Part shown: positions 1 through 64,000 of the stretch, one piece after another
Layout of the letters: each line of letters begins with the position of its first letter
Numbering within the stretch: the stretch's first letter is position 1
Assembly: GCF_000092045.1 (NCBI RefSeq)
Contig: NC_007761.1
Location: 2,111,001-2,175,000 of the forward strand
Source of the DNA: Rhizobium etli CFN 42
GTDB taxonomy: Bacteria; Pseudomonadota; Alphaproteobacteria; Rhizobiales; Rhizobiaceae
Direction of reading: 5' to 3'
DNA length: 64,000 bases
Program-made: the position numbers and the translations under genes
The notes under the pieces: generated by a model
What the model saw: the letters and a program-made list of their open reading frames with translations, nothing else
The model's database searches: none
What the model was told of the DNA's origin: nothing

Positions 1-66
1 GCTGTGCGGCAATGAGTTCGCGGTGATCTCCGACCGCGCACATCCCACCAATGAAAGTCATTGCTC

Positions 67-462
67 ATGGAAGCCTTGCGGGCGCTTGTTCTCACTGATG
101 TGCAATTGCGCGATATGTTGATGGAGGCGGCCAGACAAGGTGCAGCTTTAGCAGTCAATGAACTTCGCGCCCAGCTTCACCAAGCGCCGGATGACGCCAC
201 GCTGCAGAAACTCCGCGCCTATCTGGCCGATCCGGGTTCCCTTACCAACCCGCGCGATCATTGGGCTCACAGCGGCATTATCTGTCTAATCGCGGAGACG
301 TCGCGCGGCAAAGCGAAGTCCACCGCGTGGTTTATGAAGTTCCAGCGCGAGAGCGGCTTGGGCGAGTGTTTTAGCCGCTCGAGCCCGGCTTACGGCCGTC
401 GCCGGGAATGGTCGTTTTTCGACATCAAGCTAGCCTGGGATGCGTATTACCGCCGACGGTAG
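67..462 (+). CDS. Hypothetical protein, 131 aa
   Basis: No family recognised. The ATG at 67 is preferred to an in-frame TTG at 61; neither has a strong ribosome binding site. The N-terminal half is helical and Ala/Leu-rich. The C-terminal half is basic and aromatic, with Trp/Phe/Tyr clusters and a YYRRR tail, which could suit nucleic-acid binding, although no defined helix-turn-helix can be assigned. It lies in the segment left of the tRNA-Lys fragment, so it may belong to an integrated element. The coding call rests on length and ordinary composition only. Confidence 0.5.
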   Translation: MEALRALVLTDVQLRDMLMEAARQGAALAVNELRAQLHQAPDDATLQKLRAYLADPGSLTNPRDHWAHSGIICLIAETSRGKAKSTAWFMKFQRESGLGECFSRSSPAYGRRREWSFFDIKLAWDAYYRRR

Positions 463-889
463 GAACTGCAGCAAGCGTGCCGGCGCAGTTCGGGAAAGCG
501 ATGGCGCAATCTGTTGCGCCAAACATTTCCGTCGGGCATGATTATCGCGTAAGTCAATGAACCCACTCCGCGCGAACGTGGGCTATTACGATCTTCTCAA
601 GCCCTTTTTCTCTCCCAATCCGCCCTCGGCGCCGTTGCATCCTCTTGGCCATCGGTGAAAGGCGTGGCTTCGCTATCTCTATGACGAACGTCTAAGTAAC
701 CCTTGGAGATCAACCGATCTCGCGTGAAGCTGCCGCAGCTTGAACAAGTCCACGGCAGCCTTTCCTAAATTGCCATCTGATCGTCTGCTGGGGCGTGTTC
801 CGCCCTTTATCATAGCCACTGTCACATGATGACGCGGGGACGTTTGCCTCGCGGCAATCTCCGTCTTCACTATAAAGGAGTTTGATATC
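463..889. other. Intergenic stretch, no gene seen
   Basis: No convincing reading frame. A 75-codon minus-strand frame at 679-906 runs over the ribosome binding site of the next gene and has no initiation signal of its own. No tRNA, repeat array or clear terminator was recognised. Confidence 0.5.
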
Positions 890-1414
890 ATGACATCCAA
901 CGACAACCTGATGCTCTATGCGAAGCTCGGTGGCTTTCGGCTAGCTGTCATCGCAAATAGCATCTGCTGCGACGGCGATTTCTCCCGGGTGCTTCATGAT
1001 CGATTGCTTGACGGACTCGACGCGGCCATTGGCCAGCTTCGGACGATTATGGCGCTGGAGCGAGCGATTCTCCACGGTGACGACAAGGGCGCGGTCTATC
1101 AACTCAAGGGCGAAGTAGAGATCTTCGGGCGCACCACCGTTGACCTGCTCGATGAGCTCGACATCGATCATGAGACGCATGAATACCGCATCAATGGCGG
1201 ATACTGGAGCAATGCTTTGACGGCCGATGACGGCGGCGTCCATATCGAGTATCCCACGCTCATCTCTTTGGGCGATGAGGAGCTTGGCTCGCTGGCGCCA
1301 ATTATCCTCGCCATCACCAAGGAAACCGGCCTTACGATCCGGGCCGGTCGTATCGATTACGGGATGGGTAAGGTTTTTCGACCGAACCATGCCTGCGGCT
1401 CTGAGCGCACGTAA
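890..1414 (+). CDS. Hypothetical protein, 174 aa
   Basis: The ATG at 890 is preceded by a good AAAGGAG site about 8 nt upstream, so translation is likely. The protein is soluble, acidic and without a signal peptide or transmembrane segment. It has an N-terminal helical region (about residues 25-60) and a later region rich in Gly, Asp and hydrophobics. I do not recognise the family. It sits alone in the segment left of the tRNA-Lys fragment, which may be accessory DNA. An antiparallel frame (941-1390) is rejected as a shadow. Confidence 0.6.
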   Translation: MTSNDNLMLYAKLGGFRLAVIANSICCDGDFSRVLHDRLLDGLDAAIGQLRTIMALERAILHGDDKGAVYQLKGEVEIFGRTTVDLLDELDIDHETHEYRINGGYWSNALTADDGGVHIEYPTLISLGDEELGSLAPIILAITKETGLTIRAGRIDYGMGKVFRPNHACGSERT

Positions 1415-1641
1415 GAGTTAGCTGGCAGGCGGCGCAAGCCGCCTCCCAGCTATTGTTTTCGGGCTACGGTGAGGGCGTCTATGGATCGGTGCATTTTAAT
1501 GAATAACGCGGACTCGGATTAACCGCTAAATCAACCACCACTTGCAATGGTGGGGGGATGTGCATTCTATGGCGTATGCCGACCCATCGCTCATTCTCGC
1601 CGAAGCATAGAACCGGGAAACAGGCTCGCCCGCGGTTCGGG

Positions 1642-1908
1642 ATGGAGGTGTTCTATCTGGCGATCATCGCCGGTGGCGTGGCCGGATACCTCGGCGCCGA
1701 GGTTTGGCCAGAATTTGCTCCATTTGCAGGCCTTGCCGCTGGCTGCAATATCAAAGGCAATATCAGCATCGGCAGCGGCGAGCGCATCTATCACATGCCG
1801 GGGCAGGAGTTTTATCTCGAGACCCGGATTTCCCCGCAGTATGGGGAGAGATGGTTTTGCTCGGAAGCGGAGGCCCGTGCGGCCGGTTGGCGTCGCGCCG
1901 GAAGATAG
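1642..1908 (+). CDS. Small membrane-anchored protein with C-terminal GERIYHMPGQ / GERWFCSEAEARAAGW motif
   Basis: From the ATG at 1642 this encodes 88 aa. The frame is open from an ATG at 1558, but that extra N-terminus looks non-coding and the ATG follows a G-run with no spaced ribosome site. An N-terminal hydrophobic segment (about residues 3-20) is followed by the motif CNIKGNIS, then GERIYHMPGQ and GERWFCSEAEARAAGW. This C-terminal signature is common in small exported alphaproteobacterial proteins and at the C-termini of ExoI-like nucleases. The nuclease domain itself is absent here. Its biochemical role is unknown. The start is uncertain; the family call is fairly firm. Confidence 0.7.
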   Translation: MEVFYLAIIAGGVAGYLGAEVWPEFAPFAGLAAGCNIKGNISIGSGERIYHMPGQEFYLETRISPQYGERWFCSEAEARAAGWRRAGR

Positions 1909-2138
1909 GTGAGCTCCGGTCGGAGCGGCACCCTTGCGAGGGCCGTGATCGTCGCCGGCTATGGCGAAGCCGCACAGGGATGCTCTGTCTCGTTTGGGTC
2001 CGTTCCATCACTAAAATTCATCAGAGCGCCGCCCGTCGTGGCTCACTTTTCCACTTCGCACACACACACAATTTTACGCACATTGAAGAAATTGAAGAAA
2101 ATAAATGAATTAAACCAGTTATATATGATTCATCCGCT

Positions 2139-2187
2139 CTGACTTTTAATCAGTAGGTCTCGGGTTCGAACCCCGACGCTCTCACCA
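2139..2187 (+). pseudogene. 3' fragment of tRNA-Lys (anticodon TTT), probable attachment site
   Basis: The stretch reads as the 3' part of a tRNA: anticodon arm CTGA-CTTTTAA-TCAG (anticodon TTT), variable loop, T arm with the GGTTCGAACCCC core, the 3' acceptor strand CGCTCTC and an encoded CCA at 2185-2187. The D arm and the 5' acceptor strand (GAGAGCG expected) are missing; AT-rich DNA stands in their place. Homology stops inside the anticodon stem, where the base at 2138 no longer pairs. This is the footprint expected when a tRNA-directed integrase leaves one copy of the 3' end at the far boundary of its element. The sequence left of 2139 would then be element DNA and the intact tRNA would lie outside the window. 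It is not a functional tRNA. Confidence 0.8.
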
Positions 2188-2597
2188 CAAGCAAAAGACA
2201 ACCATAAAAAGTGTATCGGATGCGCGGAACGATTGCTCCGGCGGATCGGCTGGGGAAAATCGACTCACCGTTTCCCCGGAGTTGTCATCCTTCCTCAATG
2301 CTCGTGCCGTCGAAACGAACGCCGCCCTCCGAACCGCACAGCTACTCGCCGGCGGTGACGGTTGCAAATAATCGTGTTTGCGAAATACGCTCGGTTATCC
2401 GCGCAAGAGCGTTCCGGCAGGCCAGCACCGAGCCGTACCCTATGAGGTCAAAATGCAACGCGCATCTCAATTCCAAGTTACGTCGCCGTTGCAGCACGAT
2501 AAATGACGGATTTGGTGGCAATCGCTATTCCGGCGAAATACAGCCGACCTGATGTTTCGCCAGCGTCATCTCCAGGGCTGCGACGCACCCGATCCGG
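2188..2597. other. Intergenic stretch right of the tRNA fragment, no gene seen
   Basis: About 410 nt between the tRNA-Lys fragment and the stop of the L,D-transpeptidase gene. The open frames here (for example 2211-2552 on the plus strand) are rich in Arg, Pro and Ser and lack ribosome sites. No integrase remnant was recognised. Confidence 0.5.
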
Positions 2598-3218
2598 TCA
2601 CCGCTGGACGATCACGCGGGTCCCCGGTTGGACCATGTCGTAAAGCTCCTCGACATCCTCGCGGTACATGCGGAAGCATCCGCTTGATGCATTGGTGCCG
2701 ATGGAGGAGGGATCGTTGGTACCGTGGATGCGGAGAAGTCCGTCGGCAAGGTAGATCGCGCGGGTTCCGAGCGGGTTTGCGGGCCCGGGCTTGACCACTG
2801 CCGGGAGCCTTGGGTTTTTCTGGCGCATGCTGGCTGTTGGCCGCCATTCGGGATGCAGTCGTTTCGACACGACACGCGTCGTCCCGTACCATTGTTTGCC
2901 TTCGCGGCCGACGGCGATGGGGTAGGCAAACTGCTCACCCTCTGATGTCGTGTAGATAAGGGTGTGCTCACGCGTGGCGATGACGATGGTTCCTCTTCCA
3001 ACGCGCGTCGATGGCTCCCGACGTTCCGGAAAGGGTTCCGGGTAGCCAGGCTCTGGCTCGTAGTTAGGAGGAGGGGGATAGGGGCTGTAAGGGTCATCAT
3101 AGCTATAACCGTCGTATTCATCGTATCCATCATACGGCGCGTAAACTTGGGCTTGGGCATGCGCCACTGTCAGAAATAGGGCCGCAGCAAGGAAAACCAG
3201 CAATCTCATTCTTCGCAT
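2598..3218 (-). CDS. L,D-transpeptidase, YkuD family, exported
   Basis: 206 aa. The N-terminus is a signal peptide (basic MRRMR, hydrophobic core, AHAQA cleavage region). A Tyr/Pro/Asp/Gly-rich linker follows (about residues 25-65), then a YkuD catalytic domain to the C-terminus. The catalytic signature is present: HGTNDPSSIG followed by SSGCFRM, containing the nucleophilic Cys and conserved His, Ser, Gly and Arg. These periplasmic enzymes make 3-3 cross-links in peptidoglycan or attach proteins to it; which one this does cannot be read. The substitution of an ATG three codons downstream as the start is possible. The gene is monocistronic. Confidence 0.92.
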   Translation of the reverse strand: MRRMRLLVFLAAALFLTVAHAQAQVYAPYDGYDEYDGYSYDDPYSPYPPPPNYEPEPGYPEPFPERREPSTRVGRGTIVIATREHTLIYTTSEGEQFAYPIAVGREGKQWYGTTRVVSKRLHPEWRPTASMRQKNPRLPAVVKPGPANPLGTRAIYLADGLLRIHGTNDPSSIGTNASSGCFRMYREDVEELYDMVQPGTRVIVQR

Positions 3219-3561
3219 CCGCTTGTTATAAAATCATGATTGGGCCGAATTCTATGGCGGCACTATGGCGGGCTAGGTAGCGGACGGTGATCTTTCGTCG
3301 CTCCGAGAAGCCGACCAGCCAGAAGCAAAATGTGCGCTTGCCGCCGGTGGCATGGCGACGGAGATGCTCAATAAGCGACTGGTTCAAACCTCGCAGAATC
3401 TCGGTTCGATGCAGTTCCGCCCAACGCGCGAGCGTCACACCCGGACACGGCATCCAAATGGCCTTCGTGCAGACGCCGACGGGCGGTCCGAGACTTTCCT
3501 TCACGGAACCAAAAGCGCCCGCATCGACTTTGACCCCTGAGTTACCTTGGAGGTCCCCCTG
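3219..3561. other. Intergenic stretch, no convincing gene
   Basis: Lies between the divergently transcribed L,D-transpeptidase and the small membrane-protein gene, so it should hold both promoters. Frames 3287-3562 (+) and 3226-3711 (-) are open but lack ribosome sites and recognisable protein features. Confidence 0.4.
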
Positions 3562-3732
3562 ATGGACAGAACACCGAAAACAGCCATTCGCGGAATGTTG
3601 TCCTACGTGATCGCTCTTCTCGTCCTCGGCATTCTGGCGGGCGCCGTGTACACGCTCTACGGCCATCCCGCCGATCCGTCCGAGCCACCAGCGGCTGAGT
3701 CCATTCCGCAAAAGTCGACAGCTCCGCAGTGA
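3562..3732 (+). CDS. Small single-pass membrane protein, 56 aa
   Basis: The ATG at 3562 follows a GGAGG site at 3549-3553. The protein has a short basic N-terminus, one transmembrane helix at about residues 13-34 (LSYVIALLVLGILAGAVYTL) and a Pro/Ala/Ser-rich tail, probably periplasmic. No family is recognised. The ribosome site and clean membrane topology support a real gene; function is unknown. Confidence 0.6.
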   Translation: MDRTPKTAIRGMLSYVIALLVLGILAGAVYTLYGHPADPSEPPAAESIPQKSTAPQ

Positions 3733-4078
3733 GAGACATCACAACAGCAATTGTATCGGTCGCCCTTTGAGAACGAATGGTGAAAGGGAAGGCGTTCTGC
3801 CAGATCCAACGCCCACCCGGTCCGGTCGTGCTGAAACGCCCGCGCTCCACTGCGAGGCAGCCCGCAAGCGGCAACCAACAAGGGCTTTGGAAAGCAAGGC
3901 AGAAATTCTGTCGCAAGTCCTTCCCACCAGTAGAGAGCTTATATTTATGGGGGGAACAACCTGCGACAGGGGTAATCGGGGCCCGCGCAGGCATTGCGAA
4001 ATAGGGGAGAGGCAGCCGGGCCGGGACGGTCCGCAATGCCGGATTGCGATCGGATAGAGTGAACAAAGGAGCTCGCGG
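3733..4078. other. Intergenic stretch upstream of a flavin monooxygenase gene
   Basis: About 345 nt. Two overlapping plus-strand frames (3767-4057, 3777-4004) have no family features or ribosome sites. The region should include the promoter of the next gene, whose AAAGGAG site is at about 4065-4071. No operator palindrome stands out. Confidence 0.4.
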
Positions 4079-5572
4079 ATGAGAGACCATGCGGTCGTGA
4101 TATCGGGAGGAGGGCCGACGGGGCTGATGCTGGCGGGTGAACTGTCCCTGGCGGGCGTCGATGTCGCCATCCTCGAACGTCGCGAGAATCAGGAGATCGT
4201 CGGTTCACGTGCCGGCGGTCTGAGTTCGCGCACGCTCGAAGTGCTCGATCAGCGCGGCATCGTCGATCGGTTCCTGGCGGAAGGGCAGATCGCCCAGGTC
4301 ACGGGATTTGCGGTCACGCGGCTTGATATCAGCGATTTCCCGACGCGACACAATTACGGGCTGGCGCTGCGGCAGAAGCATATCGAGCGCATCCTGGCCG
4401 GTTGGGTGGGCGAACTGCCGGTGGCTATCTATCGCGGCCGCGAACTGACCGGTTTCCGGGAGGATGAGACCGGCGTCACCCTCGAACTCTCCGATGGGTC
4501 GTCGCTGCGCGCGGGCTATCTCGTCGGCTGCGATGGCGGCCGCAGCCTGGTTCGCAAGATCGCCGGCATCGCCTTTCCGGGATGGGACGCGACCACCAGC
4601 AATATTCTCGCCGAGGCCGAGATGGAGGAGGAGCCGCCACTCGGCGTCCATCGCACGGCGCTCGGCATGCATGCCTTCGGCCGCGAGGAATATCAAATCC
4701 GCGACGGCAAGGTGGTCTTTGCCAATGAGGGTCCGATCAACGTCATGGTGACGGAGAAGACGGCCGGCGCCACAGGCGAGCCGACGCTTGATGATCTGAG
4801 ACAAGCGCTCATCGCCGCCTGCGGAACCGATTATGGCATCCACGGCCTGAAGTGGATCTCCAGGTTCACCGACATGTCGCGCCAGGCGGAGCTCTACCGC
4901 AAGGGCAGGGTTCTGCTGGCGGGTGATGCCGCCCATGTTCATTCGCCGGTCGGCGGGCAGGGGCTCAATACCGGTGTGCAGGATGCCGTGAACCTCGGCT
5001 GGAAGCTTGCCCAGGTTGTGAAGGGCATATCGCCAGAGGCCCTGCTCGACACATATCATGCCGAGCGCCATCCGGTCGCCGCCCGCGTGCTGCGCACGAC
5101 GATGGCGCAGGTCGCCCTGCAACGGACCGATGATCGCACCGAAGCCTTGCGCGACATCGTGTTGGAGCTGCTTGGCCTGGAGGAGGCGCGCAAGAAGATC
5201 GCCGCCGAGATGTCCGGACTTGCCATCCGTTACGATTTCGGCGAGGGGCACCCGTTGCTCGGCCGCCGCATGCCCGACCTCGACCTGATCACGCCGGACG
5301 ACCCCTTGCGTTTCTTTACGCTGCTGAAACAAGCGAGACCGGTGCTGTTGAACCTCGGACCGCGCGACAGCCTCGACACGGGGCCATGGTCAGACCGCGT
5401 GCCTCTGGTCCATGCGCGCTATGACGGGCCATGGGAGTTACCGGCGCTGGGGACGGTCGCCGCGCCGACTGCGGTGCTGATCCGGCCGGACGGATATGTA
5501 GCATGGGTGGGCGATGGCTCCCGGACTGGCCTCGACGCAGCGATGAACACGTGGTTCGGGCCGCCCCGCTGA
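4079..5572 (+). CDS. FAD-dependent monooxygenase (PheA/TfdB-like, aromatic hydroxylase family)
   Basis: 497 aa, the usual length. An N-terminal Rossmann dinucleotide motif SGGGPTG (residues 9-15) binds FAD; a CDGGRS motif lies at about 151-156; the second FAD motif GDAAHVHSPVGGQGLNTG lies at about 282-299. A thioredoxin-like C-terminal domain follows, as in phenol-hydroxylase relatives. Members use NAD(P)H and O2 to hydroxylate aromatic rings or related polyketide-like substrates. The start has an AAAGGAG site. It stands alone, with no ring-cleavage genes beside it, so the substrate cannot be named. It resembles the second monooxygenase at 16089-17603. Confidence 0.9.
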   Translation: MRDHAVVISGGGPTGLMLAGELSLAGVDVAILERRENQEIVGSRAGGLSSRTLEVLDQRGIVDRFLAEGQIAQVTGFAVTRLDISDFPTRHNYGLALRQKHIERILAGWVGELPVAIYRGRELTGFREDETGVTLELSDGSSLRAGYLVGCDGGRSLVRKIAGIAFPGWDATTSNILAEAEMEEEPPLGVHRTALGMHAFGREEYQIRDGKVVFANEGPINVMVTEKTAGATGEPTLDDLRQALIAACGTDYGIHGLKWISRFTDMSRQAELYRKGRVLLAGDAAHVHSPVGGQGLNTGVQDAVNLGWKLAQVVKGISPEALLDTYHAERHPVAARVLRTTMAQVALQRTDDRTEALRDIVLELLGLEEARKKIAAEMSGLAIRYDFGEGHPLLGRRMPDLDLITPDDPLRFFTLLKQARPVLLNLGPRDSLDTGPWSDRVPLVHARYDGPWELPALGTVAAPTAVLIRPDGYVAWVGDGSRTGLDAAMNTWFGPPR

Positions 5573-5580
5573 CAAGGCGA

Positions 5581-5602
5581 AAAAGCCGCTGAGCTAAGCG
5601 GC
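5581..5602 (-). terminator. Rho-independent terminator for the 241-aa gene
   Basis: On the minus strand a 6-bp stem GCCGCT / AGCGGC with a short loop is followed directly by a T run (the AAAAA at about 5580-5584 on the plus strand). It straddles the stop codon of the minus-strand gene ending at 5594. Confidence 0.6.
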
Positions 5603-6319
5603 GCGGGAAATGGGCGCGCACCCAGCTATTGTCTCCGGTTCCGGCATGGGTTTGCCACGGCGCTCCCAGGTGCGGCGGCTGATGCCGAAGGCCTCCCAGG
5701 GGCGGGCTGCGGTGAGGGAATTGTCGAGATAATCGGATCTGGAAACGGCGCCGGCGGCCCGCCGCTGCTCTTCCTTCCGGCTTCGGTCGCGCTGGCGCCG
5801 CTTTTCCTTCTGCAGTTTTGCTCTTTTCGCCTTCGGCACGTCGAAGGCGCCGATGGTGCGAATGTCGAGCGCGCCGCGTTCTGCGTGGCTCAGATGCAGG
5901 GCGTGACCGAGCGCATCGGCGGTCAGGGGAGAAAAGCGCACTTTCGTCCGCTCATAGATGATCTCCTCGATCGCGGCTTTCTCAGCCCAGGGCAGCCATC
6001 GCGCCGCCCAGCCGAGAACCACCTCGACAAACCCTTCCCTGAACTCGACTAGGGCGAGGCTGGCGATCACCTCGACATAGATCATTGCGTCATCCGCCTC
6101 GGGAACGATTTCGCCGTGACGATGCCGGATCAATTTTTCGATCTCGCGCATCCGGCCGCGGAAATGGTTCCAGCGACTGCCCCGCATGCGGCGCTGCACG
6201 GATTTGTAGCCGAGGAGGCAGTCGCCGATTTTGATTGCAGTAATCTCCCGCTCAATACCGGCTTCTTCAACCCGCCCCGGCGATTGGGCCTCTTCATCCG
6301 CGCCGACGAGACGATCCAT
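5594..6319 (-). CDS. Basic hypothetical protein with a C-terminal helix-turn-helix-like segment, 241 aa
   Basis: The ATG at 6319 follows a strong AAAGGAG site, which sets this start although the frame is open to 6538. The C-terminal third is very basic (KAKRAKLQKEKRRQRDRSRK) and ends with PWEAFGISRRTWERRGKP. Such short 'W-x-x-x-G-I-S-R-R-T-W' segments, as I recall, occur in DNA-binding proteins of rhizobial phages and mobile elements. The N-terminal part is acidic and helical. No catalytic motif is seen. The gene is monocistronic with its own terminator. Nucleic-acid binding is an inference from composition and the C-terminal motif. Confidence 0.65.
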   Translation of the reverse strand: MDRLVGADEEAQSPGRVEEAGIEREITAIKIGDCLLGYKSVQRRMRGSRWNHFRGRMREIEKLIRHRHGEIVPEADDAMIYVEVIASLALVEFREGFVEVVLGWAARWLPWAEKAAIEEIIYERTKVRFSPLTADALGHALHLSHAERGALDIRTIGAFDVPKAKRAKLQKEKRRQRDRSRKEEQRRAAGAVSRSDYLDNSLTAARPWEAFGISRRTWERRGKPMPEPETIAGCAPISRAA

Positions 6320-6599
6320 CGTTTCTCCTTTGCGATCTGCCTCATGAGGCCGAAACGACTGATTGTAGCGGAAGTCGAGGGGGTGATGTTCACTTTTTGT
6401 GCGCTGTTTCCACCGATTTTCGCGGTGCTGATGCAGCGGCGTAACGGAGAATCCGATGCCCTGTTTCCGGGCGGCGACGAAGCTTGACGACCGGGAAACG
6501 AGCGGCATCCCAGGCCCGTTGATTTCTATTGGGAACATCCCGTGTTATGATTACGGGACTGGCCTTATCGGCCGTGTTGTCAGTACCGAGGCTTGTCCG

Positions 6600-8006
6600 A
6601 TGAGTGAAATGGACGTGCTTTTTGCCACCCTGCGACAGGCGGCTGACCAGCGGACGGTCGAGTGTATCGAAAATGTCGTCAAGCAGGGCTTGGACCGCGA
6701 TCTCAATCGCATCAATGCGCTCGCCTTCGCCGACAAGCACCATCTCGACGAAGAAAAAACCATTGCAGCCTTTCTGCATGCGGCCCGTATCGGCGCCTTC
6801 GAGATGACCTGGAACGTGCTTTGCCCGGGATGCGGCGGCGTCCTTGACAGCGGTGCAACCCTCAAGGGGGTCAACCAGGATACCTATCATTGCGCCCTCT
6901 GCGCGGCCGGATACGAACCGACCCTCGACGAGATGGTCGAGGTCACCTTCACGGTCAGTCCGCGCGTGCGCAGGATTGCCGCCCACGAGCCCGACCGGCT
7001 ACCGCCGCTCGAATATTACCGCCAGATTTTCTTCAGCTCCGGCGTCGACCTGCCGGAGGATCTGGAAGGCAAGTTTGCAAGCATCCTTCTGGAGATGATC
7101 GAGCTGGGACCCGGCGAGAAAGCCTTCGTGTCGCTGCAGCTGCCGTCGCAATTCGTCATCATCTTTGATGCTGTGACGCATTCGGCGCAGTTCATCGACG
7201 TGCAGGGTGAACCCACCGGCGAACGCCAGAACCTCTCGATGGTCATCAGCCGCGGGCATGCCTTGAACGAAACCGTGACGCTGCGTCCCGGCTTGCTGCG
7301 GCTCACCCTCGAGAACCACACCGATCGCCGGGTGGTGCCGAATGTCTGCATCGCCGGCGATGATCTGCACGATCTCCTGGGCCGCAGGCGGCCATTTCTG
7401 ACGGCCAAGCGCCTGCTGACCAACCAGAGTTTCCGCGACATCTACCGGACCGATACGCTCGACGTCGACCAGCGCCTGAAGATCACCAGCCTGACGTTCC
7501 TCTTTACCGATCTCAGGGGGTCGACCGCGCTTTATGAACGTGTCGGCGATCTTGCCGCCTTCGACCTGGTGCGCGCGCATTTCCGCGTTCTTCACGAGAT
7601 CGTCGCCACCGAGGCCGGCGCGGTCGTCAAGACCATCGGCGATGCCGTGATGGCGACCTTCCCGAGCCCGGACCGCGCGGTGGCGGCCGCCCTCAGAATG
7701 CGCGAGGCGATGCGCCGGTTGAATGCCGAACACGGCAGCGAAGACCTGCTCCTGAAGATCGGCATCCATGAGGGACCGTGCCTCGCCGTCAACCTCAACG
7801 ACCGGCAGGACTATTTCGGCCAGACCGTCAACATCGCCTCGCGCGTCCAGGGGCTTGCCGATCCGAATGTGATCATGACGACGGAGGCGATCGTCGAGGA
7901 TATCCATGTCTCGGAGATCCTGCGCGACAGCGGCGTCACATCAGCTTCTCGGATGGCGGAACTTCAAGGCATCGGCAGGGAGGTCAGGATCTTCGCGCTG
8001 TCGTAA
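6600..8006 (+). CDS. Class III adenylate/guanylate cyclase with N-terminal DUF5939-type sensor region
   Basis: From the ATG at 6600 this encodes 468 aa. The N-terminal about 290 residues match the DUF5939 type and include a probable zinc ribbon, CPGC at 75-78 and CALC at 98-101. The C-terminal catalytic domain (about 297-468) has both metal-binding Asp motifs (FLFTDLRGS, TIGDAV), the Lys before TIGD and the Asp of DYFG that favour ATP, and the transition-state Asn and Arg in GQTVNIASR. It should be an active soluble adenylate cyclase. The start is weakly supported: GAGG lies about 10 nt upstream and the frame is open to 6456. It is not in an operon. Confidence 0.9.
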   Translation: MSEMDVLFATLRQAADQRTVECIENVVKQGLDRDLNRINALAFADKHHLDEEKTIAAFLHAARIGAFEMTWNVLCPGCGGVLDSGATLKGVNQDTYHCALCAAGYEPTLDEMVEVTFTVSPRVRRIAAHEPDRLPPLEYYRQIFFSSGVDLPEDLEGKFASILLEMIELGPGEKAFVSLQLPSQFVIIFDAVTHSAQFIDVQGEPTGERQNLSMVISRGHALNETVTLRPGLLRLTLENHTDRRVVPNVCIAGDDLHDLLGRRRPFLTAKRLLTNQSFRDIYRTDTLDVDQRLKITSLTFLFTDLRGSTALYERVGDLAAFDLVRAHFRVLHEIVATEAGAVVKTIGDAVMATFPSPDRAVAAALRMREAMRRLNAEHGSEDLLLKIGIHEGPCLAVNLNDRQDYFGQTVNIASRVQGLADPNVIMTTEAIVEDIHVSEILRDSGVTSASRMAELQGIGREVRIFALS

Positions 8007-8475
8007 GGGTCGTTCCGCTGAACGCAGGTATCGAGGCAGAAGTGGGTTCGACCTGAACGCGGCGCATCCGACTCGCTGCGACAAGCCATATCTCCGTGGA
8101 TCTTCTTCGGCCCAGATGCTCTCCGCGGCTTTGCATTGCCGCACCTCGTCTCGTTTGCTCACCATGACCGCGAAAGGACGGCGTGATCATTCTAGCAGAG
8201 GCTACCGGCGATGAGTTTTTGCAGGTGGAGGCGGACACCGCCGGAATGTCTGAATTTCCCGAAAATCCCACATCTTCTGCCGTCTTGCCGATGCAATGAT
8301 GATCGCACGCAGATCCATGCGATAGTCGCGGGGGAGCGCGTGAACAAGAGCATCCATAGCCGGCCGTCTCGCCTGAACATGGCCGGCGCGGCGTTTGAAC
8401 ACGGGGCGTGGTGGACCCAGTCTGGCGGGTGTGGGACGCGCCTGTGCCTGAAGCTTGAGAATAGGGAGGCAATGG
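8007..8475. other. Intergenic stretch, no gene seen
   Basis: About 470 nt between the cyclase and the ornithine-cyclodeaminase-like gene. Short frames in several registers have Arg/Ser-rich translations and no ribosome sites. It should contain the promoter of the next two genes. Confidence 0.45.
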
Positions 8476-9471
8476 ATGCAAACGCTGCTGCTTACCAAGG
8501 AAGACGTAGGAAGGCTGATCTGCATGCGCGACGTCATCGCTGCAGTGGAAGAAGCCTACAAGGCCTTCAACAGCGATCAGGTGGTGCAGCCCGATTATAT
8601 CGGGATTCATCTCCCGCCACCTCGTGGGGAAGTGGATTTCAAGCTTGGCTACAACAAAGCCAATGAAGTGATTTCCATGAAGGCATCTTCCGGAGGTTTC
8701 ATCGACAACCCGACGGCGCATGGGGTGCCGAGCGGCATGGGCACGATCCTCCTGTTCGATGCGAGAAGCTGCGCCCTGAACTGCGTCATGGACGGTAGCC
8801 TGATCACCGGCCTCAGGACAGGAGCCGCCGGAGCTGTTTCGGTGAAAGCACTGGCGCGGAAAGATGCCAGGAAAGTCGCTTCGATCGGAACAGGAAACCA
8901 GGCGAGAATGCAGATCCGGGCGATCAACGAGATCATGACCATCGAAGAGATCCGTGCCTGGGACAGCCATCCGGATACGCTTGCCAAGTATAAGGCGGAT
9001 ATCGAGAGCGAGTTCGGCATTTCCGTCGTCACGGCGCATTCCAAACGGGCGGCCGTAGAGCAGGCCGATATCCTGGTTACGACCACCCGCGGGAAAGGAT
9101 CGGTTGTGGAAGCCGATTGGGTGAAGGCCGGCACGCACATCGTTGCCATCGGCACCGATCAGAGGGGTAAACAGGAACTGGACCCTGAGATATTCAGGAA
9201 TGCCAAGGTGGTGGTCGATTCAATGGCGCAGTGCGCCGAAAAGGGTGAGACCTGGCATCCGTTGAACAGGAATATCATCGCCAGAGACGATATTCATGGA
9301 GAGATCGGCGAGATTTTGCTGGGTCGAAAGCCGGGCAGAGAAAATGATGACGAGGTCACCATTTTCGACTCCACGGGAATGGCTATTCAAGACAATCTCA
9401 CAGCGGACAGGATATACCGGAACGCAATAGACAGGGGCGCCGGAACGTTCTTTGAATTCTTTAGATCCTGA
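8476..9471 (+). CDS. Ornithine cyclodeaminase / mu-crystallin family protein (probable imine reductase)
   Basis: 331 aa. The ATG at 8476 is 6 nt after GGGAGG; an in-frame ATG at 8455 lacks a ribosome site. The NAD(P)-binding Rossmann motif SIGTGNQA lies at about residues 140-147, with family motifs GLRTGAAGA before it and [14 protein letters not shown] after it. Family members include ornithine cyclodeaminase, alanine dehydrogenase, and the reductases EutC and BhcD. The gene precedes a threonine-dehydratase-family gene by 135 nt. This pairing is known for EutB/EutC (hydroxyectoine use) and BhcB/BhcD (hydroxyaspartate cycle), where a dehydratase makes an imine that this family reduces. I infer that chemistry here rather than classical cyclodeamination. 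Confidence 0.88.
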
Positions 9472-9606
9472 CGGAGGCCGTGCGCTCTTCCGATCGGCTT
9501 GTGAGCAAATCCAAGGCTTGGCCTACCAAATCAAAAAACCATCGATCAGCGCTCTGCGCCCATGTTCGCAAGAATGTCGGCCTGGAAGCGGAAGGCGAGG
9601 AGCATC

Positions 9607-10581
9607 ATGCGCGACTACGCGACCATTCAGGACATCCGCGAAGCCCGGGAAAGGCTTAAGCCCCACATCCGGCACACGCCGCTGCTGCGTGCCGAAAAAA
9701 TAGAGAAAGAGGTTGGCTGCCAGCTCTACCTCAAGCCTGAGACGCTGCAGATCACCGGCGCCTTCAAAATCCGCGGCGCGCTCAACAAGGCGCTCTCGCT
9801 TCCGCGACAGGAGCTCGCAAACGGCGTCATCGCCAGTTCGTCGGGCAACCACGCCCAGGGGCTTTCCTACGCAGCTAGGATGCTCGGCGTCAAAGTAATC
9901 CTGGTGCTCCCGGTGACCACGCCGGCAATCAAGATCGCCAACACGCGGGCTCTCGGCGCCGAGGTCATTCTGTTTGATGGTGATACTGCTGCCAGATGGA
10001 AAAAGGTCTATGAAATCGCCGAGCAAAACAACTACGCGACCATTCACGGGTTTGAGGATCCCGTTGTCATGGCAGGGCAGGGCACGATCGGATGTGAGAT
10101 ACTGGATGATTTGGACGATGTGGATACGGTCATCGTGCCCGTCGGTGGCGGAGGGCTTATCTCAGGCATTGCCACTGCCATCAAGGAAACGAAACCCTCG
10201 GTCCGGGTTATAGGCGCAGAGCCCGCTTTGACGCCGAAGTATTTTCACAGCCGGATCAATAGGGAACGCACCTCGTTTCCACTGAAGAATACCATCGCGG
10301 ACGGCTTGAGGATAAGCGTTCCGGGGCAGAACCCGTATCCGATCATCGAAAAATATGTCGACGAGATCGTCCTTGTTGATGACGAACACATTATCGCAGG
10401 CATGCGCAGCCTGGCGAGGGATGCGAAGCTGATCGCCGAACCTGCCGCATCGATAGGGATCGGAGCCTTGCTTGCCGGCTCGATAGTAGTCAGGCCGGAT
10501 GAAAAGGTCTGTGCGGTTTTGACTGGCGGGAACTGGGACTTGTGTGATCTGGCGGAGATATACCGGGCTGCCGAGCAATAG
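9607..10581 (+). CDS. Threonine/serine dehydratase family PLP enzyme (possible hydroxyamino-acid dehydratase)
   Basis: 324 aa from the ATG at 9607, which has a nearby GAGG. Fold-type II PLP enzyme: the Schiff-base Lys54 lies in TGAFKIRGA, the phosphate/substrate loop is SSGNHAQG, and the glycine-rich PLP phosphate loop is [10 protein letters not shown]. There is no C-terminal ACT regulatory domain, so it is a catabolic-type or specialised dehydratase. EutB and BhcB are relatives that act with an ornithine-cyclodeaminase-family reductase, and the upstream gene is such a protein. No further eut or bhc genes are adjacent, so the substrate remains open. Confidence 0.88.
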
Positions 10582-10706
10582 GACGCAGATTGCCGCGGGA
10601 GAACGACATCGCCCCGGCCGAGGCCCCACTGCAGCCTCAGTGGGAAGCTCGACAGCAGAGCCATTGTCGTTATCAAAAGCTGGGGCGTCAGCCCCGGCAT
10701 TCCCGT

Positions 10707-12497
10707 TTAGGCCACCAGACCCTTGGTCAGTTCCAGCGCCTGCCGCTCGAACAGCCGCCGATAGATGCCGCCATTGAGCCGGATCAGCGCCTGGTGGTCA
10801 CCCTCTTCGACGATCTTGCCCTTGTCGAACACCAGCAGCCGGTCGAGCGCCCGCACCGTGGACAGCCGATGGGCGATGACCAGCGTCGTGCGGCCGTCCA
10901 TCAACCGTTCCATGGCTTGCTGGATCTGCACTTCGCTTTCGCTATCGAGGCTCGACGTCGCCTCGTCGAGGATCAGGATCGGGGCATCAGCCAGGAAGGC
11001 GCGGGCGATGGCGACACGCTGCCGCTCGCCGCCCGACAACTTGACGCCGCGTTCGCCGACCATCGTCTCATAGCCCTTCGGAAGGTCCATGATGAAGCCG
11101 TGCGCATTGGCCTGTTTTGCCGCCTGCTCGATCTCGCGCCGCGAGGCGTTCGGCCTGGAATAGGCGATATTTTCTGCAAGCGTCCGGTGGAACAGGATCG
11201 GCTCCTGTTGCACGATGGCGAGTTGGCCGCGCAGGCTTGATTGTCTAACCTCGGCGATATCCTGCCCGTCTATGCGGATGACGCCCGAGTTCACGTCATA
11301 GAGGCGCTGGATGAGCTTGACGAAAGTAGTCTTGCCCGAGCCTGAATGTCCAACCAGCCCCACACGCTCGCCCGGCCTGATGGTAACCGAAAAGTCCTCG
11401 TAAAGCGGGTCGGGATGAGCGCCATATTGGAAGGTGACGCGATCGAAGACGATTTCGCCCGCGCCGATCGAAATCGGCTTGGCGTGCGGCTTGTCCTCGA
11501 TGCCGAGCGGCATCCTGTCGAGCAGCACCAGCTCCTCCATGTCGTTGACGGCACGCTGGAGATTGCGGATGTCCTGGCCGACATTACGCAGATAGCCTTG
11601 CAGAACGAAGAACATGGCGAGCACGAATGTGATGTCGCCGGGGCTCGCCAGCCCCTGCCGCCACATGATCAGGCCCGTTCCCAGAATGCCGGCCTGCATG
11701 GATACCATCATAAAACCCTGGATCGTGCCGCTCAAAGTTCCGCGCTTCCATGTCCGACGCGTGCGGCTGTCCCATTTTGCCAGCACACGGCGCAAGCGGG
11801 CCTCTTCGCGGTTTTCCGCGCCGAAGGCCTTGACCACCGAATTGCAGCTGATCGCATCCGCCAGCGCACCGCCGAGCCTGGTGTCCCAGGCATTTGCAAG
11901 CCTTGCCGCCGGCGACACGAAGCCCATGGAAAGCGCCACGGTGACAACGATATAGATCAGCGACCCCGCAGCCACGATCAGGCCCATGACCGGCCAGTAG
12001 CTGCCGAGCACGATACTGGCGCCGACCAGCATGACGATGGAAGGCAGCAGGGCGACAAGCAGCAGATCATTGAGCGAGTCGAGCGCCCACATGCCGCGGG
12101 TGATCTTGCGCACCGTCGAACCGGCGAAGCTGTTGGCGTGCCAGTCGGTCGAGAACCGCTGCACCTTGTAGAAACCGTTATTGACCACATCCGCCATGAT
12201 GCGCAGCGTCAGCCGGATGATGCCGTTGAAGATGAACCAGCGCAGTGCCACGCTGATAAAGCCGAGAACGACGACGACAACAAAGGCGCTGAGCGCGCCG
12301 TCAGCCGCATTGCCGCCGGCAATGGCATCGACGATCCGGCCGGAAAACACCGGCACCATGACTTCGGCCAGCGTGCTCGAGATTACCAGCACGATGATGA
12401 TGCCAACCAATGCCGGACGGTGGCTCCAATGATGAAAAACAAAGCCGAGCACGTGACGATAGGCATCGGCGCGGAAATCGAGCTTCTTGCGAGTCAT
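10707..12497 (-). CDS. ABC exporter half-transporter (membrane domain fused to ATPase)
   Basis: 596 aa. The N-terminal half (about residues 1-330) has six hydrophobic segments of the type I exporter fold. The C-terminal ATPase has Walker A GHSGSGKT (about 380-388), a Q loop, the signature LSGGERQ, Walker B ILILDEATSSLD and the H loop IAHRLST. Such half-transporters dimerise and export lipids, drugs or peptides. The substrate cannot be read from sequence. The gene stands alone and is convergent with the dehydratase gene; two GC-rich hairpins without T runs lie at about 10625-10700 between them. Confidence 0.9.
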   Translation of the reverse strand: MTRKKLDFRADAYRHVLGFVFHHWSHRPALVGIIIVLVISSTLAEVMVPVFSGRIVDAIAGGNAADGALSAFVVVVVLGFISVALRWFIFNGIIRLTLRIMADVVNNGFYKVQRFSTDWHANSFAGSTVRKITRGMWALDSLNDLLLVALLPSIVMLVGASIVLGSYWPVMGLIVAAGSLIYIVVTVALSMGFVSPAARLANAWDTRLGGALADAISCNSVVKAFGAENREEARLRRVLAKWDSRTRRTWKRGTLSGTIQGFMMVSMQAGILGTGLIMWRQGLASPGDITFVLAMFFVLQGYLRNVGQDIRNLQRAVNDMEELVLLDRMPLGIEDKPHAKPISIGAGEIVFDRVTFQYGAHPDPLYEDFSVTIRPGERVGLVGHSGSGKTTFVKLIQRLYDVNSGVIRIDGQDIAEVRQSSLRGQLAIVQQEPILFHRTLAENIAYSRPNASRREIEQAAKQANAHGFIMDLPKGYETMVGERGVKLSGGERQRVAIARAFLADAPILILDEATSSLDSESEVQIQQAMERLMDGRTTLVIAHRLSTVRALDRLLVFDKGKIVEEGDHQALIRLNGGIYRRLFERQALELTKGLVA

Positions 12498-13100
12498 TTT
12501 ATACAGTCCGGCCCGTATCGGAAACCGGTCCTCAAAATCGAGAGTTCAAAGGCACAGCCCGCGCGGAAGACGAAGTAATGGCGTCAGATCAATCGGGCTA
12601 TGAAGGAAGAGAAAACCGCATGTCGCGCGCGCTTAAGGCGGGGCGCGAATGGATATGACCTAGCGTCGGGTCATTCCGCACGGGAAGGCTTCGATGATTG
12701 CTGATGTCAACAACGCCTCCCTTGTGTTCGATCTGAAGCGGTAGCGTTTTGTAGCGAAGCTATTGGCCATTGCCAAGAGGGAATTTACAACCCTACGGAA
12801 AGTGATGCGAAAACGACACAATTTAAGGACTGGGAAAGCTCGTGCATGCCGAGGGTCGCGGGCCGGATCATGTCGAGGCGCAATGCCCGATCCTCAAGAT
12901 ATCGCCCACTCCATGAGTGCGTTCTGGGCATGCAGCAGGAATGCCTTTGCGGGACGGCTTTGACAGGCGCGGTGCGACATCGCGTCGGAGGATCCACGGT
13001 GTTTCCAATGTTTCTCTTGGCTATGCAGACGATCGACCGCACTGCAACGGTTATCCCGGTTCCTGACGCGCCAAACCTCCCATTGGCATAAACGGACATT
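12498..13100. other. Long intergenic stretch, no convincing gene
   Basis: About 600 nt between the exporter start and the stop of the small lipoprotein gene. Frames at 12763-12963 (+), 12846-13091 (+) and 12785-13357 (-) are open but lack ribosome sites, and the long minus frame runs across the lipoprotein gene in another register. The exporter promoter should lie near 12500-12600. I see nothing else recognisable. Confidence 0.4.
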
Positions 13101-13283
13101 TCAATAGCTGCACGAGCGAGCATTGCCGGGTCTGAATCCGCCCGCACAGGCCGGGTTCCTCGAAGTATCCAGCTGATATTGATAATCTTCCCGGTCCTGC
13201 CTTGCGAGCGAGGTGCAGGACGCCGTGAGCGTGGACAAGCCGATGATCGCGCTGGTCGCGAACAAGGCGGGGAATCGGGCCAT
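13101..13283 (-). CDS. Small exported lipoprotein-like protein, 60 aa
   Basis: The ATG at 13283 follows an AGGAG site 8 nt away, and the frame upstream of it looks non-coding. The N-terminus is a signal peptide (MARF, hydrophobic core) ending in a lipobox-like LTASC, slightly non-canonical because Thr sits at -3. The mature part is short and polar, with two further Cys residues (PACAGG, SCSY) that could form a disulfide. Likely anchored in an envelope membrane. No family recognised. Confidence 0.65.
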   Translation of the reverse strand: MARFPALFATSAIIGLSTLTASCTSLARQDREDYQYQLDTSRNPACAGGFRPGNARSCSY

Positions 13284-13569
13284 CTGAGCTTCTCCTGAGG
13301 TTGGTCTCGGCAATCTATCATGCCGGCACAAAGAGATGCGAGGACCTGAGAGGGCAATCACGCTCATCTGATAGGAACTGGCTTCGATGATCCGAGGGCC
13401 GCTCTTCGCTCCGTGGGAAAATTCGGGGATAATTTGGTCGAACTATTCTGCGATTATGGAAGTAAGTCCGCAGTGTTGGCAAGCGAATGATTCCCGATTT
13501 TGTCTTGAATAAATCGCTGATTTTCAGTAGTATTATCCCATAAAAAAGTAATATAAATGGGAGGTTACT

Positions 13570-13851
13570 ATGTCGGAAGCTCGGTTCGAGCCGGTTTTTC
13601 TTCATCGTCAGCATTTCGTTGCCGAGATCACATGTCTCGACGAAATCATCGATTTTCTGGATGATTGGCCGCAGGACAAACGAGGCCTGGCATATGACAC
13701 GCTGCTGAAGGCGTGCAGGGATACCGCCAAGGGGCATTTTCCGCTCAGCGCCGCGCGCGAGAATTTCCGCCGTTTTCTGAAGATGTCGGGCATGCTCGAC
13801 AACGGCCCCAAATTCGAGAGGATGGGCGATCGAAACGTCGGCAATGCTTGA
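13570..13851 (+). CDS. DUF982 domain protein, 93 aa
   Basis: The ATG follows GGGAGG with good spacing. The protein shows the DUF982 pattern: an Ile/Leu-rich first strand, EIIDFLDDWP, a central Ala-Cys helix (LLKACRDTAKG) and AARENFRRFLKMSGML. DUF982 proteins are small, abundant in rhizobia and of unknown function. The AT-rich upstream region (about 13440-13560) suits a promoter. A second member lies at 15258-15515. Confidence 0.85.
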   Translation: MSEARFEPVFLHRQHFVAEITCLDEIIDFLDDWPQDKRGLAYDTLLKACRDTAKGHFPLSAARENFRRFLKMSGMLDNGPKFERMGDRNVGNA

Positions 13852-14018
13852 AGAGCCAGCTCTGTTCTTGACGATCTGAGCCGGCGTGCCGCCACGTCAA
13901 AGCGGCGCGTCCGGTCGCGAATCTGCGGTCATAGCCGACCGCGGCAGGCCGCGGACAGCGGCAACAGCTCTCCGTTGATTTCACCGGATCTATGCGCGTC
14001 GCCCGATCGCGACACGCT

Positions 14019-14846
14019 TTAGCCAAGGCTGGCACCCGCCCAATCGCAGCGGAAGACCAGCATGGGCTTCGAAAATCCCTTGATGCGCCGGCGCGTCGCG
14101 TCGACGAAGAGGTCGCCGGCGCCAAATTCCCGGAATATATTCTCCGACACGAGGATCTGGTCACTGGCTGCGGCCGCGCAGAGGCGTGCTGCGAGTTGCA
14201 CGGTGGAGCCGAAGAGGTCGTTGCTGTCCTCGACCGGCTCGCCGCAATCGAGTCCAATGCGAACATGGATCGGCTCGGCCTTGCTGCCGTTGTAATGTTG
14301 GAATTCCTGCTGGATAGCCATGGCGCATTCGACGGCTGCGGTCGTCGCCGCGAAGGCCGCCATGATGCCGTCGCCGGTGTGCTTCACCTCGCGGCCGGAA
14401 TTTTTGCCGAGGCACCGGCGCACGATCGCGTCGTGAGCCCTGACCAGCTCCGTCCCCATGCGGTCGCCGAGGCGCGCCGTCATCTCGGTCGAGCCGACAA
14501 TATCGGTAAAGAGGATCGCCCGGTGGCCGGCATCCATCTGCGGCGTGGATTGGCCGGGGGCCGGATCGGGGTCATTGATGCGACCGAGAAAAGCCTCGAC
14601 GGCCGACAGTGCCACCTCGACGACCTCATTGGCGACAAAACCGTGCGCCTCGCGATGCACGCAGTGGACGGTTTCGACATCGGGCGCATCCACCAGGCAG
14701 AAGGCCGTCCCGCGCCGCTCGTCGAACCAGTAGGTCAGAAACTTGACGCCGTATCGATCCTGAATGTCGATATCCATGCGATGCGCCTGCGCAACCTCGG
14801 CGGCTGACGTTCCTTCGAGAAAGTGCCGGTCCATGAAGATGGGCAT
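14019..14846 (-). CDS. DUF4242 (small metal-binding-type) domain fused to class III adenylate cyclase
   Basis: 275 aa; the ATG has GGGAGG 7 nt upstream. Residues 1-80 are a DUF4242 domain (MPIFMDRHFLEG, YGVKFLTYWFDE, FCLVDAPD), related to small nickel-binding-type proteins. Residues about 108-275 form a class III cyclase domain. Metal-binding Asp115 lies in ILFTDIVGS and Asp159 in HTGDGI; Lys155 and Asp210 (NDLFG) fit ATP specificity; Arg221 is present. The usual transition-state Asn is replaced by Gln217 (STVQLAAR), so activity may be reduced or altered. A metal- or redox-sensing role for the N-terminal domain is inferred. No operon partners. Confidence 0.9.
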   Translation of the reverse strand: MPIFMDRHFLEGTSAAEVAQAHRMDIDIQDRYGVKFLTYWFDERRGTAFCLVDAPDVETVHCVHREAHGFVANEVVEVALSAVEAFLGRINDPDPAPGQSTPQMDAGHRAILFTDIVGSTEMTARLGDRMGTELVRAHDAIVRRCLGKNSGREVKHTGDGIMAAFAATTAAVECAMAIQQEFQHYNGSKAEPIHVRIGLDCGEPVEDSNDLFGSTVQLAARLCAAAASDQILVSENIFREFGAGDLFVDATRRRIKGFSKPMLVFRCDWAGASLG

Positions 14847-15257
14847 CGCGCGTCCTCCCAGATCCGCCGCGTGCAGGAGGTGGCATTGTACGATCTGGAA
14901 GCATTCCCGTCCACCTTAGGGACAATCAAAGGCTGATTGTCGCAAGGCGTTGCTTCCGGAAACGCAACGCGTTGCTGCACATTCGAGAGAATACGCATGA
15001 ATACTGCGGTTTTAATGAGTAGGCGTGGTGGTTCTGTCTGATATTTACCATAATCGGTCGTTTAATGCTGATAGCCAGATTTCCGGAACCCTCTCGAGAA
15101 GCTTCAGACGTTTCCCGCTTCAAGCGTCGCCTGCCGGATCCCGCCGGAGAGACATGTCTGTCACGGCCATGGTGCCACGGATCGAAGGCCGCTGCCAACG
15201 GCATGCTAATTGCATATTATCGGTTAGCTCGCCGAAATTAGGAAAAGCTGTAGCAAA
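14847..15257. other. Intergenic stretch, no gene seen
   Basis: About 410 nt between the divergent DUF4242-cyclase and second DUF982 genes. Short frames at 15025-15261 and 14926-15204 have no ribosome site or family features. AT-rich patches near 15000-15070 and 15210-15240 may hold promoters. Confidence 0.4.
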
Positions 15258-15515
15258 GTGAGACAGACGGCAAATTTTCGACCGGTCGGCCTGGCCTCTA
15301 TGGGGCTCGGGCACTATGCCGTTATTAATTCTGTGTGGGATGCCGCGCGCACGCTGCTCCGTGACTGGCCGGTGGATGACGGCGAAGAATATTTCGAAGC
15401 GGTCAAAGCCTGCCTGGATGCGATTACCGGCGATCTCCCGCCGGATCATGTGCGCGCCGTCTTCATCAGGGCTGCGCAGGAGGCGGGCATCGCCGTCATA
15501 GAAGCCGCCGACTGA
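15258..15515 (+). CDS. DUF982 domain protein, 85 aa
   Basis: Starts with GTG at 15258 or, less fully, with ATG at 15300 (71 aa); no strong ribosome site decides between them. The core matches DUF982: INSVWDAARTLLRDWP, AVKACLDAITGDLP and VRAVFIRAAQEAGI. Function unknown. It shares the family fold with the protein at 13570-13851 but is clearly divergent from it. Confidence 0.8.
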   Translation: MRQTANFRPVGLASMGLGHYAVINSVWDAARTLLRDWPVDDGEEYFEAVKACLDAITGDLPPDHVRAVFIRAAQEAGIAVIEAAD

Positions 15516-15629
15516 CCAGCGGCGCGCATCTGTTCCGGTTTTCTCGCCGTTCCACGCAGCTCGTCCCGACGCTTGACTTCTCCAGTCAAAAGTCTAAATT
15601 GGAACAAAACAGGAACATTGGAGATGGTC

Positions 15630-15800
15630 ATGACACATACGGAACAGGTGATCGCCAACGCCCTTGCCCTCGTCGAAGCTTCTCGCGCCGCCCGCGAGCG
15701 GGATCAGCAGCGCCGCGCCGCCTGGCAGAAAAAGGTCGAACTCAGCCGACCGCTGCCGCCTCTGCCGCGGCCGGTCCAATTGCCGCTGGCGTTGAACTGA
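15630..15800 (+). CDS. Small hypothetical protein, 56 aa
   Basis: The ATG at 15630 follows TTGGAG about 6 nt upstream; another in-frame ATG at 15624 overlaps that site. The product is one long charged helix (about residues 5-38, rich in Ala, Arg, Glu and Gln) and a Pro-rich C-terminus (PLPPLPRPVQLPL). Its TGA stop overlaps the ATG of the next gene (TGATG at 15798-15802), which argues for translation of both. No family recognised. Confidence 0.65.
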   Translation: MTHTEQVIANALALVEASRAARERDQQRRAAWQKKVELSRPLPPLPRPVQLPLALN

Positions 15801-16051
15801 TGCAGTCGGCAAAGACATCCAAACCCGATGAGCTGCGGCCAGATCCGGCTTGCTCCAATCCGGCTTGGCCTGATCCCGCCTGGGAGGTGGAAGCCGTGCT
15901 CGCCTGGCATGACGACGATGCCAAGGCGGCGATCCGCGCATTGCTCGACGACTGCCGACATCTGCGCCGGCAACTGGCGCTGGCGGAAAGCGTGATGAGC
16001 CGCGGAATGGCCCGCGGCTGGACGCCGCGATACGAACGCGACGCACTCTGA
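15800..16051 (+). CDS. Small hypothetical protein, 83 aa
   Basis: Starts at the ATG overlapping the stop of the 56-aa gene (TGATG), so it is probably translationally coupled. The N-terminal third is Pro/Asp-rich (DELRPDPACSNPAWPDPAW). The rest is helical (EVEAVLAWHDDDAKAAIRAL, then LRRQLALAE) and ends in a basic tail. No known domain, signal peptide or membrane segment. It ends 38 nt before the stop of the convergent monooxygenase gene. Confidence 0.65.
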   Translation: MQSAKTSKPDELRPDPACSNPAWPDPAWEVEAVLAWHDDDAKAAIRALLDDCRHLRRQLALAESVMSRGMARGWTPRYERDAL

Positions 16052-16088
16052 GACAGGCCCGCGGCGTCGTCTGTTGCGATCGGCGCGG

Positions 16089-17603
16089 TTATGACCATTG
16101 GTCCGCAACCAGGCCAAGGCCGACGGTCGCGAGATAGGTCTCCAGTGTTGAGGCCTCGGCGGAGGCGACGATGGCGCCGATGTAGCCGTCCGGACGCAGG
16201 AGCACCCACTCGCCGGGCGCCAGCGCATAGGCGTCGCGGAAATGCCCGTCTTCGTCAACGAGATCGCCGCGCCGGCCGATCCTGTGGATCTGCAGTCCTG
16301 GGCGTGGCGGCACGGCTGCTTGCTCCGCCTCATAACCGAGCAGCGTCCAGTGCGGACCCTTGATGAGGTCGAACAGACGCGTCGGTTGGCCGGCTGCGCC
16401 GGTGAGCGGCGCGTCCGGCGCGCGGTCGCCGGCAAGCACGCTGCCGCGGCGTTCCGGCTTTTCCAGCGCAAGCGAGGATTGGGGATAGCCGATATCGAGT
16501 TGATGGACCTCGCGGCCGCGCCTGATATCGCCGCGCGTCAGAGCGTCGAGCAGTCTGGTCGCCAGACCGAGCATCGCCGCAGCGATCGGGCGACGCTCTT
16601 CCTCATAACTGTCGAGCAGCGCATCACAGGCCCCGGCGGCGACCGCCGCCAGTTTCCATCCAAGATTATAGGCATCCTGGACGCTGGTATTGAGGCCCTG
16701 GCCGCCGGTCGGCGGATGCGTATGGGCGGCATCGCCGACGAGAAAGACGCGGCCGAGCCGGTAGCGGTCGGCAAGCCGGGCATTCATGTTGAAGGCCGAA
16801 GCCCAGGAAACCGCGTGTACCTGAATATCGTTGCGGCCGGTGCGCTCGCTCACCAGCGCCGTCAATCCCGCCGCCGACAGGTCGATCTCACCCTCGAGAG
16901 GGATCGGCCCCTGGATCTGGAACAGATCGGTTCCCGCCAGTGGGCAAAGTGCCAGCTGGCGCTGCATGTCGCCTTCGCCGAAGCGATGCCAGGCGTCGCG
17001 ATCCAACCCGGTCAGGAGGACATCGGCGACGACGGCGCGCACGCCGAGCGTCTTGCCGGGAAAGCCGATATCCAGCACTTGGCGTACGAAGCTTCGGCCG
17101 CCATCGGCGCCCACCAGCCATCGCGCACGGATGGTCTCTTCGCCGGATCGGCCCTTGAGCCGCGCCGACACGCCCGTCTCGTCCTGCTCGAAGCCGGTGA
17201 GCTCGCATCCGAATTCCGGCCAGTGCCCGAGCTCGACGAGGCGCTCGCGCATCACCCCCTCGGTCCGGAACTGCGGCACCATCAGCGGAAGGTGATAGGG
17301 TTCGGCAGGCGTCGGCTCCTGATGCAGCATGGCGTCGGATTCAACGAAGCTTCCATCGTCGCGATATTCCCGCTGCGGGGGATATGCGCCGCCGCGCGCG
17401 ACGATCCGGTCGAGGATGCCGAGATCCTCGAAGACTTCCTGCGTACGCGGCTGAATGCCCTTGCCGCGCGAACCGCGGAACGGGTCGTCCATTTTCTCGA
17501 TCAGACGGAAAGATACGCCACGACGGGCCAGCTCGATCGCCAGTGTCAGCCCGGCCGCGCCGGCCCCCGATATCAGCACGTCGGTTGTCGAATTCTGTGT
17601 CAT
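16089..17603 (-). CDS. FAD-dependent monooxygenase (aromatic hydroxylase family), MarR-linked
   Basis: 504 aa from the ATG at 17603, which has GGAG 7 nt upstream; the frame is open to 17678 but that part overlaps the MarR promoter. The FAD motif is SGAGAAGLTLAIELARRG near the N-terminus; ADGGRSFVR lies near residue 175; GDAAHTHPPTGGQGLNTS lies near 285-302. A thioredoxin-like C-terminal domain follows. These enzymes hydroxylate aromatic compounds with NAD(P)H and O2. The divergent MarR gene and shared palindrome suggest induction by an aromatic ligand, in the manner of other MarR-monooxygenase pairs. Confidence 0.92.
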   Translation of the reverse strand: MTQNSTTDVLISGAGAAGLTLAIELARRGVSFRLIEKMDDPFRGSRGKGIQPRTQEVFEDLGILDRIVARGGAYPPQREYRDDGSFVESDAMLHQEPTPAEPYHLPLMVPQFRTEGVMRERLVELGHWPEFGCELTGFEQDETGVSARLKGRSGEETIRARWLVGADGGRSFVRQVLDIGFPGKTLGVRAVVADVLLTGLDRDAWHRFGEGDMQRQLALCPLAGTDLFQIQGPIPLEGEIDLSAAGLTALVSERTGRNDIQVHAVSWASAFNMNARLADRYRLGRVFLVGDAAHTHPPTGGQGLNTSVQDAYNLGWKLAAVAAGACDALLDSYEEERRPIAAAMLGLATRLLDALTRGDIRRGREVHQLDIGYPQSSLALEKPERRGSVLAGDRAPDAPLTGAAGQPTRLFDLIKGPHWTLLGYEAEQAAVPPRPGLQIHRIGRRGDLVDEDGHFRDAYALAPGEWVLLRPDGYIGAIVASAEASTLETYLATVGLGLVADQWS

Positions 17604-17615
17604 CGCGATCTCCAT

Positions 17616-17632
17616 ATGTGTATTATGCACAT
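17616..17632. promoter_or_regulatory. Probable MarR operator between divergent genes
   Basis: An imperfect palindrome, ATGTG-TATTATG-CACAT, lies between the monooxygenase and marR starts, 12 and 15 nt from the two ATGs. Length (17 bp) and position fit a MarR-family dimer site controlling both genes. A second related motif, ACACATATGT, lies just inside marR at about 17674-17683. Confidence 0.6.
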
Positions 17633-17647
17633 AATAGGAGAATCGAT

Positions 17648-18160
17648 ATGACGTCAAGAAAAAACGTGCAAAATACACATATGTCGGAAAAGCTGCGAGA
17701 GTTGCACGGATCGCTGATCGAGATCGTCAGTGTCATGAACCGGCCCCAGCGCGACGAGCAGATGGTCCGCGAGGCGGGCATTTCGCTCGATCGCGCCCTG
17801 TTTCCGCTGCTGGTGACGGTGGAGCGCCTCGGTCCAATCGGCGTGGTCGAACTCGCCGACCGCGCCGGGCGCGACTACACCACGGTCAGCCGCCAGGTCG
17901 CCAAGCTCGAAAGCCTTGATCTCATCGAGCGCCGCGGAAGTGCGGCGGACCGCCGCGTGCGTGAGGCCGTCATCAGCGCGAAAGGCAAGGCGATGACCGA
18001 CCGCATCGACGCCGCTCGCGAAAAGATCGGCCGTGCAATCTTCGAAAGCTGGGACGAACACGACTTCAATGAACTGGTGCGGCTGATGCGGAAATTTGCT
18101 CAGGACATCGGTGGGGATATCGATAAGGACGCCGAGAAACCGCAGGAATTGGGCGGCTGA
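17648..18160 (+). CDS. MarR family transcriptional regulator
   Basis: 170 aa. The ATG at 17648 has AGGAG about 7 nt upstream; an internal Met at residue 12 is a possible alternative. The winged helix-turn-helix covers about residues 45-115: LFPLLVTVERLGPIGVVELA, then GRDYTTVSRQVAKLESLDLI with the recognition helix, and a wing with ERRGSAADRRVREAVIS. C-terminal helices form the dimer region. It probably represses the divergent monooxygenase gene and itself. A degraded copy of its C-terminal coding region is found at 21561-21729. Confidence 0.92.
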   Translation: MTSRKNVQNTHMSEKLRELHGSLIEIVSVMNRPQRDEQMVREAGISLDRALFPLLVTVERLGPIGVVELADRAGRDYTTVSRQVAKLESLDLIERRGSAADRRVREAVISAKGKAMTDRIDAAREKIGRAIFESWDEHDFNELVRLMRKFAQDIGGDIDKDAEKPQELGG

Positions 18161-18307
18161 TCGGTATGACTGCCGTTCCTGTTAAACTTTCCACTGAAGC
18201 GCAGAGAAGGCGTCGGGCACCCAGCGATATGGTGCAGGATGTCCGCCCGCGCAAGGATGTCCGCCGCGCCCCTAGGAACGGCAAGTTTGGTTCTGACCTG
18301 GAAAACG

Positions 18308-18856
18308 CTAGTCGGCCGGCGTCACACGGGTCCAAAAGGCGTTGAACACGACCGAATCGAAGAAGGCCGAGGCACGGACGATACGGCCGTCGCGCATGTC
18401 GAGAAACCAGGCATAGGTGTTTGCGTAGGGTTCTCCGTCACGGGCGATGCCGCGGGCGTCGAAAAAGACGATCACAGTGTCGCCGTCGGCATATACGTTG
18501 CGGATCGCCGGCTTCAGCGGCGCCTTCATCCGGGCATTAAACGGGTGGATCACCTCACGCAAGAATGCCTCGCGACTTGGATAGGTCTTCGATGCCAGCG
18601 AGTAGCCCTCGATTGTCCAGCGGGCGTCGTCGGCGAGGAGGTCATAAGGGCTGCCTGTGCCGGCCGTCCAGGCTTCGAAGCCAGCCTCGACGGCTGCCTT
18701 GTTGCGGCGTTCGGTTTCGGTGAGAGACTGCGCTGCGGCGCGGGCTTCGAGCCCGCCCAGAGCAAGGATGGTGGTTGCGATGCCGAGGATTGCATTGAAG
18801 ACGCGCCTGGTCAGGGATTGCGGCCGACAGATGGCTGCCGTTGCGGTGTGGGACAT
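18308..18856 (-). CDS. Tat-exported NTF2/SnoaL-like protein
   Basis: 182 aa from the ATG at 18856, which has GGAG upstream. The N-terminus carries a twin-arginine-type signal (LTRRVFNAI, hydrophobic core, ARAAA cleavage region). The mature part is an NTF2-like cone fold: WTAGTGSPYDLLADDARWTI, a central strand region, then a C-terminal WFLDMRDGRIVRASAFFDS. SnoaL-like proteins are isomerases, hydrolases or ligand binders; none of these can be assigned. It is the last gene of a minus-strand set with an SDR and a DUF336 protein. Confidence 0.85.
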   Translation of the reverse strand: MSHTATAAICRPQSLTRRVFNAILGIATTILALGGLEARAAAQSLTETERRNKAAVEAGFEAWTAGTGSPYDLLADDARWTIEGYSLASKTYPSREAFLREVIHPFNARMKAPLKPAIRNVYADGDTVIVFFDARGIARDGEPYANTYAWFLDMRDGRIVRASAFFDSVVFNAFWTRVTPAD

Positions 18857-18936
18857 GGTTATCTCCAGAGGGTCGAGTAAGTGGGGCGACACCCGCTGGC
18901 CGGGTGCAGCTTGCGGGCTCGCCGCCAGAAATCTGC

Positions 18937-19740
18937 TTAGATCTGGTTTTCCCAAGCTCTCAGCTGATGCTCCTTCAGCATGTCCTCGATAACCTTCGGA
19001 ACGACATTGCGGAACCTGCCGGTGTCGGCCGGAACGACTTCGATCATCCGGTCGATCATTTCCTTCGGATCCATCTTACCTTCGGGCGTCGCGAAGAAAT
19101 CGTCGAAGCCCTTTCGCAGATCTGCACGCTTGGTGAAGTTCTTGCTGTCATCCAGCCAGCGGAACGGATTGTCCGCCATCGTCTCATTGTAGCCGGTGTA
19201 ATAGGCGCCCGGATTGATCGTCTGGACCTTGATGCCATAAGGGGCGAGTTCCTGCTGCAGCGCCTCGGCTATCGATTCCAACGCGTGCTTGGTGGAGACA
19301 TAGGTGCCCCAGTTGGCCGGGGTGAAGAGGCCGCCCATCGAGGAGGTGAAGACCACCTTGCCCTTCTTGCCTTCGCGCACCCATCTCTGGACGACGCCCT
19401 GAGTCAGCACCAGCGGCAGAAAGACGTTGACTTCGTAGTTCTTGCGAACAAGTTCGATCGGGATTTCCCAAACCGGGCCGGCTTCGCCCATACCGGCATT
19501 GTTCCAAAGAACGTCGACATCCCATCCCTGCGCCTGTTTGATGTCGTAGGGATCGGTGAGGTCGAGTCGCTCGACACGGATGTTCTTCAGGCCGAGGGCG
19601 GCGACCTCCTCACGCAGCGGCGTTACCTGCGAGGAAACCTGCGTGGTCGCGATGATGCTGTGGCCGTTCTTGGCCATGCCGATGGCGGCACCCTTGCCGA
19701 AGCCGGAGCCTGCGCCGGTGATCAAAATGGTCTTGGTCAT
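18937..19740 (-). CDS. Short-chain dehydrogenase/reductase
   Basis: 267 aa from the ATG at 19740, with AAGGAA upstream. Classical SDR features: the cofactor loop TGAGSGFG (residues 9-16), NNAGMG (80-85), catalytic Ser at about 133, and Tyr147 and Lys151 in YVSTK. The cofactor is probably NADPH or NADH; the substrate is not evident. It lies 53 nt downstream of the DUF336 gene and 80 nt upstream of the NTF2-like gene, all on the minus strand and probably co-transcribed under the AraC regulator upstream. Confidence 0.92.
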   Translation of the reverse strand: MTKTILITGAGSGFGKGAAIGMAKNGHSIIATTQVSSQVTPLREEVAALGLKNIRVERLDLTDPYDIKQAQGWDVDVLWNNAGMGEAGPVWEIPIELVRKNYEVNVFLPLVLTQGVVQRWVREGKKGKVVFTSSMGGLFTPANWGTYVSTKHALESIAEALQQELAPYGIKVQTINPGAYYTGYNETMADNPFRWLDDSKNFTKRADLRKGFDDFFATPEGKMDPKEMIDRMIEVVPADTGRFRNVVPKVIEDMLKEHQLRAWENQI

Positions 19741-19793
19741 GAGACATTCCTTCTGATGGTTCGGGTTGGTCGAAATCAAGTGTCGCCGCAGCA

Positions 19794-20192
19794 TCACGCG
19801 GCGGCTGCAGCCGCTGCCTGCGCTATTTCGAGATCCTGTGGAACCGCTCCGCCGGAAACGCCAACGGCGCCGATCACCGTGCCGTCGCGGGCAAAAAGCG
19901 ATATGCCGCCGGCAAAGGGAGTCAGGCCGCCGTTGGATAGTTCGAGGCCATGGGCGGGAGCCCCGGGCTTGCAATAATCCCAGACGGCCTCGCTTGTGGT
20001 TTGAAACAAGACGGCCGTCCGGGCTTTGCCCATAGCGAGGTCGATCGAGCCGAGCACTGCGCCGTCCATTCGGGTGAACGCCTTGAGATGGGCTCCGGCG
20101 TCCAGGACCGCGATATTGACCCGCACACCGATCTCATTGGCCCGCGCCTCACCTGCGGCGATGATCCTGCGAGCTTCGTCAATGGTAAACAT
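19794..20192 (-). CDS. GlcG/HbpS family (DUF336) protein
   Basis: 132 aa; the ATG at 20192 has GAGGAG 7 nt upstream. The family pattern is complete: EARRIIAAGEARANEIG, VNIAVLDAGAHLKAFTRMDG, then GGISLFARDGTVIGAVGVSG and a C-terminal helix of Ala residues. Some relatives bind haem or cobalamin-like ligands; others sit in glycolate or diol catabolic operons. Here it heads a set with an SDR and an NTF2-like protein. The C-terminal poly-Ala run is longer than usual. Confidence 0.88.
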   Translation of the reverse strand: MFTIDEARRIIAAGEARANEIGVRVNIAVLDAGAHLKAFTRMDGAVLGSIDLAMGKARTAVLFQTTSEAVWDYCKPGAPAHGLELSNGGLTPFAGGISLFARDGTVIGAVGVSGGAVPQDLEIAQAAAAAAA

Positions 20193-20363
20193 CTCCTGTC
20201 TCCTCTTTTCGTTCAGGGGCTGGCGCTCCCCGCTCGATGAGACAGATGTATAGGCGGAACCGGTTTTGCAGTATTTTCAGCTCTTGCTGCGCTTTGTGCA
20301 AATCTTGCGCTCCGGCGTGCCGGCACGCACGAACGGCGAACTATCTCCGGCAGGCGGAACGCG

Positions 20364-21251
20364 CTAACCGCGGATGAGCGCGCGGAATTGGCCAGGCGTC
20401 AAGCCGGTCATCTTGCGGAAGACACGGGTGAAATTGGCCTGCGAGCCGAAGCCGGTATCGAGCGCAATCTCCGCGAGCGATGACCGTGCGAGCCGCAGCT
20501 TTTCCTTGGCCGCCTCGATCCGTCGCTCGGTGACGTAGCGATGCGGCGTCAGCCCAGTAGCCTTTCGAAACATCCTGGCAAAATGAAAGGGGCTGAGGCA
20601 AGCCTCCGCAGCAAGGTCATCCAGCGAGATTTCGGCTGCGATGCGGGCTTCAATGAAATCGAAGACGCGTTGCAGCCTTTTTGGGTCGACAGTCGGCGCC
20701 CGTGCGGCAGGTTGCCAGCGAACAGACGAATAGGTGCTGAGCAGGTGCGCCGCCAGCGCCGTCTGAATGCCGTCCAGATAGAGGCGATCAGTCGGTTCAA
20801 GGCTTCTGTTCAACAAACCTCGAAAGAGTTGACCGAACTGCAGCACCATGGGATCGGGGACGCCTCCCGCATAGGCGAGTTGCACCTTGGCCGGATCGAT
20901 GTCGAAGTTTGAAAGTGCGCTCTCACCGACCAGCGACGGCGGTAGAAAGATGTGGAGGGACTCGGGCATGGTACCCATGATTTCCACGGCACTCTCATGG
21001 ACACCCGCCGGACAAACCCAAGCGACACCAGGGCGGGCAATCGCCTCCTGCCTGTGGCCGTCACCCGTCCACCTGATCTTCGACTGCCCCGAGAGCAGGA
21101 CAGCTATTTCCGTGCATTCGAGTGTAAGGTCGACCTGCCAGCCCGGATCGAAATGTCTGAGCTCGACCTGTAGCGATGAGCAATCAACAAGCCCACCCAC
21201 TCGCTCGCTGGTCCGATACTTTCTGTCACCTTGCGATTCCACGAAAGACAT
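20364..21251 (-). CDS. AraC family transcriptional regulator
   Basis: About 295 aa if started at the ATG at 21251; the frame extends to 21320 and no ribosome site is decisive. The N-terminal ligand-binding region is cupin-like. The C-terminal DNA-binding domain (last about 100 residues) contains two helix-turn-helix units: ISLDDLAAEACLSPFHFARM with FRKATGLTPHRYV, and LAEIALDTGFGSQANFTRVF with FRKMTGLTPGQF. It probably controls the DUF336-SDR-NTF2 set 171 nt downstream on the same strand. Confidence 0.9.
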   Translation of the reverse strand: MSFVESQGDRKYRTSERVGGLVDCSSLQVELRHFDPGWQVDLTLECTEIAVLLSGQSKIRWTGDGHRQEAIARPGVAWVCPAGVHESAVEIMGTMPESLHIFLPPSLVGESALSNFDIDPAKVQLAYAGGVPDPMVLQFGQLFRGLLNRSLEPTDRLYLDGIQTALAAHLLSTYSSVRWQPAARAPTVDPKRLQRVFDFIEARIAAEISLDDLAAEACLSPFHFARMFRKATGLTPHRYVTERRIEAAKEKLRLARSSLAEIALDTGFGSQANFTRVFRKMTGLTPGQFRALIRG

Positions 21252-21560
21252 GTCGCATCCATGCCGCCAATGAAACAAATTCGTATTGTTCAGTCCGGGT
21301 AGGCAGATTGCCGCTGCCACGCTGTGAAATCCGCACTCAATGTTGATTTATCGAATGAATGCGTAAAGGACACTGGATTGCTGTCGGAGCACAAGTATTC
21401 GATCAGTATTTTTGGCTAAATTTCAGAGAAGCGCAAGACCTTGGCGCCAATCGATATGACACCTCATCTTGCGGTTTCCGTCCCCAGAGTGTCAGGCGTT
21501 CCGGTTGGATGTTCGTTCGCCTTGGCGACGCCCGGCAAGAGCAAATCAAGTCGTCTTTCG

Positions 21561-21729
21561 ATGGCCGACCGCATCGATGCCGCACGCGAAAGCATCGGAC
21601 GCGCGATCTTCGAAAGCTTGGACGAACACGATCTCAATGAATTGGTACGTGCTGACGCGCAAATTCGCAGATGAGATCAGCGGCAAGATAAGCGTCAGCG
21701 CCCGTAAGCCGCAGGACGATGGCGACTGA
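21561..21729 (+). pseudogene. Frameshifted C-terminal fragment of a MarR-family gene
   Basis: The translation from 21561 reads MADRIDAARESIGRAIFES and onward in close parallel to the C-terminal part of MarR at 17648-18160 (MTDRIDAAREKIGRAIFES). Similarity then jumps to the next register near 21646 and continues as RKFADEISGKI and KPQDDGD before a stop at 21727-21729. One extra base therefore separates the two parts. No MarR winged-helix region is found upstream, and no gene is seen between 21252 and 21560. It is a remnant of a duplicated or recombined marR-like gene, not functional. Confidence 0.75.
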
Positions 21730-21753
21730 CAGGTGGGCGTCGAGAAAAGCGCC

Positions 21754-22143
21754 TCAAAATACTTTTGCGGCCGTAACTTCGACTTCCACAAGGAATTCGG
21801 GGCGGGTGAAGCCACCGACGACGATTAGCGTCGAGGTCGGCTTCGGCTCGAGCGTGTATCGATCCCGGACCTCCATATAGTCGGCGAAGTGCTCGCGCTT
21901 CGTCACAAAACCCGAGATGCGGATAATGTCGGAAAAACTCATCTTCGCCTCGCCAAGAATCGCCTTGATCGCCTCGAAGCAAAGTTCTGCCTGCGCGCCG
22001 ACATCCTCCGGCACCTCCTCCGCGAGGCCAATGCCAAGTTGCCCGGAGGTTACGAGCAACGAGGCGCCCGGTGGGACCAGCAAACCGTGATTGTAATTTC
22101 CGAAGGGGCGGCGAACGGAGGAGGGATTGAAGATCCTCTTCAT
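21754..22143 (-). CDS. Rid family (RidA/YjgF/UK114) protein lacking the canonical catalytic Arg
   Basis: 129 aa, standard length. Rid motifs: TSGQLGIGL, CFEAIKAILGEAKMSFSDII, VRDRYT and a C-terminal LVEVEVTAAKVF. Archetypal RidA hydrolyses reactive enamines/imines using an Arg in a P-x-R-S-T context; here the matching stretch reads PTSTL, with Thr where Arg is expected. It is therefore probably one of the other Rid subgroups, with different or uncertain activity. It starts immediately after the stop of the quinone reductase gene and is the last gene of a seven-gene run, so it likely handles an intermediate of that pathway. Confidence 0.88.
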   Translation of the reverse strand: MKRIFNPSSVRRPFGNYNHGLLVPPGASLLVTSGQLGIGLAEEVPEDVGAQAELCFEAIKAILGEAKMSFSDIIRISGFVTKREHFADYMEVRDRYTLEPKPTSTLIVVGGFTRPEFLVEVEVTAAKVF

Positions 22144-22725
22144 CTAGAACCGCTCCATCGCCGTCTTCACCTTTTCCAGAAACTTGGCTCGAGTTTCCGC
22201 GGTGCAATTGTTCATGTCGTAATGCGCAAGAAAGGTGACCGGCCTTAGGGGATTGATCTGTGCCCTCAGCACACGTTTGACAATCTTCTTCGGCGGATTG
22301 CCGGCGGCGAAGGCGCGAAACGGCGTGGCGCCGTATGTCAGAACGGCGGCGAGCTTCCTGATATGGCGAAGCCGCGATTCCACCTTGCCGTCGACGAGGT
22401 CGAAGGAAACACCCGGGAGCCAGACGCGATCGAAATAGCCCTTCAGGATCGCTGGGAACCCGAAATTCCAGATCGGCGTCACCAGCACCAGGCCCTCGGC
22501 CCGCTTCAGCCGCTCGACATAGGGTTTCACCAGATCAGAATTGGCGGGATAGTCGTGATAGCTGAGCCGGTCGCGGCGGGTGAGCACGGGGTCGAATTTC
22601 TCGGCATAGAGATCGCAGGCATCAACCGCATGGCCGGCTTTCTCAAGGCTATCCAGCGTCTGTTTGTAAAGCGCCTTGCCGTAACTTTCCTCAACCGGGT
22701 GCGAATGAAGGACGAGAACGTTCAT
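22144..22725 (-). CDS. NAD(P)H-dependent quinone oxidoreductase (flavodoxin-like fold)
   Basis: 193 aa. Flavodoxin-like NQO1/MdaB-type protein: VLVLHSHPVEESYGKALY binds FMN/FAD phosphate, TPIWNFGFPAILKGYFDRV is the family hallmark, and LTYGATPFRAF follows. Its start overlaps the stop of the FAD-linked oxidase gene by one base (TGATG), and the Rid gene begins directly after its stop. It may recycle quinone or reduced flavin for the oxidase, or act on a quinone-like intermediate; this is inference from position. Confidence 0.9.
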   Translation of the reverse strand: MNVLVLHSHPVEESYGKALYKQTLDSLEKAGHAVDACDLYAEKFDPVLTRRDRLSYHDYPANSDLVKPYVERLKRAEGLVLVTPIWNFGFPAILKGYFDRVWLPGVSFDLVDGKVESRLRHIRKLAAVLTYGATPFRAFAAGNPPKKIVKRVLRAQINPLRPVTFLAHYDMNNCTAETRAKFLEKVKTAMERF

Positions 22726-24131
22726 CAGGCCTCCATGACGCTCGCAAGTCCGGGAAACAGATAGTTCTTGCCGGCATCGAAATCGAAACTAGGATTCTCC
22801 CAGGCAATCATCTTGCCGGGGTTCAGCAGCCCGCGGGGATCGGTCTCGTGCTTGAAGGCGAGCTGCACCTTGTCGGTGCGCTTCATGCCGCCTTCCTCCA
22901 GCGTGTAGCGGTGCGGATTGAAGATCGGGCAGCCGTGATCCTGGTGGATCTTGATGATCTCCTCGAGCCGCGCCTCTGTGGTGTAGCGTACCAGCGGCAG
23001 GCCGGAGCACTGGATCTGCCCGTCGAACTTGATGAATTCGAGATGACCCGGCACTTCATCACCGAAGATTTCCACCATCTTGGCGACCTTGGCCACATGG
23101 TCCGGCCCCGGATACTGCACTTGCAGATAGGTGAAGTTGGGGTCGACCTTGAGAGCACGCAGCGTCGTGTGGTTCCAGGCAAGCTCATAGGCATGCGGAA
23201 TGCCTTTCATGCTTTCGACCCTGTCGGAGCGGAAGATGACCTCGCCCTTGTGAGCGGCGGCAAAGGCGAGGAAGGCATCCATGGAATGCGGCGCGATCAT
23301 CAGCACCACCACGGACTGGCCCTTGCTGATATAGGATTTATGCCGGGTGAAATAGTCGTGCGGTATGGGGGCGGCGATCGGTGCGATCTCCTTGACGAGG
23401 ATGCCGTTGCATTTGGCGAGCGCATCGGAGAAGCGCACGGCAGCCATGAAGTCGTCATAGCCGACGAGAACGTCCACCCAATCATAGGCGGGCGCCAGCG
23501 GCATTTCGATCTCGGTAATGATGCCGTTGGTGCCATAGGCATGGCTGACCTTCTGCAGGTCCCAGCCGGTGAGATCGAGCACGCGTGGCTCGGCCTCCAT
23601 GGTGACGACGCGCAGGCGCAGGATATTGCCGAGGTCGCGCAGGCCGCCCCAGGTGATCGAACCGACGCCGCCGGAGCCGCCGGCAATGAAGCCGCCGACG
23701 GTTGCCATCTGCGCCGTGGACGGGTGGAACCGCAGCTCCTGGCCGGAATGGGCCTTGGTCTGCTTGTCGAGCTGGGCGATGATGATGCCAGGCTCGCAGA
23801 TCACGCGGCCGGGATGGATTTCCTTGATCTTGTCCATGGCCGCCAGATTCAGCACGATGCCGCCGGAAAGCGGCATCGCCTGGCCGTAATTGCCGGTGCC
23901 GCCGCCGCGGGGCGTGACCGGCACGCCATGCGCGAAGGCAACCTTCAGCGTCCGGATGACCTCTTCTTGGTTTGTCGGCGTGACGACGAGATCGGCCGTC
24001 ACGTTGTCGAGCTGCGCCTTCAGTATCGGTGAATACCAGTAGAAATCGCGGCTCTTCTGGCGCACTAGCGCCGGATTGTCTTCAATGGCGATGCCTTCAA
24101 GTTCTTTCTTGATCGACTGATAATCCGGCAT
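22725..24131 (-). CDS. FAD-linked oxidase (PCMH/GlcD-like)
   Basis: 468 aa from the ATG at 24131, placed one base after the TGA of the upstream gene with GGAG nearby. The N-terminal PCMH-type FAD domain (about residues 50-230) shows VVTPTNQEEVIRTL, PRGGGTGNYGQAMPLSGG and GGFIAGGSGGVGSITWGGLR. The C-terminal domain ends with HETDPRGLLNPGKMI, the usual FAD-oxidase signature. Relatives oxidise hydroxy acids, alcohols or amines. The gene is inside a seven-gene operon between an amidohydrolase and a quinone reductase, so it probably performs the oxidative step. Confidence 0.92.
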   Translation of the reverse strand: MPDYQSIKKELEGIAIEDNPALVRQKSRDFYWYSPILKAQLDNVTADLVVTPTNQEEVIRTLKVAFAHGVPVTPRGGGTGNYGQAMPLSGGIVLNLAAMDKIKEIHPGRVICEPGIIIAQLDKQTKAHSGQELRFHPSTAQMATVGGFIAGGSGGVGSITWGGLRDLGNILRLRVVTMEAEPRVLDLTGWDLQKVSHAYGTNGIITEIEMPLAPAYDWVDVLVGYDDFMAAVRFSDALAKCNGILVKEIAPIAAPIPHDYFTRHKSYISKGQSVVVLMIAPHSMDAFLAFAAAHKGEVIFRSDRVESMKGIPHAYELAWNHTTLRALKVDPNFTYLQVQYPGPDHVAKVAKMVEIFGDEVPGHLEFIKFDGQIQCSGLPLVRYTTEARLEEIIKIHQDHGCPIFNPHRYTLEEGGMKRTDKVQLAFKHETDPRGLLNPGKMIAWENPSFDFDAGKNYLFPGLASVMEA

Positions 24132-24132
24132 G

Positions 24133-25446
24133 TCAGGCTCCAACGACGCTGTCGAGTTCACGGTAGTCCGGCAGGCGGCGGTCGATCACCTTGCCGCGGC
24201 GAAGCACGACGCGGTCGGACTGCGGACGGGAAAGAAATTCGCTCCAGCGCCGAGCGCTGAAGAGCACCAGATCGGCCGAGGCGCCGGCGGCGATGCGCCC
24301 TTTATCGGGCCGGCCGAGAATCTCGGCAGGTGAGGTGGTGACGACGCGCGCCGCCGTATCCAGCGGATGGTCGAGATGCAGGATGCGGACCGCCTCGCGG
24401 AACACCTCCACGGGGTCGAGATCGCCATAGGCATAGAAGGGGTCGCGGGTATTGTCGGAGGCGACCGCGGTTGCCACGCCGGCCGCGGCCAATTCCTTGA
24501 ACAGGGTAACGCCGCGCCAGCGCGGTGTGCGGCCAGGGTAGCGGTCCTGCAGATACATGTTGCACATCGGCAGCGAAACGACGGCGATACCGGCCTCGGC
24601 AACGAGTTCGACTGTGCGCTTTGCCGTCTCTTGGTCGTGACGGGCGAGCGAGCAGCAATGGCCGGCCGTCACCTTGCCGTCGAAACGGTTGCGCAACACG
24701 GCTTGCGCGATCGCCTTCAGTGTTTCAGCGGCCCGATCGTCTGTCTCGTCGACATGCAGGTCGACATCAAAGCCATTATCGGCCGCGGCTCTGAACAGCG
24801 TATCGAGCTGGCTGTCGAGATCCGGGCTCATCCGTGTGACGCCGCCCATCAGGCCACCCTTGTCGCGAACCACGGCGACGAGCTCGGCGAAATAGGCAGC
24901 ATCCGCCATATTTTCCATCGGAAAGAGCGCCACCGCCTGCAACGCAATCCTGTCCTTCCAGGCCTCGCGCATCTCGGCAAAGACCTCGAAGGAGATGCGA
25001 TGCTGTGGCGCCAGCGAATCGAGATGGGTTCGAATGAGGCTTGTGCCATGCGCGTAGGCGCAGCGCAGGGAAAACTCCATGCGCTTCTTCACGTCGCCAG
25101 CCGACCAGTTCGCTTCGCGGTCTGCGCGCACGGCCTCCAGCGCTCCCGGAAAGGTGCCGTCCGGATTGGCGTTGCGTGGCCAGATATGACCCTTGTCGAG
25201 ATGCGTATGCATGTCGGCGAAGCAAGGCCAGACCATGCTCTCCTTCAGGTCGGACTTCGCCAGTTCCACGGGCGCTTCGCCGGGCGGCAGTACATCGGCA
25301 ATGATGCCGTCGGCGATGACGATATCAGCCCTGACGAGCCCCTCGACAATAGGCGCCTCATAACCGGTGACGGCGGCGCTAGGCAGGGTCGCATTGCTCA
25401 GCACGAAGCGGCCGGAATTGGGCGGTGAAATGAAGGAATAGGTCAT
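24133..25446 (-). CDS. Cytosine deaminase-like amidohydrolase
   Basis: 437 aa. Metal-dependent amidohydrolase of the CodA/cytosine-deaminase type. His80 and His82 lie in ADMHTHLDKGH; further metal and catalytic residues are in DVDLHVDETDD, the His of TAGHCCSLA and the Asp of ASDNTRDPF. The order and spacing match deaminases acting on pyrimidines, creatinine or isoguanine rather than ring-opening dihydropyrimidinases. It overlaps the permease stop region by a base and precedes the oxidase by one base, so translation is coupled. The substrate is likely a cyclic amidine or aminated heterocycle; exact identity is not readable. Confidence 0.9.
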   Translation of the reverse strand: MTYSFISPPNSGRFVLSNATLPSAAVTGYEAPIVEGLVRADIVIADGIIADVLPPGEAPVELAKSDLKESMVWPCFADMHTHLDKGHIWPRNANPDGTFPGALEAVRADREANWSAGDVKKRMEFSLRCAYAHGTSLIRTHLDSLAPQHRISFEVFAEMREAWKDRIALQAVALFPMENMADAAYFAELVAVVRDKGGLMGGVTRMSPDLDSQLDTLFRAAADNGFDVDLHVDETDDRAAETLKAIAQAVLRNRFDGKVTAGHCCSLARHDQETAKRTVELVAEAGIAVVSLPMCNMYLQDRYPGRTPRWRGVTLFKELAAAGVATAVASDNTRDPFYAYGDLDPVEVFREAVRILHLDHPLDTAARVVTTSPAEILGRPDKGRIAAGASADLVLFSARRWSEFLSRPQSDRVVLRRGKVIDRRLPDYRELDSVVGA

Positions 25447-26288
25447 CAGTTTTCCCGTTTCAGGCTACTCTCGTGCCAGCGGTGCAGGGCAAGCCACGAT
25501 ATGAACGAGGTGACGGCGAAGATCGCCACACCGAGCAGCGAGAGCATCAGCAGGGCTGCAAAGAGTCGTGGAATGTTGAGCCGGTATTGCGCTTCGAGAA
25601 GCCGGAAGGCGAGGCCTGAGCCCGCACCCGCCGAGCCTGCGGCAAATTCCGCGACGACGGCAGCAATCAGTGCAAGGCCGCCGCCGATCCTGAGGCCGGT
25701 CATGAAATAGGGCTGGGCAGCCGGGAGCTTGAGAAAGAGCAGCGTCTGCCAGCGCGAGGCGCCGTAGAGCTCGAACAGATTGATGAGATTGTGATCGACG
25801 CTTTTCAGGCCCTGAACCATATTCGAAAGAATCGGGAAAAAGGCGACGAGGAAGGCGCAGATCAGAAGCGCCACCTGCGTTGACGGCGCGTAGATCAGGA
25901 TCAGCGGCGAAATCGCGACGATCGGCGTGACCTGAAGGATGACGGCGAGCGGATAGAAGGCGAGTTCGATCCAACGCGACTGCACCAGGAAAATCGCGAA
26001 GCCGACGCCACCGACCAGCGCCAGCATCAACGATATCAGCGTGATTTTGGTGGTGACCCAGAGGGCAGGGGCAAGCGTACCCCAATCCGTGACGAAAGTG
26101 CTGGCGACGGCCGCCGGACCGGGCAGGATATAGGGCGGCACGCCCGACAGTCTGACATAGGCATACCAGACCAGGACCAGGCACGCGATAACCAGCAAGG
26201 GCGTCAGGACGCGCAGCGCCAGTTCGCGGCGCCGGGCGCTTGCAGTCGTTTGGACAAGCAGCGGCGCCGCGGATTTTTCGTCACTCAT
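25446..26288 (-). CDS. ABC transporter permease (SsuC/ThiX-like)
   Basis: 280 aa from the ATG at 26288, which has GGAGG upstream and overlaps the ATPase stop (ATGA). About six transmembrane segments. The cytoplasmic coupling motif is ELYGASRWQTLLFLKLPAAQ, typical of the nitrate/taurine/thiamine-precursor permease group. With the adjacent ATPase and THI5-like binding protein it forms an importer. The frame is open farther upstream but that portion lies inside the ATPase gene. Confidence 0.92.
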   Translation of the reverse strand: MSDEKSAAPLLVQTTASARRRELALRVLTPLLVIACLVLVWYAYVRLSGVPPYILPGPAAVASTFVTDWGTLAPALWVTTKITLISLMLALVGGVGFAIFLVQSRWIELAFYPLAVILQVTPIVAISPLILIYAPSTQVALLICAFLVAFFPILSNMVQGLKSVDHNLINLFELYGASRWQTLLFLKLPAAQPYFMTGLRIGGGLALIAAVVAEFAAGSAGAGSGLAFRLLEAQYRLNIPRLFAALLMLSLLGVAIFAVTSFISWLALHRWHESSLKREN

Positions 26289-27112
26289 CGACGATCCTCC
26301 GCGGCGTTGATCGCTCCGATGAGCGAATGCGAGACCGTCTCGCAGGCTTTGCGGTATTCTTCCGAAGTGCGAAAATGGGCGTCGCGTGCCAGACTGGTCA
26401 TCAGCGGCAGATCGGCATGTACACGCCCCGGCCTTGCCTTCATCACGACGATGCGGTTGGAGAGATAGGCGGATTCGAAGACCGAATGGGTGACGAAGAT
26501 GACGGTGATGCCGGTCGTATTCCACAGCCTGAGCACGTCATCGTTCAACTTCTGGCGGGTGATCTCGTCGAGAGCCGCGAAGGGCTCGTCCATCAGTAGC
26601 AGCTTCGGCTTCGTCACCAGAGCCCGGGCAATCGAGACACGCATCTTCATGCCGCCGGACAGTTCGCGCGGATAGGCCTTGGCGAAATCCTCTAGGCCGA
26701 CCGTGGTCAGCGCTTCCACGATCTGATCATGTGCCGCCCTCTTGGAGATATGTCGAAGCTTCAGCGGCAGATGAACATTGTCGAACACGGTCTTCCAGGG
26801 CATGAGGGTCGGCTCCTGAAAGACGAAACCGATATCCCCCTCCGGAAGACCCTTGGAGTTGATCCGAGAACTCGGCCAGTCGATCGCGCCCGACGTGACA
26901 TCGCCGAGCCCGGCGATGATCCGCAGCGCCGTCGACTTGCCGCATCCGGATGGGCCGAGCAGGCTGATGAACTCGCCGCTCTCCACTATGAGCGACATCT
27001 CCGAAAGGGCAACGGTTCCGCTGGAGAATGCTTTTGAAACAGCTTGCATGACGACCAGCGGCCGCTTGCGCAACTCTTTCGGGGATAGGGCCTGAGCTTC
27101 TGCTGGGGGCAT
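26285..27112 (-). CDS. ABC transporter ATP-binding protein (SsuB/ThiZ-like)
   Basis: 275 aa. Walker [11 protein letters not shown] loop FQEPTLMPWKTV, signature LSGGMKMRVSIARAL, Walker B LLMDEPFAALDE and the switch His in FVTHSVFESAYL. The Q-loop PTLMPW form is typical of nitrate/sulfonate/THI5-type importers. It overlaps the permease gene by 4 nt and follows the binding-protein gene by about 66 nt. The ATG at 27112 has only a weak ribosome site. Confidence 0.92.
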   Translation of the reverse strand: MPPAEAQALSPKELRKRPLVVMQAVSKAFSSGTVALSEMSLIVESGEFISLLGPSGCGKSTALRIIAGLGDVTSGAIDWPSSRINSKGLPEGDIGFVFQEPTLMPWKTVFDNVHLPLKLRHISKRAAHDQIVEALTTVGLEDFAKAYPRELSGGMKMRVSIARALVTKPKLLLMDEPFAALDEITRQKLNDDVLRLWNTTGITVIFVTHSVFESAYLSNRIVVMKARPGRVHADLPLMTSLARDAHFRTSEEYRKACETVSHSLIGAINAAEDRR

Positions 27113-27178
27113 TGGCTGTCTCGTTCATCAGGGAATGGAATCCGCCGTGTGAGGCGGATCTCCGACGGAGTCTTCGGC

Positions 27179-28195
27179 TTACTTCTTCATCGCCATTCCG
27201 GTGCCTTTGCAGACGAATTTCGTCGTGAAGGCCTTGGTGTAATCCGTCTCCGGCTTGAACACCTTGATCGCTACCATTTCGTCGAAGAAGGCCTTGTAAT
27301 GCGCCTCGGTCAGGCAGCCGATGCCTTTGTCGAGGCTGTCGCCGGATTCGATGATGCCGTACTCCTTCATCTTGGCGATGGAATAGGCGATTTGACCATC
27401 CGTCATTTCAGGATTGTCCTTCTTGATCAGCTCGTTGGCCTTGGTGTTGTCACCGTAGAGATAGTGGTACCAGCCTTCGATCGAGGCATCGACGAAGCGT
27501 TGGACGACATCGGGCTTGCTGTCGATCATCGCCTGCGTGGTGGTGATCATCGTCGAATAGGGGGAGTAGCCGTTGTCGGCGAGCAGGAAGACTTTCGGCT
27601 CGAAGCCGGCCTGCTTCTGAATCTCGTAGGGTTCCGAGGTGAGATAACCTTGCTGCGCCGAATCTTTGTCGGCAAGGAACGGCGCCGGGCTGAAATTATA
27701 GGGCTTGTACTGTTCGTCCCTGAAGCCTTTGAAATTCGCCTTCATCCATTCGAAATAGGTGAGATAGCCGTCCTTGCCGAGAAACAGCGTCTTGAGCTTG
27801 GCGAGATCTTCGAATTTCTCGATGCCGGCATCGGGATGTGCGATCAGCACCTGCGGATCCTTCTGGAAGATCGCCGCGACGTCGACGAGCGGAATGCCCT
27901 GCTCGACGGCCGAAATCTCGCCCTGCGGCCCGCCCATGTAGAAATCGATCTTGCCGGAGATCAGCAGCGCGCTGTTGGCCGCATTCGGACCGCCCTGGAC
28001 GATGGTGACGTCGAGGCCATGCTTGGCATAAGTGCCGTCGGCGACCGCCTGGTAGAAGCCGCCATGCTCGGCCTGCGCCAGCCAGTTGGTGCCATAGGTG
28101 ACCTTGTCGGCCGCCTGAGCGGACGCGATGGAGGCAATCATGCCGCCAAGCCCGGCCAATGCGGAAAAGACCCTGTTCTTCTTTGTCATGGGCAT
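27179..28195 (-). CDS. ABC substrate-binding protein, NMT1/THI5-like
   Basis: 338 aa from the ATG at 28195, with AAGGGGA about 10 nt upstream; ATGs at 28189 and 28252 are alternatives. Signal peptide MPMTKKNRVFSALAG with cleavage after SAQA. The NMT1-type fold is indicated by TYGTNWLAQAEHGGFYQAVA, GLDVTIVQGGP and ISGKIDFYMGG. Relatives bind pyrimidines, riboflavin or other heterocycles as well as organosulfonates. It is the first gene of the seven-gene run, and a LysR-type site lies 81-115 nt upstream. Confidence 0.92.
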   Translation of the reverse strand: MPMTKKNRVFSALAGLGGMIASIASAQAADKVTYGTNWLAQAEHGGFYQAVADGTYAKHGLDVTIVQGGPNAANSALLISGKIDFYMGGPQGEISAVEQGIPLVDVAAIFQKDPQVLIAHPDAGIEKFEDLAKLKTLFLGKDGYLTYFEWMKANFKGFRDEQYKPYNFSPAPFLADKDSAQQGYLTSEPYEIQKQAGFEPKVFLLADNGYSPYSTMITTTQAMIDSKPDVVQRFVDASIEGWYHYLYGDNTKANELIKKDNPEMTDGQIAYSIAKMKEYGIIESGDSLDKGIGCLTEAHYKAFFDEMVAIKVFKPETDYTKAFTTKFVCKGTGMAMKK

Positions 28196-28275
28196 GATCA
28201 ACGTTCCCCTTCTGAGTTCGCGGCCGTCGCGGCGACGTCCGATTTTCTTCATAGGAGCCGTTGCTTTGCTCTTTG

Positions 28276-28310
28276 AAAAGCATCAAATTTCGTGCGCAAT
28301 GATGCCTTTT
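28276..28310. promoter_or_regulatory. Probable LysR operator, copy 1
   Basis: A 35-bp site between the binding-protein gene and the divergent lysR gene. The ends are AAAAGCATCA and TGATGCCTTTT, an imperfect inverted repeat, with GC-rich bases between. It matches the site at 30202-30236 over the full 35 bp at 28 positions. Its place in a divergent promoter next to a LysR gene is the usual one for such an operator. Confidence 0.75.
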
Positions 28311-28377
28311 CGGCATCTCATTGAAAGCCCGTGCCTATTTTGCGCTGCGTGCCTGATATTCATGCAACGAGGTTCTG

Positions 28378-29328
28378 ATGCTGCATTCCAGAAAGCTTCT
28401 CTATATCAACGAGATCGCGCGTTCGGGCTCGATCCGCAAGGCGGCGGCACGACTGAACGTGGCGTCTTCGGCGATCAACCGGCAGATTTTGGCCTTGGAG
28501 GAGGAAATGGGCGCGCCGCTCTTCGAGCGCTTGCCGCGCGGGCTGCGGCTGACCGCCGCCGGCGAGCTCTGCATCGAACATATCCGCGAGGTGCTGAAGA
28601 ACTACGAGCGGCTGGAGGGGCGTATCCGCAGCCTTAAGATGCAGCAGGCGGGCAAGGTTCGGCTGGTGACGACCGTCGGCCTTGCGGCAGGGCCGCTGCC
28701 GGAAATAATCGCCCGCTTCCAGTCGGAACATCCGCGCGTCTTCATGCAATTGCGGAACGACGCCGGCACGATGACCGTCAACCCGGTACTTTCAGGTGAG
28801 GTGGATATTGGCCTCGGCTTCAATATTCCGGCAACGCCCGGCATCCGCACGCTCGGCAATTTCGACATTCCGATCGGCGTGGTTCTGCCGCCCGGTCACC
28901 ATCTGATCGGTCCCGGCCCGATCAACCTGGCCGATATCGTCCAGGAGCGCCTGGTGCTGGCGCAGCAAGGGACCAGCCTGCGCGACGTGATCAATCTGGC
29001 TTTGGCGCGCCTCGACGTGCATGTCGAACCGGTGCTCGAAACCAATGCCTCGGAGATGCTGAAAAAGCTGGTCAAGTCGGGGGCGGGGCTAACGATCCTG
29101 AACCCGCTCGACGTCATCACCGAATGCCGGCAGGGCGAACTGGTCTTCCGGCCGATCGCGGAGCCACATGCGCGCCACCAGCCGATGAAGCTTTTTGCCC
29201 GCGCCCGCGCGCCGCTCGACTCCGCCACCAGCCTGTTCGTCGAATATCTCCTGGCCGAGTTGGCCGGACTGGTGCAGGAACTGCAGGCCAAAGGGCACAT
29301 CGCGGCGGATACTTCCGTCGCGATCTGA
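28378..29328 (+). CDS. LysR family transcriptional regulator
   Basis: 316 aa. N-terminal helix-turn-helix (about residues 1-60): INEIARSGSIRKAAARLNVA, SSAINRQILALEEEMGAPLF, ERLPRGLRLTAAGE. The effector-binding domain spans about residues 90-300. It is divergent from the seven-gene catabolic/transport run and convergent with the creatininase-family gene. The two matching 35-bp sites at 28276 and 30202 are its probable operators. Confidence 0.92.
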   Translation: MLHSRKLLYINEIARSGSIRKAAARLNVASSAINRQILALEEEMGAPLFERLPRGLRLTAAGELCIEHIREVLKNYERLEGRIRSLKMQQAGKVRLVTTVGLAAGPLPEIIARFQSEHPRVFMQLRNDAGTMTVNPVLSGEVDIGLGFNIPATPGIRTLGNFDIPIGVVLPPGHHLIGPGPINLADIVQERLVLAQQGTSLRDVINLALARLDVHVEPVLETNASEMLKKLVKSGAGLTILNPLDVITECRQGELVFRPIAEPHARHQPMKLFARARAPLDSATSLFVEYLLAELAGLVQELQAKGHIAADTSVAI

Positions 29329-29346
29329 GCCGCAGTTCGGCAGGCC

Positions 29347-30144
29347 CTACTTGGAATAAAGACTGGAAAGCGGATAGCGCTTTAGGTCGCAGAGCAGTTC
29401 GATGAAGCCCTTGACCTGATGGCGGCAGATCGCTTCGCCCTTTTCGGCCGTCCCGCGCGACGCGTCGCCGACGACCCCGTTGGGATTGAGATCGTGGGCG
29501 ATCCAGGCGAGCGAATGCGGCGGCAGCGGCTGAATGTAATTCGATTGCTCCCGCATCCATGCCGCCTTGGATTTGAAATTCTGCGCCTTCTCCATCCGTA
29601 CCAGGTCAGGCCGGAAATGCAGCATCAGCGACGTTTCCACCTCGCCGCCATGGATGCCGTATTTCAGCTCATGCTCGCTGATCATGCCCCCGGGGTGACC
29701 GAAGCGCCCCCATTGCGTGGAGATGACGGCCATCGCGTAGCGCACGCGCAGCTCTCGCGCCACGATGCTCATGATATCGACATTGCCGCCATGCGAATTG
29801 ATGATCACCATCTTGCGGATGCCGGCTTCGGCAACCTTTGCGCCAATCGCGGTCCAGACCGGAATGAGCAGTTCGGCGCCGAGCGACAAGGTACCCGGAC
29901 CGTAGATATGTTCATTGGCCTTACCGATTTCCTGCGTCGGCAGCACCAGACAATCGAGATCGACGGGTTTCTGCTTGCGTAATTCGGCGAGCATGCCTTC
30001 GGCGATTGCCACATCGGTCGCGATCGGCAGATGCGGCCCATGCTGTTCCGTCGAGGCGATCGGCAGGATGGCGATCGTGGTGTCGGGAGACAGTCCGGTG
30101 AAGTCATCGCTGACCAACTCGTTCCAGTAAAATGGCACTGTCAT
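29347..30144 (-). CDS. Creatininase family amidase
   Basis: 265 aa. Family motifs are complete: STEQHGPHLP (Glu33, His35), Asp44, NSHGGN (His118) and HGGEVETS (Glu168), the metal-binding set. From memory, bona fide creatininases carry NGHYEN where this has NSHGGN; the NxHGGN form is shared with other amidases and deformylases of the family, so creatinine need not be the substrate. It is convergent with lysR (18 nt between stops), and a copy of the LysR-type site lies 58-92 nt upstream, so it probably belongs to the same regulon as the operon at 21754-28195. Confidence 0.9.
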   Translation of the reverse strand: MTVPFYWNELVSDDFTGLSPDTTIAILPIASTEQHGPHLPIATDVAIAEGMLAELRKQKPVDLDCLVLPTQEIGKANEHIYGPGTLSLGAELLIPVWTAIGAKVAEAGIRKMVIINSHGGNVDIMSIVARELRVRYAMAVISTQWGRFGHPGGMISEHELKYGIHGGEVETSLMLHFRPDLVRMEKAQNFKSKAAWMREQSNYIQPLPPHSLAWIAHDLNPNGVVGDASRGTAEKGEAICRHQVKGFIELLCDLKRYPLSSLYSK

Positions 30145-30201
30145 TGCCGTTCGCCTCTCCTTGCCGTTCGAGACAGTGAGTAGGGAATAAAGCTACCTGC
30201 G

Positions 30202-30236
30202 AAAAGCATCAATTTGCGGTCGCACCGATGCCTTTT
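30202..30236. promoter_or_regulatory. Probable LysR operator, copy 2
   Basis: A 35-bp site upstream of the creatininase-family gene, ends AAAAGCATCA and GATGCCTTTT, same length and outer bases as copy 1 at 28276-28310. Interior bases differ at seven positions, so only the ends and some central bases are conserved. Confidence 0.75.
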
Positions 30237-30379
30237 TGCGGATGATGGAGCAACGGCCCCGTCGAACGCGGCTCTTTGCCGTAATGTCTCCGCGCATGTC
30301 TTGCCGAAACCATTGCGCAAGTGCGTCCGCAATGGTTTTCTACGGCCTCTGCAATCGCAACGCTTTCCGGTGATTCACG

Positions 30380-30859
30380 ATGTTCGATATCCTGTGGCGC
30401 GGTCTGGTGATCGGCGCCGGCGCAACCATCCTCATGGACCTCTGGGCGATTGTGCTCACGAAGGTCTTCGGCCAGACGCCGCCGAACTGGGCGCCGGTCG
30501 GCCGCTGGTTCTGGCATCTTGGTCGCGGCAAGGTCTTTCATGAGAACATCGCCGATGCAGCGCCTTATGCGAATGAGCTCGCTCTCGGCTGGATCAGCCA
30601 CTATGCCGTCGGCATTCTCTATGGCGTGATCTTTGCGATCATCATGGGGCAGGAGTGGTTGGCCGCACCGACATTTCTCCCCGCCTGGATATTCGGCATC
30701 GTAACCGTCGGGGCAGGGTGGTTCCTGCTGCAGCCCGGCCTCGGCCTCGGCTGGGCCGCTTCCAGGCATCCGAAGCCGATGAAGGTCCGATGCTTCAATC
30801 TGCTGGCGCATACGGTGTTTGCGCTGGGACTTTACGGGACGGCGTTGATCATTCGCTGA
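30380..30859 (+). CDS. DUF2938 integral membrane protein
   Basis: 159 aa with four transmembrane segments: about residues 4-26, 72-92, 97-118 and 135-157. The DUF2938 pattern is clear: RGLVIGAGATILMDLWAIV, VGRWFWHLGRGKVFH, GWISHYAVGILYG and GLGLGWAASRHPKP. Function unknown. The start lacks a strong ribosome site. It is divergent from the creatininase-family gene, and it is followed by a large inverted-repeat element. Confidence 0.85.
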   Translation: MFDILWRGLVIGAGATILMDLWAIVLTKVFGQTPPNWAPVGRWFWHLGRGKVFHENIADAAPYANELALGWISHYAVGILYGVIFAIIMGQEWLAAPTFLPAWIFGIVTVGAGWFLLQPGLGLGWAASRHPKPMKVRCFNLLAHTVFALGLYGTALIIR

Positions 30860-30862
30860 GCC

Positions 30863-31045
30863 AAAAAGCCATCCCCAACCCCTCCCCACAAGGGGAGGGA
30901 CTAAGCTGTGGCGTCCGACGGCGACCCAAAAGCAGAGGTCTTGCTGGCTGTCGCCGTTCGACGAATTGACCCGATAGAGTTTAGGTGAAGCGGTGCGGCA
31001 TCTTAGCCCCTCCCCCTTGTGGGGAGGGTTGGGGAGGGGTCTTTT
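30863..31045. repeat. Large intergenic inverted-repeat element
   Basis: Outer arms of about 35 nt: 30871-30905 (CCCCTCCCCACAAGGGGAGG core) and 31002-31039, its near reverse complement. An inner pair at 30912-30925 and 30950-30963 (13 of 14 bases) lies between them. RNA from either strand could fold into one long stem. It fills the gap between the convergent DUF2938 and ThuA-like genes and may serve as a bidirectional terminator. The C-rich, G-rich arms resemble mobile intergenic repeats common in rhizobia. Confidence 0.7.
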
Positions 31046-31067
31046 GGTTTCCCGCGAATTGAACAGA

Positions 31068-31709
<642 letters not shown>

Positions 31710-31727
31710 TCTCTTTCCTCCTGAAAC

Positions 31728-32828
31728 TTATTTCGCCAGCCGTCCGTCGACGATCGATTGGGACAACGGGGCGGGGCGTTCCACCGCCGTGGTGATCGTC
31801 ACCGTTCGGCCGGTCTCGGACGCTGTATGGAAGGCTTCCATGACTTCGAGCACGTGCAGCGCCAGGTCGCCATTGGCGCGGTGCGGCCGGTTCGAGCGGA
31901 TTGCATGCGCCATGTCGGCGACGCCGAGCGAGCGGAAATTGCCTTCGGCATAGGGCGCGGTGACCGGCTGGTCCTCGAAGGCGCCGCCCTTCTTCAGATA
32001 CTCGACAGGACCGGCAAACTTGTTGGGATCCGGGACGATAAGCGTGCCCTCGGTTCCATAGACTTCGAGCGGCACATGCTTGTGGCCGGCGACATCGAAG
32101 CTCATGGCGATCTGCACGACCGCGCCATTGGCAAAAGCCATCATGCCGGCGACATGGGTCGGCACATGCACGGCGATACGCTCGCCATTACGCGGCTCGC
32201 TGGTAATAAGCCGTTCGGCCCGTGGCGTCGTCGCAAAGCCCGCGACCTGCGATACCGGCCCGAGCAGATTGACGAGATCGGTAATGTAATAGGGACCCAT
32301 GTCGAGCATCGGCCCGCCGCCGACCTCGTAATAGAAGGCCGGGTTCGGATGCCAGCGCTCATGGCCCGGGCACATGAAGGTGGCCGATCCGCCGACCGGT
32401 TGGCCGATGACGCCCTGGTCGATCAGCGCACGGGCCGTCTGGTGGCCGCCACCGAGGAAGGTGTCGGGCGCCGCGCCGATACGCAGATTGCGGGCGCGCG
32501 CCGCCTCGGCCAATTTTTTCCCTTCCGCGAAATTAATCCCGAGCGGCTTTTCCGAATAGGTATGCTTGCCGGCCTCGATCGCCTGCAGCGCCACGGCGAC
32601 ATGGGCTTTGGGGATCGTCAGATTGACGATGATTTCGACCTCAGGGTCGGCAAAAAGTCCCTCGACCGTTTTGGCGGGAACGTTGAATTCCCGCGCCTTC
32701 GCCTCCGCCAGGTCCCGGTTGAGGTCGGCCACACCGCGAATGTCGAGAATGGGAAAGGAGGCCATCGCTGTGAGATAGGCGCCCGAAATATTGCCGCATC
32801 CGATGATGCCGATACCGACTCTTTCCAT
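31728..32828 (-). CDS. Gfo/Idh/MocA family oxidoreductase
   Basis: 366 aa from the ATG at 32828, which has GGAGG 5-6 nt upstream. N-terminal NAD(P) Rossmann domain: GIIGCGNISGAY, then EKPLGINFAEGK with the catalytic Lys of the EKP motif. The C-terminal substrate domain has GGGPMLDMGPYYITDLVNLL, where the His usually found in this family's GxHxID segment is Tyr. It dehydrogenates a sugar or inositol. It is coupled to a ThuA-like gene and a ROK regulator, resembling thuB in arrangement. Confidence 0.9.
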   Translation of the reverse strand: MERVGIGIIGCGNISGAYLTAMASFPILDIRGVADLNRDLAEAKAREFNVPAKTVEGLFADPEVEIIVNLTIPKAHVAVALQAIEAGKHTYSEKPLGINFAEGKKLAEAARARNLRIGAAPDTFLGGGHQTARALIDQGVIGQPVGGSATFMCPGHERWHPNPAFYYEVGGGPMLDMGPYYITDLVNLLGPVSQVAGFATTPRAERLITSEPRNGERIAVHVPTHVAGMMAFANGAVVQIAMSFDVAGHKHVPLEVYGTEGTLIVPDPNKFAGPVEYLKKGGAFEDQPVTAPYAEGNFRSLGVADMAHAIRSNRPHRANGDLALHVLEVMEAFHTASETGRTVTITTAVERPAPLSQSIVDGRLAK

Positions 32829-32862
32829 GAATTCCTCCATCTGATCGTGATTGTGACCCCCG

Positions 32863-34062
32863 TCAGAGCGCCGGCCCGGTGGTGCTCCAGGGCGATTCGT
32901 AGAGTTCGTAGAGCGCCACCGCGGCCGCACCCTGCGCCCAGAAATCATCGCTCGAATCGTCGAAGACGAGTTCGCTCACCCCCTTGAGCGATGGCGGAAT
33001 GGCAAGCGCATAGGCGTCTCGGAGACTGTTCAAAAAGGGTTCGCCGAGCGCCAGGCTCGACCCCACCAGTATGACGCGCGGCGGCGCAAACAGCGTGACG
33101 ATATTGGCGATCGTCAAGCCGACGGCTTCGCCGGCGCGGATCGCGGCGCTGATCAGCCGGTCGTCGTCAGCCTTGATCAGCGCCTGGGCGTGCGTCATGC
33201 CGCGGCCGAGCCGAATCGCTTCGGCAAAACGCCCGTCGGCCTGATGTTCGCCGAGAATGGCGCTTTCGCCGGCCTGGCTGGAGAGCCGCATGACGCCGTT
33301 CGGCCCCATGCCGAGCACCAGGTCGCCGAGATTGTGGCTGAGGCCGCCGGCGCCGCGAAACAGGCGGTTGCCGTGCAACACGCCGAGACCCAGCGTCTGC
33401 TCCAACGAAATCAACACCATATCCTCGAGATCCCTGGCTCTTCCGAACCAGTGATGGCCAAGCGTAATGGCATGCGCGTCGCTTTCGACGATGGTCGGCG
33501 TCGACAGCCGCGTCGACATTTCGGCGGCAAAATCGACATTGGTGTCGCGGAAGATCGGGCTGCTTCTTATGTAGCCGGTGCGATGTTCGATGACCCCGGG
33601 AAAGCCGAGGCAGACGCTGTCGACATCCTCGAGCGACAGTCCGGCATCGACGACGCAGCGCCTGACCCCGTCCTCGACGAGATCGGCGATGACGCCGATC
33701 GGCTGCCGGTCGATGCGGATCGGCAGAGCGAGCTTCGACAGCACGTCGCCGCGGAAATTGGTGACGACGAACACCATCCGGTTGGCGGCGATCTTGCCGC
33801 CGACGACGCGGGCGGCATCGGGATTGAGCTCCAGCGCCACGCGCGGCCTGCCGCGCACCGCCTCGTTGCGGATGTCGCCTTCGTGACGCGGCAGGATCAG
33901 CCCATCGTCGAGCAGCGAGGCGGTAATAGCGGAAACGGTGGTGGTGGAAAGCTCGGTCCGTTCACTGATCTCGATGCGCGAGATTGGACCATGGCGCCGG
34001 ACGGTATCGAGCACGTTCAAGCGGTTGATCGCGCGCATCAATTCTGGATCTGCAGTCTTCAT
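32863..34062 (-). CDS. ROK family transcriptional repressor
   Basis: 399 aa from the ATG at 34062; the frame runs to 34101. An N-terminal winged helix-turn-helix (about residues 8-75: GPISRIEISERTELSTTTVS) precedes a ROK sugar-kinase-like domain with CLGFPGVIEHRTG and SDAHAITLGHHW. The canonical ROK zinc-site cysteines are not evident, and the expected GGHxxx motif reads GGLSHN. It probably senses a sugar and controls the divergent ABC importer and the dehydrogenase/ThuA pair. Confidence 0.92.
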   Translation of the reverse strand: MKTADPELMRAINRLNVLDTVRRHGPISRIEISERTELSTTTVSAITASLLDDGLILPRHEGDIRNEAVRGRPRVALELNPDAARVVGGKIAANRMVFVVTNFRGDVLSKLALPIRIDRQPIGVIADLVEDGVRRCVVDAGLSLEDVDSVCLGFPGVIEHRTGYIRSSPIFRDTNVDFAAEMSTRLSTPTIVESDAHAITLGHHWFGRARDLEDMVLISLEQTLGLGVLHGNRLFRGAGGLSHNLGDLVLGMGPNGVMRLSSQAGESAILGEHQADGRFAEAIRLGRGMTHAQALIKADDDRLISAAIRAGEAVGLTIANIVTLFAPPRVILVGSSLALGEPFLNSLRDAYALAIPPSLKGVSELVFDDSSDDFWAQGAAAVALYELYESPWSTTGPAL

Positions 34063-34183
34063 GAAAATCAGCCGGCGGTCGTTTAGTTGGGCGGAAGCCA
34101 ATATTTTTAACGGGTTACGAAATAAATAGCAGGCAATTCCAGGCGCCTGTCAAGCGCATTTGCTAAAAATAGCGGCGATTGGG

Positions 34184-34212
34184 TTGACATCCGACGAAAC
34201 CTCCGTTGAATT
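34184..34212 (+). promoter_or_regulatory. Candidate promoter of sugar ABC importer
   Basis: TTGACA at 34184-34189 is followed after 17 nt by TGAATT at 34207-34212, plausible -35 and -10 boxes, about 50 nt upstream of the binding-protein ATG. AT-rich DNA at about 34085-34180 may contain ROK sites; none is clear. Confidence 0.45.
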
Positions 34213-34262
34213 AATCCGCATCGGGGAAAAAATTGTGAGGATAGGTCCCCAGGGAGGAAATC

Positions 34263-35567
34263 ATGAATTTCATGCTGAAGAACGCCGGTTTCGGCGGCAG
34301 GCGCATCGTATCTATGGCCGCGGCAGCCGGCATGTTGCTGGCCGGAGCAGGAGCCGCCTCGGCGACGACGGTGGTCAAATGGCTGCATCTCGAGCTCGAT
34401 CCGAAAAACGTCGCGGCCTGGGAGGATATCGTCAAGAAATACGAAGCCCAGCATCCCGATGTCGATATCCAGATGCAGTTCCTCGAAAACGAGGCCTTCA
34501 AGGCCAAGCTTCCGACATTGCTGCAGTCCGACGACGTGCCGGATTTCTTTTTCAGCTGGGGCGGCGGTGTGTTGAAGCAGCAGTCCGAGACCGGCGCGCT
34601 GCAGGATGTGACGGCAGCTCTCGACGCCGATGGCGGCAAGCTGCGCAAGGCCTATACCCCGGCCTCGGTCGATGGCCTGACCTTCGACGGCAAGACCTGG
34701 GCCATTCCCTACAAGGTCGGTCTTGTCAGCTTCTTCTATAACAAGGCGCTGTTTGCCAAGGCTGGCGTCAAGGCCGAAGACATCAAGACCTGGACTGATT
34801 TCCTCGCTGCGGTGAAGAAGATCAAGGCGGCCGGCATCGTGCCGATTGCCGGCGGCGGCGGCGAGAAATGGCCGATTCACTTCTACTGGAGCTATCTCGT
34901 CATGCGCGAAGGCGGCCAGAAGGTCTTCGAAGCGGCCAAGAACGGCGAGGGCGAAGGTTTCCTCGATCCCGCCATCATCAAGGCCGGTGACGACCTCGCC
35001 GAGCTCGGCAAGCTCGAGCCTTTCCAGCCCGGCTATCTCGGCGCCACCTGGCCGCAGACGCTCGGTGTCTTCGGCGACGGCAAGGCTGCGATGATCCTCG
35101 GCTTTGAAGCGACCGAGGCCAATCAGCGAAAAAATGCCGGCGACGGCAAGGGCCTCTCCCCGGATAATATCGGCCGTTTCGTCTTCCCAACGGTCGAGGG
35201 CGGCGCCGGCAAGCCGACGGATACGCTTGGTGGTCTGAATGGCTGGGCCGTCACCAAGAAGGCCTCCAAGGAAGCGATCGATTTCCTCGCTTTCCTGACG
35301 AATGCGGAGAATGAGCGGGCGATGGCCAAGGCTGGCATGTTGCTTCCCGTTGCCGTCGGCGCCGATGACGGCGTCGTCAACCCGCTGCTGGCCGAATCCG
35401 CCAAACAGCTGGCCGGTTCAACCTGGCATCAGAACTTCTTCGACCAGGATCTCGGCGCAGCCGTCGGCCGTGTCGTCAACGACGTCTCGGTGGAAATCGT
35501 CTCCGGACAGATGAACTCCAAGGACGGCGCCCAGATGATCCAGGATGCTTTCGAGCTGGAACAATAA
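34263..35567 (+). CDS. Sugar ABC transporter substrate-binding protein (family 1)
   Basis: 434 aa; the ATG follows GGAGG. Signal peptide with hydrophobic core and cleavage after GAASA. MalE-type fold: KWLHLELDPKNVAAWEDIV, PDFFFSWGGG, then GKTWAIPYKVGLVSFFYNK and LGGLNGWAVTKKASKEAIDF. It captures a mono- or oligosaccharide in the periplasm and delivers it to the permease pair downstream. It is the first gene of a four-gene importer operon divergent from the ROK gene. Confidence 0.93.
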   Translation: MNFMLKNAGFGGRRIVSMAAAAGMLLAGAGAASATTVVKWLHLELDPKNVAAWEDIVKKYEAQHPDVDIQMQFLENEAFKAKLPTLLQSDDVPDFFFSWGGGVLKQQSETGALQDVTAALDADGGKLRKAYTPASVDGLTFDGKTWAIPYKVGLVSFFYNKALFAKAGVKAEDIKTWTDFLAAVKKIKAAGIVPIAGGGGEKWPIHFYWSYLVMREGGQKVFEAAKNGEGEGFLDPAIIKAGDDLAELGKLEPFQPGYLGATWPQTLGVFGDGKAAMILGFEATEANQRKNAGDGKGLSPDNIGRFVFPTVEGGAGKPTDTLGGLNGWAVTKKASKEAIDFLAFLTNAENERAMAKAGMLLPVAVGADDGVVNPLLAESAKQLAGSTWHQNFFDQDLGAAVGRVVNDVSVEIVSGQMNSKDGAQMIQDAFELEQ

Positions 35568-35648
35568 CCAGCGCCTGCAGAACCTTCCGGCGCTCCTGCC
35601 AATTGGGAGCGCCGGCATCGCTGCCGACGAGATGCGAAAGCAGGAACC

Positions 35649-36587
35649 ATGGCCAATATCTCAGTCCTATCGACACCGAGCGCCGCAAGGCCGGCAAGAC
35701 GAGCCGTAAACCGAAAGAGTTCAGTCGCCCACGACCGGTTGACGGTTCTATTGCTCTTCCTGCCGCCGGCGCTGCTGCTGTTCACGCTCTTCGTCATCAT
35801 GCCGATGGGCGAGGCGGCCTGGTACAGCCTCTACAAATGGAACGGCTACGGCACGCCGACCGAGTTCATCGCCCTGCGGAATTTCCAGGTGCTGTTCCGC
35901 AACGCGGCCTTCACCCAGGCGCTGGTCAATAACGGCCTGATCATCGTCATCTCGATCTGCATCCAGGTGCCGCTCGCCATCTGGCTTGCCACCATGCTCG
36001 CCCACCGCATTCCGGGCGTCGTCGGCTATCGCCTGATCTTCTTCCTGCCCTATGTGCTGGCCGATGTTGCCGCAGGCCTGATCTGGCGTTTCGTCTATGA
36101 CGGCGATTACGGCCTGTTTGCCGCCGTCTCCAACTTTTTCGGCTTCGCCAACCCGTACGTGCTCGCCGACAAGGACGTGGCGATCTACGCCGTGCTCGGC
36201 GTCATCGTCTGGAAATATTTCGGCTTTCACATGATGCTCTTCATCGCCGGCCTGCAATCGGTCGACAAGAGCGTGCTGGAGGCGGCTGAAATCGACGGCG
36301 CCACCGGCTGGCAGAAATTCCGCTACGTCACGCTGCCGCTGCTCGGCTCGACCTTGCGCCTTTCGATCTTCTTTGCCGTTGTAGGCTCGCTGCAGCTCTT
36401 CGACATGATCATGCCGCTGACCGGCGGCGGGCCGTCAAACTCGACGCAGACGATGGTCACCTTCCTCTACACTTATGGCGTCATGCGCATGCAGGTCGGC
36501 TTGGGCAGCGCCGTCGGTGTGGTGCTCTTCATCATCTGCGTGACGCTCGCCTTCGGTTACAAAAGGATCTTCATGCGCCATGACTGA
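35649..36587 (+). CDS. Sugar ABC transporter permease (MalF/UgpA-like)
   Basis: 312 aa with six transmembrane segments. The coupling motif is LEAAEIDGATGWQKFRYVTL, the EAA loop contacting the ATPase. It overlaps the second permease gene by 8 nt. The ATG at 35649 follows AGGA; the basic N-terminus is longer than the family minimum. Confidence 0.93.
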   Translation: MANISVLSTPSAARPARRAVNRKSSVAHDRLTVLLLFLPPALLLFTLFVIMPMGEAAWYSLYKWNGYGTPTEFIALRNFQVLFRNAAFTQALVNNGLIIVISICIQVPLAIWLATMLAHRIPGVVGYRLIFFLPYVLADVAAGLIWRFVYDGDYGLFAAVSNFFGFANPYVLADKDVAIYAVLGVIVWKYFGFHMMLFIAGLQSVDKSVLEAAEIDGATGWQKFRYVTLPLLGSTLRLSIFFAVVGSLQLFDMIMPLTGGGPSNSTQTMVTFLYTYGVMRMQVGLGSAVGVVLFIICVTLAFGYKRIFMRHD

Positions 36588-37428
36588 CATGAGCTCTTCC
36601 ATCCGCATGCGCGCGTCGACCCGCATCTATCTCTATGTGTCGCTGAGCCTGATTGCCGCCATCGTACTGATCCCGCTGCTGACGACGGCCCTTGGCGGCT
36701 TCAAGACGCTGGGCGACCTGCGCACCAATCCCTTCGGCCTGCCGACGGAATGGCAATGGGCGAATTATACCGACATCCTGTTCGGCGAACGCTACTGGCT
36801 GCAGATCGGCAATTCGCTGATCATCGCCGCGCTCACCGTGCTGCTGACGCTGATCGTCTCGTCGATGGCAGCCTTCGCCTTTGCCCATGTCCGCTTCTTT
36901 GGCTCGTCCTTCCTGCTCAATTATTTCCTGCTCGGCCTGATGTTTCCGGCAGCGACCGCGATCCTGCCGCTCTTCATCCGCATCCGCGATCTCGGCTTGC
37001 TGAACACCTATTGGGGCGTGGTGCTGCCACAGGTGGCCTTCGGGCTCGGCATGAGCATCCTCTTGTTCCGCAATTATTTCCGCAATCTGCCGGAGGAATT
37101 GTTTCAGGCGGCCTTCGTCGATGGTTGCGGTTATCTCAGGTTCTTCTGGCATATCTCGCTGCCGCTTTCGCGGCCGATCGTCGCCACCGTCAGCATCATT
37201 TCCTTCGTCGGCAGCTGGAACAGCTACATCCTGCCGCTGATCATGCTGAACTCGGAATCGAAATATCCCTGGCCGCTCGGCATCATGGTCTATCGCGGCG
37301 AATACGGCACGGAATGGCAGCTGGTGCTGGCCTTCATCACGCTCACCATCCTGCCGACGATTATCGTCTTCTTCGTCGCCCAGCGGCACATCATCGCCGG
37401 CTTGACAGCCGGCGCCGTCAAGTCCTGA
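36580..37428 (+). CDS. Sugar ABC transporter permease (MalG/UgpE-like)
   Basis: 282 aa, six transmembrane segments, EAA loop [20 protein letters not shown]. It overlaps the first permease gene, giving translational coupling, and is 23 nt upstream of the ATPase gene. Confidence 0.93.
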
Positions 37429-37451
37429 GCCGAACTATTGGAGCTGCAATC

Positions 37452-38525
37452 ATGGCATCCGTTTCACTGCACGATGTGACTAAGGCCTATGGCGCCGTCG
37501 ACGTCATCCACGGCATTTCGCTGCATGTCGAGGACGGCGAATTCGTCGCCCTCGTCGGGCCGTCCGGCTGCGGAAAATCGACGCTGCTGCGGATGATCGC
37601 CGGGCTCGAGGAGATCACCGACGGCGAGATGTCGATCGGCGGCAATGTCGTCAACGGCATGACGCCGCGCGAGCGCAATATCGCCATGGTCTTCCAGTCC
37701 TACGCGCTTTATCCGCATATGACGGTCGCCGAAAACATGGGTTTCAACCTGAAGCTTGCCGGCGTTCAGAAGCCTGAGATCGAGGCGCGCGTTGCTGAAG
37801 CCGCCCGCATGCTCGATCTCGCCCAGTTGCTCGACCGCAAGCCGGCCCAGCTTTCCGGCGGTCAGCGCCAGCGTGTCGCCATGGGCCGCGCCATCGTGCG
37901 CAATCCGGCGGTCTTCCTGTTCGACGAGCCGCTCTCCAACCTCGATGCCAAGCTCCGCGTGCAGATGCGCTCGGAGATCAAGACGCTGCACCAGAAGGTG
38001 AAAACCACTTCGATCTATGTCACCCACGACCAGATCGAAGCAATGACGCTCGCTGACCGCATCGTCGTGCTCAATCAGGGCAGGGTGGAGCAGTCGGGCA
38101 CGCCGCTCGAACTTTACAAGAAGCCGGCCAACCTCTTCGTCGCCGCCTTCATCGGTTCGCCGGCGATGAACATGCTTGAGGGTACTGTCGACGGTGAAAA
38201 CGGTGCGCCCGCCGCCCGCCTCGAAGACGGCACGGCGATTCGCATCGCACCCGACCGCAGGGTCAGGCCCGGCCAGGCCATCACCATCGGCCTTCGTCCG
38301 GAACATCTCGTTCCCGGCCTTTCAGCCGGCACACCGCTCGCCGGCCGCACCATGCTGGTCGAACCGACCGGCGCCCAGACCCATGTGGTCTTCGATCTCG
38401 CCGGCCAGCAGGTCACGGCAATCGTCGACGGCGAATACCCCGCCCGCTACGGCGCGGTGTTCGAGGCAAGCATTGCCAGTGATCAGGTGCATGTCTTCGA
38501 CCGCGGCAGCGGGGTGGCGCTGTAG
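37452..38525 (+). CDS. Sugar ABC transporter ATPase (MalK/UgpC-like)
   Basis: 357 aa from the ATG at 37452. Walker [11 protein letters not shown] loop [12 protein letters not shown], signature [16 protein letters not shown], Walker [15 protein letters not shown], switch His in [14 protein letters not shown]-terminal OB-type regulatory domain (about residues 240-357) is present, as in MalK. It completes the importer; in many rhizobia such ATPases serve several transporters. Confidence 0.93.
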
Positions 38526-38617
38526 GCGTGGTTCTCATTCAGCCCAACAACGACCGGACCGCCGGGTAAGCGCAGTCACCAAGACCTGATGAAAATGGGA
38601 CTAACTCCTCTTTCGTC

Positions 38618-38687
38618 ATGCTCGGGCTTGTCCCGAGCATCTGCCACGGGTCGATGCACAGCAGATCCTCGGCACAAGGCCGAGGAT
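38618..38687. repeat. RIME-like double palindrome
   Basis: Two palindromes, 38618-38640 (core GCTCGGG-CTTGT-CCCGAGC) and 38665-38687 (core CCTCGGC-ACAAG-GCCGAGG), are separated by about 24 nt. This matches the layout of rhizobial intergenic mosaic elements. A relative in inverted orientation lies at 60191-60265. It is between the convergent ABC ATPase and KdgD genes. Confidence 0.75.
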
Positions 38688-38779
38688 GACGTCGAGAGTG
38701 AGGAGCGAGGTCTCTCAACAAATTGAGCCGCTGGAAGAGTCTGCGGCGGCAGTGCCACCGCCGTTCCCGGTCACGGCTA

Positions 38780-39712
<933 letters not shown>

Positions 39713-39738
39713 CTATTCCTTAGGTGTTGAAAATCATG

Positions 39739-40713
39739 TCAGGCATTCTCGAGCACTTGCAGAAGTGCCGCGATGTAGCCGTAACAAAAGGCGAATGCGG
39801 TGGCGGACGGGTCCTGGCCGCTGACGGTCGGCACATGATCGGGCATCAGCATGTATTTGTAGCCGACTTCCTTGTAGATTCTGGCCGAGCGGACCATGTC
39901 CATGTCGCCCTCGTCGGGGAAGGTCTCCATGAAGGACAGCTTGCCGCCGCGGATGTTGCGGAAGTGGACGTTGAAGATCTTGCCGCGCTCTCCGAACCAG
40001 CGAATGATGTCGTCGATCTCTTCGCGGGGATTTTCAAGCATTTCGCCGACCGAACCCTGGCAGAAATTGAGGCCGTGATACGGGTTTTCGCGCATCTGCA
40101 CGAACTTCTTCAGGCCTTCCACCGTGCCGAGCACACGGGTGACGCCGCGATAGCCGGGCGGTGTATAGGGATCGTGCGGATGGCAGGCGAGGCGGACGCG
40201 ATTGCTTTCGGCGACGGGCACGACCCGTTCGAGGAAATAATCGATCCGCTCCCAGTTCTCGTCTTCGGAAAGCACCCCAGCAAGGCCGGGTGCTGCCTGC
40301 TGATCGGTCTTCTCCCAGCGGAAGCTCGCATTCATCGAGCCGCCGCGCCCCGGCTCATCCGGGGTACGGGGAATGCCGATCAGGTTGAGATTGTATTTTA
40401 CCGCCGGAATGCCGGCCTTTGCGACATTCTCGATCATTGTGCACACGGCATCGATCTGCCGATCGCGCTCGGGGCCGGCGAGCAGAATATCGGGAAAGGA
40501 GGCCTTCTCGATCGGCTGCGAGGGTAGGGGGAGCTGGATCATGTCGAGGATCAGGCCGAAGCTCTCGACCTTGTCGCGATGACGCTCGATATCGGCCAGC
40601 GTCCAGCTGCTCGGCTTGCCCGGCGGGTCGGCGCTGATATGCTTGACGCCCAATTGCGCAAAGATGCGATAATCGTCGTCATCGCGCGCCGCCACCTGTG
40701 TTCCCAGATACAT
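39739..40713 (-). CDS. Mannonate dehydratase family protein
   Basis: 324 aa from the ATG at 40713, with GAGGG upstream. UxuA-type TIM barrel: CHPHDPYTPPGYRGV, NFCQGSVGEM, NVHFRNIRGG, FPDEGDMDM and LMPDHVPTV hold the His, Cys, Asp and Glu metal-site and catalytic residues of the family. True UxuA dehydrates D-mannonate to 2-keto-3-deoxygluconate. The sequence is shorter than E. coli UxuA, and the KdgD partner suggests a different acid sugar is possible. A GntR-type palindrome lies 25-38 nt upstream. Confidence 0.85.
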   Translation of the reverse strand: MYLGTQVAARDDDDYRIFAQLGVKHISADPPGKPSSWTLADIERHRDKVESFGLILDMIQLPLPSQPIEKASFPDILLAGPERDRQIDAVCTMIENVAKAGIPAVKYNLNLIGIPRTPDEPGRGGSMNASFRWEKTDQQAAPGLAGVLSEDENWERIDYFLERVVPVAESNRVRLACHPHDPYTPPGYRGVTRVLGTVEGLKKFVQMRENPYHGLNFCQGSVGEMLENPREEIDDIIRWFGERGKIFNVHFRNIRGGKLSFMETFPDEGDMDMVRSARIYKEVGYKYMLMPDHVPTVSGQDPSATAFAFCYGYIAALLQVLENA

Positions 40714-40737
40714 CGGAGACCCTCTCAAAGTTCATCA

Positions 40738-40751
40738 ATGTCGTATGACAT
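40738..40751. promoter_or_regulatory. Probable GntR operator, uronate-gene side
   Basis: ATGTC-GTAT-GACAT, perfect in its five-base arms, lies 25-38 nt upstream of the mannonate-dehydratase-like gene and just after the GntR stop. The adjoining bases TAATATG recall the site at 41580-41592. Confidence 0.65.
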
Positions 40752-40778
40752 AATATGAATTTCTGAGAGTGTCGAGCC

Positions 40779-41489
40779 CTATTGCTGTTCGGCGAGCATG
40801 CGGTAGCGACGCTGGCTTGCCATCAGATGCGCGCGCATCGCCTGACGGGCGCGTTCCGGGTCCTGATCGGCGATCGCCGACAGAATCTCGACATGTTCGG
40901 CATAGACCTTTTGCAGGTATTCGCGATCATTGGCTTCGGGCAGGGTCGGGAACTGGCCGCGCGGAATGGCGCGTGGGCCGAAATGGCGCAGGACGTCCAC
41001 GTAAAAGCGGTTGTTGGTGGCGGCGGCGACCGCCATGTGGAAGGCGTAGTCCGCTTCCACGGTCTGCTGTCCGGTCTCGATCATGCCCGCCATTTTCCGA
41101 TTGGCCTCGCGAATCGCCGCCTCCTGCTCGGCGGTGCGGCGATAGGCGGCAATGGCTGCCGCCTCACCCTCGGTCGCCATGCGGAACTCCAGCAACTCAA
41201 GGGTTTCCGGAATACTTTTGATCTCGACCGGCGTCAGCGACATCACGGTATTTACCTTCGGGTCCGCGACGAAGACGCCTTTGCCCTGGATCGGCCGGAC
41301 GAAACCCGCCGCCCGCAAATCGGCGATGGCCTCGCGCACGACGGTGCGGCTGACGCCGAAGGTCGATTCGAGCTGGGGTTCGGTCGGCAACTGATCGCCG
41401 ACGCGCAGTTTCCCGGTTTCGATTTGCGCCCGCAGCTGATCGATGACCTGCTGCGCCAGTCTTTGCCGACCACGGCCGAGTGCTGTCAT
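40779..41489 (-). CDS. GntR family regulator, FadR/FCD subgroup
   Basis: 236 aa from the ATG at 41489 (the frame is open to 41573, into the divergent promoter). N-terminal winged helix: LRVGDQLPTEPQLESTFGVS, RTVVREAIADLRAAGFV. C-terminal FCD ligand domain includes the metal-binding type residues in DYAFHMAVAAATNN and EHVEILSAI. FCD regulators often sense uronic or other hydroxy acids. It lies between the uronate-type genes on the same strand and the divergent ABC importer, with palindromes at both promoters. Confidence 0.92.
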   Translation of the reverse strand: MTALGRGRQRLAQQVIDQLRAQIETGKLRVGDQLPTEPQLESTFGVSRTVVREAIADLRAAGFVRPIQGKGVFVADPKVNTVMSLTPVEIKSIPETLELLEFRMATEGEAAAIAAYRRTAEQEAAIREANRKMAGMIETGQQTVEADYAFHMAVAAATNNRFYVDVLRHFGPRAIPRGQFPTLPEANDREYLQKVYAEHVEILSAIADQDPERARQAMRAHLMASQRRYRMLAEQQ

Positions 41490-41579
41490 TCTTCGTTCCC
41501 CAGTTCCTTGGCTCACGTCTCCCGCTCGGCACTTGCAAATCGAATTCGACTTCGATAAATCATAATACGACATACGGGC

Positions 41580-41592
41580 GACATAATATGTC
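41580..41592. promoter_or_regulatory. Probable GntR operator, ABC importer side
   Basis: GACAT-AAT-ATGTC, with complete five-base arms, lies 29-41 nt upstream of the binding-protein ATG. A nearby CATAATACGACAT at about 41561-41573 shares the same half-sites, and the palindrome at 40738-40751 has the same GACAT/ATGTC arms in reverse order. Confidence 0.6.
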
Positions 41593-41620
41593 TCTTATAG
41601 TAATCCAGGGAGGAGTTGCA

Positions 41621-43216
41621 ATGAAGCATTTTTCTAAGAGCCTGTTCGTCGGCGTCGTCTTCGGTGCTCTGACGATCGCTGCGCCGCTCTCGTACGCCGC
41701 CACCCCGAAGGACCAGCTGGTGATCGGAACATCATTGGCGCAGGTCCTGTCGCTCGATCCGCATCAGGCGACCGAGGGCAAGGCGGTCGAGATCATGTCG
41801 AACCTTTATGACCGGCTGGTCAACAGCACGCCGGATGGCAAGATCGTGCCGCAGCTGGCCGAAAGCTGGAAGATCGACGACAAAGGCATCAGCTTCACGC
41901 TGCGTCAGGCCAATTTCGCCTCCGGCAATCCGGTGACCTCTAAAGATGTCGTCTATTCGCTGGCGCGGCTCCTGAAGCTCGACCAGGCTGCCGCCGCCAA
42001 CCTCAAGCGCGTCGGCTACGACAAGACCAATGTCGACAAGCTCGTCACCGCAGTCGATGACAAGACGGTGCGCATCGATTTTTCCGGCCAGGTGACCGCC
42101 GAGATGCTGCTCTACCGACTCGCGGCATCGACCACCAGCGTGGTCGACAGCGTCGAAGTCGAGAAGCATGTCACCGACAACGACTGGGGAAATGCCTGGA
42201 TGCGCACGCACTCCGCCGGCTCCGGTCCGTTCACCCTGAACCGCTGGTCTCCGAACGAACTTGTCATTCTCGACGCCAACAAGGATTACGTCACCGGCGC
42301 TCCGAAGATGAAGCGCGTTATCGTCCGCCATGTCCCGGAAAGCCAGGTCGAGCGGCTGATGCTGGAGCACGGCGACATCGATATCGCCAGCGCACTGACC
42401 GCCGCCGATCTCGCCACCTTCAAGGACAAGCAGGGCTTTACCATTCAGCGTATTCCGACAGGCGGCTTCTATGTGCTGTCGATGAATGCCGGTAACCAGT
42501 ACCTGTCCAATCCCAAGGTCCGCGAGGCGATTGCCTATGGCATCGACTATAAGGGCATCGAGAAGACGATCATGGGGCCCTACGGGCGGGCGAGAAACGT
42601 CCCGGTTCCGGAGAATTTCGAATCTGCGATCCCGAACCCCGACTGGAATCTCGATGTCGAAAAGTCCAAGCAGCTGTTGGCCGAAGCAGGGTTCAAGGAC
42701 GGCTTCTCGCTGACGCTGAAGACGATCGCGCAGACGCCGCGCATCGATCTTGCCACGGCCATCCAGGCATCGCTCGCTCAGGTCGGCATCAAGATCGACA
42801 TCCAGCAGGGCAACGGCTCGGAAATCATCGCCGCTCATCGCGCCAGGGATTTCGATCTGCTGATCCCGCAGACCAGCGCCTACATGCCGAACGTGCTCGG
42901 CTCGATGGAGCAGTTCTCCTCCAATCCCGACAACTCGAAGGAAGCCAACAACGCCGGTAACTTCGTCTGGCGCTCGGCCTGGGACATTCCCGAACTCACG
43001 GCGCTGACGGCCAAGGCTTCGATGGAGCCGGACGCCAAGAAGCGCGGCGAACTCTATGTCGAGATGCAGAAGATGTTCGTCGAGCAGAAGCCGGCGGTGC
43101 TGCCGATGTTCGAGCGTTTCGAGCCGATCGTCCTGTCGAGCAAGGTTGAGGGCTATGTCGGGCATCCGACCCAGCTGACGCGCCTCGAGAACGTCACGAA
43201 GACTGAAGCCCAGTAA
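41621..43216 (+). CDS. ABC transporter substrate-binding protein, peptide/oligosaccharide type (family 5)
   Basis: 531 aa from the ATG at 41621 after GGGAGGAG; the frame is open farther upstream, across the operator region. Signal peptide with cleavage after PLSYA. Family 5 features: VLSLDPHQATEGKAVEIMSNLYDRL at the N-terminus (in part), SAGSGPFTLNRW, FYVLSMNAGNQYLSNPKVRE and AIAYGIDYKGI. Relatives bind peptides, opines or oligosaccharides. Its GntR neighbour and uronate-type genes suggest an acidic oligosaccharide. Confidence 0.92.
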   Translation: MKHFSKSLFVGVVFGALTIAAPLSYAATPKDQLVIGTSLAQVLSLDPHQATEGKAVEIMSNLYDRLVNSTPDGKIVPQLAESWKIDDKGISFTLRQANFASGNPVTSKDVVYSLARLLKLDQAAAANLKRVGYDKTNVDKLVTAVDDKTVRIDFSGQVTAEMLLYRLAASTTSVVDSVEVEKHVTDNDWGNAWMRTHSAGSGPFTLNRWSPNELVILDANKDYVTGAPKMKRVIVRHVPESQVERLMLEHGDIDIASALTAADLATFKDKQGFTIQRIPTGGFYVLSMNAGNQYLSNPKVREAIAYGIDYKGIEKTIMGPYGRARNVPVPENFESAIPNPDWNLDVEKSKQLLAEAGFKDGFSLTLKTIAQTPRIDLATAIQASLAQVGIKIDIQQGNGSEIIAAHRARDFDLLIPQTSAYMPNVLGSMEQFSSNPDNSKEANNAGNFVWRSAWDIPELTALTAKASMEPDAKKRGELYVEMQKMFVEQKPAVLPMFERFEPIVLSSKVEGYVGHPTQLTRLENVTKTEAQ

Positions 43217-43236
43217 TACTCCCGAGGCAACCGATC

Positions 43237-44265
43237 ATGAAGGAACTCTCTGTAGCCGAATTTGGCCGACGCCTGGCGCATCTGCTCGTCAGCCTGTTCA
43301 TCCTCCTCTGTGTGACCTTCGTGATCGGCCGCGTCCTTCCCACGGATCCCGTCGGCGCGATCGTCGGCGAGCTTGCCGATCCCGCCGCCTATGCGGCGAT
43401 GCGGACGCGTCTGGGGCTCGATCTGCCGATCTATCAGCAGTTCTTGCTCTATCTGAACGGGCTCGCCCATGGTGATTTCGGCACGGCCGTACTCACCGGC
43501 AATCCCGTCTCCTCGGACCTCGCTCAGGCCTTTCCGGCGACATTCGAACTGGCCACACTTGCCGTGATCATTTCGACTTTCGTGGGCGTGCCGCTCGGCC
43601 TGGTCGCGGCGCTGTTTCGCGACAGCGTGATCGACAAGGTCGCGCGCGTGGTCGCCCTGGTCGGTCATTCGATCCCGGTTTTCTGGTTCGGCATCGTCGG
43701 GCTCGTCATCTTTTATGCCGGCCTGAACTGGGTCGGCGGCCCGGGCAGGATCGATGTGTTTTACGAAGGTCTCGTCACTCCGCAAACTGGGCTGCTGTTG
43801 GTCGACAGCCTCCTGCAGGGCGAGACGGAAATCTTCTGGAACGCGCTCGGCCATATCATCCTTCCGGCCATCATCCTCGCCTATGCCGCGATGGCCTACA
43901 TCACCCGCATGACCCGCAGCTTCACGCTGGAGCAGTTGAGTCAGGATTACGTCATTGCGGCCCGCGCCAAGGGTGTGAGCCCCTTCGGCACGATCTGGCG
44001 CCATGTCCTGCCGAACATCGCCGTGCAGCTGATCACCATCCTGGCCATTTCCTATGGCGGATTGCTCGAAGGCGCCGTCGTGACCGAGATCGTCTTTTCC
44101 TGGCCGGGCATCGGCCAATACATGACGAATGCGCTGATGATCGGCGACATGAACGCCATCGTGGCCGGCACCATCATTGTGGGATTCATTTTCATGCTGT
44201 TGAACTTCCTCGCCGACGTCGCCTACGCGACATTCGATCCGCGCATGCGGGAGGCGGCCCAATGA
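43237..44265 (+). CDS. ABC transporter permease (DppB-like)
   Basis: 342 aa, about six transmembrane segments, with the DppB-type N-terminal LPTDPVGAIVGELADP region and the coupling loop ARAKGVSPFGTIWRHVLPN. It overlaps the second permease gene by 4 nt (ATGA). Confidence 0.93.
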   Translation: MKELSVAEFGRRLAHLLVSLFILLCVTFVIGRVLPTDPVGAIVGELADPAAYAAMRTRLGLDLPIYQQFLLYLNGLAHGDFGTAVLTGNPVSSDLAQAFPATFELATLAVIISTFVGVPLGLVAALFRDSVIDKVARVVALVGHSIPVFWFGIVGLVIFYAGLNWVGGPGRIDVFYEGLVTPQTGLLLVDSLLQGETEIFWNALGHIILPAIILAYAAMAYITRMTRSFTLEQLSQDYVIAARAKGVSPFGTIWRHVLPNIAVQLITILAISYGGLLEGAVVTEIVFSWPGIGQYMTNALMIGDMNAIVAGTIIVGFIFMLLNFLADVAYATFDPRMREAAQ

Positions 44266-45164
44266 GCGATGTTATTCACAGCGACATCCGGATTCGCCCT
44301 CCGAGCGTGCCAAGCCGCATGGCGGCGTCGTTTGCGCGGGCCGGCCGCAAACTGGCTGCCGAGCCGCTTGGCCTTGCCGGTTTTCTCATCCTCGGTCTGC
44401 TTTGCCTGATCGCGATCTTCGCGCCGCTGCTGGCGCCTTACGATCCGGTCATCCAATCGCTCGGGGACGCCCTGCAGCCCCCGAGTCTGGCGCATCCGGC
44501 CGGCACGGACGAGTTCGGTCGCGATATTCTGAGCCGCCTCATCTTCGGCACACGCATCACCATCCAGACCGTGCTATCGATTTCGTTGATCGTCGGGCCG
44601 ATCGGTCTTTTGATCGGGGTAGTCGCGGGCTTCTTCGGCGGACGCATCGATGCGCTGCTGATGCGCGCCACCGATATCGTTCTTTCTTTCCCGTCGCTGA
44701 TCCTGGCGCTTGCTTTTGCTGCGGCGCTCGGCGCCGGCTTGATCACCGCGATCATCGCGATCTCACTCACCGCTTGGCCACCGATCGCCCGGCTGGCGCG
44801 CGCCGAGGCTCTGGTCGTCAGAAACGCCGACTATGTTGTGGCCGCCCGTCTCTATGGCGCCTCGCCGATCCGCATTCTTCTCCTTTATATCGCCCCCATG
44901 TGCATTCCCTCGGTGATCGTCCGCCTGACCCTCAACATGGCCGGCATCATTCTGACGGCGGCTTCGCTCGGATTTCTCGGGCTTGGCGCCCAGCCGCCTG
45001 CGCCGGAATGGGGCGCGATGATCTCCAACGGCCGCAAGTTCATGCTCGATTATTGGTGGGTCGCGGTCATGCCGGGGATCGCCATCCTGCTGACGAGCCT
45101 TGCCTTCAACATCGCCGGAGATGCTCTGCGCGACATTCTGGATCCCCGCCATGCAAGATCGTGA
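44262..45164 (+). CDS. ABC transporter permease (DppC-like)
   Basis: 300 aa, about six transmembrane segments. DppC hallmarks: LAPYDP, HPAGTDEFGRDILSRLIFGT and the coupling motif NADYVVAARLYGASPIRILL. It overlaps the DppB-like gene at its start and the ATPase gene at its end. Confidence 0.93.
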   Translation: MSDVIHSDIRIRPPSVPSRMAASFARAGRKLAAEPLGLAGFLILGLLCLIAIFAPLLAPYDPVIQSLGDALQPPSLAHPAGTDEFGRDILSRLIFGTRITIQTVLSISLIVGPIGLLIGVVAGFFGGRIDALLMRATDIVLSFPSLILALAFAAALGAGLITAIIAISLTAWPPIARLARAEALVVRNADYVVAARLYGASPIRILLLYIAPMCIPSVIVRLTLNMAGIILTAASLGFLGLGAQPPAPEWGAMISNGRKFMLDYWWVAVMPGIAILLTSLAFNIAGDALRDILDPRHARS

Positions 45165-45996
45165 TCTCCAGCCCGTTCTTTCCGTCGAGGCGCTGAATGT
45201 CCGGTTCGGCCGAGGCGCCGTGCCCGCCGTCTCCAATGTCAGTTTCGATGTCGGCCGCGAACGTGTCGGGATCGTCGGGGAATCCGGTTCCGGCAAATCG
45301 ACGACTGGACGGGCGATCATGCGCCTTTTGCCGCCGGCGGCGATCGTTTCTGCCGAGCGCATGGATCTCGCCGGCAGTCCGCTTTTGGCAAAGAGCGAGC
45401 GCCAGATGGGGGCACTGCGCGGCAAGGACATTGCGCTGATCATGCAGGACCCTCGCTATTCCCTGAATCCGGTGCTGTCGATTGGCAAGCAGATCGCCGA
45501 GGCCGCCCGCCTTCATCTCGGCCTGCGTGGCAACCAGGCGCAGGATGCGGTTCGCGCCATGCTGGAGCGCGTGCGCATCAGCGATCCGGACCGGGTGATG
45601 GCGCTCTATCCCCACCAGATATCCGGCGGCATGGGGCAGCGCGTAATGATTGCCATGATGCTCTTGGCGCGGCCGAAGCTCGTCATCGCCGACGAACCGA
45701 CCTCGGCGCTCGATGTCAGCGTGAGGAAGGACGTGCTGCTGCTGCTCGATGAGCTTGTGCGCGAGAACAATTCGGGCCTGCTTCTGATCAGCCACGACAT
45801 CCGCATGGTCGCGGCCTTCTGCGAACGCATCATCGTCATGTATGCCGGCCGGATCGTCGAAACCCTGACCCGTCTCGAAGAGGCCCGCCATCCCTATACC
45901 CGCGGCCTGATAGCGGCGCTGCCCGACCCGAAGAGCCCGGTGCGCCGGCTCGCGGTTCTCGACCGGGCGAGACTCGATCTGGAGGCGGTGCAATGA
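45151..45996 (+). CDS. ABC transporter ATPase (DppD-like)
   Basis: 281 aa from the ATG at 45151, which lies inside the end of the DppC-like gene; the frame is open from 45100. Walker A GESGSGKST, signature ISGGMGQRVMIAMML, Walker B LVIADEPTSALDVSV, switch His in ISHDIRMV. The C-terminus holds RHPYTRGLIAALPDP, a DppD/F hallmark. It is shorter than DppD, lacking part of the usual C-terminal cluster region. It overlaps the next gene by 4 nt. Confidence 0.92.
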   Translation: MQDRDLQPVLSVEALNVRFGRGAVPAVSNVSFDVGRERVGIVGESGSGKSTTGRAIMRLLPPAAIVSAERMDLAGSPLLAKSERQMGALRGKDIALIMQDPRYSLNPVLSIGKQIAEAARLHLGLRGNQAQDAVRAMLERVRISDPDRVMALYPHQISGGMGQRVMIAMMLLARPKLVIADEPTSALDVSVRKDVLLLLDELVRENNSGLLLISHDIRMVAAFCERIIVMYAGRIVETLTRLEEARHPYTRGLIAALPDPKSPVRRLAVLDRARLDLEAVQ

Positions 45997-46736
45997 TCAA
46001 TGTGCGTGACCTCGATGTCGTCTTCGGATCGGGCAAATCAAGCAACCATGTCGTCAGGAGCATCAGTTTTCAGGTCAAGCCGGGCGAGACGCTCGGCATC
46101 GTCGGCGAATCCGGCTGCGGCAAATCGACGGTGCTGCGCTGCCTTGCCGGCATGGGGGCCGGCTGGACCGGCCAGATCGAGCTCGGCGGAAAACCGATCG
46201 GCAAGAAACGCTCCCGCGAGGAACTGACGCTTGCCCAGATGGTCTTTCAGGATCCTTATGGATCCCTGCATCCCCGCCATCGCATCGGCACCGCGCTCGC
46301 CGAGCCGCTGCGCGCCATGCGCCATTCCGAGATCTGGGCGAAGGTCGAAAAGGCATTGATCCAGGTGGGCCTGCCGGCAAGCTTCGCCAATCGGTTTCCG
46401 CACGAGCTTTCCGGTGGCCAGCGGCAGCGTGTAGCGATTGCCCGGGCGCTGATCCTGTCACCGCCCATCCTGCTTCTCGACGAGCCGACATCGGCGCTCG
46501 ACGTCTCAGTCCAGGCCGAAATCCTCAACCTGCTCGCCGATCAGCGCGAGGAGAAGGGGCTGACCTATCTGCTCGTCAGCCACGATCTCGCGGTCATCGC
46601 CCATATGTGCGACCGGGTGCTGATCATGAAGAATGGCGGCTTCGTCGACGAACTCACCAGGGCGGATCTGCAGGCCGGCACCACGCATGATGCCTATGCG
46701 CGCGAGCTGTTCGAGGCGAGCTTCATGGAAGCCTGA
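45993..46736 (+). CDS. ABC transporter ATPase (DppF-like)
   Basis: 247 aa. Walker A GESGCGKST, Q loop VFQDPYGSLHPRHRI, signature [15 protein letters not shown], Walker B ILLLDEPTSALDVSV and switch His in VSHDLAVI. Shorter than typical DppF, ending soon after the nucleotide-binding domain. It ends the five-gene importer operon, and its last 14 nt overlap the convergent FMN-reductase gene. Confidence 0.92.
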   Translation: MINVRDLDVVFGSGKSSNHVVRSISFQVKPGETLGIVGESGCGKSTVLRCLAGMGAGWTGQIELGGKPIGKKRSREELTLAQMVFQDPYGSLHPRHRIGTALAEPLRAMRHSEIWAKVEKALIQVGLPASFANRFPHELSGGQRQRVAIARALILSPPILLLDEPTSALDVSVQAEILNLLADQREEKGLTYLLVSHDLAVIAHMCDRVLIMKNGGFVDELTRADLQAGTTHDAYARELFEASFMEA

Positions 46737-47262
46737 CGGCTGGCGCGCAGTAATTTGCGAAAGCGTCGAGGAAACGGCGCATTTCCTCCTGATGCCGAGG
46801 GGCGGAAAGATGCGCGGCAACCTCATCAGGGGAAAGCTTCATCAGAGGAAGCCGCAGGAAAAGATCCTCGTTGAAACGATCGCTCAGCGTAGCGAGAATG
46901 ATGCGAAGCTGGTGGAGCATGTCGTCGCCGCGATGCGACGCATGTGCAAGCACGATCGGTTTGCCGATCACCTCGTTGCGGGAGACGAGCCAGTCGATGG
47001 CATTCTTCAGCCCGCCCGGAATCGACCGGATATATTCGGGGCTCGCCAGGATCAGCCCATCTGCCTCGGCAATCGCCTTTGCCAAAGCCGCCACTTCGAG
47101 CGGAGGGTCCTGCTCCAGGTCGGGCGAAAAGACCGGAAGCTCTCCCACGCGATCATAAACCGAAATCTCAAACGTCGAGCCGGCAACCGACTGCAGAGCA
47201 TAAAGCATCGCCGTGTTGGTGGAAGCCCGGCGGGCGCTTCCTGAAATGGCCAGGAGTTTCAT
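46723..47262 (-). CDS. NADPH-dependent FMN reductase family protein
   Basis: 179 aa. Flavodoxin-like: LAISGSARRASTNTAML binds FMN phosphate, and SPEYIRSIPGGLKNAIDWL is the family hallmark. It overlaps the LacI gene (ATGA at 47259-47262) on the same strand, and its 3' end overlaps the convergent DppF-like gene by 14 nt. It supplies reduced flavin or reduces quinones/azo compounds; the link to the LacI locus is positional. Confidence 0.9.
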   Translation of the reverse strand: MKLLAISGSARRASTNTAMLYALQSVAGSTFEISVYDRVGELPVFSPDLEQDPPLEVAALAKAIAEADGLILASPEYIRSIPGGLKNAIDWLVSRNEVIGKPIVLAHASHRGDDMLHQLRIILATLSDRFNEDLFLRLPLMKLSPDEVAAHLSAPRHQEEMRRFLDAFANYCAPAVRLP

Positions 47263-48314
47263 GAGTGCGGCGCAACCTCCTGCGGATGGCTGACGGCTGC
47301 GACGCTGCCTCTTTCGACGAGATGGCAGGAAAGCTCGACGCGCCGCCGCGGTGTCGCAAGGCCGAGCATCATGTCGCGCAACAGATCGAGCGCGGTGGCG
47401 CCGAGTTCGCGCATCGGAATATGCACGGTCGAAAGCGGCGGATTGAGAAAGGCTGATTGCGGCAGATCGTCTATGCCCATGACGGAAATATCCTTCGGCA
47501 CTGCGTAACCCATCGCCTGCAATCCGCGCACGGCGCCGTTGGCAAGACTGTCGCCCGCCGTCAGGACGGCGGTGAAGGAAAGGCCCTTGTCGCGGACGAG
47601 GCGGGTGATCGCCTCGGCGCCGAGTTCCGGCAGCCAGTCGTCGACCTCAAGTACCAGATCGGCATCGGCCTGCAGGCCATGATGCTGCAGGGCATCGCGC
47701 CAACCCTCCAGACGCCGCTCGATCGTCCGCCGCCCCGGCCGCAGCATAAACAGGATGCGTTCGTGCCCGGCCTCGATCAGCCGCTCGGCGGCGATGAAAG
47801 CGGCCGAGCGGTTGCAGGGCGTGACACTCGAAAGCCGCATATAGGGATCGTCGCTGTTGACGAGCACGACGGGCTTTCCGAGGCCGGCGGCCGCGGCCAG
47901 CATGTCCTCCTCGTCGACGGTCAGGATCAGCATGCCGCCGAAGCCAGGATTGTCCCGCATCTCGGCCATGACGCGGGCTTCATCCTCTTTGTCGGTAACG
48001 GGGCGCATCGCGACCTCGATGCCGAGGGCGGCCGCGCGGGCATTCAAGCCCTCGAGCACATGAAGCGTGAACTGGTTGCGGACATAGTCGATCATCGCCG
48101 CGCCGGAGGCGACGAGCATGACCTTCTTGCCGGCGACACTTGCCGGCAAGGCATAGCTGGCCGCACTTGCCGTTTCCAGCACCAGCTTGCGGATCTCGGG
48201 CCTGACGCCCTTTTCGCCGGCGAGCGCCCGCGACACCGTGCTGATCGATACGCCGCAGCGGGCGGCGATATCGTCGAGGCGCGTGCGCCTGCCTTTTTTC
48301 TGCTCCGCGGCCAT
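47259..48314 (-). CDS. LacI family transcriptional regulator
   Basis: 351 aa from the ATG at 48314, which has GAGGAAG upstream; the open frame to 48365 is disregarded. N-terminal headpiece: RLDDIAARCGVSISTVSRAL, followed by the hinge region. The sugar-binding core has VMGIDDLPQSAFLNPPLSTV. It is divergent from the 840-aa enzyme and the sugar importer, and presumably represses that set in the absence of the sugar. Confidence 0.93.
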   Translation of the reverse strand: MAAEQKKGRRTRLDDIAARCGVSISTVSRALAGEKGVRPEIRKLVLETASAASYALPASVAGKKVMLVASGAAMIDYVRNQFTLHVLEGLNARAAALGIEVAMRPVTDKEDEARVMAEMRDNPGFGGMLILTVDEEDMLAAAAGLGKPVVLVNSDDPYMRLSSVTPCNRSAAFIAAERLIEAGHERILFMLRPGRRTIERRLEGWRDALQHHGLQADADLVLEVDDWLPELGAEAITRLVRDKGLSFTAVLTAGDSLANGAVRGLQAMGYAVPKDISVMGIDDLPQSAFLNPPLSTVHIPMRELGATALDLLRDMMLGLATPRRRVELSCHLVERGSVAAVSHPQEVAPHS

Positions 48315-48503
48315 GACACTTCCTCGCTCCCGCTCCTTTATGCAAAAATCTTTCACGTTGCGCAAATGGAATGCCTATGCACAATTGCCCCCGAGGAGTC
48401 CGCGACAAGCGGCAGAGCAGGGAGGCTTTGAAGATGCGGCTTGACCGCCATCCATGCGTCGGCGTTTTCTCGAAAAACCCAAGGCAGCCGGAGCAGGTTT
48501 CAG

Positions 48504-51026
48504 ATGGCCGCTGAGCAGTTAGCCCATCTCCGCCGCGAAACCGCCAAGAATAGCCCGATCGTCTATTGGCAGCTCGGCCCTCTCTCGCAGGCGCGCTACG
48601 ACGTTGCCGACCGGCCAATGGAAGGCAGCATGGATCCGTTTTTCTTCGTCACCAAGATGAAGAACTTCATCCCGCATGAATATCCCTGCCGCACCGAATT
48701 CAAGAAATCCTCCGCCGGCCAAAGACCGCAACCGTTTGGCGAATTCGAGGCCATCCGCTGGTGGTTGCCCTTTGCCTCGCCGCGGGTCGATCTTTCCGGA
48801 TTCTGGTTTCGCCCGACCCGCATCGGCTGCTGGGCGCGCACCTTCCTCGATGCCGGCACGGCCGGGTCCGCCAGGCTCCGTCTGTCGACCTGCGGCGGCG
48901 CCATCCTCTTCGTCAACGGTCGCGAGCAGGGCTTCATGGCGCCCTACGAGCGCAATCTGGAAGCCCAGCAGATCTTCGAGATCGAACTTGTCGCCGGTCT
49001 CAACGAGATCCGCATCTATTTCGACGATCTTGCCGAGCGCGACGCCCGCTTCTATTTCCAGCTGGATTATCTCGACGGGCCGGAAGTGGAAACATCACTT
49101 CCCGCTCCGATCGCCGCCGATAAGGCGGACGGGCTGGAGGCGATCCTCGAAGGCATGCGCTTCGACCGCACAGCCTATCTCGGCGAGGACGTGACGATCC
49201 TGTTTCCCGCGCCGCTGCCGCTGGCGCTGAGCTGCCACGTCGAGATTGAAGGCGACTTCATGTCGGTCGAGCGCTTCGGTTATGATTTCGCGCTGGAGAA
49301 AGGCGCGACCAGGCTGGCGCTCGGAAGCTCGGCTGATATGCCAGCCGATTTCCGCCATTTCCGCATCACCTTCCAAACCGGTGCACTGTCGGTCGCCCGC
49401 ACCCTCGGCGTCGAGATCTGTCATCCCGCGCGGCAAGGGCCGGCGCCGGCTGCGCTGGAAGATCGCGTCGCCGAAGCGCTTGCTGAAGTCGCCGCCCATT
49501 CCGAGCCCGATACGGTCTGCGCTTTTGCCCGTCTGGCGCTGGGGCAGGGCGGCGAGGAAACCGAGGCGATGATTTCGGCCATGCTGCCGGTCATCGAGGA
49601 TTGCCACGACTGCGCCGATTTCGTGCTGGTGCCACTGCTCTTTGCCTATACGCGCTGGAGCGATCTTCTGTCACCGGAACTGCGCGGCAGGATCGAGCAA
49701 GCGGTCCTTGATTACCGCTATTGGATGGACGAGCCCGGCAACGACGTTCAGTGGTATTTTTCCGAAAACCACGCGTTGCTCTTCCACACCGCCGCCTATC
49801 TCGGCGGTCAGCTTTTCCCCGATGCCGTCTTCATCCGTTCCGGCCGCACCGGCGCCGAGCAGATGAAGGTCGGCGAAGAGCGGGTTCGCGCCTGGCTCGA
49901 TCATTTCGAGCGCTGGGAGATGGCCGAATGGAATTCCGTTCCCTATTTCCCGATCGACCTCAAGGGCCTGACGGTGCTCGCCGCCTGCGCGCCTGACGAG
50001 ACGATCCGCGCCCGCGCCAATGCCAGCATCGTCCGCCTGACGGAGATCGTCGCCCGCTCGGCCCATCATGGAATGCTGACCGGCAGCCAAGGCCGCTCCT
50101 ACGAACATACGCTTCGCCCCGGCCGCTCGGTCGAACTGTCAGGCATCGCCCGACTGCTCTGGGGCCGCGGCTGGTACGGCCGGCGCGTCCACGCGCTGCC
50201 GCAGCTTGCCGTCTGCATCCGCGATCACGGCCTGCGTTTTCCAGAGGCGCTGGCCGAAATCGCCTCGCACCAGTCTGATGATGCGCAGGAATGGACCTTC
50301 TCCCAGGGCGAAAACCGGTTCGCGGCCCTCTATCATTACAAGACGCGCGACACCGCGCTCGGCACCATTGCCCATTATCGCCCCGGCGCCTGGGGCTATC
50401 AGGAGACGGTGCTGCACCTGCGCCTGGGCGACCGGCCGGAAGCGCAGATCTGGATCAACCATCCCGGCGAAACCATCCAGTTCGGTTACGGCCGGCCGAG
50501 CTTCTGGGGCGGCTGCGGGACGCTGCCGCGCGTGCATCAGTATCGCGATCTGGCGATCCTCGATTTCGCCGTTCACGAAGGTCAGCCGGATTTCACCCAT
50601 GCCTGGTTTCCGCTCGAAGCTTTCGACGAGACGGCGCTCGACGGCAATGTGGCGCTCGCCCGCTCTGGTGGCGGCCTTGCAATGCTGATCGGCAACGGGC
50701 CGCTGGAGCCGGTGAAGCACGGCCCAACCACGGACATGGAACTGCGCCTGGCCGGCCGCAGCGGCCGCTGGATCGTCCGTCTCTCCGATCTCGGTCGCGA
50801 AAGCGGTCTCGACGGCATGCGGGCTCGTTTCGCCGCGCTCTCGGTCCGGCGCGACGGCGAGGGCGCCTTGGTCATCGTCGATCCTGATTATGGCGAGGTC
50901 ATCTTCGAGGAGGACGGCACGGTGCGCGCCGAAGGCCGCATTCTTCGACCCTCGGACTGGTCGGTGCGGGGAGACGCGGTACATCTGACGATACCGGGCA
51001 GGCAGCTTCGGCGGGCGGCCTCGTAG
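48504..51026 (+). CDS. Large uncharacterised cytoplasmic protein, possible glycan-degrading enzyme, 840 aa
   Basis: From the ATG at 48504 (weak GGAG about 10 nt upstream; the frame is open to 48441). No signal peptide or membrane segment. The region at about residues 100-200 looks like a beta-sandwich (LSTCGGAILFVNGREQGF). A helix-rich middle (about 290-600) resembles an alpha/alpha toroid, with SENHALLFHTAAYLGG (Asn422, His423, His428), YFPIDLKGL and GSQGRSYEHTLRPG (Tyr533, His535). A beta-rich C-terminal part follows (about 600-840). This layout is like heparinase II/III or alginate-lyase relatives, but no diagnostic signature is met. It lies between a LacI gene and a sugar importer, which supports action on an imported glycan. 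Confidence 0.75.
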   Translation: MAAEQLAHLRRETAKNSPIVYWQLGPLSQARYDVADRPMEGSMDPFFFVTKMKNFIPHEYPCRTEFKKSSAGQRPQPFGEFEAIRWWLPFASPRVDLSGFWFRPTRIGCWARTFLDAGTAGSARLRLSTCGGAILFVNGREQGFMAPYERNLEAQQIFEIELVAGLNEIRIYFDDLAERDARFYFQLDYLDGPEVETSLPAPIAADKADGLEAILEGMRFDRTAYLGEDVTILFPAPLPLALSCHVEIEGDFMSVERFGYDFALEKGATRLALGSSADMPADFRHFRITFQTGALSVARTLGVEICHPARQGPAPAALEDRVAEALAEVAAHSEPDTVCAFARLALGQGGEETEAMISAMLPVIEDCHDCADFVLVPLLFAYTRWSDLLSPELRGRIEQAVLDYRYWMDEPGNDVQWYFSENHALLFHTAAYLGGQLFPDAVFIRSGRTGAEQMKVGEERVRAWLDHFERWEMAEWNSVPYFPIDLKGLTVLAACAPDETIRARANASIVRLTEIVARSAHHGMLTGSQGRSYEHTLRPGRSVELSGIARLLWGRGWYGRRVHALPQLAVCIRDHGLRFPEALAEIASHQSDDAQEWTFSQGENRFAALYHYKTRDTALGTIAHYRPGAWGYQETVLHLRLGDRPEAQIWINHPGETIQFGYGRPSFWGGCGTLPRVHQYRDLAILDFAVHEGQPDFTHAWFPLEAFDETALDGNVALARSGGGLAMLIGNGPLEPVKHGPTTDMELRLAGRSGRWIVRLSDLGRESGLDGMRARFAALSVRRDGEGALVIVDPDYGEVIFEEDGTVRAEGRILRPSDWSVRGDAVHLTIPGRQLRRAAS

Positions 51027-51092
51027 ACGACGCGCCCGGCAGGTGGAGGACCCGGCCGGGCGCAGGAATTCAGCGGTCAAGAGGAGGAGACT

Positions 51093-52352
51093 ATGACCAG
51101 AATGAAATCGATCGGCGCGGCTTTTGCTGCGGTTCTCTTGAGTTCCGTTGCCGCCCATGCCGGCGACGTGCGCATCATGTGGTATTCCGATGGCGGCGAA
51201 GGCGCTGTCATCAAGGATCTGCTGGCCCGCTTCTCCAAGGCCAATCCCGATGTCAACGTCATCCTCGACGAGGTCTCCTATGACGTCGTCAAGGAGCAGC
51301 TGCCGGTACAGCTCGAAGCCGGCAAGGGGCCGGATATCGCCCGCGTCACCAACTTGAAGGCGCAGGCGCAGCACTGGCTCGATCTTCGCCCCCTGTTGGC
51401 TGATGCGAAATATTGGGACGACAATTTCGGCGCCCAGGCTGATTGGATGCGCCCAGACGGCTCGAACGCCATCACCGGCTTCATGACCCAGCTGACGCTG
51501 ACCGGCGGCTTCGTCAACAAGACGCTGTTCGAACAGGCCGGCGTCGAAATTCCCGGCCCGAAAGCGACCTGGGATGACTGGGCGGCCGCCGCCAAGAAGG
51601 TCGCCGACAGTCAGAAGGTGTTCGCCATGGCGATCGACCGCTCCGGCCACCGCGTCTCCGGCCCGAACATTTCCTACGGCGCCAACTACATCGCTGCCGA
51701 CGGCAAGCCGGCGCCGATCGATCAGGGATCCAAGGAATTCCTCAGCCGCTTCGTCAAGTGGAACGAGGAGGGGATCGTTAACAAGGATGTCTGGGTCAGC
51801 GCCGCCGGCACCACCTATCGCGCCGCCGCCGAGGACTTCATCAATGGCGGCCTTGCCTATTATTACTCGGGAAGCTGGCAGATTTCGGGCTTCGCCCAAA
51901 AAATCGGTGACAGTTTCGATTGGGTGATGGCGGGGAGCCCCTGCGGCACGGTCGCCTGTACCGGTATGCAGGGTGGCGCTGGCCTCGTCGCGGTCAAATA
52001 CACCAAGAACCCGAAAGACGTCGCCAAGGTCATGGATTATCTGGCCGGCGCCGATGTCCAGAAGGAGTTTGCCGAACGCAGCCTGTTCATTCCGGCGCAT
52101 AAAGGCGTCGCTGCCGGCCAGGTGGACTTCAAGACCGACAATCCGCATGTGAAGGCGGCGCTGAAGGCCTTCGTCGAGTCGGCGGCGCAGACGGCCGCGC
52201 CCGCCATGAGGCTGCCCGGCTGGAAGTGGTCGGACGCCTATTACAGCGCCATCGTTGCCCGCATCAGCCAGGTTATCGCCGGCGAGATGAAGCTCGACGA
52301 CGCCTATGCCCGCATCGACGAGGACATCAAGGCCAAGGTCGGCGCCAACTGA
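51093..52352 (+). CDS. Sugar ABC transporter substrate-binding protein (family 1)
   Basis: 419 aa, with GAGGAG before the ATG. Signal peptide MTRMKSIGAAFAAVLLSSV, cleavage after AAHA. MalE-type core: IMWYSDGGEGAVIKDLLARF, GKGPDIARVTNLKAQAQ, PGPKATWDDWAAAAKKV and GGLAYYYSGSWQISGF. It is 66 nt downstream of the 840-aa gene and begins the second sugar importer. Confidence 0.93.
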   Translation: MTRMKSIGAAFAAVLLSSVAAHAGDVRIMWYSDGGEGAVIKDLLARFSKANPDVNVILDEVSYDVVKEQLPVQLEAGKGPDIARVTNLKAQAQHWLDLRPLLADAKYWDDNFGAQADWMRPDGSNAITGFMTQLTLTGGFVNKTLFEQAGVEIPGPKATWDDWAAAAKKVADSQKVFAMAIDRSGHRVSGPNISYGANYIAADGKPAPIDQGSKEFLSRFVKWNEEGIVNKDVWVSAAGTTYRAAAEDFINGGLAYYYSGSWQISGFAQKIGDSFDWVMAGSPCGTVACTGMQGGAGLVAVKYTKNPKDVAKVMDYLAGADVQKEFAERSLFIPAHKGVAAGQVDFKTDNPHVKAALKAFVESAAQTAAPAMRLPGWKWSDAYYSAIVARISQVIAGEMKLDDAYARIDEDIKAKVGAN

Positions 52353-52363
52353 CGGAAGAATGG

Positions 52364-53401
52364 ATGGCGGACGCAACGGTTTCTTCCAAAGCGCCGGCAA
52401 AGGCCGGTGTGCGGCAGGCGCTTCTGGCGCCTGTCCATCTTGTCATGGGGCTCGTCGACGTGCCGATGCGCGCCTGGCAAAAATTGACCGGCCTGAACGG
52501 CATGGCGGGCATCTTCCTGGCGCCTAACATGCTGATCTTCAGCGTCTTCGTGCTCCTGCCGCTGGTCATCAACTTCGTCTATTCGACGACGAGCGGCAGC
52601 GGCGTCTTCCTGCAGAACAGGACCTATGTCGGCGCCGAGCAGTACCGAATCCTCTTCGACTGCGGCTCCTATCTCGATCCCGCGACCTGCGCGGCCGACA
52701 CCTTTTGGGCGGCCGTGCGCAACACCGCCGTCTTCGTCGTCTTCCAGGTGAGCGCGATGCTCATCGCGGCGCTGGCGACGGCTTTGATCCTCAATCGCGA
52801 GCTTTCCAATCGCGGCTTCTGGCGCGCAGTGTTCTTCTTTCCGGTGCTGCTGTCGCCCGTCGTCGTCGGGCTGATCTGGAAGTGGATCCTGCAGCGCCAG
52901 GGGCTGTTGAACTATGCGCTGAGCCCCTTCGGATTCGAGCCCTTCTCCTGGCTCAGCGATCGGTTCTGGGCCTTTTTCTTCGCCGTCTTCGTCTCTGTCT
53001 GGGCGCATATGGGCTTTTACGCGCTGATCCTGCTCGCCGGCCTGCAGGCAATCCCGAGGGATCTCTATGAGGCGGCGGCCATGGACAAGGCGAGCCCGAC
53101 CCGCATCTTCCGGCGCATCACCCTGCCACTGTTGATGCCGAACCTCATCGTCGTCCTGGTGCTGGCGCTGATCCGCGCCGTGCAGATCTTCGATGAGGTC
53201 TTTGTGCTCACAGGCGGGGGGCCCGGCACCAGCACCATGTACATCACCCAGTTTATTTACGAGACCGGCTTTGCGAGTTCGCTGCGCAATCCGGGGCTTG
53301 CCTCGGCCGCCTCGATCCTGATGGGCATCGTCCTCGTGATCTTGACGCTGGTCCAGCTCGCCGCCAGCGGCCGCAACGAGAAGAAGGCGAAACGCCAATG
53401 A
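52364..53401 (+). CDS. Sugar ABC transporter permease (MalF-like)
   Basis: 345 aa from the ATG at 52364, with GGAAGA upstream; the frame runs back into the binding-protein gene. About six transmembrane segments plus a longer cytoplasmic N-terminus (residues 1-50). Coupling loop YEAAAMDKASPTRIFRRITL. It overlaps the next permease gene by 4 nt. Confidence 0.92.
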   Translation: MADATVSSKAPAKAGVRQALLAPVHLVMGLVDVPMRAWQKLTGLNGMAGIFLAPNMLIFSVFVLLPLVINFVYSTTSGSGVFLQNRTYVGAEQYRILFDCGSYLDPATCAADTFWAAVRNTAVFVVFQVSAMLIAALATALILNRELSNRGFWRAVFFFPVLLSPVVVGLIWKWILQRQGLLNYALSPFGFEPFSWLSDRFWAFFFAVFVSVWAHMGFYALILLAGLQAIPRDLYEAAAMDKASPTRIFRRITLPLLMPNLIVVLVLALIRAVQIFDEVFVLTGGGPGTSTMYITQFIYETGFASSLRNPGLASAASILMGIVLVILTLVQLAASGRNEKKAKRQ

Positions 53402-54447
53402 GCGCCGTCACCACCTTCCTGTTCCGCCGCCGCGGCCGCGGCTGGCACTGGACCGACGTCGTCACCTGGATCTGGCTGATCTCCGGCGTTTTCCTGATGT
53501 TCGGCCCGGCCGTCTGGCTCGTCTTCTCCTCCTTCAAGACGCCGGCGGCGCTCGCCGAGTTCCCGCCCTCATTGCTGCCCTATGTCACCGAGCAGGCCGT
53601 GGTGCCGGGTTACGACAAACCGCTGCCGCTCTATAACGTGACCATGCCGGATGGCAGTAAACGCGTGCTCGCCGAAGTCCGCCGCATCGGCATCATGGGC
53701 CAGATGGTCGATCCGAAACAGCCAGGAGAGATCGTCAAGGTCAACATCAAGGATCGCACGCCGGTGCGTAAGGTGGAATTTGCCGCCGGCAACTACACCG
53801 AGCCTTTCCAGCGCTTCGACTTCTTCCTGTTCCTGCGCAATTCTGTCTTCGTGACGATCGTGGCGACGGCAATCACGCTGCTCGTCAATTCGATGGCCGC
53901 CTTCGCGTTGTCGAAATACCAGTTCCCCGGCCGCACTGCCGTCATGCTGATGATCCTGGCAACGTTGATGGTGCCGCTCTCGGTGATCGTCGTGCCGCTC
54001 TATTCGGTCATCGGCAGTTTGAACCTCTTCGACAGCCTCTGGGGCGTTATCCTGCCGACGGTCGCCACCCCAACGGGCGTCTTCCTGCTGCGGCAATATA
54101 TGCTCACCATCCCCGACGAGCTGATCGACGCCGCGCGCATGGACAAGGCCAGCGAATGGCAGATCTACTGGCGCATCATCCTGCCGCTGTCGGCCCCGGC
54201 GCTGGCGGTGCTGGCGATCTTCTCGGTCGTCTGGCGCTGGAACGACTTCCTCTGGCCGCTGATCGTGCTGTCGCGCAAGGAACTCTACACGCTGCAGGTC
54301 GGGCTCAACGTCTATGCCGGCGAGCTCAATGTGCAGTGGCATTATATTCTTGCCATGACCGTTGTCTCGATGATCCCTGTCGTGCTGATCTTCGTCTTCC
54401 TGCAGCGCTTCATCACCACTGGGATCGCCGGCTCCGGACTGAAATAA
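53398..54447 (+). CDS. Sugar ABC transporter permease (MalG-like) with enlarged periplasmic loop
   Basis: 349 aa. Six transmembrane segments; a periplasmic loop of about 100 residues follows the first one (residues about 45-140), longer than in the family norm and as in some alpha-glucoside permeases. Coupling loop ELIDAARMDKASEWQIYWRI. It overlaps the MalF-like gene by 4 nt and is followed 18 nt later by the ATPase gene. Confidence 0.92.
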   Translation: MSAVTTFLFRRRGRGWHWTDVVTWIWLISGVFLMFGPAVWLVFSSFKTPAALAEFPPSLLPYVTEQAVVPGYDKPLPLYNVTMPDGSKRVLAEVRRIGIMGQMVDPKQPGEIVKVNIKDRTPVRKVEFAAGNYTEPFQRFDFFLFLRNSVFVTIVATAITLLVNSMAAFALSKYQFPGRTAVMLMILATLMVPLSVIVVPLYSVIGSLNLFDSLWGVILPTVATPTGVFLLRQYMLTIPDELIDAARMDKASEWQIYWRIILPLSAPALAVLAIFSVVWRWNDFLWPLIVLSRKELYTLQVGLNVYAGELNVQWHYILAMTVVSMIPVVLIFVFLQRFITTGIAGSGLK

Positions 54448-54465
54448 TATCACAGAGGAGAGTGC

Positions 54466-55545
54466 ATGAGCGGGCTCGAGCTCAGGAACATCGTCAAGAA
54501 TTTCGGTGCCGTCGAGGTCATCCGCGATGTCTCGCTTGCGGTCAACGACGGCGAATTCATCGCCTTCGTCGGCCCGTCCGGCTGCGGGAAATCGACGCTC
54601 TTGCGGCTGATCGCCGGCCTCGACAAGCCGACGGGCGGCAGCATCGCCATCGACGGCACGGATGTCACCGAGATCGGCGCCGCCGACCGCGGCCTCGCCA
54701 TGGTCTTCCAGTCCTATGCGCTCTATCCGCATATGAGCGTCAGGGAAAACCTGGCCTTCGGCCTCGAAAATACCAAGGTGCCCAAGGCCGAGATCGAAGC
54801 CCGCATCGCTGACGCTGCCCGCATGCTGGAGATCGAGCCCTTCCTGCAGCGCCGCCCGGGTCAGCTCTCCGGCGGCCAGCGCCAGCGCGTCGCGATCGGC
54901 CGCGCCATCGTCCGCCGCCCGGATGCCTTCCTGCTCGACGAGCCGCTGTCGAACCTCGATGCCGAACTGCGTGTCACGATGCGCGCCGAGCTCGCGGCCC
55001 TTCATGCCCGGCTGAAGGCGACGATGATCTACGTCACCCACGATCAGGTCGAGGCAATGACGCTTGCCAACCGCATCGTCGTGCTGAGAAGCGGCCGGAT
55101 CGAACAGATCGGAACGCCGCTGGAACTCTATAACAAGCCGGCCAACCGCTTCGTCGCCGGCTTCATCGGCGCGCCGCACATGAATTTCCTGGAAGGCTCG
55201 ATCATCGGCCACGAGAACGGTTTTGCCGAGGTCGAAACCGTCGGCGGCCATCGCCTTTCGGTCACTGCCCGGGAGACGCGCCCGGCGGGCGAAAGGGTCA
55301 GCATCGGCATCCGGCCGCAGCACATCACCCTGGCCGATGGAGCTGCCGCAGGCCGGCTGGACACAAGGGTCATCCTTGTCGAGGAACTAGGGTCCGAAAC
55401 CGTCGTCCACACCGAGGCATCAGGCAAGAAACTGATCGCGGTCTTCGCCGGCCAGCAGCAGATGAAATCGGGTGACAGCCTGCCGCTCCATCTCGATCCC
55501 GCCGTGCTGCACCTCTTCGGCGAAGATGGCCGACGCTTGTCTTGA
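54466..55545 (+). CDS. Sugar ABC transporter ATPase (MalK/UgpC-like)
   Basis: 359 aa; GAGGAG precedes the ATG. Walker [11 protein letters not shown] loop [12 protein letters not shown], signature [16 protein letters not shown], Walker [15 protein letters not shown], switch His in YVTHDQVEAMTL. C-terminal regulatory OB-type domain. It is a close relative of the ATPase at 37452-38525 and completes the second importer. Confidence 0.93.
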   Translation: MSGLELRNIVKNFGAVEVIRDVSLAVNDGEFIAFVGPSGCGKSTLLRLIAGLDKPTGGSIAIDGTDVTEIGAADRGLAMVFQSYALYPHMSVRENLAFGLENTKVPKAEIEARIADAARMLEIEPFLQRRPGQLSGGQRQRVAIGRAIVRRPDAFLLDEPLSNLDAELRVTMRAELAALHARLKATMIYVTHDQVEAMTLANRIVVLRSGRIEQIGTPLELYNKPANRFVAGFIGAPHMNFLEGSIIGHENGFAEVETVGGHRLSVTARETRPAGERVSIGIRPQHITLADGAAAGRLDTRVILVEELGSETVVHTEASGKKLIAVFAGQQQMKSGDSLPLHLDPAVLHLFGEDGRRLS

Positions 55546-55556
55546 GAGCCGAAAAA

Positions 55557-55582
55557 GCCCGCGCCGGAATGGAGGCGCGGGC
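55557..55582. terminator. Bidirectional rho-independent terminator
   Basis: Nine-bp GC stem GCCCGCGCC / GGCGCGGGC (55557-55565 and 55574-55582). A T run follows on the minus strand (AAAAA at 55552-55556), and a weaker T-rich run (AGAATTTT) follows on the plus strand. It separates the convergent ABC ATPase and KGG-protein genes. Confidence 0.75.
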
Positions 55583-55606
55583 CAGAATTTTCACATCACG
55601 ACAGCC

Positions 55607-55789
55607 TTAGTGGCTGTTCTTGTGACTTTGTTGACCAGCCTTTACATGCTGCTCATGGCTGCCGCCGCGGGTTCCGCTGGACTGCGCGTCGCGGCCGCCT
55701 GAAGAGGCGCTGCGGGTATTGGAGCCGTTCTTGTGACTCTGCTGCCCAGCCTTGACGTGCTGTTCGTGCGTTCCACCTTGGTTTGCCAT
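55607..55789 (-). CDS. KGG/GsiB-type general stress protein, 60 aa
   Basis: The ATG at 55789 follows AAGGAGAAA. The protein holds two near-identical 17-residue repeats, GGTHEQHVKAGQQSHKN and GGSHEQHVKAGQQSHKN, joined by a Ser/Arg/Gly-rich spacer. The repeats resemble the KGG (stress-induced bacterial acidophilic repeat) motif of GsiB-like, hydrophilin-type proteins, but with THEQHVKAG in place of the usual core. It is small, polar and probably unfolded, consistent with desiccation or osmotic stress. Confidence 0.8.
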   Translation of the reverse strand: MANQGGTHEQHVKAGQQSHKNGSNTRSASSGGRDAQSSGTRGGSHEQHVKAGQQSHKNSH

Positions 55790-56168
55790 TTGGTTTCTCC
55801 TTGGTTTATCAACTGAGGCCACGTCGACCTCGGGTGAACAACCTCGCTCCGGCACGTGCGTTCCGCATTTTAATATTTCGTGATCTCATGCCGAAACGAG
55901 AGATGAGGAAGCGGACCGGGCGGGTAGGGAGCTCGCCTGCCGTTTCGTTGGCCACCGGGAGAAAGCGGAAAAATCCCGATGTTCTCCAGCACTGCCGCGT
56001 CCGCTTGGCGCGGCCCGCAACCTCGCTTCGGAAACCGGGCATAGATAAAAAGGTTCCAGGAAAATCAGCCGCATCCATCCCCCTTCATGGTTTCGAAGCG
56101 GGCCCTCGACTCTTTCCAAATGGCTGGACCGCGCTAACTTAACGGGCAGCCGATGAAAGGAGAAAACC
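55790..56168. other. Intergenic stretch, no convincing gene
   Basis: About 380 nt between the divergent KGG and 69-aa genes. Frames at 55783-56142 (+) and 55809-56078 and 55886-56170 (-) have no ribosome site or family features. It should hold both promoters. Confidence 0.4.
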
Positions 56169-56378
56169 ATGACCGACGCACCGAAAACGGCGACCCCGGC
56201 GCGAAGAGTTCTGCGTGGCCGCCCCTACAGCTTCAGCGAATTCGCCAGGAAATACCGGCTGGACGACAAGGAGGCCAAGCGCCTCTACGAGAAGTTCGGC
56301 CCCTCCGCCACCGAACTCGATCTGCTGATGGCGGCAAAGCGGCGCCCGCCAGGGCTGCCCACCAGTCTCGATTCCTGA
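56169..56378 (+). CDS. Small hypothetical protein, 69 aa
   Basis: The ATG at 56169 follows AAAGGAGAAAACC. The protein has a basic N-terminus (RRVLRGRP) and a helix-loop-helix part (YSFSEFARKYRLDDKEAKRL, YEKFGPSATELDLLMAAKRR). This resembles small DUF3606-like rhizobial proteins, but the match is not sure. Its stop overlaps the start of the GFA gene (TGATG at 56376-56380). Confidence 0.65.
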   Translation: MTDAPKTATPARRVLRGRPYSFSEFARKYRLDDKEAKRLYEKFGPSATELDLLMAAKRRPPGLPTSLDS

Positions 56379-56752
56379 TGCGGAGGCGAAGTGGAAGCTG
56401 CCTCTGCGGGGCGGTTGCCTACAGCGTCGAAGGCGAGCCGCTCCGCGTCGGTCTCTGCCATTGCGCCGACTGCCGCAAATCGAGCGGTTCCGCCTTTGTC
56501 TTCTTCGCCGTCTGGCCGCGCCCGGCTTTTTCCCACACCGGTCAGATTGCCACTTTCGCCGGCCGCAGCTTCTGCCCCGCCTGCGGCGGCAGGCTCTTCT
56601 GCCTGCAGGAGGAGACTGTCGAAATCCGGCTCGGCTCGCTCGACAGTCCTCCGACCGATCTCGAACCCACGTATGAGCTCTGGATCAAGCGTCGCGAAGC
56701 TTGGCTGCGGGAGTTGCCAGGCGCGAAGCAATATGCCGAAGATGTGAACTGA
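56378..56752 (+). CDS. GFA family (glutathione-dependent formaldehyde-activating-like) zinc protein
   Basis: 124 aa from the ATG at 56378, overlapping the previous stop. The GFA/CENP-V fold signature is complete: SCLCGAVAYSV, CHCADCRK and CPACGG, the cysteines of two zinc sites. Despite the family name, most members lack demonstrated formaldehyde activity. It is likely co-translated with the 69-aa gene. Confidence 0.88.
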   Translation: MRRRSGSCLCGAVAYSVEGEPLRVGLCHCADCRKSSGSAFVFFAVWPRPAFSHTGQIATFAGRSFCPACGGRLFCLQEETVEIRLGSLDSPPTDLEPTYELWIKRREAWLRELPGAKQYAEDVN

Positions 56753-56911
56753 CGACCGGTTGCGCGCTAAAACTTGACTTTTCTTACCAATATTTCATTT
56801 CACCTGTCCGCAATTCCGTGCCAGTTCGGCGGCAACGCTAATTCCCGGTTCATCTGCGGTGTGGTTATTTCATTGCAGGGCCGAAGCGGCCAGTGACTGA
56901 TCGAGGATGAC

Positions 56912-58204
56912 ATGAACAAAATCGTGAGCGGCAACGAGACCGGCGCAAGAGCCGGCACGACGCCCGATCTCGCGGCGGTTCTTGCCGCATCGGGACGGCA
57001 GAACAAGCGCAGCCGCTGGCGCGGACGCCTGCTCATCCTGCTGATCCTCATCGTTGCCGCCGCGGCCGCCGCTTATTTCTATGCCGGCCGCGGGCAAAGT
57101 GAAGTGAGCTACACGACGCAGCCGGCCAAACGCGGCGACCTGACCGTGCTCGTCACCGCCACCGGCTCGGTGCAGCCGACGGAGCAGGTGGATATATCGA
57201 GCGAACTTTCCGGCACCGTCCGCGACGTCAACGTCGATTATAACAGCACGGTCAAGGCGGGCGACGTGCTGGCGCTGCTCGACACCAACAAGCTCGAGGC
57301 CGATGTCAAGAGTTCGCGCGCCAAGGTCAATTCGGCCAAGGCAAACGTCGCCAAGGCCAATGCCGATCTCGAATCGGCAAGCACCTCGCTCGAGCGGCTG
57401 AAAAGCCTGGTCAGGAGCAATGTCTCCACTCAGCAGAGCCTCGACGACGCCACCTACAAATATGATTCCGCCGTCGCCGCCAAACAGATCAACGAAGCCG
57501 AGGTGCTCGCCTCTGAGGCCGACCTGCAGCTCGCCGAGGTCAATCTCGCCAAGGCGAAGATCGTCTCGCCGATCGATGGTGTCATTCTTACCCGCTCGGT
57601 CAATCCGGGCGCCACCGTCGCCGCCTCGCTTTCGGCGCCAATCCTTTTCACAATCGCGGGCGACCTCAAGAAGATGGAGCTGCAGGTCGATGTCGACGAG
57701 GCCGACGTCGGCAAGATCGCTGTCGGCCAGAAGGCGAAATTTACAGTCGACGCCTATCCCGACCAGTCCTTCCCCGCTGAGATCGAGCAGATCCGCTTTG
57801 CCTCCGAAGTGGTCAACAATGTCGTGACCTATAAGGCGGTCCTCTCGGTGAACAACGCCGATTTGCTGCTGCGCCCCGGCATGACGGCAACCGCCGATAT
57901 TACCGTCGAGGCCGTCAAGGATACGCTGATGGTGCCCAATGCGGCGCTCCGTTATGCCCCGCCGCAGGTCGAACGCCGTGGCCGCGGCATTATGGGAATC
58001 TTTGGCCCGCCACGCCGGCGCGGCGGCAATGCAGCGCAGGCGCTGACGGGCGCGGAGCGCCGTGTATGGGTGCTGCGCGACGGCCGCCCCACGCCTGTAG
58101 TCATCCAGGTCGGCTCGTCGGATGGCCAGTACACTCAGGTGGCTTCCGGTGAAATCAGGGAAAACGATGCGCTGGTGACCGACGCTGCGGTGCGCGTGAA
58201 CTAG
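56912..58204 (+). CDS. Efflux periplasmic adaptor subunit (MacA-like, HlyD family)
   Basis: 430 aa. One N-terminal membrane anchor (about residues 38-59), after an unusually long cytoplasmic tail. Then a lipoyl half-motif (VTATGSVQPTEQVDISSELS), a coiled coil rich in Ala/Lys/Ser (about 120-190), the second lipoyl half, and a beta-barrel region. A Gly/Arg-rich insertion lies at about residues 352-371. It links the MacB-type exporter genes downstream to an outer-membrane channel encoded elsewhere. Confidence 0.9.
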   Translation: MNKIVSGNETGARAGTTPDLAAVLAASGRQNKRSRWRGRLLILLILIVAAAAAAYFYAGRGQSEVSYTTQPAKRGDLTVLVTATGSVQPTEQVDISSELSGTVRDVNVDYNSTVKAGDVLALLDTNKLEADVKSSRAKVNSAKANVAKANADLESASTSLERLKSLVRSNVSTQQSLDDATYKYDSAVAAKQINEAEVLASEADLQLAEVNLAKAKIVSPIDGVILTRSVNPGATVAASLSAPILFTIAGDLKKMELQVDVDEADVGKIAVGQKAKFTVDAYPDQSFPAEIEQIRFASEVVNNVVTYKAVLSVNNADLLLRPGMTATADITVEAVKDTLMVPNAALRYAPPQVERRGRGIMGIFGPPRRRGGNAAQALTGAERRVWVLRDGRPTPVVIQVGSSDGQYTQVASGEIRENDALVTDAAVRVN

Positions 58205-58217
58205 GGCGGAGAGACGG

Positions 58218-58934
58218 ATGACAAGCCCGCCGCTGATCGAATTCAGGCAGGTCTCGAAAATCTACGGCGAGGGCGAGGCGGCGATCCGTGCGCTCGACCA
58301 TGTCGATCTGGCGATCGCGGCCCATGAATTCGTCGCGATCATGGGTCCGTCCGGCTCCGGCAAGTCGACGGCGATGAACATCCTCGGCTGCCTCGACGTG
58401 CCGACATCAGGCGATTACATCTTCCAGGGTATCCCGACCAGCGGCTTCGACCGCAGCCACCTGACGCTCCTTCGCCGCCACATGCTCGGCTTCGTCTTCC
58501 AGGGCTTCAATCTCCTGTCGCGAACCTCGGCTGTCGAGAATGTCGAGCTACCGCTGATCTATCGCGGCATGGCCGTGCGTGAGCGGCGCGAACGGGCGCG
58601 CCAAGCTCTGGCGCTGGTCGGTCTCACCGGGCGCGAGCACCACAAGACGCAGGAACTCTCGGGCGGCCAGCAGCAGCGCGTCGCCATCGCCCGCGCCATC
58701 GTCACCGAACCGGCGCTGCTGCTCGCCGATGAGCCCACCGGCAATCTCGACACCAAGACCAGCGTCGAGATCATGGATCTGCTGACGCGGCTGAACCGCG
58801 AGCAGGGCATCACCATCGTTATGGTCACGCATGAGCCAGATATCGCCGCCTATGCTGAGCGGCTGCTGCGCTTTGTCGACGGCAAGCTCGAGACCGAGGT
58901 GGAGCACCGGAGGAGGGCGGATCATGTTCTTTGA
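58218..58934 (+). CDS. ABC transporter ATPase, MacB/LolD type
   Basis: 238 aa. Walker [10 protein letters not shown], signature [17 protein letters not shown], Walker [12 protein letters not shown], switch His in VTHEPDIA. The ADEPTGNLD form is typical of the LolD/MacB subgroup. It is 13 nt downstream of the adaptor gene and overlaps the permease gene start by 11 nt. Confidence 0.93.
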
Positions 58935-60126
58935 GACGCTGAAACTCGCGCTGCGCGCCATCAGCCGCAACATGCTGCGCTCCTTCCTGACCGTGCTCGG
59001 CGTCGTCATCGGCGTTGCCGCCGTGATCGCTTTGGTGACGATCGGCAACGGCACGACCGCGCAGGTCTCGACCGAGCTGTCGCGGCTCGGCACCAACATG
59101 CTTTTCGTCCGCCCCGGCCAGTTCGGCCCGGGCCGCGCCAGCTCCGAGGCCAAGCGCTTCAGCGTCAAGGACGTCGCCGCCATCCGCGACCAGATCGGCG
59201 GCTTGCGGGCGGTAGCGCCGCTCAACCAGTCGACCGCGACGGTGATTTTCGGCGGCCAGAACCATTCGACCAGCGTATCCGGCACCACCAACGACTATTT
59301 CGTGGCGCAGGACTGGAACCTGGCGCTTGGCCGCATCTTCACGCCCGCCGAGGAACGCGGCCAGTCCCGCTGCATCATCGGCGAGACGGTTCGCTCGCAG
59401 CTGTTCGGCGCCGCCGATCCGCTCGGCCAGCAGATCCGCGTCGGCAAGGTCTCGTGTCCTGTGATCGGCGTGCTCGCCAAGCGCGGTCAGTCCGGCATGG
59501 GCACCGATCAGGACGATGTCGTCATCATGCCGGTCAAGGTGTTCCAGCGGCGCATCAGCGGCAACAGCAACGTGCCGCAGATCATTATCTCGGCGCGCGA
59601 CGGCGTCTCGACGGCCAAGGTGCAAGCCGACGTCGAAAACCTTTTGCGCGAGCGCCGCAAGATCCTTCCCGGCCGGCAGGACGATTTCAACGTCAACGAC
59701 ATGACTCAGATCGCCGAAGCGATGACCGGCACGACGACGCTGCTCACCGGCCTGCTCGGCGCGGTCGCCGCCATCAGCCTGCTCGTCGGCGGCATCGGCA
59801 TCATGAACATCATGCTGGTCTCCGTCACCGAACGCACCCGCGAAATCGGCATTCGCCTGGCGATCGGCGCGCTTGAAGGCCAGGTGCTGACCCAGTTTCT
59901 GGTCGAGGCGGTGGCGCTCTCGCTCTTCGGCGGCATCACCGGCATCGTGCTCGGCCTCAGCCTCGGCCTGGTGGCGGTGACTTTTCTGAAAGTCCCCTTC
60001 GTCTTCAGCCCGATGATGGTCGCCGTCGCCTTCCTCTTCTCCGCCGCAATCGGCATGATCTTCGGCTATTTTCCGGCGAGACGGGCAGCCCAGCTCAATC
60101 CGATCGAGGCGCTGCGGCATGAGTAG
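58924..60126 (+). CDS. ABC transporter permease, MacB/FtsX type
   Basis: 400 aa from the ATG at 58924, which lies inside the ATPase gene; an open frame from 58831 is dismissed. One N-terminal transmembrane helix, a MacB periplasmic core domain (about 50-260), then three C-terminal helices (FtsX domain). Ends in [18 protein letters not shown], the family's classic tail. In E. coli the ATPase and permease are one protein; here they are split. It probably exports antibiotics, peptides or siderophores. Confidence 0.93.
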
Positions 60127-60190
60127 CGCGCCGTAGCGTGATGTCTCTCCCGGTGAGTTCGAGAGAAACGCCAATCCCAGTCTCCATCCT

Positions 60191-60265
60191 CCTCGGCCTT
60201 TGGCCGAGGATCCACGTAACTGCCGCCGGTTGATACGTGTGGATGCTCGGCTCAAGGCCGAGCAT
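60191..60265. repeat. RIME-like double palindrome, inverted relative to 38618-38687
   Basis: Palindromes at 60191-60209 (CCTCGGCC-TTT-GGCCGAGG) and 60243-60265 (core GCTCGGC-CTCAAGG-CCGAGC), about 33 nt apart. Read on the minus strand the order and arms match those of the element at 38618-38687. It sits in the 302-nt gap between the MacB-type permease and the GntR gene; the rest of that gap holds the GntR promoter. Confidence 0.75.
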
Positions 60266-60395
60266 GCCGGAGGGCGTGTGGTGAAATGAATTCGTGGCCT
60301 CGAAGCCTGAGTCCTCGAAACTCGCGCCGCTGTTATCTATTTGTCTCTGTTCTGATATTTCAATGTTGTCTTCGGTTTTTGGTCATGCCACTATG

Positions 60396-60405
60396 TGATA
60401 TATCA
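60396..60405. promoter_or_regulatory. Possible GntR operator
   Basis: Perfect 10-bp palindrome TGATATATCA, 24-33 nt upstream of the GntR ATG. Suits autoregulation. Confidence 0.45.
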
Positions 60406-60428
60406 GCTTCAGGCGGTGGATCTCCAGC

Positions 60429-61043
60429 ATGCAGACGTCACAAAGCCATCGTGCCTATCTTGCGCTGGAGCACCTCATCGTCACGCTGGCGCTGAAGCCG
60501 GGGGCGCTGGTCACCGAAAAGCAGCTGATCGACATGGCGGGCCATGGGCGTACACCGGTACGTGAGGCGATCCAGAAGCTGGCCTGGCAGGGGCTGATCC
60601 TGGTGAAGCCGCGCGTCGGGCTGCAGGTGGCCGAGATCGCGGCTGAAGACCATGGCAATGTCATGCAGGTGCGCCGCGAGTTGGAGCCGATCGCGGCCGC
60701 ATTGGCCGCCGAACATGCGACCGACGAACAGCGCCTCCGCCTCGGCGACTGCGCTCGCGCCATGGAGGAATGCGCGGTGACCGGCGATCTCGCCGGTTTC
60801 TTTGCCGCCGACAAGGCGTTTGACGAAATCCTCGAGGATGCCTGCCCGAACGGCTTTATCATGGCAGCGCTCGGCCCGGTGCAGACGCATTCGCGTCGCC
60901 TCTGGTACTCCACCGCAAGCCCGGAGCGCTTGGATCGCGCCATCGCGCTGCATGTTGCAGTCATCCACGCCATCCAGGAGGGAAGGCCGGATGCGGCCCG
61001 CGCCGCCATGGCGGTGCTGATCGACTATCTCGTCGCCAAATAG
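60429..61043 (+). CDS. GntR family regulator, FCD subgroup (orphan)
   Basis: 204 aa. Winged helix: LALKPGALVTEKQLIDMAGH, GRTPVREAIQKLAWQGLI. A shortened FCD ligand domain follows (about residues 75-200). The ATG at 60429 has GGTGGA about 10 nt upstream. No target operon is adjacent: the MacB-type permease lies upstream and fpr is convergent. A palindrome at 60396-60405 is a candidate autoregulatory site. Confidence 0.9.
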   Translation: MQTSQSHRAYLALEHLIVTLALKPGALVTEKQLIDMAGHGRTPVREAIQKLAWQGLILVKPRVGLQVAEIAAEDHGNVMQVRRELEPIAAALAAEHATDEQRLRLGDCARAMEECAVTGDLAGFFAADKAFDEILEDACPNGFIMAALGPVQTHSRRLWYSTASPERLDRAIALHVAVIHAIQEGRPDAARAAMAVLIDYLVAK

Positions 61044-61044
61044 A

Positions 61045-61068
61045 AACGGCCCCGTTTCCGGAGCCGTT
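61045..61068. terminator. Hairpin between convergent gntR and fpr genes
   Basis: Stem AACGGC / GCCGTT (61045-61050 and 61063-61068) around a GC-rich loop. The minus-strand side continues as TCTATTT, a weak T-run for fpr termination. Confidence 0.5.
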
Positions 61069-61091
61069 ATCAGATATGCCTGTCGGAACTA

Positions 61092-61904
61092 TCAGCCGAC
61101 GAAAGCGCGTTCGATGACGAACTCAGCGGGCTTGCTGTTGGCGCCTTCATTGAGGCCGGCCTTTTCCAGCAGTTCCTTGGTGTCCTTCAGCATCGCCGAG
61201 GAACCGCAGATCATGCCGCGGTCGATTGCCGGATCGAGCGGCGGCACGCCGAGATCCGTAAACAGCTTGCCGGACGAGATCAGATCGGTAATGCGCCCGC
61301 GATAGGCAAAGTCCTCGCGGGTGACGGTCGCATAATGGCGCAGCTTGTCGCCGACGACTTCCTTCAGCAGCTCGTCGTTCTGGATCTCGTGCACCAGGTC
61401 GAAGCCGTATTTCAGCTCGGCGACATCGCGCGTCGTGTGGGTAAGGATGACTTCCTCGAATTTTTCATAGGTCTCGGGATCGCGGATGAGGCTGGCGAAG
61501 GGCGCAACGCCCGTTCCCGTCGAGAACATGTAGAGGCGCCGACCGGGCGTCAGCGCATCGAGCACCAGCGTGCCCGTAGGCTTTTTGCGCATCAGCACCT
61601 GGTCGCCCGGCTTGATCGCTTGCAGATGCGAGGTCAGCGGACCGTCCGGTACCTTGATCGAGAAGAATTCGAGCTCTTCGGCCCAGGCGGGGCTGGCGAT
61701 CGAATAGGCGCGGAAGACCGGCTTGCCCTCGACCATCAGGCCGATCATCGCGAACTCGCCGGAACGGAAACGGAAGCCTTGCGGCCGGGTCATCGTGAAG
61801 CGGAAGAGCCGGTCGGTATAATGCGTCACGGCAAGCACCGTCTCGGCGTAGACGCCGGCGGGAATGGACGAGGCGAAGTCTTCGGTCTTTGCAGGCGCGT
61901 TCAT
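61092..61904 (-). CDS. fpr: Ferredoxin-NADP+ reductase
   Basis: 270 aa from the ATG at 61904, the usual alphaproteobacterial length; the frame is open to 62039, but that addition has no family match. FAD is bound through RAYSIAS. NADP(H) binding includes MFSTGTGVAPFASLIRDP and GSSAML with the C-terminal FVIERAFVG, typical of subclass I bacterial Fpr. It exchanges electrons between NADPH and ferredoxin or flavodoxin in the cytosol and is often induced in oxidative stress or iron shortage. No SoxRS-like site was recognised. Confidence 0.93.
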   Translation of the reverse strand: MNAPAKTEDFASSIPAGVYAETVLAVTHYTDRLFRFTMTRPQGFRFRSGEFAMIGLMVEGKPVFRAYSIASPAWAEELEFFSIKVPDGPLTSHLQAIKPGDQVLMRKKPTGTLVLDALTPGRRLYMFSTGTGVAPFASLIRDPETYEKFEEVILTHTTRDVAELKYGFDLVHEIQNDELLKEVVGDKLRHYATVTREDFAYRGRITDLISSGKLFTDLGVPPLDPAIDRGMICGSSAMLKDTKELLEKAGLNEGANSKPAEFVIERAFVG

Positions 61905-62249
61905 TGCGGTAGAGGATCCCGTTTCGTCGGATGAACCATCAGATGCGAGGCAGATATTACATATCCGGCAGGAATTAAAGGCATTCCATTCCACGCAGCG
62001 CTCATGAAGGGAAATATGCATGTCCCTGTCAGGATTCAATGGCTGGCGGGGAATGTCTCATTTCCCGCTGGCGAAGCCCGGCAAAGGATGCATATTAGGG
62101 CGGCGCGCCGCAAACGCCTGCGGATATCATGCAAAAACGGTGCGACAACAAAGACCTACGACGTCGAACCCGATTGAGCAAAGAGGGTCCGGCGATGGTG
62201 GCGAAAAAGAACGCTTGCCGGGGCGAGCGCGATAGGGCGGTCGGGGAAT

Positions 62250-62978
62250 ATGAAGATTTTCAACTATAAGCGCGTTCCTTACGCGGAGATGCGCGCCTTT
62301 TCCGTCCACATATTGACGGCCTCCGGTTCCTTCCTGGCCTTTCTCGGCGTCGTCGCCGCCGCCGAGCACCGCTTCATCGATATGTTCTGGTGGCTGGGTC
62401 TTGCCCTTCTCGTCGACGGCATCGATGGCCCGATCGCCCGCAAGGTGCGTGTCAAGGAAGTACTGCCGAACTGGTCGGGAGATACGCTCGACAACATCAT
62501 CGATTACGTCACCTATGTGCTGCTGCCGGCCTTTGCGCTCTATCAGAGCGGCATGATCGGCGAGCCCTGGTCCTTCGTCGCCGCCGGCATGATCGTCGTC
62601 TCCAGCGCTATCTATTATGCCGATATGGGCATGAAGACGGAGGAATATTTCTTCTCCGGCTTTCCCGTCGTCTGGAACATGATCGTCTTCACCCTGTTCG
62701 TCATCGATGCCAGCGCGACGACCGCGCTTGCCGTCGTCATCGTTTCGGTGGTGCTGACCTTCCTGCCGATCAATTTCCTGCATCCGGTCCGCGTCCAAAG
62801 GCTGCGCCCGCTCAATCTCGGCGTCTTTTTCCTCTGGTCGGCGCTCGGCATCTATTCGCTGCTGAAAAATTTCCAGACGCCTGAATGGGCGCTCGTTCTC
62901 TTCATTGTGAGCGGGATCTATCTTTACGTCATCGGCGCGGTGCTGCAATTCTTCCCAGCTCTTGGACGCAAAGCTTGA
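62250..62978 (+). CDS. pcs: Phosphatidylcholine synthase
   Basis: 242 aa, standard length. CDP-alcohol phosphotransferase signature in the Pcs-specific spacing: Asp56-Gly57, Asp59-Gly60, Ala63-Arg64, Gly77, Asp81, Asp85. About seven to eight transmembrane segments. It joins choline directly to CDP-diacylglycerol, giving phosphatidylcholine and CMP in the inner membrane, a route known in rhizobia, agrobacteria and other host-associated bacteria. It lies 11 nt upstream of the quinone oxidoreductase gene, probably co-transcribed. Confidence 0.95.
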   Translation: MKIFNYKRVPYAEMRAFSVHILTASGSFLAFLGVVAAAEHRFIDMFWWLGLALLVDGIDGPIARKVRVKEVLPNWSGDTLDNIIDYVTYVLLPAFALYQSGMIGEPWSFVAAGMIVVSSAIYYADMGMKTEEYFFSGFPVVWNMIVFTLFVIDASATTALAVVIVSVVLTFLPINFLHPVRVQRLRPLNLGVFFLWSALGIYSLLKNFQTPEWALVLFIVSGIYLYVIGAVLQFFPALGRKA

Positions 62979-62988
62979 GGACGGCAAG

Positions 62989-63969
62989 ATGACGAAGACG
63001 CAGGCGGTTTCATTCTCGCGGACAGGCGGACCGGAGGTTTTCGACTATGTTGAGATTGATCTTCCGCCGCCGCCGGCCGGTGAGGTGCAGATCCGCCAGG
63101 CGGCGGTCGGCCTCAATTTCATCGATGTCTATTTTCGCAATGGCTCCTACAAGGTGCCGCATCTTCCTTTCGTCACTGGTAAGGAGGGGGCCGGCACTGT
63201 GACAGCGGTCGGCCCTGACGTTACCGATTTCAAGGTCGGCGATCGTGTCGCCTATGCGAGCGCCGATGGCGCCTATAGTGTCGAGCGTAATATCGAGGCG
63301 CGTCATCTGGTTCATGTGCCCGGCGGCATAGAGCTCGAAACCGCGGCGGCGATGATGCTGAAGGGCATGACCGCCGAATATCTCCTGAACCGCACCTTCA
63401 AGGTCGGCCCTGAGACGGTGCTGCTGTTTCATGCCGCCGCCGGCGGCGTCGGACTGATCGCCGGCCAATGGGCAAAGGCGCTCGGCGCCACCGTCATCGG
63501 CACGGCGGGATCGGAAGACAAGGTCGCGCTGGCGCTAGAACACGGCTACGACCATGTGATCAATTACAAGAGCGAAGACTTCGTCGGCCGGGTCCGCGAC
63601 ATAACCGGCGGCAAGGGCGTCGATGTCGTCTATGATTCGATCGGCCGCGATACTTTTCCACAGTCGCTCGACTGCCTGAAGCCGCGCGGGCTTTTTGCCT
63701 CCTTCGGCCAGTCCTCCGGGCCGATCGAGAACTTCAGCCTTTCCCAGCTGGCGCAGAAGGGCTCGCTCTTTGCGACGCGGCCGACGCTCTTCACCTATAT
63801 CGCCGCGCGCCAGGAACTGATCGACAGTGCGAAAGCGCTATTTGATGTTGTGCAAAGCAACAAAGTGCGTATCAATGTCAATCAGACCTATCCGCTGCGT
63901 GAGGTTGGGCGGGCCCACGCGGATCTGGAATCAAGAAAAACAACAGGAACGACGCTGCTGATTCCATGA
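62989..63969 (+). CDS. NADPH:quinone oxidoreductase (zinc-independent MDR family)
   Basis: 326 aa from the ATG at 62989, with GAGG upstream; an alternative start at 62962 overlaps pcs. MDR fold with no catalytic zinc ligands. N-terminal GroES-like domain, then a Rossmann domain with HAAAGGVGLIAGQWAKALGA. Reduces quinones or related enones with NADPH in the cytosol. It is likely the second gene of a pcs operon. Confidence 0.93.
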   Translation: MTKTQAVSFSRTGGPEVFDYVEIDLPPPPAGEVQIRQAAVGLNFIDVYFRNGSYKVPHLPFVTGKEGAGTVTAVGPDVTDFKVGDRVAYASADGAYSVERNIEARHLVHVPGGIELETAAAMMLKGMTAEYLLNRTFKVGPETVLLFHAAAGGVGLIAGQWAKALGATVIGTAGSEDKVALALEHGYDHVINYKSEDFVGRVRDITGGKGVDVVYDSIGRDTFPQSLDCLKPRGLFASFGQSSGPIENFSLSQLAQKGSLFATRPTLFTYIAARQELIDSAKALFDVVQSNKVRINVNQTYPLREVGRAHADLESRKTTGTTLLIP

Positions 63970-64000
63970 GATCCGAACGGACCGGTCGGCAGAAGAAATG

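Follow-up and report, generated by a model that had tools for sequence, protein, structure and literature searches.

Uptake and salvage of N-formyl-4-amino-5-aminomethyl-2-methylpyrimidine (FAMP) proceed via the ThiXYZ-type route. In riboflavin synthesis, the formamidase BrbF deformylates a formylaminopyrimidine, according to PMC9478397, in which two homologues in R. leguminosarum are also mentioned. As the first-pass annotation had supposed for the locus analyzed here, no described pathway with its set of parts was found in the open-access literature, outside which most subscription journals lie; the passages found in PMC3333776, PMC11103875 and PMC6421345 name no gene that could be tied to the cluster, and for old pRL12 locus tags no counterpart was identified.

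Analysis of a 64,000-nucleotide stretch of Rhizobium etli CFN 42 (the window; NC_007761.1, positions 2,111,001 to 2,175,000) showed the presence of nine reading frames: lysR, a gene of the creatininase family and a tight run of seven genes on the minus strand. They carry the expected domains and, like the two copies of a 35-bp site, lie where they had been placed. The minus-strand gene for the NMT1/THI5-like substrate-binding protein (27179..28195; Pfam NMT1, 97.3 bits) is separated by a 66 bp gap from the gene for the ABC importer ATPase (26285..27112; Pfam ABC_tran, 118.7 bits), which overlaps by 4 bp the permease gene (25446..26288; Pfam BPD_transp_1, 77.3 bits), given that the presumed permease start codon is set at 26288 in an open frame reaching 26525. 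The permease gene overlaps by 1 bp the gene for a PRK07583-type amidohydrolase, annotated as cytosine deaminase (24133..25446). The next gene, for a GlcD-like FAD-linked oxidase (22725..24161; Pfam FAD_binding_4), overlaps it by 29 bp with the GTG start chosen, where the R. johnstonii annotation has a 1-bp gap; the true start may be about 30 bp further downstream. A 1-bp overlap joins the oxidase gene to that of a flavodoxin-fold NAD(P)H reductase (22144..22725; Pfam Flavodoxin_2, 103.2 bits), immediately after which, also on the minus strand, is the gene for a Rid-family protein, of the enamine/imine deaminase family (21754..22143; Pfam PF01042, 68.7 bits). The LysR-type regulator (Pfam HTH_1 and LysR_substrate) is encoded on the plus strand at 28378..29328, and the creatininase-family amidohydrolase (Pfam PF02633, 238.4 bits) on the minus strand at 29347..30144.

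The 35-bp inverted repeat, located by pattern scans, occurs in the intergenic region between lysR and the binding-protein gene (28276..28310), where it is the presumed LysR operator, and as a second copy, likewise a putative operator, upstream of the creatininase-family gene (30202..30236). No other site, exact or with up to three mismatches, is present in the whole 6.53-Mb genome, from which the reversed pattern is absent; 100 dinucleotide shuffles of the window gave no match with up to three mismatches. By a site score devised after inspection of sites already found, both promoters carry the site in all 80 Rhizobiaceae loci examined, and exactly two sites are present in 79 of them. The site was found in none of 47 related loci without a lysR orthologue (922 kb scanned), and in the sister clusters L216 and L217 the region preceding the binding-protein gene showed no evident match to it. 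The final scan covered whole loci; an earlier one, near stop-to-stop frames, had missed a known site in L174. The LysR domains and the common site at both promoters are those expected of a LysR regulon, and the contrast between the 80 loci and the 47 without a lysR orthologue supports, in silico, a single regulon with putative LysR binding and control. The co-regulation of both promoters proposed at first is thereby rendered probable.

Of 49 divergent loci, 27 contain all eight non-regulatory proteins when only the window queries are used, and 31 when further queries are added; their joint occurrence indicates one module, as the first-pass annotation had proposed. Presence was counted by phmmer against all frames, ordinary gene calls being unreliable in GC-rich loci; gene-call clusters C5, C7, C10 and C29, which resemble antisense shadows, were left out, and 40 regions, chosen by hand, come from 39 genomes among the 53 outside Rhizobium that have a match to the oxidase. 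Conservation spans families and classes, and the module is common to many soil and marine bacteria, Rhizobium included. The presence of the oxidase and that of the amidohydrolase are correlated at 0.88, while co-variation with the other parts is weakest for the creatininase-family protein (0.37–0.56); outside the core, no neighbour gene is common to most clusters. A Rid gene lies within the fetched DNA at 63 of the 80 Rhizobiaceae loci, co-directional as here at 13 and on the opposite strand at 50, and is absent from the fetched DNA at 17; contrary to the initial description, it is not a fixed operon member.

The amidohydrolase scores 698.1 bits with NCBIfam model PRK07583 (cut-off 403), whose name, cytosine deaminase, is no proof of activity. 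In an alignment with 1k6w and relatives, it shares with E. coli CodA the residues HxH, H, E, H and D, which we take to be metal-binding and catalytic. The columns of CodA residues Q156, D314 and W319, presumably the cytosine contacts, read M, N and F in the amidohydrolase, and its score with the CodA model PRK09230, 127.4 bits, is below the cut-off of 483. By sequence comparison, it is a member of the cytosine-deaminase superfamily and not CodA proper, which refines the original label 'cytosine-deaminase-like'. The creatininase-family assignment stands as to family; the score with the creatininase model TIGR04448 stays below the cut-off (90.9 bits, cut-off 235), and no match to a solved creatininase is stronger than 2.5e-11. 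The protein shares 44% identity with the one other member of the family in this genome, a core paralogue taken as a candidate BrbF orthologue, which stood in for S. meliloti SMc02977 in the comparison with BrbF; it appears nearer to a formamidase-type relative than to creatininase. Of 40 cluster copies, picked by similarity to the window protein and including two weak matches, 38 give a better score against the window protein than against the core copy. The database names 'cytosine deaminase' and 'creatininase' are probably misnomers for the genes of this module.

In a fold search with a structure model of modest quality (mean pLDDT 66.4), the predicted nearest solved fold to the binding protein was thiamin-bound 4nmy, followed by FAMP-binding 3ix1, with Thi5 also among the nearest; these ranked above binders of taurine, sulfonate, nitrate and PQQ, and NMT1/THI5-like proteins in the same search also include sulfonate, nitrate and PQQ binders. 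The oxidase, whose own model is poor (mean pLDDT 36.8), matches PDB 6v42/6v43, titled 'FAD/FMN-containing dehydrogenase', at 703 bits across residues 15–473; no paper on these structures was located in the open-access literature. GlcD-like oxidases mostly use hydroxy acids.

Proteins resembling RutR, RutB or thymine dioxygenase are encoded in a minority of related clusters: RutR-like regulators were found in 7 of the 49 divergent loci, and some of the distant relatives have RutR-, RutB- and RutG-like proteins in their vicinity. A PF08362 protein is present in 35 of 53 genomes but within 10 kb of the oxidase only in G624 and G780 (in G057 it is about 10.7 kb from a second oxidase), so that the RutR clue belongs to a distant branch, and a general RutR link was dropped. 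The sister cluster encodes a LysR 41% identical to the regulator, a relative of the amidohydrolase and an oxygenase with thymine dioxygenase as its best solved relative. Thiamin salvage was rejected: neither the window nor any of 28 related loci contains a TPP riboswitch, and TenA, present in 26 of 53 genomes, is never beside the oxidase, the nearest on the same contig being about 90 kb away.

The computation shows which genes make up the set, that they are conserved together, that two promoters share a site and that this site goes with lysR; we infer that LysR binds and regulates, what each enzyme does and in which order, and to which class the substrate belongs. Our leading reading, with a probability of about 0.45, is a dedicated catabolic regulon for a small aminopyrimidine-type ring, probably used as a nitrogen source. 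LysR, responding to an effector that is either the substrate or a metabolite of the pathway, would bind the inverted repeat at the two promoters and switch on uptake and breakdown. The ABC importer would carry the ring compound in, and the amidohydrolase would strip the ring amino group; the oxidase, perhaps with the NAD(P)H reductase as redox partner, would oxidise a side-chain or ring C–N or C–OH bond, Rid would hydrolyse the imine so formed with release of ammonia, and the creatininase-family protein would cut a formamide or cyclic amide. The lean towards a pyrimidine comes from the folds nearest to the binding protein, the superfamily and catalytic residues of the amidohydrolase, the candidate BrbF link, the sister cluster and the RutR-like neighbours.

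Counterweights to this lean are the rarity of the neighbour clues, which come mostly from a distant branch, the amidohydrolase residues in place of the presumed cytosine contacts, the range of ligands of NMT1/THI5-like proteins, the modest binding-protein model, the low co-variation of the creatininase-family protein and the hydroxy acids used by GlcD-like oxidases. The changed contacts, the usual substrates of the oxidase family and the scarcity of common neighbours beyond the core would also suit a real regulon for some other nitrogen compound (a heterocycle, cyclic amide or hydroxy-amide), the pyrimidine labels reflecting superfamily ancestry only; this is possible, with perhaps one chance in three, but the fold ranking, the thymine-dioxygenase relative and the RutR- and RutB-like neighbours agree on a pyrimidine. 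A narrower and unlikely version of the aminopyrimidine reading is breakdown of the pyrimidine half of thiamin in the forms present in soil and sea (FAMP, its amine or alcohol), a catabolic counterpart of thiamin salvage. The creatininase-family protein would then deformylate, the oxidase and Rid would convert the aminomethyl arm to aldehyde and ammonia, the amidohydrolase would take the 4-amino group, and the reductase would reduce an intermediate; if true, such catabolism would occur throughout the module's range, which takes in Rhizobiales and Rhodobacterales as well as a few Burkholderiales.

About equally improbable is a purine-derived substrate, for example 8-oxoguanine, urate or a ring-opened formamidopyrimidine, with deformylation by the formamidase-like creatininase-family protein and deamination of a breakdown product by the amidohydrolase. 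An 8-oxoguanine deaminase is encoded between the Rid and creatininase-family genes in L157 and L156 (646 and 660 bits, cut-off 532), but these are just two of 49 divergent loci, by clustering and not by a model search of all, and we know of no binding protein of this kind from purine uptake. Degradation of creatinine or N-methylhydantoin, to which the Pfam family name creatininase points, is very improbable, given the creatininase model score and distant solved structures, and neither creatinase nor hydantoinase is among the nine genes; creatinine and guanidine degradation were dropped on model scores, and nothing in the data points to either of these formerly suggested substrates. The absence of any functional unit, with neighbours from separate pathways and a site shared by chance, is largely refuted and just as improbable: the mobility or absence of Rid and the weak co-variation of the creatininase-family protein would fit it, but conservation across families and classes, the joint presence of site and regulator in all 80 loci and the oxidase–amidohydrolase correlation speak against it. 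Ties of the members to separate unrelated pathways, which would have refuted the initial proposal, were looked for, and the parts were instead found conserved together.

A widespread, stable module with superfamily-only names marks the probable bacterial breakdown of an environmental nitrogen compound. Once the substrate has a name, annotations could be put right across many rhizobial and marine genomes, and it would be seen what rhizobia scavenge around roots.

Compared with known systems, the creatininase-family protein belongs to the family of BrbF, to which it is putatively linked through the core paralogue, but is located in a separate cluster with the shared 35-bp site. A Rid-family protein is common to the module and the Rut pyrimidine pathway, but no RutA-type monooxygenase is among the nine genes, and Rid, below every NCBIfam equivalog cut-off, does not reach that of the RutC model TIGR03610 (25.8 bits, cut-off 169.1). 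With ThiXYZ-type FAMP salvage, the module has in common a THI5-like ABC importer, whose binding protein has 3ix1 as its predicted second-nearest fold, and possibly a deformylase of like kind; it differs by lacking a TPP riboswitch and an adjacent TenA and by containing, in addition, an oxidase, a reductase, Rid and a putative ring deaminase.

All nine genes of the cluster (21754–30236) were found where the first-pass annotation had placed them, with the types it had given. The minus strand carries genes of a Rid protein, a flavodoxin-fold NAD(P)H reductase (QR), a GlcD-like FAD oxidase (FADox), a PRK07583-type amidohydrolase (AmH), the permease and ATPase of an ABC importer, an NMT1/THI5-like binding protein (SBP) and a creatininase-family protein (Creat); lysR lies on the plus strand. 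Every junction from the ATPase gene to the Rid gene is overlapping or touching, and the SBP and ATPase genes are spaced by 66 bp. A 107-bp stretch next to the Rid side of the cluster (21559–21665) matches 17991–18096 at 85% identity; the latter segment, some 3.5 kb distant, is the 3' portion of a MarR-like gene frame, and the former is therefore a decayed partial copy of this frame. The Rhizobiales sRNA Atu_At1 (RF02496) was found at 55913–56020, minus strand (106.8 bits). The replicon of the cluster varies between species, since it is contig C2 of at least 3.8 Mb in R. etli CFN 42 (genome 6.53 Mb) but the large plasmid pRL12 in R. johnstonii 3841 and the large plasmid pC in R. etli CIAT 652.

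Genes of Creat, LysR, SBP, ATPase, permease, AmH and FADox are each present in all 80 Rhizobiaceae loci studied, the best 80 of 514 relatives; QR was found in 79, the exception (L046) being cut by a contig end, and Rid in 63. The divergent set comprised 49 loci, namely, 40 regions from 39 genomes and nine plasmid records (L194–L199, L219–L221), among them those of Pseudooceanicola, Palleronia, Nitratireductor, Alloyangia, Agrobacterium, Mameliella, Pseudosulfitobacter, Leisingera and a Comamonadaceae plasmid. With the window queries alone, FADox, the query by which 47 of these loci were picked, was detected in 49, ATPase and permease in 47 each, SBP in 45, AmH in 43, QR and Creat in 39 each, Rid in 33, and all eight non-regulatory parts in 27; queries added from L194, L196, L197 and L198, which match themselves in this count, gave 46 for SBP, 36 for Rid, 40 for Creat and 31 for all eight. 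Pairwise similarities of FADox and AmH correlate at 0.88 over 33 loci, against a maximum of 0.38 in 200 permutations, and Creat is the loosest co-varying partner (0.37–0.56). Judged by co-occurrence and co-variation of the sequences, the eight non-regulatory genes are one module, as the first-pass annotation had proposed in treating them as a single pathway. With FADox as the marker, 6 of the 37 genus genomes lack the cluster; FADox matches occur in 19/385 genomes of the class and 32/398 of the phylum sample (E ≤ 1e-80, own genome included in both), and in 6/250 genomes of the order of genome G624 (E ≤ 1e-60).

The predicted LysR operator, a 35-bp inverted repeat with the architecture AAAAGCATC, 16 bp, GATGCCTTTT, is present in the lysR–SBP gap (28276–28310) and upstream of Creat (30202–30236). 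Shuffled versions of the window gave no match to it, and at up to three mismatches the whole genome contains these two sites and no others. A site scoring at least 12.5 was found at both positions in 80/80 of the same Rhizobiaceae loci (best 80 of 514 relatives), compared with 12 of 1411 control windows from these loci at the lower threshold of 11.5; the result for the 80 loci represents conservation rather than 80 independent events, because the loci are related and the score was designed after inspection of the sites. Scanning of the whole loci (1.66 Mb) revealed exactly two sites in 79 and three in one. The earlier claim of one site shared by both promoters is borne out. Three further loci with a lysR orthologue (L174, L193, L199) have exactly two sites each; in the 47 related loci lacking the orthologue (922 kb scanned) no site was found, including L189, with a LysR 39% identical to that of the window.

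The closest solved relatives of SBP by sequence are 4nmy and 3ix1. In a fold search with a predicted model (mean pLDDT 66.4), thiamin-bound 4nmy, 3ix1, which binds N-formyl-4-amino-5-aminomethyl-2-methylpyrimidine, and Thi5 ranked ahead of taurine, sulfonate, nitrate and PQQ binders. AmH retains the metal and catalytic residues of CodA and has replacements at the residues that presumably contact cytosine in CodA; HxHLDK, GHxC, a DN pair and DPF are common to seven divergent members. FADox scores 703 bits against PDB 6v42/6v43. Three FADox homologues follow one another in one cluster of L170 (~6600–10600) and two occur in L171; these are perhaps oxidases differing in specificity.

Creat scores under the creatininase cut-off; the genome encodes just one further protein of the family, with which Creat shares 44% identity (239 residues). 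According to PMC9478397, the formamidase BrbF deformylates a formylaminopyrimidine, and two homologues are noted in R. leguminosarum. At least one family member is present in 37/37 genus genomes, including the six without the cluster, as expected of BrbF, which is essential for riboflavin in S. meliloti; the copy outside the cluster is probably BrbF.

Several variant clusters contain additional genes. RutR-like regulators occur in 7/49 divergent loci, five with a YcdC-like domain confirmed by Pfam, and two scoring 146 and 115 bits as RutR, under the cut-off of 368. In Alloyangia, a RutG-like permease is encoded 1.5 kb past the Rid gene, with one gene intervening; L172 and L189 encode RutB/BiuH-like hydrolases (under cut-off), and L156 and L157 an 8-oxoguanine deaminase (over cut-off) between Rid and a Creat gene. 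The 2-oxoglutarate oxygenase family is represented in L161, L172, L184 and L187; for that of L161, the only one tested, thymine dioxygenase is the second-best solved relative. A sister cluster in R. leguminosarum 248 (L216, 4123–10128) and A. tumefaciens A6 (L217, 4103–10113) combines a LysR with 41% identity to that of the window, an AmH relative (46–48% identical), an oxygenase and an ABC importer, which in the single case tested is of the NMT1 type; for the oxygenase of R. leguminosarum 248, thymine dioxygenase is the best solved relative. In Nitratireductor, a DAO-type amine oxidase gene follows FADox, QR was not found, and the SBP candidate matched no Pfam family. Aminobacter plasmid pANY103a (L215, 5123–14478) carries a further variant, in which an AmH gene (50% identity) neighbours genes of an NMT1-type importer, RidA, an isochorismatase-family protein and a second amidohydrolase, and FADox, QR and Creat are absent from the annotation of this region. 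The clues from the divergent loci and the sister cluster, each from a minority, jointly lean towards pyrimidine-like rings.

In the simplest scheme, the substrate would be imported, deaminated and oxidized to an imine, which Rid would hydrolyze, and Creat would cleave a formamide or lactam; both the reactions and their order are deduced from the predicted functions. With a thiamin-pyrimidine substrate, each part of the cluster would have a role. Neither the window nor any of 28 related loci yielded a TPP riboswitch. TenA is encoded in 26 of the 53 genomes searched, some of them fragmented, and in none of these does it lie beside the cluster. Both results weigh more heavily against thiamin salvage than against thiamin-pyrimidine catabolism.

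A search of largely open-access literature found no pathway with these parts, in agreement with the first-pass annotation. As a system, the cluster is a putative uptake-and-breakdown operon of the LysR type, a kind already known.
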